Shown: one piece after another, positions 1 to 36,565 of the stretch | Layout: every line of letters begins with the position of its first letter | Position numbering within the stretch: the stretch's first letter is position 1 | Assembly: GCA_017619975.1 (NCBI GenBank) | Contig: JAFZRH010000001.1 | Location: forward strand, 1 to 36,565 | Direction: 5' to 3' | From: Lachnospiraceae bacterium | Lineage (GTDB): Bacteria > Bacillota > Clostridia > Lachnospirales > Lachnospiraceae | DNA: 36,565 nt | Translations under genes and position numbers: made by a program | Notes under the pieces: generated by a model | Databases searched by the model: none | Seen by the model: only the letters and a program-made list of their open reading frames with translations | Told to the model about the DNA's origin: nothing

Positions 1-16
1 CAATGTTGTCGGGCAT
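1..16 (-). CDS. 5' end of a leftward gene, product unknown
   Basis: An ATG on the minus strand (bases 14-16) is preceded by a strong ribosome binding site, CCAGGAGGT, at 23-31 and by a promoter-like pair at 54-82. Only five codons (M-P-D-N-I) lie inside the window, so no function can be given. It is divergent from the TetR gene at 146 and shares its intergenic region, which makes it a likely target of that regulator. Confidence 0.6.
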
Positions 17-40
17 AGTCCTGACCTCCTGGAAAATTTT

Positions 41-144
41 GTGTGGTAACTCTATTTTACCAATCGGTCTGAACTATGTCTATTTCTTTTAGCCGCTCAG
101 CGGGCGGCAACTGAATTTGCGCAACTTATTGTACCTTACCACAC
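41..144. promoter_or_regulatory. putative TetR operator region with inverted half-sites
   Basis: GTGTGGTAA at 41-49 is the perfect inverse complement of TTACCACAC at 136-144. A tighter inverted repeat, GGTAA-N7-TTACC, covers 45-61 over the -10 box of the leftward promoter. The second half-site ends one base before the TetR ATG. Short inverted repeats of this kind between a TetR gene and a divergent gene are typical operators. Binding is inferred, not shown. Confidence 0.45.
54..82 (-). promoter_or_regulatory. sigma-A-type promoter for the leftward gene
   Basis: Read on the minus strand, TAGACA (77-82) and TAAAAT (54-59) are separated by exactly 17 bases, and a good ribosome binding site follows at 23-31. 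The -10 box lies inside the GGTAA-N7-TTACC inverted repeat at 45-61, so a bound regulator there would block transcription. Confidence 0.5.
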
Positions 145-145
145 T

Positions 146-664
146 ATGCCGAAAATCTTAGAAAATATAAGGGAAAAAGCCGTAGCCGAAGCCAGAGAAG
201 AACTGCTTGGGGAGGGATACCGCGCCATGACGATCCGCCGTGTCGCGGAGCAGCTGGGGATCGGCGTCGGAACACTTTACAATTATTTTCCTTCCAAGGA
301 ATATCTGGCGGCCGCCGTCATGCTGGAAGACTGGCAGGAGGAGATCCGGGTTTTTGAGCAGGGACCGCAGCCGAAAGGTCCGCAGGAAGTGCTCCGCCGG
401 CTTTTCGCCCTGGTGCAGAACTTTACCCGGCGCTATCAGAGGGCCTGGATCCAGTATGCGGAACGGGATAGATCCGACAGCATGCGGCAGCAGTATCATA
501 CAGTGCTGATCCGGCAGCTGAGCGGGTATATTGCAGCTTCGCTGCCGGAAAAAGCCGAGCCCTGGCTGGCTTCTTTTCTGGCGGAGCTGGTGCTTCGTTT
601 TGCTTCGGACGGCCGCAGCGGTTACGAAGCCATCGCAGCTGCGGCCGGGAAGCTGCTGGAATAG
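146..664 (+). CDS. TetR/AcrR-family transcriptional regulator
   Basis: This 172-residue protein has the N-terminal DNA-binding domain of the TetR family: helix-turn-helix at about residues 28-54, with the typical GVGTLYNYFPSKEYL recognition-helix ending. The C-terminal ligand and dimerisation part (about 60-172) shows nothing that identifies the ligand. Length is slightly short for the family (about 190). The ATG at 146 has no visible ribosome binding site and directly abuts an operator-like half-site. Later ATGs would cut the helix-turn-helix, so 146 is the best start, perhaps used on a nearly leaderless message. It probably represses the divergent gene at 16 and itself, and may control the flavin reductase gene 65 bases downstream. 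Confidence 0.85.
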   Translation: MPKILENIREKAVAEAREELLGEGYRAMTIRRVAEQLGIGVGTLYNYFPSKEYLAAAVMLEDWQEEIRVFEQGPQPKGPQEVLRRLFALVQNFTRRYQRAWIQYAERDRSDSMRQQYHTVLIRQLSGYIAASLPEKAEPWLASFLAELVLRFASDGRSGYEAIAAAAGKLLE

Positions 665-729
665 AAAAAAGGGTCAAACGGTACAAAATCGTCTCCTGGG
701 GGAGACGTGCAAGCAATAAAGGAGGAAAC

Positions 730-1668
730 ATGAGCAGTTTTAAAGATTTGCGGATCGTCGACAATTTCTATCAGACGTCCCTGTTTTTCCCTATGCCGAC
801 GGTGCTGGTGAGCACCATCGCGGCGGACGGCTCGACGAGTCTGGGGCCGTACAGCCTGGTGCAGCCGTATTACGTGGCCGGCAAGGAGTATTACGCGATG
901 CTCCTCAACTGCCGCAACTCGTCCAATACCGCGCAGCATATCCTGCGGACGGGCAAGTGCGCCATCAACTTCATTCCGGACGACCGGAAGTACTTCAAGT
1001 GGGCGGTCAAGCTGAGCTGGCCGGGCGATACGCCGGCGGAGAAGATGAAGGATTGTCAGTTCACGCTGGAAAAAGGCATCGCGGATGAGAGCGAAGGCCC
1101 GCGCCCGCTCGTGGTGCAGGAGGCCTTCCAGGTCATCGAATGCACCTGGATGCGGCAGCTGGACGGAGCGGACCGCGACGTTCCGGGTCAGCTGGACGGC
1201 TACGAGCCGCCGTATCACGACTTCAACGGCATCACGTCGAAGTTCGGCGCGACCTTTATCCTGCGTGTGGACAAGATCCTGATGAAGGAGAAATATTACA
1301 ACGCGATCGTGAACGGCGTGAAGGCAAAGGATTTCCCGAAGGTGCCGGTGGATTACGGCTACCGCGACTCCAAGAATTTCTGGTATACCCGCTTCCCGGG
1401 CTTCGGCAATTTCCTGGGCGCGATCCCGGAGCTGCTGCCGGTGCGCGCGACGACGGTGCAGAACGTCATGTACGCGGCGGACCGCATCGATCCGGAGATC
1501 AAATTCACGGAGGATGCCTGCGCGAAGCTCGTGAACGTGCCGCGCATCTTCCTGCCGACGGCCCTTAAGGGCTGCGTGGCCTGGGCGAAGGAGCACGGGG
1601 TGAAGCTGATCACGGCCGAGCACATGGATATCATCAACGACAAGCGGGCGAAAGAGAAGAATAAATAA
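730..1668 (+). CDS. flavin reductase-like (FMN-binding split-barrel) family protein
   Basis: The 312-residue product resembles the flavin reductase-like domain family (DIM6/NTAB type), which binds FMN and transfers reducing equivalents from NAD(P)H. The N-terminal 200 residues carry the fold: a start of the form PTVLVSTIAADGSTSLGPYS, then N-rich LLNCRNSSNTAQHI and the ILRTGKCAINF strand. The C-terminal 100 residues (after about 210) are an extension I cannot assign. The ATG at 730 follows a textbook AAAGGAGG site at 718-725. A 7-bp perfect hairpin (690-696 with 701-707) lies just upstream. The gene sits 65 bases after tetR and is followed by a repeat region and an NAD(P)-binding protein, so it probably belongs to a TetR-headed redox cluster. 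The substrate is unknown. Confidence 0.7.
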   Translation: MSSFKDLRIVDNFYQTSLFFPMPTVLVSTIAADGSTSLGPYSLVQPYYVAGKEYYAMLLNCRNSSNTAQHILRTGKCAINFIPDDRKYFKWAVKLSWPGDTPAEKMKDCQFTLEKGIADESEGPRPLVVQEAFQVIECTWMRQLDGADRDVPGQLDGYEPPYHDFNGITSKFGATFILRVDKILMKEKYYNAIVNGVKAKDFPKVPVDYGYRDSKNFWYTRFPGFGNFLGAIPELLPVRATTVQNVMYAADRIDPEIKFTEDACAKLVNVPRIFLPTALKGCVAWAKEHGVKLITAEHMDIINDKRAKEKNK

Positions 1669-1670
1669 GA

Positions 1671-1730
1671 CTTGCCTTCCCCCGGACGCGGGGGAAGGTG
1701 GCGCGGCGAAGCCGTGCCGGATGAGGGCGG
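1671..1730. repeat. interspersed GC-rich hairpin repeat
   Basis: CCTTCCCCC (1675-1683) pairs with GGGGGAAGG (1690-1698) and is followed by GGCGCGGCGAAGCCGTGCC and GGATGAGGG. From memory, this 'CTTCCCCC...GGGGGAAGG...GGATGAGGG' layout recurs between genes in gut Clostridia. Only one copy occurs in this window, so its repeat nature rests on recall. Confidence 0.5.
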
Positions 1731-1762
1731 CTCGCAGAATACTCCGCTCCGCAAAAATACTA

Positions 1763-1813
1763 TGTGTCATCCTGAGCGAGGCCTGCCGTAGGCAGGCGGA
1801 GTCGAAGGATCTT
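1763..1813. repeat. intergenic 'TGTGTCATCCTGAGCGA' repeat, copy 1
   Basis: The unit starts TGTGTCATCCTGAGCGAG, holds a small hairpin (GCCTGCC-GTA-GGCAGGC), and ends GGAGTCGAAGGATCTTA. The same ends enclose a different hairpin (GGGCC-GCAA-GGCCC) near 2804-2851. Conserved ends with exchanged central stems are visible directly from the two copies. Confidence 0.75.
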
Positions 1814-1852
1814 AACAACAAGAGATAACAATTAAAGAAAGGATACGATATT

Positions 1853-2707
1853 ATGAAAGTAGTACTCGCCGGTGCGTTCGGCAATCTGGGCGGAGAGATC
1901 CTCCGGGCCCTGTGTGACAAGAATTATGAAGTCGTGGCTGCGGACTTAAAGGAGCGCGAGATCGAAGGCTTAAAAGGCAGATATACCTTCGTTTCCATCG
2001 ACGCCACGAACCCTGAGACCCTGAAGGGGCTCTGCGACGGCGCGGAGGTCGTCATCACGACGATGGGCCTGACCGGCGCTTCCACCCGCTTCAACAACTA
2101 TGACATCGACTTAAAGGGCAATATGAACCTGTACGAAGAAGCGAAGGCCGCGGGCGTGAAGAAGTTCAACTACATCTCCGTCATTTCCTGCGACGAGCCC
2201 GGCGCCGAAAAGGTCCCGATGCTGCACGCAAAATATCTGGTGGAGCAGGAATTAAAGAAGCAGCCCATGGACTGGGTCATCTACCGTCCGACCGGCTATT
2301 TCTACGATATCTGCAAGGTCTTCAAGCCCTATGTGGACAAGGGCGAGATGCAGCTCTTAAAGGGCTACGGCAAGGTGAAGGCCAACGTCGTGGACTGCCC
2401 GGACTTCGCGGATTTCATCGTGGAGCACATGTTTGACACGAATGTCACCTACAACGTGGGCGGCAAGGAGACCTACACGTATGAAGAGATGGCCCAGATG
2501 TGCTTCGATGCGGCCGGCAAGCCCTTAAAGATCAAATGGGCGCCGATCTGGCTGTTTGGCATTCTGGCGAATCTGCCGAAGATCAAGAAGGCGGGCAAGC
2601 ACGATATCATCCTGTTCTCCCGCTGGACTTTGAGCCACGATCTGGTCGGCGACACGAAGGTCGGCGAGCACAGCTTCGCGGAGTACATCAAAGAGTATTT
2701 TAAATGA
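1853..2707 (+). CDS. NmrA-like / atypical SDR NAD(P)-binding protein
   Basis: This 284-residue Rossmann-fold protein starts with the dinucleotide-binding glycine motif AGAFGNLGGE (G7-x-x-G10-x-x-G13). It carries the atypical short-chain dehydrogenase signature of a lysine ahead of a helix and an RP motif (HAKYLVEQ, then WVIYRPTGYFYD at about 140-155). It lacks the classical YxxxK pair, which is usual for NmrA and NAD(P)H-flavin-reductase-like members. These act as redox sensors or as reductases of flavins, quinones or bilins. The ATG follows AAGAAAGGA at 1835-1843. It lies between the flavin reductase-like gene and the DUF1295 gene on the same strand, separated from both by repeats, so co-transcription is probable but not certain. 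Substrate unknown. Confidence 0.75.
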   Translation: MKVVLAGAFGNLGGEILRALCDKNYEVVAADLKEREIEGLKGRYTFVSIDATNPETLKGLCDGAEVVITTMGLTGASTRFNNYDIDLKGNMNLYEEAKAAGVKKFNYISVISCDEPGAEKVPMLHAKYLVEQELKKQPMDWVIYRPTGYFYDICKVFKPYVDKGEMQLLKGYGKVKANVVDCPDFADFIVEHMFDTNVTYNVGGKETYTYEEMAQMCFDAAGKPLKIKWAPIWLFGILANLPKIKKAGKHDIILFSRWTLSHDLVGDTKVGEHSFAEYIKEYFK

Positions 2708-2713
2708 TCCCGC

Positions 2714-2908
2714 GTGTCGTCCTGAGCAAGCGAAGCGGGTCCCGTGTCATCCTGAGCAAGCGAAGCGGGTCCCGTGTCATCCTGAGCGAGCGAAGAGGGT
2801 CCTGTGTCATCCTGAGCGAAGGGCCGCAAGGCCCGGAGTCGAAGGATCTTACAAAAAGACACCCCACTTCGCTCGGTATAACACCGAAAAAGCGCTCGGA
2901 ATGACACA
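2714..2908. repeat. 30-bp tandem repeat block bounded by inverted ends
   Basis: Units beginning GTGTC start at 2714, 2744, 2774 and 2804, an exact 30-base period (GTGTCATCCTGAGCAAGCGA plus AGCGGGTCCC, with a few substitutions). The fourth unit continues into a full copy of the 1763-1813 repeat. The block closes at 2893-2908 with CGCTCGGAATGACACA, an imperfect inverse complement (14 of 16) of the repeat start. It lies between the NmrA-like and DUF1295 genes and starts just after the stop codon. Confidence 0.85.
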
Positions 2909-2957
2909 AAAGGTTTAAGTGGTGCAGCGCCTCTGCACAAGAAAGGAGTTTTGCAAC

Positions 2958-3752
2958 ATGGTATTTCCTCCCCTTACCTGGGTCTTATTGGTAGTTGCCG
3001 CCGTGCTCTGCGCCGTCGGCTTCTACAAATTCGTGTATTTCATGTCGGTCGGCTACGGCCTGGCCGTCGCCGGCATCGGCGTGACGACGCTGATCATCGC
3101 GCTGGTTCGGGCCGACGCGAGCCCCGCGATGATCGTGCTCTGCCTGCTGATGCTCATCTACGGCTTCCGCCTGGGCGGTTTTCTGCTGATCCGGGAGCTG
3201 AAAAGCGCGGCTTACCGCAAGACCTTAAACGCGCAGACCGAAAAGCCCGTTCCGATCTTCGTGAAGGTCTTCATGTGGATCTTCATGGCGGTTCTGTACG
3301 TGGTGCAGACCTCGCCGGTCTGGTATCGCGAGCTGACGGCGCCCGATGAGCCCACCGGCATCGCCTGGGTCGGCGCGGCGATCATGGCCTGCGGCATCTG
3401 CCTGGAAGCGCTCGCGGACAAGCAGAAGAGCGCGGCCAAGAAGATCGATCCGAACAAACCTGCCATGACCGGCCTGTTCAAGTTCTGCCGCTGCCCGAAC
3501 TATTTCGGCGAGATCCTTTTCTGGACCGGCGTGTTTGTCAGCGCGCTCAATATCCTGCGCGGCTGGCAGTGGCTGATCGCGGTCTTCGGATATCTGGCCA
3601 TCTTCATGATCATGGTGAGCGGCGCGCAGCGCCTGGAGAAGCGCCAGAACAAGAACTACGGCGATCTGCCCGAGTACCGCGCCTATGTGGAAAAGACGCC
3701 GATCCTGATTCCCTTCCTGCCGATCTATCATCTGGTGAAGGAAGAAAAGTAA
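2958..3752 (+). CDS. DUF1295 / steroid 5-alpha-reductase-like integral membrane protein
   Basis: A 264-residue polytopic membrane protein. The C-terminal half carries the DUF1295 hallmark: a cytosolic loop with LFKFCRCPNYFGEILFWTG (about residues 170-190), two further membrane helices, and a basic tail containing PEYRAYVEKTP. The fold is shared with steroid 5-alpha-reductases and isoprenylcysteine methyltransferases, which act on lipid substrates using NADPH or SAM. I chose the ATG at 2958 because GAAAGGAG lies at 2941-2948; an upstream in-frame GTG at 2919 has no such site and runs into the repeat. Position next to a flavin reductase and an NAD(P)-binding protein fits a reductive role on a hydrophobic substrate, but this is inference. 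Confidence 0.75.
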   Translation: MVFPPLTWVLLVVAAVLCAVGFYKFVYFMSVGYGLAVAGIGVTTLIIALVRADASPAMIVLCLLMLIYGFRLGGFLLIRELKSAAYRKTLNAQTEKPVPIFVKVFMWIFMAVLYVVQTSPVWYRELTAPDEPTGIAWVGAAIMACGICLEALADKQKSAAKKIDPNKPAMTGLFKFCRCPNYFGEILFWTGVFVSALNILRGWQWLIAVFGYLAIFMIMVSGAQRLEKRQNKNYGDLPEYRAYVEKTPILIPFLPIYHLVKEEK

Positions 3753-3782
3753 TAAATCCGGCTCTCCTCCGGAAGCGGGGGT

Positions 3783-3830
3783 GAAAAACGTCGAAACGCC
3801 GCCAGCGGCGGAGGAAGTGAGACGTTTTTC
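3783..3830 (+). terminator. hairpin terminator-like structure
   Basis: GAAAAACGTC (3783-3792) pairs perfectly with GACGTTTTTC (3821-3830), with an inner CCGCC-AGC-GGCGG stem and a T run on the right arm. It lies 30 bases after the DUF1295 stop codon. The rest of 3831-3956 holds a TTGACA (3831-3836) without a convincing -10 and a GCGGG...CCCGC stem; I see no gene there. Confidence 0.55.
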
Positions 3831-3971
3831 TTGACACCGTTCGAAAAAGCGACCGTCAGGAATGCTATTTCGCTGACCGTGGAGGGAGAGTGTTATCAAA
3901 GCTGGCGGGTGGGCGTCCGGCTGCCGCCCGCATAAGCGCTCCGGGCGCGTACGAATGAAAGGAAACGAGTT

Positions 3972-4607
3972 ATGTCAGTCCCGATGGCACTGGTGGATCT
4001 TCTCCCCGTGATTTTCTTTGGTATTTCCGCTGTGATCCTGCAGCGGGGCCTCTATGACAAGATGAGTAAGGGTGCTTTTGCGTTGCTGGCTGCGGGCACC
4101 ATCATGAGCTTTATGGCCGGCTTCATGAAAGCAATCTGGAAGCTGCTTTACGCAGCAGACGTGTGTGATTTTGAACGCCTGAACCAGTGCTTCTTTCCCA
4201 TGCAGTCGGTAGGACTTTTGCTGGCCGGTCTCTCGGTTGCCGCGCTGCTTCTCTTTAAGCAGAAGAAGACGGAAAATGAAACAGTACTTGAGGTCAGCGG
4301 ACTGCCGCTTCTGCTGCTGGCAGCCTCTCCCGCGGTCTATTCCGGCACCATGATCTTTGTGGCGATGCTGGTACTGGGTGCCCTGGGCTATTGCGGCGGT
4401 CTCGGGATCTACGCGGCCAGGCAGGGGAAAAAGAAAACGGCGATCCTGTTCTGGATCGCGTTCGCTTCGCTGGTCATCATGGGCTATCTCTCGTCCCGCG
4501 ATTTCACGCAGGCCTACATGAACTGGATCGCGGAGGGTGTCAATGTCGCCGGACAGCTGGTGCTGCTGATTGCGGCGGTGAGCCTCGTGAAGAAACAGAA
4601 AGGATAA
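3972..4607 (+). CDS. multi-pass membrane protein, unknown function
   Basis: A 211-residue protein with about seven hydrophobic segments (roughly 5-24, 35-59, 75-95, 107-122, 124-147, 155-173 and 187-206) and short charged loops ending in a KKQKG tail. I recognise no family or catalytic motif. The ATG follows GAAAGGAAA at 3958-3966. The stop codon is three bases from the ATG of the next gene, so the two are almost certainly co-translated. A second membrane protein of similar size and topology lies on the other side of that gene at 5348. The arrangement suggests a small membrane complex around the soluble 217-residue protein. Confidence 0.75.
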   Translation: MSVPMALVDLLPVIFFGISAVILQRGLYDKMSKGAFALLAAGTIMSFMAGFMKAIWKLLYAADVCDFERLNQCFFPMQSVGLLLAGLSVAALLLFKQKKTENETVLEVSGLPLLLLAASPAVYSGTMIFVAMLVLGALGYCGGLGIYAARQGKKKTAILFWIAFASLVIMGYLSSRDFTQAYMNWIAEGVNVAGQLVLLIAAVSLVKKQKG

Positions 4608-4610
4608 GCC

Positions 4611-5264
4611 ATGCAGGAGATCATTTTATCCGGAATGAACCGGCTGTACGGTTTAAAACCCATCGTCGGCAATCCGTATGCGAAGATCGATAAAAGCGGC
4701 ATGCATTTCACCATCACGACCTACGAAGTGAAGGGCTTCGGGTATCTCTCCGTGATCGACATGAAGGCGATGCTCGGATTGATGAAGATGGAGAGTGTGA
4801 TTCTCAACGCCGAAATGAAGGATCTGCCGCTCTTCAGCGCGGATTCTATCCGCGCGGCCGGCAAAAATACGCTGCTGGTGGAATTTTATGACACCATGCT
4901 TGAGCCGCTGGCGGACGAACCCGCGGCCGTTTACCGCCGTGTAAAAGAAAAGTATAAAGACCTTCCGCCGTACGCGAGCGGCCCGCACTGGTACGATTCG
5001 ATCCGCTATGACTTTACTTTCGGCGCGTCCGACAGGAGCTTAAAGGAAAAGGCGGATAAGATCACGGCGGATTATTTCGACGCGTATCTGGAGAACATCG
5101 CGGTGGCGCCCGGCGCGGATCCAATCCTGAAGAAAGAGCGCACGAGAGGCTACGTAAACGGTTTGTTCAAAAACGGCGGCCCGGCCGTGGATCAGTTCAA
5201 GAAGCTGATCGGCGAAGAAGCCGCGCGCGAAGTCTTCGAAAAGTACGTGTTCTGCTGCCGCTAA
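4611..5264 (+). CDS. soluble 217-aa protein, possible remote ferredoxin-dependent bilin reductase relative
   Basis: No membrane helix or signal peptide is visible. By eye the order of motifs matches ferredoxin-dependent bilin reductases (PcyA/PebS family, about 240 residues): a central DLPLFSADSI (71-80), where PcyA has a GLPLFGCDIV stretch with its catalytic Asp; a DLPPY turn (117-121); and a C-terminal run KKLIGEEAAREVFEKYVF (197-214), like the family's fG-ew-a-ryms-vLF ending. Asp78 would be the catalytic acid; a histidine at the PcyA His88 position is not obvious. This comparison was made from memory without alignment software, so treat it as a hypothesis. The gene sits between two multi-pass membrane proteins. 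If the relation fails, it is a conserved hypothetical of unknown role. Confidence 0.45.
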   Translation: MQEIILSGMNRLYGLKPIVGNPYAKIDKSGMHFTITTYEVKGFGYLSVIDMKAMLGLMKMESVILNAEMKDLPLFSADSIRAAGKNTLLVEFYDTMLEPLADEPAAVYRRVKEKYKDLPPYASGPHWYDSIRYDFTFGASDRSLKEKADKITADYFDAYLENIAVAPGADPILKKERTRGYVNGLFKNGGPAVDQFKKLIGEEAAREVFEKYVFCCR

Positions 5265-5270
5265 GGGGCA

Positions 5271-5319
5271 GAGTGCCAAAGGGGAGTGCCAAAAGGAACC
5301 GTCCCCTTTGGCACTCCCC
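5271..5319. repeat. REP-like palindrome with GGGGACGGTTC core, copy 1
   Basis: A 15-base arm at 5271-5285 (GAGTGCCAAAGGGGA) pairs perfectly with 5302-5316. A second, nested 13-base pairing joins GGGGAGTGCCAAA (5281-5293) with TTTGGCACTCCCC (5307-5319). The left arm is thus duplicated, allowing two alternative folds. The core reads GGAACCGTCCCC (GGGGACGGTTCC on the other strand), shared with 30177-30206. The element fills the gap between the 217-residue protein and the following membrane protein. Confidence 0.8.
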
Positions 5320-5347
5320 GGATGAGGTTATTGAAAGGATTTGAAAC

Positions 5348-6013
5348 ATGCGAAACTTCTTGCTTCAAAACGGCCCGATCCTCGCGGCGCTGCTGGCGGC
5401 AGCGGAGCTGATTCTCGGCGTGCTGCTGGTGCGTCTGTACACAAAAAAGAAAAAACCGATCCTGCTGCTGATGGCGATCGTCGCGCTTGCGCTCTGCTAC
5501 GATGCGACCGTCCTCGCGCTCGGCAGCGTGCTGCCGGAAGGCGTCCTGAAACCGCTGAGCCTGCTGCGCTTTATCTTCCACGGCGCCTGCATCCCGCTGC
5601 TGCTGCCGATCTGCGGCTATGCGCTGGGGCTAAAGAAGAAAGCCATGACCGTCCTCTGGGCCCTGACGGCTGCGATTCTGGTCACCGGCGCGGTCTGCGG
5701 CGCTCTGACAAAGCTGGAGCCTTCGCAGGCGGCGGGGATCACGCGCTATCTTTCCGGAGAGGCGACGCCGGCCTTCGCGGAAAAATTCCTGCAGATCCTG
5801 TCTTACGGGACCGTGGTGCCGCTGATCGTTGCCGGCCTCATCGTCTGGATCAAAAAGAAAAAGCCGCAGCTGTTCCTGGCGGGTTTCCTGATGTTTGCTT
5901 TTTCAGCCCTGGGACCGGCCACGGGCAACTTTGACCTGATCTTCCTGATCGGGATGTTCGGGGAAGTCTTCATGGTCCTGTTCTTTCTGCTGTACGGGAG
6001 AAGTGAAAAATGA
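5348..6013 (+). CDS. second multi-pass membrane protein, unknown function
   Basis: A 221-residue, highly hydrophobic protein with about seven membrane segments (roughly 10-30, 38-60, 71-91, 95-115, 148-166, 172-190 and 194-215) separated by lysine-rich loops (YTKKKKP, GLKKKA, IKKKKP). A histidine in RFIFHGACIP (third segment) is the only notable polar residue in the membrane. I recognise no family. The ATG follows GAAAGGA at 5333-5339. Its last four bases overlap the start of the alpha/beta hydrolase gene, showing translational coupling. Size and topology resemble the protein at 3972, though I see no clear sequence similarity between them. Confidence 0.75.
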   Translation: MRNFLLQNGPILAALLAAAELILGVLLVRLYTKKKKPILLLMAIVALALCYDATVLALGSVLPEGVLKPLSLLRFIFHGACIPLLLPICGYALGLKKKAMTVLWALTAAILVTGAVCGALTKLEPSQAAGITRYLSGEATPAFAEKFLQILSYGTVVPLIVAGLIVWIKKKKPQLFLAGFLMFAFSALGPATGNFDLIFLIGMFGEVFMVLFFLLYGRSEK

Positions 6014-6777
6014 GCGGGGATCGGCAGGAGCGCCGCCGGTATTCCTTCCCGAGAGGGGAAGGCTGGGGCCGCGGGCTGGGAATCGTACTTTTTGTCCTGT
6101 TCGTGCTTGGCGCTGCGGTCTTTTTTTACGCGCAGGATTATTACCGGGCGGACGCTTCCGTGACAGCGCTGCTGGAAAACGCTCTCCCGGGCGTGAACAT
6201 TGAGCAAAGCGCGGACCGGATCGTTTTTCGGCCGGACAGCGTGAAGGCGGGCCTGATCTTTTATCCAGGCGGGAAAGTCGAATATACGGCTTACGCGCCG
6301 CTGATGGCGGGCCTTTCGCAGGAGGGATTCCTCTGCATCCTTCTGAAGATGCCGCTGAATTTAGCGGTTCTGAACATGAACGCGGCGGCCGGTATTCCCG
6401 CAGAGTATCCGGATATCGGCGTCTGGTTTCTGGCCGGTCATTCACTCGGCGGGGCCATGGCAGCCTCGTATGCGGCAAAGCATGCGGAAGACTTTGACGC
6501 GCTGATCCTGTTGGCGGCGTATTCGACGGCGGATCTTACGGACAGCGGCTTGAAAGTCTTAAGCCTGTATGGCTCCGAAGATAAGGTGCTGAACCGCGAA
6601 AAGCTTGAAAAATACCGCGGGAACCTGCCTGCGGAAGCAGAAGAGATCATAATCGAAGGCGGCTGCCATGCGTTCTTCGGCGCCTACGGCGCGCAGAAAG
6701 GCGACGGAGATCCGAGAATCACACGGGAAGAGCAGATCCGTCAAACGGTTCAGGCCGTTTCGTCCCTGCTGCCCTGA
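6010..6777 (+). CDS. membrane-anchored alpha/beta hydrolase
   Basis: A 255-residue protein with an N-terminal membrane anchor (about 22-38, LGIVLFVLFVLGAAVFFYA) that places the catalytic domain outside the cytoplasm. The alpha/beta-hydrolase triad is visible: nucleophile elbow GHSLGGAM (Ser near residue 145), acid in LYGSEDKVLN, and His in GGCHAFFGAYG. The oxyanion strand LIFYPGGKVEY follows the anchor. The family includes lipases, esterases and dienelactone-hydrolase-like enzymes; the substrate cannot be read from the sequence. The start overlaps the upstream stop (ATGA), so it is co-translated with the membrane protein. A rho-independent terminator at 6789 closes the unit. Confidence 0.85.
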   Translation: MSGDRQERRRYSFPRGEGWGRGLGIVLFVLFVLGAAVFFYAQDYYRADASVTALLENALPGVNIEQSADRIVFRPDSVKAGLIFYPGGKVEYTAYAPLMAGLSQEGFLCILLKMPLNLAVLNMNAAAGIPAEYPDIGVWFLAGHSLGGAMAASYAAKHAEDFDALILLAAYSTADLTDSGLKVLSLYGSEDKVLNREKLEKYRGNLPAEAEEIIIEGGCHAFFGAYGAQKGDGDPRITREEQIRQTVQAVSSLLP

Positions 6778-6788
6778 CCGTTTCGATG

Positions 6789-6820
6789 CCCCCGCGACGG
6801 CGGGGGTCTTTTTTATTTTT
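6789..6820 (+). terminator. rho-independent terminator
   Basis: CCCCCGC (6789-6795) pairs with GCGGGGG (6800-6806) around a GACG loop and is followed by TCTTTTTTATTTTT. It lies just after the alpha/beta hydrolase stop and ends the rightward run. A TATACT at 6831-6836 may be the -10 box for the ATPase gene, but no good -35 is seen. Confidence 0.85.
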
Positions 6821-6878
6821 GGAAATATGATATACTGATCCCGTAGAAAAAAGAAGGGAAAGGAATCCGTTTTCAGAT

Positions 6879-9200
6879 ATGTTTCCTAAAGGATTAAGCA
6901 CAGAAGAAGTCCGCGCACTTACGGCGGAGGGCAAAAACAATACGCTGCCGGACCGCGTCAGCAAAACGGTGCCGCAGATCATTGCGGCGCAGGTTTTTAC
7001 CTATTTCAACGCTATTTTCGCGCTGCTGGCGGTCTTGCTGATCCTGACCGGTTCTTTTCGGAGCCTGACCTTTTTACCGGTCGTTATCGCCAATACGCTG
7101 ATCGGCATCATTCAGCAGCTGCGCTCCAAAAAGGTTCTGGATGAACTGGCGCTTCTGGATGTGTCGGAATATCGCTGCCTGCGGGACGGCGAGGAAAAGA
7201 AGGTCTCTTCGGATCAGCTGGTCCTGGGCGACGTGATCCGTCTGGAGATCGGTCAGCAGATCCCGGCCGACGCCGTGGTGCTGGACGGAGAAGCCGGTGT
7301 GAACGAATCGCTTCTGACCGGGGAAGAAGATGAGGTCGAAAAAAAAGAAGGCAGTGAGCTGAAATCCGGCAGTTTTCTGACGGCCGGCTCTCTGACCGCG
7401 CGCCTGACGCGTGTCGGCGCCGAATCCTATGCGGCGCAGCTGACGGCGAAAGCCAAGGAGATCAAGGACAAAACTTCGGAGATGATCCGGGACATCGAGA
7501 CGATCATCCGGGTGGCCGGCATCGCCATCATTCCTGTCGGCGTGCTGCTGCTGTATCAGGCCGTGGCCGTAAACGGTCTCGGCTGGAAGGAAGGCATCAA
7601 TTCCATGGTCGGCGCGGTGATCGGCATGATTCCGGAAGGCATGTATCTTCTGATGACCATGGCGCTGGCTTTAAGCGCGATGCGGCTGGCGAAGCAGAAA
7701 GTTCTGCTGCACGATATGCGCAGCATTGAGACGCTGGCGCGGGTCGACGTTCTTTGTCTGGATAAGACCGGAACCATTACGAGCCCTGAGATGGAAGTGA
7801 GCGAGACCTTCCTGCCGGCGGATTTGGCAGACCGTTTGTCCCCGGAAGAAACCGCTGCGCAGAGGGAGCGTGCCCGGAATCTGCTGTCTTCCTATCTTGG
7901 CAGTATGACGGACAGCAATATTACCATGGAGGCGCTGAGGGCGTATTTTCCGGCCCGGGAGGCCTTTGAGAATGCCGCGGTGCAGCCCTTCAATTCCCGA
8001 AAAAAATATTCGCAGATCGATCTGTTCGGAATTTCCTACCGGCTGGGGGCGCCGGAATATCTTTTGAGCCCGGAGCAGCGGGAGATAAACCGGACGGTCA
8101 TCGAACAGCGCGCAGGCGCCGGACAGCGGGTCCTGGCTTTTACCGAGGAAAAGGAAGCCGATGCGCGGCCGATCCTCTTTGTGGCGCTGCACAACGCGAT
8201 CCGGGAAAACGCAAGGGAGACCTTTGCCGGCTTTGCCGCGCAGGGCGTAACGGTCAAAGTCATTTCCGGCGATAATCCCATGACGGTCTCGCGCGTGGCG
8301 GCGGAAGCGGAGATTGTAAACGCGGAGCAGTATATTGACGCAACGACGCTGGACAGCGAGGAAAAGATCCGGGATGCCGCGACAGCGTATACCGTGTTCG
8401 GCCGCGTCAGTCCGGAACAGAAAAAAAGCCTCGTCCTGGCAATGAAGGACAAAGGGCTGAAGGTCGCCATGTCCGGCGACGGCGTGAACGATATTTTGGC
8501 AATGAAGGAGGCGGATTGTTCCGTCGCGATGGGGGGCGGAAGCGATGCGGCCCGGCAGGCGGCACAGGTCGTGCTGCTGGATTCGGATTTCTCGCATATG
8601 CGCGGGATCGTCTCCGAGGGGCGGCGCGACATCAACAATATCACCCGCTCCGCTACGCTTTTCCTCTATAAAAACATCTTTTCCCTGCTGACAGCGCTTT
8701 TTGCGATCCTGCTGACGGCTTCCTATCCTTTGCGGCCGGCGCAGGTCTCGCTGATTTCGGGTTTTAATATCGGTATCCCGGCTTTTCTGCTGGCCCTGGA
8801 GCCGAATGAAAAAAAGCAGCAGGGGCGATTCATCCGCAATACGCTGGTCCGTTCGCTGCCGGCTTCCGTCACGGCTTTCCTGGCCATCAATGCGATGGTG
8901 CTGCTGGCAGACCGTCTGAAGATTCCGGCTGCGGAGGTCGGGACGGCCTGCACCTATCTGCTGGCCATGGTCGGCTTTTTTATCCTGTTTTCCATTTCGC
9001 GGCCGCTGAACAAATACCGCGTTGCGGTCATTTTGCTCAGCATGCTCGGCTTTTTCCTTTCTGCTGCGGTCCTGAACGATCTGTTTGAACTGGTCAGGAT
9101 CCAGACCCGGACGCTTGGGATCACACTGCTCTTTGTGGCCGGCGAGTTCCTGCTGATGAGCGGGCTCACCCGGCTGCTGGAGAAAGAAACAAAAGAATAA
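6879..9200 (+). CDS. HAD-type P-type cation-transporting ATPase (CtpE-like)
   Basis: A 773-residue cytoplasmic-membrane pump. The diagnostic motifs appear in order: actuator TGE (residues 147-149), a membrane PEG motif (GMIPEGMYLL, about 250), the phosphorylation motif DKTGT (Asp295), nucleotide-domain SGDNPMTV, and the hinge GDGVND (533-538). No N-terminal heavy-metal-binding domain and no CPC motif occur, which argues against copper, zinc or cadmium pumps. The shortened nucleotide domain and the PEG motif fit the CtpE-like group, for which calcium transport has been described in mycobacteria. Ion specificity here is inference. The start at 6879 gives the expected N-terminal LSTEEVRAL segment; the upstream GAAGGGAAAGGAA serves as ribosome binding site at unusually long spacing. 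Transcribed alone, between terminators at 6789 and 9205. Confidence 0.88.
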   Translation: MFPKGLSTEEVRALTAEGKNNTLPDRVSKTVPQIIAAQVFTYFNAIFALLAVLLILTGSFRSLTFLPVVIANTLIGIIQQLRSKKVLDELALLDVSEYRCLRDGEEKKVSSDQLVLGDVIRLEIGQQIPADAVVLDGEAGVNESLLTGEEDEVEKKEGSELKSGSFLTAGSLTARLTRVGAESYAAQLTAKAKEIKDKTSEMIRDIETIIRVAGIAIIPVGVLLLYQAVAVNGLGWKEGINSMVGAVIGMIPEGMYLLMTMALALSAMRLAKQKVLLHDMRSIETLARVDVLCLDKTGTITSPEMEVSETFLPADLADRLSPEETAAQRERARNLLSSYLGSMTDSNITMEALRAYFPAREAFENAAVQPFNSRKKYSQIDLFGISYRLGAPEYLLSPEQREINRTVIEQRAGAGQRVLAFTEEKEADARPILFVALHNAIRENARETFAGFAAQGVTVKVISGDNPMTVSRVAAEAEIVNAEQYIDATTLDSEEKIRDAATAYTVFGRVSPEQKKSLVLAMKDKGLKVAMSGDGVNDILAMKEADCSVAMGGGSDAARQAAQVVLLDSDFSHMRGIVSEGRRDINNITRSATLFLYKNIFSLLTALFAILLTASYPLRPAQVSLISGFNIGIPAFLLALEPNEKKQQGRFIRNTLVRSLPASVTAFLAINAMVLLADRLKIPAAEVGTACTYLLAMVGFFILFSISRPLNKYRVAVILLSMLGFFLSAAVLNDLFELVRIQTRTLGITLLFVAGEFLLMSGLTRLLEKETKE

Positions 9201-9204
9201 AAAA

Positions 9205-9263
9205 CACCGCCCAAAAGGCGGTGATCCTTAAAACGGCTGCTGCGATTCGCGCAGCCGTTTTTT
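9205..9263. terminator. bidirectional terminator between convergent genes
   Basis: Two hairpins lie between the convergent stops. CACCGCC (9205-9211) pairs with GGCGGTG (9217-9223) and is followed on the minus strand by a T run. AAACGGCTGC (9231-9240) pairs with GCAGCCGTTT (9251-9260) and is followed on the plus strand by further Ts. Each serves one direction. Confidence 0.85.
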
Positions 9264-10491
9264 ACGGCAGGCTGTAACCGTTTTGAGGAGAAAGCGCGGC
9301 GTTTCCGAAAGAGCAGATCGTCGTTCCCGCACAATAGATCGAAAAAAGCCCCTGTTCGGAAAAAGCCTGAGCGGCCGCGGCGTCGATCTGATCGGCGATG
9401 AAGAGCTGTGCGGCGGCCAGGGCCAGTTCGGCGCAGGAAGCCGTCGGACTGTAAAGCGTCAGCGCGGGAAGCGCGCTCTTGTAATAGCCGTCGGCAGGAT
9501 CGATATAAGCGGTCGCAAAATGCTCCGGGCTGTAAGGAAAATAGTAGTCCGCCAGATTGTTGTTGGTGGTGTAATCGAAGAGGCTGACGATCTTTAGGGG
9601 GCCGCTGTAGCTCATCTGCGCGGCCGGGATGCTTGCGTCGCCGACGCGGGTCTTGACGGCATACTGATAGACTTCGGCGGAATCGTCCAGGCAGGAGACA
9701 AATCCCTCACTGCTGATGAGATACCCGTTCGTATAGCCGGTCGCGGCGATCTGCTCCGTCAGATAGTCGAGGATAAAGGCATTTGTCAGCCAGTAGAAAT
9801 CCAGAAAGACCGTGATATTGTTTTCGGCGGCGTAAAGCCGGTATTCCTCGGACAGCGTCAGGCGCACCTGATCGTTTCCCAGCAGTTCCAGACGGATGTG
9901 CGCGGGATCTGAGAGAAAAGGGATCAGTTCCGCGAAATATGCCGCCGTTTCCTCGTTGTAATACGGGTCGAACTGCTGGGCCAGAATGTCATTCGTGGAA
10001 AGAAACAGTTCGGTATAGACGGCATAGATCGGTCCCAGGTACAAAGCCCGGGATCCTTTTTCTTCCATCAGGGAAAAAGCCCGATACAGCTCCGGCTCGA
10101 CGGAGACGATCTCGTTCGGAGCGGCGTTGACGTCAAAGATGCCGTGCGTACCCGGGTGTGCCTGCAGCGGATCAAACATCTCGTAAGCTTTCACGCAGGC
10201 CTCCGAATAAGCGGCACTGACGCGGCGAAAGTCATTTCCGCCGTACTGCCGCTGGAGCTTGTACTGAAACAGGAAATAGGAGCCGCAGTTCATGCTGCTT
10301 CCGCTCTGGACGCTGATTTCACGCCAGCCGCTGTCGTTTCGGAAGTAACTGATCAGATAGACCACTGCGGACAGGGCCAGCGCGGTCAGAATCCCGATCA
10401 CGAGGATCAGGCGGTTTTTCTTTTTTCGGCTTTCTTCTGTTTCAGGCTGCACAGTTTGAGGGAGGGGCGTATTCATGCGCTTGGCAGGCAT
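9262..10491 (-). CDS. membrane-anchored, degenerate ApbE-like (FAD:protein FMN transferase fold) protein
   Basis: About 409 residues with a proline-rich cytoplasmic N-terminus, one membrane helix (LILVIGILTALALSAVVYLI) and a large outer domain. Motif order resembles ApbE flavin transferases: a conserved Gly/Ser start strand (SMNCGSYFLFQYKL), ATGYTNGYLISSEG, then AYIDPADGYYKSALPALTLY and PTASCAELALAAAQLFI, where ApbE has hIIDPrTGyp and aDalaTalf. The Mg-binding Asp and Thr of the last motif are replaced (CAELALA), and no DLGGN is seen, so catalytic activity is doubtful. I chose the ATG at 10491, or 10476, because the longer reading frame to 10551 runs through the opp terminator. It may be a non-catalytic relative; the relationship is inference from motif order. 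Confidence 0.5.
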   Translation of the reverse strand: MPAKRMNTPLPQTVQPETEESRKKKNRLILVIGILTALALSAVVYLISYFRNDSGWREISVQSGSSMNCGSYFLFQYKLQRQYGGNDFRRVSAAYSEACVKAYEMFDPLQAHPGTHGIFDVNAAPNEIVSVEPELYRAFSLMEEKGSRALYLGPIYAVYTELFLSTNDILAQQFDPYYNEETAAYFAELIPFLSDPAHIRLELLGNDQVRLTLSEEYRLYAAENNITVFLDFYWLTNAFILDYLTEQIAATGYTNGYLISSEGFVSCLDDSAEVYQYAVKTRVGDASIPAAQMSYSGPLKIVSLFDYTTNNNLADYYFPYSPEHFATAYIDPADGYYKSALPALTLYSPTASCAELALAAAQLFIADQIDAAAAQAFSEQGLFSIYCAGTTICSFGNAALSPQNGYSLP

Positions 10492-10507
10492 CCTTTCTTC
10501 GGTGAGA

Positions 10508-10542
10508 AAAGGCCGTGTGCCGGATCCCGGTACACGGCCTTT
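10508..10542 (-). terminator. terminator after the opp operon
   Basis: AAAGGCCGTGT (10508-10518) pairs perfectly with ACACGGCCTTT (10532-10542), an 11-bp stem around a 13-base loop, 20 bases after the oppF stop. The minus-strand right arm ends in TTT only, so termination may be partial. It separates oppF from the ApbE-like gene. Confidence 0.6.
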
Positions 10543-10561
10543 AAGGAACAAGCGGATCCGC

Positions 10562-11887
10562 TTATCCGTGAGACGCTATCAGCAGCAAGATCAGGAAGAT
10601 CAGTATGATCCCTCCGAGGATGCCCAGTCCGATGAGAGCGCCTTTCTTGCACATCTTGTAGTTGCGGATATAGTTTTTGCTCTTGTAGATCGCTGCGGCG
10701 ATCAGGCCCAGGATCGGCAGGAAGAAGGAGAGGATGCCCAGCCAGATGCTGCCGGTATCGTGGATCGGACGATCCAGGATGTAGTTGCTTCCGGTCAGGA
10801 CCGGTTCCTCGTTCTTTAAGTTCTTTTCCGCTGCTTTGGCTTCGTTCTCGGCCTTTTCTTCTTCCGTCAGGATATGGACGGTCTTTAACGGCTCGTTCTT
10901 GGCCCGCAGCGCCTTATACTCTTCGATTTCCTTCTTGTTGCCGTAGACCCAGTGGTCGTTGCCGATGTCCACGAGCTCCGGCTTGTCTTCGCTGTAGTCG
11001 TGGATGGAAGGATCGTAGGTATAAAGGGCTTTGTTCTTCTCCAGCTTCGGATCCGGGATCGGGATCGCGGAGATCAAAGAGTGCGTGTACGGATGCATCG
11101 GGAAGTCAAACAGTTCCTGAGTGGACGCAACCTCGACGATATCGCCCTTGTAAATAACACCGATCCGGTCCGAAATATAACGGACGATGGATAAGTCGTG
11201 AGCGATAAAGAGGTAGGACACGCCGCGCTCTTCCTGGAACTTGTTCAGCAGGTTCAGGACCTGCGCCCGGATGGATACGTCCAGCGCGGAGATGGGTTCG
11301 TCGGCAATGACGAACTCCGGTTCCATGACCATGGCACGGGCCACGCCGATACGCTGCCGCTGGCCGCCGGAGAATTCATGCGGGTAACGGGTCAGGTGTT
11401 CGGGCAGCAGACCGACTTCCTCGATCATGGTCTCGACCTTTTTCACACGGTCTGCTTCGTTCTCAAAGAGGTGGAAGTTGTACAGACCTTCCGAGATGAT
11501 GTAATCCACGGTGGCGCGCTCGTTTAAGGAAGCGGCGGGATCCTGGAAGATCATCTGGATGTTCCGGATCACGTCACGGTCCAGCGAGTTCGGAATCTTG
11601 CCGGAGATCTTTACGCCTTTGTAATAGATCTCGCCGGCGGCACAGGGGTTGACCCGGATGACGGCCCGGCCGACCGTAGTCTTGCCGGAGCCGGATTCGC
11701 CGACCAGGGAGAAGGTCTCGCCTTTGTAGATCTTGAAGCTGGCGTTTTTCACCGCACGGACGGCATTGTCGCCCTTGCCGAAGGTAATGTCAACATTCCT
11801 GACGTCCAGCAGCACTTCGCGGCCGTTTTCATCGATGGGGCCGTGCTCCGGAAGATGGGCAACCTTATGTTCTTTCGTATTTTCCAT
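10562..11887 (-). CDS. oppF: oligopeptide ABC transporter ATP-binding protein OppF with C-terminal membrane extension
   Basis: The ATPase domain is complete: Walker A GESGSGKT (63-70), Q-loop IFQDP (114-118), signature FSGGQRQR (172-179), Walker B FVIADEP (192-198) and H-loop His230, followed by the HPYTHSLI oligopeptide-type segment. It energises peptide uptake with OppD. Length is 441 residues against the usual 320-330. The extra 110 residues form an acidic/lysine-rich linker (about 280-370) and two hydrophobic helices (about 381-401 and 416-437) ending at ASHG. Membrane helices on an Opp ATPase are unusual; they might come from fusion with a small DUF4190-like membrane protein. Last gene of oppABCDF, 14 bases after oppD. 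Confidence 0.9.
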
Positions 11888-11901
11888 TGTGGGCTACCCT
11901 C

Positions 11902-13647
11902 CTAAATATTGAAAGCTTTGCAAAGCTTTTCGTGAATGTTTTCGATGGCTTCCGGTTTGGTGATCTTCGGAGCCCGGGGATCCAGCAGCCAGGTCTTGGC
12001 GAAATGGGTCTCGGTGATCTGGAACATCGGCGGTTCTTCCAGCGTATCGACCTTCAGGCAGTACGGATTGCGGGGCGCAAATGCGTCGCCGATGATCCGG
12101 TTGTACAGCGAAGGCGGCGTGCCGGCGATGGAGTAGAGCTTGACGCCCTTCTGCGCCAGCTGCGGCAGACTGGAGAGCAGCGCCCAGGTGTACGGGTGAC
12201 GGGGATCGTAGAAGACTTCTTCCACGGTTCCGAGCTCGATGACCTGTCCGCCGTAAAGGACCGCCACACGGTCCGCCACGTTCGCGACGACGCCGAGGTC
12301 GTGCGTGATGAAGACGATCGTGTATTTGTACTCTTTCTGCAGATCTTTCAGAAGCTGCAGGATCTGCGCCTGGATGGTCACGTCCAGAGCGGTGGTCGGT
12401 TCGTCGCAGATCAGGATCTTCGGCTGGCAGGAGAGCGCAATCGCGATAACGATACGCTGCCGCATGCCGCCGGAGTACTGGAACGGATAATCGTCAAAGC
12501 GGTTCTCCGCGTTCGGAATACCGACCTGTTTCATGAGTTTCAGCGCACGTTCGCGGGCTTCGATCTCGGTGCAGTTCTGATGCTTTAAGATGATGCTCGT
12601 GATCTGCTTGCCGATCGTGATGATCGGGTTCAAGGAGGTCATGGGATCCTGGAATACCGTCGCGATCTTGCTGCCGCGGATACGGGTCCAGTCCTTCGGA
12701 TACTTGACCTTGGAGACGTCGATGATGCAGTTGCCGTGCAGCTGTTCGGGCGTTTCATCCGTGAGTTTCACGCGCAGCGTGACGTCGCTGTAAACGGCAT
12801 CGCGGACGCTGTCCTGGGAGACGTCTTCCCCGAGCCGCATGGCTTCACGGAATCCCTTTTCCAGCTTGTTGGCAGTCTTGACCCGCATGGCAGGATGGAA
12901 ACGGCCGACAGACAGATAGATCTCTTTGGCGATCTCCAGATTCCGATCCGAAACAGCGGAAGCATCCCCTTTGATTTCTTCGGCGTACTTGGCTTTCAGA
13001 GCCGTCATCTTCTCGGAGAAGGCCTTGTTGTAGTCCGCATCGGCTGCCAGCGTCTTTTTGTGGGAGGCAATCAGATCCGCGCGTTTCTTCTCCAGATCTT
13101 TGATCGCTTTCTCAAAGCCTTTGATCTTCTCGTTGGTTTCTTTGATCTTATCGGTCTCGGAATGACGGTCGAAGGTCTGCTTTAAGTTCCTGGCTTCGGT
13201 CAGCTGGAACTTCAGCTCGTTCATTTCGTCGGTCAGCTTCTGATCGTCTTCGTCGGAGAGCGTTTCCTTGGCTTTCTTCTCCGCCTTCAGTTTCAGTATC
13301 TCACGATAGGTCGCGGCGCCCTTTTCCAGTACGCTGTCGCGGTTCAGGCGACTATGCAGCGATTTAATGTGAGCATTGGCGGCGGGGGTCAGCTTTTCGG
13401 TCGTATCGGAGAGTTCTTCATCGTTGAAAACGACGGAGCCGCGGGAGATAAAGCCGTTGGTGTCCAGCATGCCGGCGAAGGTCTTGGTAAACACGGATTT
13501 ACCGGAACCAGATTCGCCCACGATGGCGATCGATTCGTTTTCGTAGATATCCAGCGAGATGCCCCGGATAGCGGTAAGAATACGGCCGCGGACGCGGAAT
13601 TTGACATCCAGATCCTTAACGGAAAGCAATACTTTTTTCTTTTCCAT
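11902..13647 (-). CDS. oppD: oligopeptide ABC transporter ATP-binding protein OppD with large coiled-coil insertion
   Basis: 581 residues against about 330-350 for ordinary OppD. Walker A GESGSGKS is at 44-51, but the Q-loop VFQDP only follows at 331-335. Between them about 235 residues (85-320), largely charged and helical with coiled-coil character (KIKGFEKAIKDLEKKRADLI), interrupt the ATPase fold. Signature YSGGMRQR (391-398), Walker B ILICDEP (411-417) and His449 are intact, so ATP hydrolysis is expected. The C-terminal oligopeptide domain has RHPYTWALLSSLPQ, while the cysteine cluster usual there is reduced to one Cys (NPYC). A single continuous frame with good codon use argues against an artefact. 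It pairs with OppF on OppB/OppC. Confidence 0.9.
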   Translation of the reverse strand: MEKKKVLLSVKDLDVKFRVRGRILTAIRGISLDIYENESIAIVGESGSGKSVFTKTFAGMLDTNGFISRGSVVFNDEELSDTTEKLTPAANAHIKSLHSRLNRDSVLEKGAATYREILKLKAEKKAKETLSDEDDQKLTDEMNELKFQLTEARNLKQTFDRHSETDKIKETNEKIKGFEKAIKDLEKKRADLIASHKKTLAADADYNKAFSEKMTALKAKYAEEIKGDASAVSDRNLEIAKEIYLSVGRFHPAMRVKTANKLEKGFREAMRLGEDVSQDSVRDAVYSDVTLRVKLTDETPEQLHGNCIIDVSKVKYPKDWTRIRGSKIATVFQDPMTSLNPIITIGKQITSIILKHQNCTEIEARERALKLMKQVGIPNAENRFDDYPFQYSGGMRQRIVIAIALSCQPKILICDEPTTALDVTIQAQILQLLKDLQKEYKYTIVFITHDLGVVANVADRVAVLYGGQVIELGTVEEVFYDPRHPYTWALLSSLPQLAQKGVKLYSIAGTPPSLYNRIIGDAFAPRNPYCLKVDTLEEPPMFQITETHFAKTWLLDPRAPKITKPEAIENIHEKLCKAFNI

Positions 13648-13659
13648 TTTGCGGCCTCC

Positions 13660-14634
13660 TTACATATGGGTCCGGGGATCCGAAGCGTCGCCGAGGTTCT
13701 GTCCGACTACGAACAGAACGATGGACAGGATCGCGGAAATTGCCACGGGGCTCCAGAATTCAAAGCCCCAGCCGGGAACGACCATGGACCCCTGCGCTTC
13801 ACTGATCATCTTACCTAAGGTCAGGTCGGAAAGACCCAGGCCGATATAGGACAGGAACACTTCGAAGCCGATGTAGGCGGGAATCTCAAGAGCGGCGTAG
13901 GTCACGATAACGCTGGTCATGAACGGCAGGATGTTCTTGGTGGCGATCCGGCCGATCGGTGTGCCGAGACAGCGGGAAGCCAGGTTGTATTCCCGGTCAC
14001 GGATGATAATGACCTGCGTACGGATAAAGGCCGCGACGCCGAGCCAGCCGGTGACCGTTAAGGCGAATACCATGGTCCAGAACCCGCGGGTCAGGACCAG
14101 CACCATGACGGCGATCAGCAGCTCGTAGGGAATGTTTGCGATAATGTTTCGCACCTCCACCATGATCAGGTCGATTTTCTTTGAATAGCCCCAGACGGCG
14201 CCGACCAGAACGCCGATCACCATATTGATGGCGGCGCAGACGATAGCCAGCGACAGAGAGATCTTGGAGCCGTACCAGACCGCGTCGAAGGTGGGTTCGC
14301 CCGAAGCGCCGGTTCCCAGAATATAGCTCAGGGAGAAACCGTATTTTTCGATAGCCGCCTTCGGCTGCAGATGCTTGGACGTACTGTCGGTAACGTTGGC
14401 GAAACGGTCAAACGGAACGAAACGGGGGTAGATGTAGGTGAAGAGCAGCAGCACCAGCAGGATACCCAGCACGATCCAGTTGATCTTCTTGCGGAAGAAG
14501 ACCCGGAACACGCTGCGCCAGTAGCTGTAGCGCGGGGCCGTGATCTTTTCGGATTCCGTCTCATCGTGTGTAACAATGGTAAAAAGCTCTTCTTCCGACA
14601 GACCATGTTTGGACAGATCGATCTTATTTTCCAT
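13660..14634 (-). CDS. oppC: oligopeptide ABC transporter permease OppC
   Basis: 324 residues, normal length for the family. An N-terminal cytoplasmic stretch precedes the first membrane helix (WIVLGILLVLLLFTYIY, about 53-70). An outer loop leads into the MetI-type permease domain with five further helices. The ATPase-coupling EAA-like loop is REYNLASRCLGTPIGRIATKNILP (about 210-235, core LGTPIGRIA). It forms the peptide channel with OppB in the cytoplasmic membrane. The gene is 6 bases from oppB and 12 from oppD. OppC is the only subunit of this operon without an obvious size anomaly. Confidence 0.93.
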   Translation of the reverse strand: MENKIDLSKHGLSEEELFTIVTHDETESEKITAPRYSYWRSVFRVFFRKKINWIVLGILLVLLLFTYIYPRFVPFDRFANVTDSTSKHLQPKAAIEKYGFSLSYILGTGASGEPTFDAVWYGSKISLSLAIVCAAINMVIGVLVGAVWGYSKKIDLIMVEVRNIIANIPYELLIAVMVLVLTRGFWTMVFALTVTGWLGVAAFIRTQVIIIRDREYNLASRCLGTPIGRIATKNILPFMTSVIVTYAALEIPAYIGFEVFLSYIGLGLSDLTLGKMISEAQGSMVVPGWGFEFWSPVAISAILSIVLFVVGQNLGDASDPRTHM

Positions 14635-14640
14635 TGCTCA

Positions 14641-16209
14641 TTACCTCGCTTTCGAAGAGAAGGAGATCCGGGGATCTACGATGCTCATCATGATATCGCC
14701 CAGAATGCCGGACACGACCGACAGGACCGCGTAGAAGAGGGCGACGCCGACGATGACGCCATTATCATAGGCATTGATGGCATTGATGAAAATGCCGCCG
14801 ATGCCGGGCACGGTGTAAACACGTTCCGTAACCAGAGCGCCTGTCATGGAGAACAGGATGGATCCCGGAATACCGTAGATGATCGGGATGGACGCGTTCT
14901 TTAAAATATGACGAGTGAAGATCTCCCGCTCGGAAAGACCGCCGGAACGGGCGAACTTGACGTAGTCCGCGTTCTGCTGGTCCACCATGTAGCGGCGCAG
15001 CCAGCGCATCATGCTGCCGATAGGACGCAGCGACAGGGAAATGATGGGCAGCACACACATGGTCCAGGAAAATTCTTCGATGTTGAAGGTCGTCGGGATG
15101 CCGATCTTGTTGCCGATCGCCTTGACCAGGAAGATGTAGGCCAGAGACGGCATGGCCGTAATGAAGACGACGTACACGGAGCCGATCTTGTCAACGGCTT
15201 TGTCTTTCTTCTGCGCCATCCAGATCGCCATCGGAACGCCGATCAGATAGGTCAGCAACACGGAGCAGAGACCGATCACAAAGGAGTAGCCGATACGGGA
15301 CATACCGCTCTTGAAGGTGATGGTAGTCGTGTAGTCGTCCAGGAAACGGTCTTTTCTCAGCTGAATGCTGTCGCGGGAGCCGGCCATGTAGGTGGCGCTG
15401 TGAAGATCGTCGGCGCTCATTTCGGTCAAACCGGTCGGATAGGTGGTCATACGCTGAACGTAGGAACCCTGGGCCTTCGTCATGGTCGTGACAACTTCCA
15501 CGCCCTGGTTGACGGAATAGGAAACACCGAGGTTCACGGACAGCAGGTTCTGATGAATGTAAGGGAACTCGTTGTCAAAGTACAGGAGGTACTTGTGGAA
15601 TGTTCCCTGCCCCATGATGGCGGGAGAAAACTTTTGCCCGCCGTACAGGGGATCATATAGCGTGAAGGTGATCTTGCGTTCCCCTTCATAATTTTTGGCA
15701 CTGTTGACGGTATCAACCTGGAACAGGTTGCCGAAATAGGTAAGAAGCCGCATGAGGACCGGAATGTCCTTGGCTGCAAAAAGCTGAGGCTGTCCGCCGT
15801 TGGTCACTTTTTTGCCTGCCATAACGGTCTTCAGACGGGTCACGGTATAGCCCTTGCTTTCATAGTAGTCGGTAAATTTTTTGACGTATTCAGCAACGTT
15901 CTCTTTATCGGATTCCGCGTCTTTTCCGAGATTGGTAAGTTTAGAACGGGCTTCGGCAGCCAGTTCCCCGTTGGTCACCAGGTCTGTCAGCCAATCGGTA
16001 TAATTGACGTAATCCAGATAGCCGAACTCTTCCCACTTTTCGTATTTATACGTGATCTTGCGGTTGGCGGCTACTTTGATAAAGTTCGGATCAGTTGCAA
16101 AGATCTGATCGCGGCTCAGCAGGGAATAGATGAGCACCATTACGATACCAACCACAACTACGATGGAAAAAATACCGTGAAGGACACGTCTCAGAATGTA
16201 TTTTGCCAT
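14641..16209 (-). CDS. oppB: oligopeptide ABC transporter permease OppB with large extracytoplasmic insertion
   Basis: 522 residues against about 306 for typical OppB. The first helix and its MAKYILRRVLHGIFSIVVVV start are standard. About 250 residues (35-300) then intervene before the MetI domain (from about 305, SGMSRIGYSFVIGLCSVLLT). The inserted part should lie outside the membrane; it is rich in Tyr, Lys and Asp and contains repeated 'VNYTDWLTDL' and 'YFGNLFQVD'-type segments, but no domain I recognise. The coupling loop DYVKFARSGGLSEREIFTRHILKN (core ARSGGLSER) and the C-terminal DPRISF are normal. The inserted domain may contact the enlarged OppA. oppB starts 128 bases after oppA. Confidence 0.9.
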   Translation of the reverse strand: MAKYILRRVLHGIFSIVVVVGIVMVLIYSLLSRDQIFATDPNFIKVAANRKITYKYEKWEEFGYLDYVNYTDWLTDLVTNGELAAEARSKLTNLGKDAESDKENVAEYVKKFTDYYESKGYTVTRLKTVMAGKKVTNGGQPQLFAAKDIPVLMRLLTYFGNLFQVDTVNSAKNYEGERKITFTLYDPLYGGQKFSPAIMGQGTFHKYLLYFDNEFPYIHQNLLSVNLGVSYSVNQGVEVVTTMTKAQGSYVQRMTTYPTGLTEMSADDLHSATYMAGSRDSIQLRKDRFLDDYTTTITFKSGMSRIGYSFVIGLCSVLLTYLIGVPMAIWMAQKKDKAVDKIGSVYVVFITAMPSLAYIFLVKAIGNKIGIPTTFNIEEFSWTMCVLPIISLSLRPIGSMMRWLRRYMVDQQNADYVKFARSGGLSEREIFTRHILKNASIPIIYGIPGSILFSMTGALVTERVYTVPGIGGIFINAINAYDNGVIVGVALFYAVLSVVSGILGDIMMSIVDPRISFSSKAR

Positions 16210-16258
16210 AGATGCCTGCCACCTTGTCTGTGTATTTGTTTGGTCTTGTTAGCACAAC

Positions 16259-16286
16259 GGGAGAATGGACGATGGTCCATTCTCCC
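16259..16286 (-). other. strong hairpin between oppA and oppB
   Basis: GGGAGAATGGAC (16259-16270) pairs perfectly with GTCCATTCTCCC (16275-16286) around a 4-base loop. No T run follows on the minus strand, so it looks like an mRNA-stabilising or partial-termination element rather than a full terminator. Such hairpins commonly keep binding-protein transcripts more abundant than those of the permease genes. Confidence 0.7.
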
Positions 16287-16337
16287 GCCGCAGTATTATC
16301 GTGCTATACGGTAATACAAATACATTTGGATGTCGGT

Positions 16338-18644
16338 TTACTGACCGAACATACCGAGGTTGGCGAGCATGTAGCCGTCTTCGTCGATGACCATCGTAGC
16401 CAGGTAGGTCTGCGGATCGCCGTAGTCAGGGCCCCAACCGGAAGAGGTGTTCAGGTCGGTGTTCTGCTCGTAGCCGTAGGTGGTGTAGTAGCTCATGTTG
16501 TAGTAGTCATCGGTGTTCTCGCAGGCAACCAGGTTGATCTTGATCAGGCCCTGGGAGGCGGCTTCGATGGACTGCTTCACAGCAGCACCACGGTTCTGAC
16601 CGGTGGTCGTGAAGGAGACGTAAGGATAGTCGATGCAGATCGGGTGATCCTTGTCGACCGGGATGCCCTGAGCAGCCAGCTCTTCGATCGCGATGGCAAG
16701 CTCTTCCATGCAGTATTCCGGATTGTACCAGCCGTCGTAGCCGTCGCCGGCGCCGAGTTCAGCGTTCCAGACGGTGATCTTGATGTTGTTGGCATCAAGA
16801 ACGGCCTGCATGATCTGGCCGTAGAAGGTACCGGCCTTGAAGGTGGTAGGAGTGCCGTTGATGTCCACGGTCACGTCTTCGCTTAAGGAAACGAAGGTCG
16901 CGGGCGTGTAGCTGTTGCGCAGAGCGTTGAACTTCAGCTCTTCGCCGACGGACTGGGCGTTGTAGGTGGCATGATCGAAGGCAGCGATCAGAGCACGACG
17001 GAAGTGTACGTTCTGCATCGCGGCGACAGCATCATCAGCTTCCGTTACGGTCTTGGGAGAGGCAACGGCGTTGCTGTTGAAGTTGGTGTAGATCTTGCGG
17101 TTCACGTTCAGCCAGCCGCAGTAGGTGGTGGAATCCGTATCGGAAAGCGTGACATACTTGTCGAAGTTGCCGTCGGCTTTGCAGGTCTCAACAGCATCGG
17201 CGTTCAGACCGCAGGCATCGATGGTGCCGGCAATGGTGTCATTGTAGGCTTTCAGCTTGTCGGAACCGTCGTTGAACATCCAGGTGATGGTGTGGACGTT
17301 CAGGGTCTCCGGCGCATAGTAGGATTCGTTGGCCTTGTAAACGATGGTGTTCTTTTCAGTCCAGTTGGTGATGATCATGGGACCGCAGTAAGCAATGTGG
17401 TCAGGATCTTTGCCGTAGGTGTAGTCAGCGGCGGAAGGATCATACTCGGCACCGAACTTGCCGCCCTGAGCGGTGTAGTAAGTACGGCTCATCGGCAGGA
17501 AGATGTTGTAGGCCATCATGGACATGAAGTAAGGAACATCCTGCTCCAGGGTATATTCCAGGGTGTAGTCATCAAGAGCCTTGATACCGACATCTTCGAA
17601 ATCGGTGGTCACGCCGTTGATGTAGTCTTCAACACCGACCAGAACGCCGACCAGTAAGCCGCGAGGGCTGGACTGGCAGTCAAGCAGGTGATTCAGACCG
17701 GCCAGGAAGTCATCCGCGGTCAGGTGAGAAACAACACGGCCCTGAGAGTCAACCCAGTCCACATCGTCACGAAGCTTGAAGGTGTAGGTCAGCTTGTCAT
17801 CGGAGACGGTGTAGGAGGTGGCAATGGCAGGAACCTGCATGTTCTCTTCGTTGTAGATGTACAGGCCGTCAATGGTGGGAGACAGAGGCTCGCCGACGGC
17901 AGCACGGGAGGAGGACAGGAAATCCCAGGTGTCAGGGTCATCGCTGTAGCCCAGGGAGTAGCTGTCTTTGAAGGTGTAGCCCTTGCCTTCCAGGTACTTC
18001 TTGGCTTCGGCAACATAGGTGCCGGTGCCGGCCAGTTCGCCCCACAGAGCCTTCAGATAGTTGTAGTCATCCGCAGCAATGATCTCATTGGTGATGACGA
18101 CGGTCTGATAACGATACTCGTTGGAGCCCCACAGCGTGGTGTTGATGGTCTTCGGGACGTTGCGGCCCAGACGGTAGTTGCCGCCCTTGGTGGTCAGCGG
18201 GATGAACATAGCGCTGGCATAAAGAGTCGCTTCGGCGATAGCCTGCAGAGCATAACGTTCGGAAAGGCTCTTCGCGTCCTTTACCTTCGCATACTCGGCC
18301 AGGAAGTCGCTCAGAATTTCTTCGTAGAACTTCTCGGACTCGTCAAACCAGTCGGCGGGATCGTACTTGTTGCCGTAAACTTCGGCAGCCAGACGGTTGT
18401 CTACTTCGCGCTCAACGGGCTTCGGAGCTTCCGTGGTCTCAACGGGCTGAGGAGCAGCAGTGGTCTCGGCGGGCTGAGGAGCAGCAGTGGTCTCAGCGGG
18501 CTGAGGAGCATCCGTTGTCTTCGGAGCATCCGTGGTCTTCGGAGCTTCGGTCGGAGCGGTGGTGGGGTTCGGCTGATTGCCGCAGGCACTCACTACCATC
18601 ACGATGGCCAGAAGCAGCGCGAAAAGCTTGGTTGTCTTCTTCAT
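16338..18644 (-). CDS. oppA: oligopeptide-binding lipoprotein OppA (SBP family 5)
   Basis: 768 residues with a lipoprotein signal peptide (KKTTKLFALLLAIVMVVSAC; lipidated Cys21). A low-complexity Pro/Thr/Ala linker (24-80) of APQPAETTA-type 9-residue repeats follows and lifts the domain off the membrane. An extra segment of about 150 residues precedes the family-5 solute-binding fold (Wvdsq-grv-sHLTADDF, later YAPETLNVHTITWMFNDGSDKLKAYN). Usual OppA is about 540 residues. It captures peptides outside the membrane for OppBCDF. The ATG follows AGAAGGAGAAAG at 18649-18660. It is the first gene of the operon, with a promoter at 18794-18822 and a leader of about 140 bases. Peptide specificity is unknown. 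Confidence 0.92.
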   Translation of the reverse strand: MKKTTKLFALLLAIVMVVSACGNQPNPTTAPTEAPKTTDAPKTTDAPQPAETTAAPQPAETTAAPQPVETTEAPKPVEREVDNRLAAEVYGNKYDPADWFDESEKFYEEILSDFLAEYAKVKDAKSLSERYALQAIAEATLYASAMFIPLTTKGGNYRLGRNVPKTINTTLWGSNEYRYQTVVITNEIIAADDYNYLKALWGELAGTGTYVAEAKKYLEGKGYTFKDSYSLGYSDDPDTWDFLSSSRAAVGEPLSPTIDGLYIYNEENMQVPAIATSYTVSDDKLTYTFKLRDDVDWVDSQGRVVSHLTADDFLAGLNHLLDCQSSPRGLLVGVLVGVEDYINGVTTDFEDVGIKALDDYTLEYTLEQDVPYFMSMMAYNIFLPMSRTYYTAQGGKFGAEYDPSAADYTYGKDPDHIAYCGPMIITNWTEKNTIVYKANESYYAPETLNVHTITWMFNDGSDKLKAYNDTIAGTIDACGLNADAVETCKADGNFDKYVTLSDTDSTTYCGWLNVNRKIYTNFNSNAVASPKTVTEADDAVAAMQNVHFRRALIAAFDHATYNAQSVGEELKFNALRNSYTPATFVSLSEDVTVDINGTPTTFKAGTFYGQIMQAVLDANNIKITVWNAELGAGDGYDGWYNPEYCMEELAIAIEELAAQGIPVDKDHPICIDYPYVSFTTTGQNRGAAVKQSIEAASQGLIKINLVACENTDDYYNMSYYTTYGYEQNTDLNTSSGWGPDYGDPQTYLATMVIDEDGYMLANLGMFGQ
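18411..18575 (-). repeat. in-frame 27-bp tandem repeats in the oppA linker
   Basis: The linker codes three near-identical 9-residue units (APQPAETTA, APQPAETTA, APQPVETTE) plus APKPVE, preceded by two KTTDAP units. The DNA repeats are almost identical, with a 27-base period. The number of units is likely to vary between strains by slippage or recombination without changing the frame. Confidence 0.8.
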
Positions 18645-18786
18645 AAGTCTTTCTCCTTCTGAAAAGATTTTTATTCGTCGTTACCCTTGGTCCGCTTATT
18701 CGCTGCGGCTTAGCTGTCAGCCGCACCGAAACGGCGGGAGACATCCTGTCCATGCACACCAATAAGTAGCGAGGGTTCCTCGAATA
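18645..18786 (-). other. structured 5' leader of oppA
   Basis: The leader of about 140 bases contains a CGAGG-AAC-CCTCG hairpin near the start and a TGCGGCT/AGCCGCA stem (8-base loop) in the middle, then GGGTAACGACG and the ribosome binding site. I compared it with riboswitch consensus motifs I remember and found no match. It may be a regulatory leader or merely structured untranslated sequence. Confidence 0.35.
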
Positions 18787-18793
18787 ATGCATG

Positions 18794-18822
18794 ATTATAA
18801 TACATACAAAAATGTTTTGCAA
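18794..18822 (-). promoter_or_regulatory. sigma-A promoter of the opp operon
   Basis: On the minus strand TTGCAA (18817-18822) and a perfect TATAAT (18794-18799) are separated by exactly 17 bases. The predicted transcription start near 18787 leaves a leader of about 140 bases before oppA. Confidence 0.8.
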
Positions 18823-18883
18823 GTCTTTATTTTATCGAATTATTCTTTTTATTATTTTAAAGTGGAAAGAGCGTTTTTTTTGC

Positions 18884-19465
18884 TTATTTTTCCTCTGTTC
18901 CGGGCCACGGACGGCATTTTTCGCCTTTTTTTATCAGATAAGCACAGGCAGCTTCGCCGGCCAGCGGCGAGTCGGAGAGGGAATCCGAATAAAAAGCGTC
19001 GGCTTCGGCCAGCGGATACTGCTCCCGGAAGCGCCGGAGCTTTTCCTGGCCGTGGCAGTTCAGGCCGGTAAAACGGCCGTTTTTCGGATCGACTTCGGAG
19101 GCGATCAGCCGTGTGACGCCCAGCTCCCGGCAGACCGGTTCCAGCAGAAAACGCGGGGAGGCAGAGATGATCAGGTCGTCGGCGCGCTGCTGCCGGCGGT
19201 ACCAGGCAAGCAGATGCTTCCTGTGCCCGGCCCAGAAATCTGTAACGTAAGGGGCGGCGCCTTCCGGACAGGCGGCAAAGAGGGAGAAGAAGCGTTCCTT
19301 CATCTGCGTCTTGGTGATGCGGTGCAGCACATAATGCCGAAAGGCGGCTGCGAGCTGGGACGGAACATACCGCAGCAGAGCCGGACGGCGGCGAAACAGG
19401 TACAGAACGAAATCCGTGCTGGAATCCCGCCGGTATATGGTCTTGTCGAAGTCATAGACGTTCAT
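18884..19465 (-). CDS. HAD-superfamily (IB, SerB-like) phosphatase
   Basis: 193 residues with the HAD nucleophile motif near the start (VYDFDKT; Asp5 nucleophile, Asp7 acid), motif II ISASP (about 100), and motif III/IV DAFYSDSLSDSPL with the metal-binding aspartates. The helical cap of about 80 residues between motifs I and II fits subclass IB (phosphoserine phosphatase-like). These act on small phosphomonoesters or lipid-linked phosphates; the substrate here is not evident. The ATG overlaps the last four bases of the rhomboid gene, so it is translationally coupled as the final gene of the murG-plc-rhomboid-HAD operon. No clear terminator follows; 18823-18883 is AT-rich. Confidence 0.85.
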   Translation of the reverse strand: MNVYDFDKTIYRRDSSTDFVLYLFRRRPALLRYVPSQLAAAFRHYVLHRITKTQMKERFFSLFAACPEGAAPYVTDFWAGHRKHLLAWYRRQQRADDLIISASPRFLLEPVCRELGVTRLIASEVDPKNGRFTGLNCHGQEKLRRFREQYPLAEADAFYSDSLSDSPLAGEAACAYLIKKGEKCRPWPGTEEK

Positions 19466-20109
19466 TCTGAGAACCTCCGGTACGGACCGTCTTCCGCCGG
19501 CGGCTTCGTTTCGCGCGGCGGCAGGCCTTTCAGAAACAGGGCGGCAAAGAGAAAGCCGAAAACCAGACCGCTTAAGTGCGCCGCGTCGTCCACGGCTTCG
19601 CTGACGCCGTGATAGAGGGAGAGGATCAGCATGATGATGATCTGGCGCAGCGAGAGCGAGCCGATCCGTTCCCGGGCAAACAGTCCCGCGAAGATCATGG
19701 CCCCCATGAGACCGAAGACGGCGCCGGAGGCGCCGGCGGAGAGCACGTCTTCCCCGGCCCGGACCCGAAGCAGATGGGAAAAAAGATTGGCGCCGAGTCC
19801 GGACAGAAGATAGATGGCTGCCATCCGGCCGTGCCCGATCCCGTTTTCCAGGATCGTGCCGATGGCAAACAGGGCCAGCATGTTGTTAAAGACGTGACTT
19901 GCCCCAAAATGCAGAAACATGGCGGTGAAAAGCCGCCAGTATTCATGATCCTCCGTGATCGCGGAGGTCAGCATGGCGCCATTCCGGTACAGATAGTAGC
20001 CGTTTTCCGTGCTGCCGCCGGCCTCCAGAATGAAAAAGACCAGCAGGTTGACGGCCAGCAGGCCCCAGACGACGTATGCTTTTTTCGGATCCGAAAGATT
20101 GTTGTTCAT
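19462..20109 (-). CDS. rhomboid-family intramembrane serine protease
   Basis: 215 residues with about six membrane helices. The catalytic pair is visible: GASGAVFG (Ser128) in one helix and DDAAHLSGLVFG (His178) in the last. The HFGASHVFNNMLAL segment supplies the conserved Asn/His of the second helix. It should cleave transmembrane helices of other membrane proteins. The outer loop after helix 1 (ENGYYLYRNGAM) is normal in size. The gene lies 9 bases after the PI-PLC-like gene and overlaps the HAD gene by 4 bases. Substrates are unknown; the anchored PI-PLC-like protein upstream is a possible neighbour substrate, which is inference only. Confidence 0.92.
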   Translation of the reverse strand: MNNNLSDPKKAYVVWGLLAVNLLVFFILEAGGSTENGYYLYRNGAMLTSAITEDHEYWRLFTAMFLHFGASHVFNNMLALFAIGTILENGIGHGRMAAIYLLSGLGANLFSHLLRVRAGEDVLSAGASGAVFGLMGAMIFAGLFARERIGSLSLRQIIIMLILSLYHGVSEAVDDAAHLSGLVFGFLFAALFLKGLPPRETKPPAEDGPYRRFSE

Positions 20110-20118
20110 GCGGCCGCC

Positions 20119-21168
20119 TTATCGGGTAAACGCGTTCAGGGAATAAATCTTCTGAGCCAGCTCAGCCGTGCCGAAATCCACGACCACCCAGCCGCAGTCC
20201 TGCGGCAGCAGCGTCGCGCCGGCCAGCCGGGCGTTCAGCACTTTGGCAAAAGCATAAGGGTGCCCCTGCACAAAAGTTCCCTTGGTGCTTAAAAACTGAA
20301 GGGCGGCGGCGCCGTTCTTTGTGCTGCTGGCAACGATGCCGGAGGTAAAGGCCGCCCATTTGTCTTCTATATTAAATTCGTAGCGGTCCTGAACCCAGAG
20401 GGTATAGGTCCCGTTGTCTTTCGCTGCCGTATGAAGGTTGACGTTTTCGTGCCCGCCCTGATGGTCCCAGAGACAGGAGATCCCGGCCTCTTTTCCGAGC
20501 CTGGCCTCATCTTCATAGCGGCGCAGCAGCACCAGCTTGCCGCGCGCCTCGCCGACGGTGGGGATGCGGTCCGTCAGCAGCCATCGATCGGGGGCTTTTG
20601 CAATATAACGCCGCAGCAGTCCCTGGAACTCCTTCACGCTTTCGTCGCCGTGCTCCTGCTTGACGCAGAAGAGGACCGTTTCCGTGGGATGCTCTTTCAG
20701 GAACGCGTAGCAGTCCTCCAGAACCGTGTCCAGCGTCAGCGTTTCGTACCAGAAAAAAGCGCCGGTGCGGCATTTGGTGAAGCCGTGCATGAGGATCAGG
20801 TCTTCTCCGTCTGCGCCCAGTCTGATATCCAGATAGCGGAAGCCGGCCTCCAGCTGTTCGGCAATGCGTTTAAACTGACATTTGGTCACGTAGGCCAGCT
20901 GGCAGTACTGTGTGGCGGAATCGTGCGTGCCGGGGAGATTGATCTCGTTTAATCCGGCCCCGTCCGGCAGATCCGCCATCCAGTCGGCGGAGCCGGGAAC
21001 AGCCGCGCTGCGGTCGGTCTCGGTGAGCGGCGCAATGAAAAGATACAGGATAAAAACGGCGAGCAGCCCGGCCAGGCCGAGCGCGATCCGGCCGGCAATG
21101 CGGCCGGCGGACAGCTTTTTCCGACCGGCAGTCCGGCCGGCGGCGGAACGGGAACCGGATTTATGCAT
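20119..21168 (-). CDS. membrane-anchored PI-PLC X-domain phosphodiesterase
   Basis: 349 residues. A very basic N-terminus rich in Arg, Ala and Gly (about 1-27) precedes one membrane helix (about 29-46, GLAGLLAVFILYLFIAP), leaving the catalytic domain outside. The X-domain motifs of bacterial phosphatidylinositol phospholipase C are clear: NLPGTHDS (His82), FRYLDIRLG (Asp114, Arg116) and LILMHGFT (His128). These enzymes cleave phosphatidylinositol or related glycolipids by forming a cyclic phosphate. The usual bacterial enzyme is secreted; tethering is less common. Its ATG overlaps the end of murG by 8 bases, so the two are co-translated. Whether the substrate is a host or a self glycolipid is unknown. 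Confidence 0.85.
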   Translation of the reverse strand: MHKSGSRSAAGRTAGRKKLSAGRIAGRIALGLAGLLAVFILYLFIAPLTETDRSAAVPGSADWMADLPDGAGLNEINLPGTHDSATQYCQLAYVTKCQFKRIAEQLEAGFRYLDIRLGADGEDLILMHGFTKCRTGAFFWYETLTLDTVLEDCYAFLKEHPTETVLFCVKQEHGDESVKEFQGLLRRYIAKAPDRWLLTDRIPTVGEARGKLVLLRRYEDEARLGKEAGISCLWDHQGGHENVNLHTAAKDNGTYTLWVQDRYEFNIEDKWAAFTSGIVASSTKNGAAALQFLSTKGTFVQGHPYAFAKVLNARLAGATLLPQDCGWVVVDFGTAELAQKIYSLNAFTR

Positions 21169-22231
21169 GCTTCATCGCCTCCCCGATCTTGTCGCAGACG
21201 AAGGACACCGCGTCGCTCTGCAGGCTTTCCGCCATCTTTGTCCGGAACTCTTCGCGTCTGTCATACAGGTCATAGATGGCCGCCAGCAGTTTTTCGTCGG
21301 TGATCTCTTCTTCCTCCATCACCACGGCGAAGCCCTGCTTCTCGAAAGAGCGGGCGTTTAAGATCTGGTCGCCGCGGGAAGCAGCTTTCGAGAGCGGGAC
21401 CAGCAGCATGGGCTTCTTCAGATACAGAAGCTCGCAGATGGCGTTCGCGCCGGAGCGGGAGAGCACCAGATCGGCCATGGCGAAGAGGTCCTTCATCTGT
21501 TCGCTGATATATTCATACTGCACATAGCCCGGGCGGTCGCTTAGGCTTTCGTCCAGATGGCCTTTCCTGCACAGATGGACGATTTCGAAGCGTTCCAGCA
21601 GCTGATTCAGATTGTTTCTTACCTTATTATTCAAATAGACGGAGCCGAGGCTGCCGCCGATAATGAGCAGCACCGGCTTCTGTCCGGGCAGTCCGGTAAA
21701 GGCGAGCCCCGCTTCCCGGCTTCCTTCTTTCAGACTCTCCCGGATGGGGCAGCCGCTCACAAAGGACTTGCCGGCCGGCAGATAGTCCAGCGTCTCCGGG
21801 AAGTTGCAGAGCGCGAAGGTTACATCCTGAAAGCAAAGCTTGTTGGCCAGGCCGGGCGTCAGGTCGGATTCGTGCAGGAGGGTCGGGATCTTCAGGCGCT
21901 TCGCGGCTTTCACGACCGGGACGGAAACATAGCCGCCCTTGGCGAAGATCACGTCCGGCTTCTCCCGGCGCAGAAGGCGGATCGCTTCGTGATAGCCGTG
22001 CTGGATCCGGATCGGGGCGGTGAGCGTCTTGACGCTGAGATAGCGGCGCAGCTTGTCGGCGGTAACGGTCTTGTACGGAACGCCTTCTTTTTCAAGGATC
22101 TCCCGCTCCATCCCGTCTTTGGAACAGACGTAGAGGACCTCGAAGCCGCGGCGCTTCAGTTCGGGGATCAGGGCTAAATTCGGGGTAACATGACCGGCCG
22201 AGCCGCCGCCGGTCAGGATGATTTTTTTCAT
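21161..22231 (-). CDS. murG: MurG, lipid II-forming N-acetylglucosaminyltransferase
   Basis: 356 residues, standard length. The lipid-binding glycine motif GGGSAGHV (8-15) lies right at the N-terminus. Further hallmarks are FAKGGYVSVPV, the HESDLTPG loop with acceptor-side glutamate, GGSLGSVYLN in the second Rossmann domain, and SRSGANAICELLYLKKPMLL for UDP-GlcNAc binding. It transfers GlcNAc to lipid I on the inner face of the membrane. I chose 22231 because MKKIILTGGG is the usual start; the frame extends to 22375, but that part is upstream of the promoter. It is not in a division/cell-wall cluster here but heads an operon with PI-PLC-like, rhomboid and HAD genes. Confidence 0.93.
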   Translation of the reverse strand: MKKIILTGGGSAGHVTPNLALIPELKRRGFEVLYVCSKDGMEREILEKEGVPYKTVTADKLRRYLSVKTLTAPIRIQHGYHEAIRLLRREKPDVIFAKGGYVSVPVVKAAKRLKIPTLLHESDLTPGLANKLCFQDVTFALCNFPETLDYLPAGKSFVSGCPIRESLKEGSREAGLAFTGLPGQKPVLLIIGGSLGSVYLNNKVRNNLNQLLERFEIVHLCRKGHLDESLSDRPGYVQYEYISEQMKDLFAMADLVLSRSGANAICELLYLKKPMLLVPLSKAASRGDQILNARSFEKQGFAVVMEEEEITDEKLLAAIYDLYDRREEFRTKMAESLQSDAVSFVCDKIGEAMKHA

Positions 22232-22261
22232 AACGAACTCCCAAGCGGAAAGGATGGCAAT

Positions 22262-22290
22262 ATCATACCACAAAAGAGGAACGGCGTCAA
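22262..22290 (-). promoter_or_regulatory. sigma-A promoter of the murG operon
   Basis: Minus strand TTGACG (22285-22290) and TATGAT (22262-22267) with a 17-base spacer lie about 30 bases upstream of the murG ATG. This shows that murG is not simply read from the gene upstream and supports the 22231 start. Confidence 0.75.
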
Positions 22291-22334
22291 AAGGAACGGG
22301 AAGCGCTGCTGCTGAACGATTCCGCGCTGAAAAA

Positions 22335-23294
22335 TCATTTGCGGCAAACCACTGCGCTGATCGTCCATACAGCAATATAACCGGTATAGCGTCCGTGACC
22401 TTCTCTAACAGAAACAGTCCATGTTAATGTAAAACCGTTTTGAATATCCTCTTTTGAAAGAGTGACAGTTTTTTTCCCGACATCATCGTTATCTTTATCG
22501 GCTCCGGGTATGGTCGCACTGAATTCGATTGTGTCCCCCGCTGCCATGGTAACAGATGTATTATTTGAAACGGCCTCTCCATTAATAGAATAGCTGAATG
22601 ACCAATAATCACCAACATGATTATAGTCACTGCATGAAGAGGAAAAAGAAACCGACATTAAAACAGGCTTTCCTTTGACTGTTATTTCTACTGATGCAGA
22701 AGGCCCATCGGGAGATGAACAGGTGACGGTTGCTTTTCCACCGCCGACGCCATAAACGGTTCCCGATTCCGACACAGTAATAATACTGCTGTCGCTTGAA
22801 GTCCATACAACGGATTGATCATTTGCATTTTGCGGATAAATACTATAATCAAACTGAATGGATTCCCCTTCATTAATGGTTGTCTGATCGGTTTTAACTG
22901 TAATGCGTTCAACAGAGATCGGCAGCACTTCTATTTTTTTACTGACCGTTTTTCCACTGGAAACGTGTGTGACCGTGATGGTTGCGTCCCCCGCCGACAG
23001 GCCGCGTATCATTCCGTTTTGGCTGACTTCAACAACGGTTTCATCGCTGCTTTTCCAGGTCAGTTCATTGTATGTGACGTTGGCAGGAGAGAAGTTGATT
23101 TCCAATTGCGATGACTCTCCGATCATCAAAGAAACTGTTTCATCGGAAAAGTATAATTGTGTTATACCATCATCTGCCTCGGTTTTTTCTGTCGGCTTAG
23201 GAGTCGAACTATAAGAACCGCATGAACAAAGGAACCACACAATGAATACCAGTGCTATAGGAAAGGTATATATTATTTTTGTGTGATTATTCAT
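22335..23294 (-). CDS. lipoprotein with two bacterial Ig-like (BIG2) domains
   Basis: 319 residues. The signal peptide ends in a lipobox-like FLCSCG (probable lipid Cys25), so it is anchored outside the membrane. Two BIG2-type domains follow, about 41-125 and 128-208, each with the typical layout: a SLMIGESSQL start, a W-S-S-D core (TWKSSDETVVEVSQNG, then VWTSSDSSIITVSESG) and an AGDATITV/GGKATVTC end. The last 110 residues are beta-rich and unassigned. Such domains mediate adhesion or carry other surface modules. The ATG lies two bases after the amidohydrolase stop, with GGGAGG inside that gene. Base use is markedly more AT-rich than both neighbours, suggesting recent acquisition. Confidence 0.85.
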   Translation of the reverse strand: MNNHTKIIYTFPIALVFIVWFLCSCGSYSSTPKPTEKTEADDGITQLYFSDETVSLMIGESSQLEINFSPANVTYNELTWKSSDETVVEVSQNGMIRGLSAGDATITVTHVSSGKTVSKKIEVLPISVERITVKTDQTTINEGESIQFDYSIYPQNANDQSVVWTSSDSSIITVSESGTVYGVGGGKATVTCSSPDGPSASVEITVKGKPVLMSVSFSSSCSDYNHVGDYWSFSYSINGEAVSNNTSVTMAAGDTIEFSATIPGADKDNDDVGKKTVTLSKEDIQNGFTLTWTVSVREGHGRYTGYIAVWTISAVVCRK

Positions 23295-23296
23295 TA

Positions 23297-24988
23297 TCAG
23301 CTTTCCTCCCGGATCTTTTTTGTCGGCGTACTGTAATCCCGGAACTGCTCCGGGGTCAGCTCGTAATCCACAGATGACTGCGGCCGGCCCAGGTACGCTG
23401 CCCGGACCGGAATCGTGTGCAGTTCTTTGGACGGGACCGCAAAGGGATCCCGCTCCAGCACGGTAAAATCCGCCAGACAGCCCGGCGCGATGCGGCCCTT
23501 GATTTCTTCTTCAAAGCTGGCTTCGGCTCCGCGGACCGTGAAGCTGTCCAGCGCCTCCTTTACTGAGAAAGCCTCCTGCGGCAGATACGGCCCGGTCCCG
23601 TCGATCGAGCAGCGTGTCACGGCGCATTCGATGCCGCGCATCACGTCCGGCATCTCCACCGGGCAGTCGGAGCCGTTGGAGACTGAAACGCCGCTCTTTA
23701 TGAGCGTCTTCCAGGCATAGCTGCTGGCCGCCAGCTCTTTCCCGACGCGTTTCTCTACGATATGGTTGTCGTAGTCTAAAAAAATGCTCTGCGCATAGAC
23801 GTGCAGACCCAGATCCCGGATGCGCTTTAGCTGATCGGGACGCGAGATCTGGCAGTGTATGATACCGTGGCGGTGATCCTTGCGCGGATGCTCTTGCAAG
23901 GCCAGTTCGATCGCGTCCAGCACCTGATCCAGACAGGCGTCGCCGATCGCGTGGACCGCAACCTGCATGCCCTTTTCGTTTGCATTGCGGATCAATTCAT
24001 TCATCAGCTCCGCAGTAAAGAGTGAAAAGCCGCAGGTGTCCGGCTGATCCGCATACGGGCGGGAGAGATGTGCGGTGCGGCTGCCGAGCGAACCGTCGCC
24101 CAGCATTTTGAGAGGTCCGATCCTGAAAAGTGTGCTGCCGGCGCCGGTAATACAACCGGCTTCGATGAAGCGTCTCAGATCCTTCAGTTCAGTGAAATTG
24201 GCCTGCTCACAGACACGCACGCTCAGCTCGCCGCCTGCCTCCAGCTCGCGGAAGGCGGCATTTACGGCTTCATATGCAATTCCGCGGAAAACACAGTAAT
24301 CGTCGCTCTGTACGCTCGTGATGCCGTACGAATTCAGCGTCCGGCAGGCAAGACGGATCATCTCCTTTAATTCTTCCCTGTCCGGCAGCGGCAGGAACGG
24401 CGACAAAAGATCCATTGCGTTATCGTAAAGACGGCCGTCGGGCTCGCCGTTTTCCCGGCCGATGTGCCCTCCTTCCGGCGAAGGCGTTGCTGCCGTGATC
24501 CCGGCAAGCTCCAGTGCCCGCGAATTTACCACGCAGCAGTGCCCGCAGGCGCGAATGATCCGGATGGGATATTCCGTCGAGACCGTATCCAGATCCTTCC
24601 GGTCCGGCATGCGCGAAACGTCGCGGAAATAATCCTGATTCCAGCCGCGCCCCGTGAGCCAGCGGCCTTCCCGGAGGGGATGCTGAGCAGTATATTCCTT
24701 CAGATACCGCAGCAGTTCCGCCAGGCTTCCCGTGTGCGGCGCGAGCTGCGCCGTGACCAGCGATTGGCCCAGGTTCAGCAGATGCATGTGCGAATCGTTA
24801 AAGCCGGGGCAGACAAAACGCCCCTGCAGATCGACAAGCCGCGTCGTTTCATCGGCCAGCGGCAGGAGTTCTCCGTCCCGGCCGACCGCTGCAAAAAGCC
24901 CTTCTTTCACCAGAAAGGCCTGCGCGGGCGCCTCTTGGCCGGTATAAACTATTCCGTTGTAGAAGATTGTTTTCGCTTCCGCCTCCAT
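23297..24988 (-). CDS. YtcJ-like metal-dependent amidohydrolase
   Basis: 563 residues, typical for the YtcJ/AepA branch of the amidohydrolase superfamily. The first metal motif is GFNDSHMH (62-69; His67 and His69). Further family marks are GRGWNQD, an internal QVAVHAIGDACLDQVLD segment with a metal histidine, an HCQISRPDQL segment, and the late SVSNGSDCPVE with the catalytic aspartate. The C-terminal ERDPFAVP strand closes the small beta domain. It should hydrolyse an amide or cyclic amide in the cytoplasm; substrate unknown. The ATG follows GGAGGT at 24996-25001, with a promoter at 25031-25059. Confidence 0.88.
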   Translation of the reverse strand: MEAEAKTIFYNGIVYTGQEAPAQAFLVKEGLFAAVGRDGELLPLADETTRLVDLQGRFVCPGFNDSHMHLLNLGQSLVTAQLAPHTGSLAELLRYLKEYTAQHPLREGRWLTGRGWNQDYFRDVSRMPDRKDLDTVSTEYPIRIIRACGHCCVVNSRALELAGITAATPSPEGGHIGRENGEPDGRLYDNAMDLLSPFLPLPDREELKEMIRLACRTLNSYGITSVQSDDYCVFRGIAYEAVNAAFRELEAGGELSVRVCEQANFTELKDLRRFIEAGCITGAGSTLFRIGPLKMLGDGSLGSRTAHLSRPYADQPDTCGFSLFTAELMNELIRNANEKGMQVAVHAIGDACLDQVLDAIELALQEHPRKDHRHGIIHCQISRPDQLKRIRDLGLHVYAQSIFLDYDNHIVEKRVGKELAASSYAWKTLIKSGVSVSNGSDCPVEMPDVMRGIECAVTRCSIDGTGPYLPQEAFSVKEALDSFTVRGAEASFEEEIKGRIAPGCLADFTVLERDPFAVPSKELHTIPVRAAYLGRPQSSVDYELTPEQFRDYSTPTKKIREES

Positions 24989-25030
24989 CAGAAAACCTCC
25001 GGATACGATATGGCGCAGTTCGTTGCCTAC

Positions 25031-25059
25031 ACTATATCACGGATTACCGGAGGCTTCAA
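25031..25059 (-). promoter_or_regulatory. promoter of the amidohydrolase gene
   Basis: Minus strand TTGAAG (25054-25059) and TATAGT (25031-25036) with a 17-base spacer lie 43 bases upstream of the ATG. Both boxes deviate by one or two bases from consensus. Confidence 0.65.
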
Positions 25060-25124
25060 GTTTGTATGGCTGGCCGGGCGCCGGCAGGCACCGGCTGGCG
25101 GTGACGCCTGGACTGGTATGGAAA

Positions 25125-25590
25125 AGTATTAGTGGGTAATGTGCTATACTGTATTGGCAAGGAGGAAAAAGAATGCCAAGCAACAACAGCAAATACACCC
25201 AGGAGATTCGTGAGAAGACCGCAAAGTACATTCTTGAGACCGGAAAATCCGCAACCAGCGTTGCGGAAGAAATGGGGATCGGAGTCGATACCGTCTGCAG
25301 GTGGGTAAGAGAATATCGAAGGAAATATAACCTGCCCAGCTATGCCGAAGAAAAAGGTATAAAGAAAAAAGAACCGCAGACGGAGCTTAGGCTACATGAG
25401 CCCGGTAGCCTACAGAATGAAGGAGATGGGACAAAGAGCCGGATAGTCGGTGAGTAAGCATATGGCATAAAAGCCCACTACAAAACGGACTACCAGTCCA
25501 AATGTGGATACATCAAATTATCTGAGGAATACAGACAGGACAAGACATAAGTATTGGCGGGTAACATGTTGCATATGCAAGGACTTTCTA
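25125..25590 (+). mobile_element. decayed IS3-type element remnant
   Basis: The region holds an OrfA-like transposase fragment and a short downstream stretch with no long frame. Imperfect direct repeats flank it: AGTATTAGTGGGTAATGTGC at 25125-25144 and AGTATTGGCGGGTAACATGT at 25550-25569, each followed at differing distance by GCAAGGA. No OrfB with a DDE domain is present and I could not find inverted ends, so it is a remnant or a derivative rather than a working element. Confidence 0.55.
25173..25457 (+). pseudogene. truncated IS3-family OrfA-like (helix-turn-helix) protein
   Basis: 94 residues. The first 52 match the OrfA helix-turn-helix of IS3-type transposases: KYTQEIREKTAKYILETGKS followed by ATSVAEEMGIGVDTVCRWVREYR. 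The leucine-zipper half that normally follows (rich in E/L/K) is missing; after about residue 70 the sequence looks out of frame. An in-frame stretch of another frame ending GYIKLSEEYRQDKT-stop (to 25550) may be decayed coding sequence. The gene still has an intact AAGGAGG at 25159-25165 and a TATACT -10-like box at 25145-25150. It could persist as a small DNA-binding protein, but degraded transposase is the simpler view. Confidence 0.65.
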
Positions 25591-25611
25591 TAATCCTGCA
25601 AACCGGAAAGA

Positions 25612-25650
25612 TCCGGGCAAAGTGCAAAAAACGGATGCGCTTTGCCCGGA
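25612..25650. other. hairpin upstream of pgi
   Basis: TCCGGGCAAAG (25612-25622) pairs perfectly with CTTTGCCCGGA (25640-25650). A TATAGTATAAA stretch follows at 25658-25668 (possible -10) and a GCGGCGG/CCGCCGC hairpin lies in the pgi leader at 25674-25693. The hairpin could end readthrough from the IS remnant or control pgi. No good -35 was found. Confidence 0.5.
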
Positions 25651-25749
25651 AATGTTGTATAGTATAAAAAAGAGCGGCGGCCCCGTCCGCCGCACCGATC
25701 TTACGGAAAAACGATCGTAAACGAATATAAAGGACAGGAGAATACTATC

Positions 25750-27072
25750 ATGCTGAAATTGGATACAAGCAAGGCAAGACCCTTTCTGCAGGCGGACTGG
25801 GCGCAGTTAAAAGCGGAAGCCGCCGTGGCGGAAAAGTTTTTAAAAGACAGGACCGGCGCCGGGAACGATTTCCTGGGCTGGATCGACCTGCCGGAAAACT
25901 ATGACAAAGAAGAGTACGCCCGCATTCAGGCGGCGGCACGGAAAATCAAAGAGGATTCCGACGTACTGGTCGTCGTGGGGATCGGCGGCTCGTATCTGGG
26001 CGCCCGGGCTGTGATAGAGGCTCTGCGGCCGCTCATCGGCCCCGCAAAGGACGGATATCCCGAGATCTGGTTCGCCGGCAATCAGATCAGCTCCACCTAT
26101 CTGCAGAACCTGATCCGCGCGCTTGAAGGACGGCGCTTCTCGATCAATGTGATCTCAAAATCCGGGACCACGACGGAACCGGCCATCGCGTTCCGCGTCT
26201 TGAAGAAGCTGCTGGAGGACAAGGTCGGCAAGGCGGAAGCCGCCCGCCGCATCTATGCGACTACGGATAAAGCCCGCGGCGCCTTAAAGAAACTGGCGGA
26301 CAAGGAAGGCTATGAATGCTTCGTGGTGCCGGATGATATCGGCGGCCGCTACAGCGTTTTAACGGCGGTCGGTCTGCTGCCCATCGCAGCGGCCGGCATC
26401 GATACCGACGCCCTGCTGAAAGGCGCGCAGGATATGCGCCGGCTGATCCTGGAAAATCCGGGCGAACACCTTGCCGTCGAATACGCCGCCCTGCGGAACG
26501 GCCTGCTGCGGCAGGGCAAGCAGGTGGAGATCCTGGCAAACTACGAGCCCGGCCTGCACTATGTGAGCGAGTGGTGGAAGCAGCTCTACGGCGAGAGCGA
26601 AGGCAAGGACGGCAAGGGCATCTTCCCGGCTTCGGTCGACCTGACCACGGACCTGCATTCCATGGGGCAGTTCATCCAGGACGGAAACCGTATCCTGATG
26701 GAGACCGTGATCCGCGTCGCGCACTCTGCCGAACCGGTCGTGCTGGAGGCGGAAGACGAGGACCTGGACGGCCTGAACTATCTGGCCGGCCGCGATATGG
26801 ATTTCGTGAATGAAAGCGCGATGCGCGGCACCCAGCTGGCGCATCTGGACGGCGGTGTGCCCGTGAGCGTGCTGAGTCTGGAAGAGCTGAATGCCTACAG
26901 CCTGGGCGAGCTGATCTACTTCTTCGAATTCGGATGCGGCATCAGCGGATACGTCCTGGGCGTCAATCCCTTCGACCAGCCCGGCGTGGAAAGCTACAAG
27001 AAAAATATGTTCGCGCTCCTCGGCAAGCCCGGCTATGAAGCCGCCGGAGAAGAACTGCGGAAGAGACTGTAA
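25750..27072 (+). CDS. pgi: glucose-6-phosphate isomerase
   Basis: 440 residues, matching the short Firmicute-type enzyme. It interconverts glucose 6-phosphate and fructose 6-phosphate in the cytoplasm. Visible marks: [15 protein letters not shown] (about 76-90), the phosphate-binding [10 protein letters not shown] loop, the catalytic-site [13 protein letters not shown] with its glutamate (about 275-290), and [14 protein letters not shown] with the ring-opening histidine (about 305). The C-terminal [19 protein letters not shown] carries the conserved lysine. The ATG follows AAGGACAGGAG at 25730-25740. It stands alone between the IS remnant and an inverted-repeat element, and supplies glycolysis; PFOR further on consumes the resulting pyruvate. 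Confidence 0.97.
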
Positions 27073-27103
27073 AACGAGCCTGCTATGCGCCGGGCGTCCG
27101 GAC

Positions 27104-27335
27104 TAAAACTTTTCTCAGACCGTTCGGCGACCTTCCTGAAAATAAGGAATGTCAGGTCGCCTCAATGGTCTTCGAAAAGTATTCTCCGGCCCGCCCGGCG
27201 TGAGCAAACCGGATTTTCCCGAAAGCAAAAGCGCCGAGCGCGCCCGAATAAACTTTTCCGTAACGCACGCCCCGTTTCACGGGCCCTGCGGATTCGCCCC
27301 TTGAGCGTTAGCGAAGTGGGCTGAGAAAAGTTTTA
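27104..27335. repeat. non-coding element with perfect 15-bp terminal inverted repeats
   Basis: TAAAACTTTTCTCAG (27104-27118) is the exact inverse complement of CTGAGAAAAGTTTTA (27321-27335). Inside, a long hairpin is formed by AGACC (27117-27121)/GGTCT (27167-27171) and GGCGACCT (27126-27133)/AGGTCGCC (27154-27161). The 340-base gap between pgi and the MFS gene is mostly this element and holds no convincing gene. It may be a MITE-like element or a structured RNA. Confidence 0.7.
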
Positions 27336-27412
27336 TCGAGGCAGCGAGGCGCCATAAAGACAGATTATCCCGTATGAATCATAAAGAATAGCAACAAGAA
27401 AGAGGCTGCAAC

Positions 27413-28834
27413 ATGAACCTGAAACTGAACTACAAGCGCACCGCCCTGATCGGCTTTGCCTTCTTCGGCATCCTGCTGCTCTGGCAGGTCTACGACTCCT
27501 GGTGCCCCACCTTCTTAACGGACATCTTCGCCCGCCGCATGTACGGCATGAGCTCCGCCGAGCTCAAGGCCGGCGACCCGGAAAAGATCCTGAACGTCCA
27601 GTGGCTGGTCGGCATCATCATGGCCTGCGACAACCTGGCAGCCCTGATCCTGCTGCCTATCTTCGGGCGGCTCTCGGATAAGACGAAGACCCCCATCGGC
27701 AAGCGCATGCCGTACATCCTGGCCGGCACGCTGGTCTCCGCCGTAGCTTTCCCCTTCATCCCCGTCTTTTTCCACGGCAACAGCATCGCCGGCATGGTCA
27801 TTATGATGGCCATCGTGCTGATGTTCATGATGATGTACCGCAACCCGGCCGTCGCCCTGATGCCTGACATCACCCCGAAGCCGCTGCGCGCGAAAGCCAA
27901 CGGCATCATCAACATCATGGGCTACTTCGGCGGCGCGTTTGCGACGGTGCTCGGCATCTTCTTTAAACTTTCGGACTACATCAACGTGCCGGACGAAGCC
28001 AGAAAAGCCTGGATCATCGAAATCCCCTTCCTGGTAGCTTCCGTTCTCATGGTCATCTCGGCAATGGTACTCTTCGCCACTATCAAGGAAAACAAAGTGG
28101 CCGAAGAAATGAAAGAGCAGATGGAAGAAGGCGAGCGGATGGCGGCCATCGCGACGCCCGTCACCGACGACGGTCCCATGTCGAAGGAAAACAAGCAGAT
28201 GCTGCTCGCGATCCTCGGGGCCGAATTCCTCTGGTTCATGTCCGACAACGCGCTCGGCACCTACATGCAGAACTACGTTATCTACCATCTGAACTCTTCT
28301 TCAAGCAATACGAGCAAGCTGGTCATCGCGGGCGGCGTCGCTTCCGTGATCGGTTTTGCCATCGCGGGCTTCATTGCGGACAAAATCGGCCGGAAATGGA
28401 CCATTTCCTGCGGCCTTGGCCTGACCTTCCTGGGACTGCTTCTGATGTGCTTTGTCACACCGACCGGAAAAGTTGTCGGCGCCAACGGCGAGTTTGCCTT
28501 CCCGGCGCTGCTGTATGCGGTCGGCATTGTCCGCGGCTTCGGCATGGCGCTGGTGCATAACTGCTCCTTCCCGATGGTCGTGGAGCTCTGCTCTTCGAAT
28601 CAGATCGGCAAATTTACCGGCTATTACTACACCGCCAGCATGTCCGCGCAGACGGTCACCCCCATCCTGCTCGGCCTGGTTTTAAACCGGACGCTGGCCT
28701 GGAGAACGCTGCCGGTTTACTGCTCGGTGTTGATCCTGCTGAGCTTTATCCTCTTTACCCTGCTGGTCAAAAATATCAAGGCGCACAAAGTCGATAACAG
28801 CAAGGGGCTCGAGGCGCTGGGAGCCGATGATTAA
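27413..28834 (+). CDS. MFS transporter, probable sugar/proton symporter (SLC45/GPH-like)
   Basis: 473 residues with about twelve membrane helices. The MFS loop motif between helices 2 and 3 is clear (GRLSDKTKTPIGKRMPYI, core G-x-x-SDKTKTPIGKR), and it recurs in weaker form in the second half (GFIADKIGRKW). The sequence MPDITPKPLRAKANGIIN is typical of SLC45- and glycoside-pentoside-hexuronide-type carriers, which bring in oligosaccharides or glycosides with protons or sodium. A charged central loop (KEQMEEGERM) divides the halves. The ATG follows GAAAGAGG at 27399-27406. The 3' end overlaps the PHP phosphatase gene by 8 bases. No glycosidase lies beside it, so the sugar is not evident. Confidence 0.88.
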   Translation: MNLKLNYKRTALIGFAFFGILLLWQVYDSWCPTFLTDIFARRMYGMSSAELKAGDPEKILNVQWLVGIIMACDNLAALILLPIFGRLSDKTKTPIGKRMPYILAGTLVSAVAFPFIPVFFHGNSIAGMVIMMAIVLMFMMMYRNPAVALMPDITPKPLRAKANGIINIMGYFGGAFATVLGIFFKLSDYINVPDEARKAWIIEIPFLVASVLMVISAMVLFATIKENKVAEEMKEQMEEGERMAAIATPVTDDGPMSKENKQMLLAILGAEFLWFMSDNALGTYMQNYVIYHLNSSSSNTSKLVIAGGVASVIGFAIAGFIADKIGRKWTISCGLGLTFLGLLLMCFVTPTGKVVGANGEFAFPALLYAVGIVRGFGMALVHNCSFPMVVELCSSNQIGKFTGYYYTASMSAQTVTPILLGLVLNRTLAWRTLPVYCSVLILLSFILFTLLVKNIKAHKVDNSKGLEALGADD

Positions 28835-29606
28835 ACCGTATATTGCCAATTATCATACGCACACGGCCCGCTGCGGCCACGCGTGGGGCGAGGACCGGGA
28901 ATACGCGCAGGCAGCCTTTAAGCGCGGCATAAAGATCCTGGGCTTTTCGGATCATGTGCCCATGCCTTTCCCCGACGGGCACGAATCGCGCTTTCGCGTG
29001 CAGCTTTCGCGGCTGGACGATTACGTCGAAAGCGTGCTTTCCCTGCGGGAAGAATACAAAGACCGCATGCAGATCCTGCTGGGCTTCGAGGCAGAGTATT
29101 ATCCCGACCGCTTCGAAGCCATGCGGGAGATGCTTGCGGCGTATCCGGTGGATTATCTGCTCCTCGGCCAGCATTTCAACGACAGCAGCGAGACGCTGTA
29201 CAATACCCGGCCGCAGGACGATCCGGCCGATCTGGCTGCCTACGCCGACCGGGTCTGCGAGGGGATGGCGACGGGAGCATTTACCTATGTGGCGCATCCG
29301 GATCTTCTGAACTTTACCGGCGACGAAGCGCGGTATGTTCGTGAGATGACGCGGATCTGCGAAACGGCGAAGACGCTGGAGATCCCGCTGGAGATCAATC
29401 TGCTCGGCTTCCGGGAGGAACGGAACTATCCGGATCCGCGCTTTTGGGAGATCGCGGGGCAGGTCGGCGTGAAGGCGGTCATCGGCTGTGACGCGCACGA
29501 TCCGGCGCACGTGGCGGATCCGGAAAACCTCGCGCAGGGCTTTGCCTGGGCGAAGCGCTTTGGCTTGGGTACGCTGGAAACGGTCCTGCTGAAAAAACCC
29601 CTGTAA
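28827..29606 (+). CDS. PHP-domain phosphatase, histidinol-phosphatase-like
   Basis: 259 residues of the HisJ/HisK-type PHP family: metal motif NYHTHTARCGHA (residues 8-19), FSDHVPMPF (about 41-49), GFEAEYYPD, LLGQHFND and the closing IGCDAHDPAHVADPE. These residues bind three metal ions and hydrolyse phosphomonoesters. Family members make histidinol in histidine biosynthesis, but no other his gene is near. Overlap with the sugar transporter gene suggests it may instead act on a sugar phosphate; both readings are inference. The ATG uses the GGGAG inside the transporter gene. The PH-like membrane protein follows after 14 bases. Confidence 0.85.
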   Translation: MIKPYIANYHTHTARCGHAWGEDREYAQAAFKRGIKILGFSDHVPMPFPDGHESRFRVQLSRLDDYVESVLSLREEYKDRMQILLGFEAEYYPDRFEAMREMLAAYPVDYLLLGQHFNDSSETLYNTRPQDDPADLAAYADRVCEGMATGAFTYVAHPDLLNFTGDEARYVREMTRICETAKTLEIPLEINLLGFREERNYPDPRFWEIAGQVGVKAVIGCDAHDPAHVADPENLAQGFAWAKRFGLGTLETVLLKKPL

Positions 29607-29620
29607 GGAAGAAAAATGCC

Positions 29621-30067
29621 ATGAAGACGAGAGAACGCAGATCGATCGGAGAACTGCTCCTGCTGATTTTTATCGCGCTGCTGCTGCTTTATTCGCTGTA
29701 CCTGAATATTTTCGAACACGAAGACGTAAAGGCGTTTTCGATTTTTGCTTCCCTGATCCTGGCGGTGCAGGCGGTGCTTTACTACTTCCGCTCCGAGTAC
29801 GAGCTGACCGAAGAAGCGCTGCTGATCCATGAAAGATGGCCGCTTCGCGACAAACGGATCCCGTATGAAGACGTGGTCCGCTACAAGATCATTTTCTACC
29901 GGATGGGCAGCGAGGCGCGGCGGAAAACGCCGCGGGACGTCATGCTCGTGTACCGGAAAGGAAAGAGGGGCAAATCCGTCATGATATGCCCGGAGGATCC
30001 GGATAACTTTGCCGGAGAGTTCCAAAAGATGCTGCAGAGCCACGCCGTATCGGCCGAAACGGTATAA
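29621..30067 (+). CDS. small membrane protein with PH-like domain
   Basis: 148 residues: two membrane helices (about 11-27 and 40-57) followed by a cytoplasmic beta-rich domain of about 90 residues. Features such as YELTEEALLIHERWPLRDKR, IPYEDVVRYKI and VMICPEDPDNFAGEFQKML match the bacterial PH/YdbT-like layout. Function unknown; such proteins are linked to membrane stress or act as scaffolds. The ATG follows GGAAG at 29608-29612. It is the last gene of the MFS-PHP-PH unit and is closed by the terminator at 30101. Confidence 0.75.
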   Translation: MKTRERRSIGELLLLIFIALLLLYSLYLNIFEHEDVKAFSIFASLILAVQAVLYYFRSEYELTEEALLIHERWPLRDKRIPYEDVVRYKIIFYRMGSEARRKTPRDVMLVYRKGKRGKSVMICPEDPDNFAGEFQKMLQSHAVSAETV

Positions 30068-30100
30068 GCCTGATAAAGAACGGTGTAAACAATCCAATAC

Positions 30101-30165
30101 AAAAACCCGGCTTAAACCCTGTAAGCTGCCGGCGGGCAGCAGATCAGGCGCTAAGCCGGGTTTTT
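30101..30165. terminator. terminator after the PH-like gene, probably bidirectional
   Basis: AAAAACCCGGCTTA (30101-30114) pairs perfectly with TAAGCCGGGTTTTT (30152-30165), with an inner GCTGCC-GGCG-GGCAGC stem at 30125-30140. T runs lie on the outer arm in both directions, so it could also stop leftward transcripts from the PFOR gene. Confidence 0.85.
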
Positions 30166-30176
30166 TGAGCCGGGGG

Positions 30177-30206
30177 TGAGCCGGGAAGAACCGTCCCCGC
30201 GGCTCA
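30177..30206. repeat. REP-like palindrome with GGGGACGGTTC core, copy 2
   Basis: TGAGCCG (30177-30183) pairs with CGGCTCA (30200-30206) around a core GAACCGTCCCC. The core is identical to that of the element at 5281-5319, but the arms differ (GAGCCG here, GTGCCAAA there). It lies just after the PFOR stop codon. Confidence 0.7.
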
Positions 30207-30210
30207 TTTT

Positions 30211-33200
30211 TTATTCTTCCATGTTTTTATAGGCTTCGTAGCGCGCGGCCGCTTCCTTCTCGGCTTTGGCGAAGAGCGTCTTCGCGTTTTCGGGGAAGGT
30301 GCGGTACAGGGACGCGTAGCGGACCTCGCCGGCCAGGAAATCCTGATAGGCCATGGTCGGGGCTTTGGAATCCAGCGTGAACTTGTGATCCGGTTTGGAC
30401 GGATCGAAGCGGTACAGCGGCCAGTAGCCGGCCTCCACGGCGCGCTTCATCTCGGCCTGCGCCTCGCTCATGCCCGCCTTGATACCGTGGTTGATGCACG
30501 GCGCGTAGGCAACGATGAGGGCCGGGCCCGGGAAGGCTTCCGCTTCGGTGATGGCTTTCATCAGCTGGTTCATGTCCGCGCCCATGGCGACGGAGGCAAC
30601 GTAGCAGTTGCCGTAGCTCATCATGATGCGGCCCAGATCCTTCTTGCTGCTCTTTTTACCGGAGGCCTGGAACTGCGCGACCGCACCGAGCGGCGTGGCC
30701 TTGCTGCTCTGGCCGCCGGTATTCGAATAGACCTCGGTATCCACGACCAGGATATTGATGTCTTCGCCCATCGCGATCACGTGATCCAGGCCGCCGAAGC
30801 CGATATCGTAGGCCCAGCCGTCGCCGCCGTACATCCAGACGGAGTGCTTGGCCAGATGATCCGCGTTCCGGAAGATGAGTTCCTTCAGCTCGGCCGCGCG
30901 GCCGGTGAATGATTCGGCGTTCAGGGCTTCTTTCAGCGCTTCGGAAGCGGCCTGCGACTGTACCACGTCGCCGAAGGCTTCCAGCCAGGCGCCGATGGCG
31001 CCGGCTACGGCGTTTCCTTCGGGCAGGAGGCCCTTCAGCTCTTCCACATAGGAGCGGACCTTGGCGCGCTGCTGCTTCACGGACAGGCAGATGCCCAGGC
31101 AGAATTCCGCGTTGTTTTCAAAGAGGGAATTGCTCCAGGCGGGCCCGCGGCCGGCCTTGTTTTTCGTGTACGGGATGGACGGCATCGCCGCGCCCCAGGC
31201 CTGCGAGCAGCCCGTGGCGTTTGCCCAGTACATGCGGTCGCCGTAGAGCTGGGTGAGGAGCTTGGCATACGGCGTCTCGCCGCAGCCCGCGCAGGCGCCG
31301 GAGAATTCGCACAAAGGCTGGCGGAACTGGCTGCCTTTCACGGTCGTGATGCCGAACTTTTCCTTATCGGAGATCGTAAGACCGTACTCCCAGGCCGGCG
31401 TGAGCTTCAGCTCTTCCGTGACCTGCTCCATCTTCAGGGCTTTGCCCTTCAGCGGGCAGACGGAGACGCAGCTGCCGCAGCCGGTGCAGTCCATATCGCT
31501 GACCTGCAGCGAGAAATACAGGCCGTCCGCGCCTTTGGCCTTCGCGGTCTTGAAGCCTTCCGGCGCCGCGTTCTTTTCTTCTTCGTTTAAGAGATAAGGC
31601 CGCAGCACCGCGTGCGGGCAGACGAAGGAGCAGCGGTTGCACTGCGCGCAGACGGCGGGATCCCAGACCGGGAGCCTCGTCGCGATGCCGCGCTTTTCGT
31701 ATGCCGTGGTGCCGAGCGGCATCGTGCCGTCCTCATAGCCGACAAAGGTCGAGACCGGCAGAAGATCGCCCTTCAAATCGTTGATCGGGCGGAGGATATT
31801 GCGGATGAAGGCGGGATCGCCGGCGGCTCTTTCGCGCGCGGCGGGATCTTCAGCATCCGGCGCGGGATCGGCCCAGCCGGCGGGGATCTCCACCTTCTTT
31901 AAGAGGCTCGCGCCCTGGTCGATGGCGGCCAGGTTCATGTTCACGACTTCATCGCCCTTCTTGCCGAAGGTTTTTTCCGCGGCCTTCTTCATGAGGCCCA
32001 GCGCTTCTTCGAAGGGGATGATGTCCGCCAGGCGGAAGAAGGCGGACTGCAGCACCATGCTGGCGTGATCGCCCAGCCCCAGCTCGCGGGCCAGACGGTT
32101 CGCGTCGATGATGTAGAACTGCGCTTTCTTTTCGGCGAGCACTTTCTTCACGGCGGCCGGCAGCTTGCTGTCCAGCATCTCTTCGGTCCAGCCGCAGTTG
32201 AGGAGGAAGGTGCCGCCTTCCTTCAGTTCGGAGACAATGTCGTATTTGCGCAGGAAGGACTGGTTGTGGCAGGCGATGAAATCCGCGGCCGAGACCAGAT
32301 AGGAGCCCAGGATCGGCTCGTCGCCGAAACGCAGGTGGCTGCGGGTGATGCCGAAGGATTTCTTTGTATCGTACTCGAAATAGGCCTGCGTGTACATATC
32401 CGTGTTCTGGCCGATGATCTTGATGGAGTTCTTGTTCGCGCCGACGGTGCCGTCGCTGCCCAGCCCCCAGAACTTGCAGGCGACCATCTTTTTATGCGGG
32501 ATCTCGAAGCGCGGCCCGACGGGGAGCGAGCGGAAGGTCACGTCGTCCTCGATGCCCACGGAGAAATTGCCCCACGGCTCGTCGGTTTTGATATGGTCGA
32601 AGACGGCCTTGATCTGCTCCGGCGTGGTGTCCTTGGAGGAAAGCCCGTAGCGGCCGCCCACGATATACGGGGCGTCCTTCCGGTTCGCGAAGGCCGCGCA
32701 GACCGCCAGATATAAAGGATCGCCGGCGGCGCCCATTTCCTTGCAGCGGTCGAGCACCGCAATCTTTTTCACGCTCTTCGGCAGCGCTGCCCGGAAGGCT
32801 TCGGCGGAGAAGGGGTTAAACAGATGGACCTGCAGATAGCCGACCTTTTCGCCCTGCGCATTTAACTGCGCAGCGGTCTCGCGAACAGTGCCGCTGACAG
32901 ACCCCATGGCCACGATCACGCGCTCGGCGTCCGGCGCGCCGTAGTAATTGAAGATATGATAATCCTCGCCGGTGATCTCGTTGATCTTCTGCATGTAGCC
33001 TTCCACGACTTCCGGCAGACCGTCGTAGAAGCGGTTGTTGGCCTCGCGGAACTGGAAATAGACGTCCGGGTTCTGGACGGTATTGCGCAGCGTGGGGTGT
33101 TCGGGATTGAGGGCCGCTTCGCGGAAGGCCTTCACGGCGTCCCGGTCGAGCAGCTTGTCGAATTCCTCGTAAGGAATGACGCGGATCTTCTGGATCTCGT

Positions 33201-33735
33201 GTGAGGTCCGGAAGCCGTCGAAGAAATGCATGAAGGGCACGTGTGAGCGGATGGCGGAAAGATGCGCCACGCCGGCCAGATCCATGACCTCCTGCACGCT
33301 GCCGGTCGAGAGCTGCGCGAAGCCGGTCTGGCGGCAGTTCATCACGTCGCTGTGATCGCCGAAGATCGACATGGCGTGCGTGCCGACGGTCCGGGACGCG
33401 ACGTGCAGCACGGCCGGCTGGCGGGTGCCGCTGATGCGGTGCAGCACCGGGATCATCAGCATGAGGCCCTGGGAAGAAGTGAAGGAAGTGGCGAGCGCGC
33501 CGGCCTCGAGCGCACCGTGGACCGCGCCGATGGCGCCGGCCTCGGACTGCATCTCTACCAGAGAAACCGTCTGCCCGAAGAGGTTCTTGCGGCCGTTGGC
33601 CGACCATTCGTCGGTCTTTTCGGCCATGGGAGAGGAGGGCGTGATCGGATAGATCGCGGCAACCTCGGAGAAAGCGTAGGCCACGTACGCGCAGGCCTCG
33701 TTTCCGTCAACGACCATGAATTTTTCGTCTGCCAT
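30211..33735 (-). CDS. nifJ: pyruvate:ferredoxin (flavodoxin) oxidoreductase
   Basis: 1174 residues, the usual length of the single-chain homodimeric enzyme. It oxidises pyruvate and CoA to acetyl-CoA and CO2, reducing ferredoxin. Domains in order: N-terminal pyrimidine-binding part (VDGNEACAYVAYAFSEVAAIYPITPSSPMAE), transketolase-C-like domain, EKR-type middle part, two 4Fe-4S motifs (CAQCNRCSFVCPHA and CTGCGSCVSVCPLKG), proximal cluster cysteines (CAGCGETPYAKL, GCSQAWG) and thiamine-diphosphate site (GGDGWAYDIGFGGLDH, DTEVYSNTGGQSS). I chose 33735 because MADEKFMVVDGNEA is the family start and AAAGGAA precedes it; the frame runs to 33924 only by chance, past the promoter. Central to anaerobic sugar fermentation. 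Confidence 0.97.
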   Translation of the reverse strand: MADEKFMVVDGNEACAYVAYAFSEVAAIYPITPSSPMAEKTDEWSANGRKNLFGQTVSLVEMQSEAGAIGAVHGALEAGALATSFTSSQGLMLMIPVLHRISGTRQPAVLHVASRTVGTHAMSIFGDHSDVMNCRQTGFAQLSTGSVQEVMDLAGVAHLSAIRSHVPFMHFFDGFRTSHEIQKIRVIPYEEFDKLLDRDAVKAFREAALNPEHPTLRNTVQNPDVYFQFREANNRFYDGLPEVVEGYMQKINEITGEDYHIFNYYGAPDAERVIVAMGSVSGTVRETAAQLNAQGEKVGYLQVHLFNPFSAEAFRAALPKSVKKIAVLDRCKEMGAAGDPLYLAVCAAFANRKDAPYIVGGRYGLSSKDTTPEQIKAVFDHIKTDEPWGNFSVGIEDDVTFRSLPVGPRFEIPHKKMVACKFWGLGSDGTVGANKNSIKIIGQNTDMYTQAYFEYDTKKSFGITRSHLRFGDEPILGSYLVSAADFIACHNQSFLRKYDIVSELKEGGTFLLNCGWTEEMLDSKLPAAVKKVLAEKKAQFYIIDANRLARELGLGDHASMVLQSAFFRLADIIPFEEALGLMKKAAEKTFGKKGDEVVNMNLAAIDQGASLLKKVEIPAGWADPAPDAEDPAARERAAGDPAFIRNILRPINDLKGDLLPVSTFVGYEDGTMPLGTTAYEKRGIATRLPVWDPAVCAQCNRCSFVCPHAVLRPYLLNEEEKNAAPEGFKTAKAKGADGLYFSLQVSDMDCTGCGSCVSVCPLKGKALKMEQVTEELKLTPAWEYGLTISDKEKFGITTVKGSQFRQPLCEFSGACAGCGETPYAKLLTQLYGDRMYWANATGCSQAWGAAMPSIPYTKNKAGRGPAWSNSLFENNAEFCLGICLSVKQQRAKVRSYVEELKGLLPEGNAVAGAIGAWLEAFGDVVQSQAASEALKEALNAESFTGRAAELKELIFRNADHLAKHSVWMYGGDGWAYDIGFGGLDHVIAMGEDINILVVDTEVYSNTGGQSSKATPLGAVAQFQASGKKSSKKDLGRIMMSYGNCYVASVAMGADMNQLMKAITEAEAFPGPALIVAYAPCINHGIKAGMSEAQAEMKRAVEAGYWPLYRFDPSKPDHKFTLDSKAPTMAYQDFLAGEVRYASLYRTFPENAKTLFAKAEKEAAARYEAYKNMEE

Positions 33736-33794
33736 GATACGGATTCCTTTGGTTAAAGTATTTTTCGCAAAACACGGACTTGCATGTCTGACAT

Positions 33795-33824
33795 AGTATA
33801 GCGCGGATCGGACAGGAATTGCAA
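33795..33824 (-). promoter_or_regulatory. promoter of the PFOR gene
   Basis: Minus strand TTGCAA (33819-33824) and TATACT (33795-33800) with an 18-base spacer. The -35 is the same as that of the opp promoter. The transcript would start near 33788, giving a leader of about 50 bases. Confidence 0.7.
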
Positions 33825-33918
33825 GAGTGTTGCGGAAAACGTCACAAGAAAAACAGGGATCCGAGGAATGTTCAGCGCAGAGACGGAAGGATAGACAACG
33901 GATGCGGATACAGTATTT

Positions 33919-33941
33919 AAACAAATTGTTGTGATTTGTTT
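33919..33941. promoter_or_regulatory. operator-like inverted repeat
   Basis: AAACAAAT (33919-33926) and ATTTGTTT (33934-33941) form a perfect 8-bp inverted repeat with a 7-base gap, in the AT-rich region between the divergent PFOR and surface-protein genes. It is upstream of both promoters, so it could be an activator or repressor site; the protein is unknown. Confidence 0.4.
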
Positions 33942-33978
33942 TGTAATTTTAAAAGAATAAACTTTATATCAAATTTTC

Positions 33979-34008
33979 TTGACAAAACATCGAGGGGGGG
34001 GGTAATAT
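33979..34008 (+). promoter_or_regulatory. consensus promoter with a G9 tract in the spacer
   Basis: A perfect TTGACA (33979-33984) and TAATAT (34003-34008) are separated by 18 bases. The spacer contains nine consecutive Gs (33994-34002) directly abutting the -10 box. Loss or gain of one G gives a 17- or 19-base spacer, which should change promoter strength sharply. The leader to the ATG at 34155 is about 140 bases. Confidence 0.8.
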
Positions 34009-34154
34009 TGAACAAATAAATGCGGCGTGTTGGACTGCAGGATACGTTCTTTGTTTTATTTAATTATTTTGTCAATGAATCGCTAAAAGAGAAGTGCTGT
34101 ACTGGACAGGCATTCTCTGTTTCTAAACAGATATATCATGAAAGGGAAAGAAGT

Positions 34155-35039
34155 ATGAAGAAAAAAATCACGGCATTTTTCATGGCAGCGGTCATGCTGC
34201 TGGGACTTGTCCATGCACCGCAGGCGGTCATGGCAGCAAATGAAGAGGCGCTTTCCTCTCCGGTGTCTGAAGCGGCTTTGCCGCAGTCAGATCCGGTCGC
34301 GCTTGTTACACCGGATGACAAGAGCACTTCCGAAGGATTTGAACTTAATTTGACGGAAGAAGAATTTCATGCTCTGCAGCAGAATGCAGCAGAAAAGAAT
34401 CTTCCCGCACCGCCTGTTCTTCCTTCAGAATATATCTCGGAAGCTGGTATCAGCCGCGCAAAGTGGCTTCAGAATCTGGAGCTACTCTTTGATCTGACAG
34501 TCAATCCGGAAGAGTATTCGGATAATTACTATACGGATCTTTCGGAAGAGTATGAATATTATGATGCTGTGATGATCGCGGTATACTTTGGCCTTCTTGA
34601 GGAAGATCCGGGAGAAGAGATTCGTCCGGATGATGCAGCCACCCGAGATTTTGCGGCGCACACGCTGAACTGCCTTTTGGGAAGGGAGAAAGAAGCGGCG
34701 AATTATGCTTTCAGCGATGTGTCCGCCTGCGAATGGCCGGATGATGCACAGGTTGCGGTGGAACTTGGCTGGTTAAGCTTGGTTTCAAACAAGTTTTCTC
34801 CACAGCAGACCCTGACTGTAAGCGAGATCAATTCGGCGATTAGTTTGGTAGAAGCTTATTTGGCAGAACAAACTGCTGGTTCCGGAAGCGGATCGTACAG
34901 TTTTGCTGACTGGGTCATTCAGATTCCTGCCACGGCGCAGGTCAGCGCTTCCTACGATGATGCGATGGAAGTTCTGACGGTATATATCGCGAATTATAGC
35001 GGAACCATCAATGCGGGAGATACCTTTGTCTTTTTTTGA
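34155..35039 (+). CDS. surface protein, N-terminal part (SLH-like), ends at a frameshift
   Basis: 295 residues in this frame. The signal peptide MKKKITAFFMAAVMLLGLVH ends at AVMA-AN. After an acidic stretch, residues from about 95 to 240 look like degenerate S-layer-homology domains: SRAKWLQNLELLFDL, YTDLSEEYEYYDAV, IAVYFGLLEEDPGEEIRPDD with AATRDFAAHTLNCLLG, FSDVSACEWPDDAQVAVELG. These would bind the cell wall. The ATG at 34155 follows AAAGGGAAAG; an in-frame ATG at 34020 has no ribosome binding site. The frame stops at 35037-35039, just after a T7 tract (35031-35037). Dropping one T restores a frame open to the window end. More AT-rich than most of the window. Confidence 0.8.
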   Translation: MKKKITAFFMAAVMLLGLVHAPQAVMAANEEALSSPVSEAALPQSDPVALVTPDDKSTSEGFELNLTEEEFHALQQNAAEKNLPAPPVLPSEYISEAGISRAKWLQNLELLFDLTVNPEEYSDNYYTDLSEEYEYYDAVMIAVYFGLLEEDPGEEIRPDDAATRDFAAHTLNCLLGREKEAANYAFSDVSACEWPDDAQVAVELGWLSLVSNKFSPQQTLTVSEINSAISLVEAYLAEQTAGSGSGSYSFADWVIQIPATAQVSASYDDAMEVLTVYIANYSGTINAGDTFVFF

Positions 35040-36565
35040 AGATGACTTTGCTTATGTTTACGGCGCGGCTTCTGTGAAAAAGCAGGACGGTGTTTACAGC
35101 ATTGTAACGGAAGATGCGCCTGCCGGTGCGATTCTTTCCTTCGAGTATGACGGAATTGTTTCTCCCGAAATATTCCCTGTCGTTCAGGATGAAAACACAT
35201 ATACCATTCAAACCGTTGAAGCAGGCCTGATTCAGTTGGGGGCTCTGCGGGCTGTAAAATCCGGGGAACATGAGATCAGCTTTGTTCGTGACTGGAGTTC
35301 TATCATTGAAGGCCTGGAAGGCAGCGTTTCAGTAAAGGTATCAGATATTCAGATCGAAAAGAAGTTTATCGGCATTCAGAAATATTTTGTTTTGACCGGT
35401 GTTTTGGATTTCGCCATTAATCTGGAACTGACAATTGCCGAAGTATCCGTTCCGGTTCCGATGGGCAGCATACAGATTGGTACGGTTGGCTGCATCGGTC
35501 TCGCTTTAAACCTGGATGCTTCTGCAAAACTGGCCTTTACGAGCAAATACACCTTTAGGATCGGATTGGATTATTGTCTTGGAGAGATCACGCTGATCAA
35601 ACAGATGCGCATACAGGGAAGCAGTCTGTCGGTGGAGGGAGAAGCTTCGCTCACTGTCGGGCTTAATGCCCGGCTGGATTTCGGTGCAAACGGACACGCC
35701 AAAGCTTCTTTCGGCATCGGACCGAAGGCAAAGGTGACTTATAACCGATATATCAGCGGAACGCCGGCGACCTGCCTGAACATCGCGGCCTACCTTTACT
35801 TGGGGCTGGAAATCGAGGCAAAAATAAAAGAAATCATAACTTCGGCAACCCTTATCGATTACAAATATGAATATGAGATCTGGGGGGAAAAGAACAGTCC
35901 GCTTAAGTTTGTGGAACATCGGGAAGACGGGATAACGGTTGATGCCTGTACCCGCGAACACGATACAGGGACGCATTCTGACGGATACTTTGTCCCGAAA
36001 TATACCACACCGGCAGATTCCCGCCGCTATGCCAGCAGCAATCCGAATGCAGGCAGCAGTGGAAGAGGCGCGAACGGAAATACGTTTACGATCTGGGAAA
36101 CTTCAGATAACGGAGACGGTACGGTCACCATTACGGGATACAACGGGAACGCAAGCGTACTGTTTATTCCCAATACCATTGACGGAAAAACAGTATCGGT
36201 GATCGGTGCGGATGCCTTCAAAGGCAATACTGCCTTGGTCAGCGTAACGATTCCGGAGACGGTTGAGAAAATCGGAAGCGGTGCTTTCAGAAATTGCACG
36301 TCGCTGTCGTCGGTGATGATTAACGGGACGTATTTAACGACTACGGGATATACTGATTTATATCATTATGGGATATTTACGGGCTGTTCCAGTTTACAAA
36401 CGGTTCAGCTGATGAACGGGATCCAAAAGATCCCTGCCGGCATGTTCTACTATGCCCCGATAAGAACCTTTGAAATACCGAGCTCAGTGACGTCAATTGA
36501 AACAGACGCCTTTTGTCACAGCTCATTGGAGAGCATCCAGCTGCCGGCCGGAATTACAGGAATCG
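35038..36565 (+). CDS. surface protein, C-terminal part with BspA-like leucine-rich repeats (partial)
   Basis: This frame is the direct continuation of the surface protein after removal of one T at 35031-35037. It is open for 509 codons to the window edge. I translated it in full and found no stop. It has no start codon of its own near the junction. The first 300 residues are beta-rich, repetitive and unassigned (for example SLSVEGEASLTVGLNARLDF). A Ser/Gly/Asn linker follows. From about 36070 come BspA-type LRR_5 repeats: SVIGADAFKGNTALVSVTIP, KIGSGAFRNCTSLSSVMI, IFTGCSSLQTVQL, SIETDAFCHSSLESIQLP. Such proteins sit on the cell surface and bind host or fibre ligands. The end lies beyond the window. 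Confidence 0.8.

Follow-up and report, generated by a model that had tools for sequence, protein, structure and literature searches.

A G tract between the -35 and -10 hexamers of a putative surface-protein gene in a Lachnospiraceae bacterium, and a class of similar promoters in the family

Results

Anatomy of the locus

The window (the whole stretch of DNA analysed, 36,565 nucleotides of contig JAFZRH010000001.1, assembly GCA_017619975.1) carries near its end a surface-protein gene on the plus strand. It is separated by a divergent intergenic region of 419 bases from a minus-strand pyruvate:ferredoxin oxidoreductase gene (TIGR02176), for which we assume the ATG that ends at 33735 as the start. 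The features of the locus are listed in Table 1.

Table 1. Features of the promoter and of the surface-protein gene, in window coordinates.
Feature	Position	Strand	Basis or remark
-35 hexamer TTGACA	33979-33984	+	Sequence and sigma-70-type scan
G9 tract, second half of the spacer, touching the -10	33994-34002	+	Sequence
-10 hexamer TAATAT, 4/6 to consensus	34003-34008	+	Sequence and scan
Presumed 5' leader	34009-34154	+	Sequence
Purine-rich, ribosome-site-like stretch	~34140-34150	+	Just 5' of ATG 34155
First ORF, 294 residues, start ATG 34155	34155-35039	+	One SLH domain, signal-peptide-like start
T7 tract, reading frame lost	35031-35037	+	ORF translations
Second ORF, other frame, rest of the gene, BspA-type leucine-rich repeats	35011-36565	+	PF13306

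The initial annotation had reported a TTGACA and a TAATAT 18 bases apart with nine Gs running up to the -10, and on re-reading these coordinates are exact (spacer 33985-34002). The pair, recognised by consensus only, is the sole plus-strand sigma-70-type match in 33400-34400 and agrees with 10 of the 12 consensus bases; from its position, transcription would start at about 34015. One TTGACA/TANNNT pair was found in the whole window versus 0.52 expected. A promoter-like pair alone is therefore unremarkable, and the argument depends on the tract sitting inside the pair. A G9 was also placed at random in the single-letter-shuffled intergenic region; out of 20000 trials, 12 put it between a TTGAC and a TANNNT at a suitable spacing, and chance placement of the tract in the spacer is unlikely.

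In the search for a leader RNA element no Rfam match reached its family's own threshold (the best noted was RsmY at 33823-33941, E 0.11, 16.7 bits against a threshold of 57), and the fold of 34014-34160 was no different from that of shuffled sequences. Upstream of the -35, in AT-rich surroundings (77% AT in 33900-33978), lies a perfect 8-base inverted repeat, AAACAAAT/ATTTGTTT, at 33919-33941, a possible operator or UP element.

The product had been described as a surface protein with a signal peptide, SLH-like and BspA-like parts. The signal-peptide-like start (judged by eye) and a single SLH domain (PF00395, E 7.2e-8) are indeed present in the first ORF, but the BspA-type repeats (E 2.7e-23) lie in a different frame past the T7 tract, and the contig ends within them. 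Both parts of the protein are thus encoded, yet not in one open reading frame: the first ORF terminates at TGA 35037-35039, the T of which is the last base of the T7 tract. Since the frame is lost here, the assembled gene may fail to make the full protein; the break may be a second slippage site, the mark of a pseudogene or an assembly error.

In searches of 200 family genomes and of 16 genus genomes, a single genome had the gene, both times the source genome itself, and a scan of genome contigs for homologues gave none. Two congeners matched only the end of the neighbouring pyruvate:ferredoxin oxidoreductase. With no homologue of the locus in the genomes searched, the arrangement was examined as a class.

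G runs in the source genome and its genus

Tracts of eight or more Gs occur at three places in the source genome (five overlapping matches), and two of the three lie just upstream of a -10-like hexamer, namely the G9 of the studied locus and a G8 on contig C8, there two bases off. Markov models of orders 1-4, fitted on 56,969 bases with the three tracts included, predict 68, 7, 13 and 21 such runs. Because the expected number varies with model order, a general shortage of G runs in this genome is suggested but unproven.

The C8 tract (G000:C8:15996-16003; L002 1501-1508) is followed by TG-TATAAT, with TTGTTT upstream at a spacer of 16 by eye. It precedes an ABC-transporter-like ATPase gene and forms a second candidate G-tract promoter in the same genome. 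One congener (G213) has an orthologous-looking gene, the upstream stretch of which, as far as viewed, shows no G tract and thus says nothing on length variation. At the third place (G000:C66:6369-6377; L005 1501-1509) a G9 lies 3' of a TATACT -10-like box, in what is presumably the leader of a uvrA-like gene; it may influence that leader or a GTG start in frame.

Across 16 genomes of the source genus, G7+ tracts before TANNNT, counted without a -35 condition, gave 21 matches versus 30 in the control. Among 23 distinct G8+ tracts viewed in congeners, taken from a longer list, two were spacer-like by eye (L034 and L036). The genus itself shows no excess, and the evidence for a class therefore comes from other Lachnospiraceae genera.

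A class of G-tract spacers with strand and position bias

In the family, the pattern TTGACN{1,13}G7N{0,4}TANNNT was found in 69 of 397 Lachnospiraceae genomes, with 111 matches that a hand count reduces to 102 distinct sites, versus 8 matches for a control of the same letters reversed. The C-tract version gave 10 matches in 9 of 397 genomes versus 13 for its own control, though a few of the C-tract sites resemble real promoters by eye. With 111 against 10, the excess belongs to G on the coding strand. A genus of 77 genomes, picked for the many sites in two of its members, gave 100 matches (95 distinct, 11 of the 100 also counted in the family set) in 39 genomes, versus 7 in the control. The match totals for the family, for both genera and for the C tracts are hand sums which include overlapping readings of one site. 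Chance is rejected as a full account of the class.

The tracts are 7 to 14 bases long. Most family and genus sites with G8+ (112 of 135) have the tract directly against the -10; the named-genome and viral sets described below were found with patterns that impose this abutment and spacers of 15-20 or 14-20, and both are for that reason kept out of the count. Of 289 class sites, 14 fall inside ORFs of more than 150 residues. Readings with a spacer outside 13-22 were dropped (25 of 265).

Matches were also found beyond the family. In a phylum sample a stricter rule, TTGACAN{5,12}G8TANAAT, was matched in 2 of 398 genomes, just 15 of which belong to the same class and 5 of these to the same family, so that other Clostridia are hardly sampled; the same rule is passed by 34 of 82 parsed family sites, in 26 genomes (hand count). 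A scan of named genomes, run without a control pattern, gave at least 119 stretches, with other Clostridia, Bacilli, Treponema, Helicobacter and Moraxella among the matches listed. Of the 80 titles listed from these, 64 are Bacillota and 13 Lachnospiraceae; some of these assignments rest on genus placement, and one of the 64 belongs to the Anaeroplasmataceae, which some place elsewhere.

Spacer lengths avoid the optimum

Most telling is the distribution of spacer lengths. Where a G tract is present, TTGACA/TANAAT pairs with spacers of 15, 16, 17, 18, 19 and 20 number 16, 46, 19, 36, 73 and 21 (n=211), versus 4, 9, 32, 7, 4 and 1 (n=57) for pairs from the same stretches that lack a G6 (chi-square p 1e-13). 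The usual optimum of 17 is found in 19 of 211 G-tract pairs versus 32 of 57 ordinary ones, and the G-tract pairs peak at 16 and 19, the latter being commonest. A spacer of 17 stays scarce when each homologous group contributes a single site (16 of 177), and also within three sets taken separately (5/42, 1/26 and 9/103). The studied locus, at 18, is among the intermediate members.

Sorted by tract length, the spacer peaks at 16 for G8, at 16 and 19 for G9, at 19 for G10 and at 20 for the less numerous G11. By these peaks it is the spacer, more than the tract, that seems to be held. This avoidance of 17 is new relative to the initial annotation. In the simplest interpretation, the promoters as seen in assembled genomes rest off their best spacing, as would be the case for contingency genes that are mostly low.

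MerR-type operators are dyads within the spacer. Such an operator was sought at the 289 class sites, the studied locus included, and rejected: the longest perfect inverted repeat in any spacer has arms of at most 4 bases, and 221 sites have none of 3 or more.

Genes downstream are enriched in signal-peptide-like starts

The target bias is found in each set with a control, as assessed with a home-made signal-peptide rule and choice of gene start. The nearest downstream gene has a signal-peptide-like start at 48 of 69 sites in the family set versus 17 of 102 neighbouring genes (p 3e-12), at 70 of 99 in the named genomes versus 103 of 504 (p 9e-22) and at 12 of 22 in the first genus set versus 1 of 16 (p 0.002); these counts exclude 50 of the 289 sites, which have no downstream gene in the stretch, and count the control genes of loci with two sites twice. 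In the enlarged genus set, for which no new control was drawn, the figure is 40 of 63.

Pfam was run on 116 of 130 downstream proteins, the others being 13 homologues of scanned proteins and one short one. Among the 25 of 84 families listed, LRR_5, the BspA type, ranks first (10 of 116 proteins), followed by LRR_8 (9 of 116), DUF285, extracellular solute-binding protein and ABC transporter ATPase (5 each) and AAA_21 (4). The targets thus include cytoplasmic proteins as well.

Tract lengths vary within groups of homologous promoters

We compared 24 groups of homologous promoters and found more than one tract length in 13. For example, TTGACAGAAGGCA-G10-TAAAGT occurs in two genomes (G422 and G427) and its G11 version in a third (G425), the three being congeneric species. 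The spacer is unchanged in two of the 13 groups that vary (L182 and L354/L358), so their length differences need not come from slippage.

Among the 16 best pairs, at 75% identity or more, 6 show a tract change over 141 tract bases, versus 24 gap events in the remaining 2693 bases (odds ratio 4.9, p 0.003). Pairs at an identity of at least 0.91 have equal tracts in 5 of 7 cases, two of the five being copies within one genome, from which it follows that the assembled length is not fast-drifting. Judged from these alignments, tract length is labile over evolutionary time, though not wildly so.

A pair of paralogous promoters was seen within one genome (G078, L137 and L138). They are 96% identical over 248 bases, tract excluded; one has a G9 plus TG (spacer 20) and the other a G7 (spacer 16), and related proteins with signal-peptide-like starts lie downstream.

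Discussion

We consider it somewhat probable that the studied locus is a contingency promoter of the type known from porA and tp0126 and one of a widespread set of G-tract promoters. Replication slippage in the G9 would add or remove Gs and so change the distance between -35 and -10, and the changed spacer would make the promoter, which is of sigma-A type and serves a secreted SLH/leucine-rich-repeat protein, stronger or weaker. The G9 gives a spacer of 18; one G less would bring it to 17, the usual optimum, and one more to 19. The locus would belong to a large set of G-tract spacers, in Lachnospiraceae and in other bacteria, often placed before genes for secreted proteins. Since assembled members of the class tend towards spacers of 16 or 19, away from the optimum, the class would have a low resting state with the productive one only one or two slips away. 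We infer slippage as the cause, an effect on transcription and a locus that behaves like its class.

A phase-variable promoter had already been proposed in the initial annotation. The geometry, the surface-type target and a family class with variable tracts support this in part, whereas the source genus, where even a looser pattern gave no excess, does not. The weak -10 (4/6) and the lost reading frame also count against a contingency promoter at this locus.

An explanation that we hold to be rather unlikely is a fixed G-rich spacer, that is, a functional promoter feature tuned to weak or regulated strength with no switch. It could take the form of a constant G upstream of the -10, as in an extended -10, or of a G run whose winding shifts the best spacer. 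The strand bias (G 111, C 10) and the contact with the -10 (112/135) suit it: slippage needs neither, C tracts would also work, and neither the preference for G over C nor the -10 contact is explained by slippage. The spacer, rather than the tract, also looks tuned (G8 16; G9 16/19; G10 19; G11 20), and 5 of the 7 close pairs have kept their tract. A fixed spacer, however, should have one best length, whereas the spacers show two peaks and a dip at 17, and a shifted optimum would cover 18-19 but not the second peak at 16. Tract lengths of 7-14 that differ in 13 of 24 homologous groups do not fit it either, nor does the scarcity of G8+ runs elsewhere in the source genome (three places), the chance expectation for which is model-dependent. 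Extended -10 promoters have a favourable G just 5' of the -10. By analogy one might guess that a G run supplies such a G at any length.

It is improbable that the locus is decaying or misassembled, with the surface gene a pseudogene or the T7 call wrong and the G9 a leftover without a present role. The frame is lost at the T7 and the gene, truncated by the contig end, occurs in the source genome only among the genomes searched, but otherwise the locus retains a promoter, a ribosome-site-like stretch, a start resembling a signal peptide, the SLH domain and the repeats, and promoters of the class that it fits occur in 69 of 397 family genomes. Regulation by a MerR-like activator that bends an overlong spacer is hardly credible: 19 is the commonest class spacer, but 16 is also common and the studied locus has 18.

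The contingency promoter has well-described precedents, which we compare here as far as the available parts of the sources go. Phase-variable surface proteins of Clostridia found in the literature searched are switched by DNA inversion. Among them, CwpV of Clostridioides difficile resembles the studied locus as a surface protein in Clostridia. Its phase variation works by DNA inversion and not by homopolymer slippage. The literature searched, which left most subscription journals and all bioRxiv preprints outside, held no paper on G-tract promoters in Lachnospiraceae.

Closest in layout is tp0126 of Treponema pallidum, where a poly-G lies between the -35 and -10 of a surface-protein gene and transcription is best at a distance of 17 (PMC7864442). 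It differs in encoding a spirochaete outer-membrane protein and in that length variation and reporter effect were measured (PMC7864442). In porA of Neisseria meningitidis, as described in the same paper, transcription of a surface protein is under the control of a poly-G that lies between the two hexamers; unlike the studied gene, porA encodes a Gram-negative porin with demonstrated phase variation (PMC7864442).

A Gram-positive counterpart is PPA1880 of Propionibacterium (Cutibacterium) acnes, a putative adhesin gene with a G tract in the promoter spacer. Tracts of 11, 13 and 15 Gs go with reported spacers of 18, 20 and 23, and the protein is secreted only by the strain with a spacer of 18 (PMC3224659). 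In contrast to our case it is from an actinobacterium, its tracts are longer, strains were compared and the authors also allow a coding tract; the available part of that paper mentions no SLH/BspA-type target (PMC3224659). According to a later survey of P. acnes, tract variation follows clades, which suggests slow accumulation. In Bifidobacterium breve, also a gut commensal, a surface structure, the pilus, is switched by G-tract slippage, but there the tract joins two coding ORFs outside the promoter (PMC9187656).

The mechanism as such is thus already established; the possible novelty lies in the size and regularity of the class, of which the studied locus is probably a new example. We put forward, tentatively and as a distinct possibility, that Lachnospiraceae and related Clostridia use slippage-switched promoters family-wide. 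These would have a G run on the coding strand, in most cases right next to the -10, stand mostly before genes for secreted proteins and lipoproteins, and have their spacer held at 16 or 19, such that most cells are low and full expression is one or two slips away.

Bacteroides species have invertible promoters. If the proposal for Lachnospiraceae and related Clostridia is true, its promoters would be the homopolymer counterpart of these in the dominant gut Firmicutes, with a G-not-C, -10-adjacent rule added. If G-tract promoters do switch, many Lachnospiraceae species would vary their secreted proteins by simple slippage, and such variation is hidden in ordinary assemblies because these report one length. 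The preference for G over C, the abutment on the -10 and the avoidance of a spacer of 17 can be measured in existing genomes, which makes the idea testable in cultured commensals. Among these, Mediterraneibacter agrestimuris DSM 111629 has a member of the class at L192, before a gene without a signal-peptide-like start by our rule, and Schaedlerella arabinosiphila DSM 106076 has one at L199, the gene of which falls outside the stretch examined.

Two further observations concern viral contigs and repeated copies. The viral collection (IMG/VR) contains eight stretches with G-tract spacer promoters, two of which, on contigs from one sample (L288 and L289), are 93% identical over 146 bases, tract excluded, and carry a G8 and a G10. 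In one bacterial genome (G227) the same G7 promoter sequence is found at three places (two of them L121 and L122), and one copy precedes a small protein that resembles a bacteriocin.
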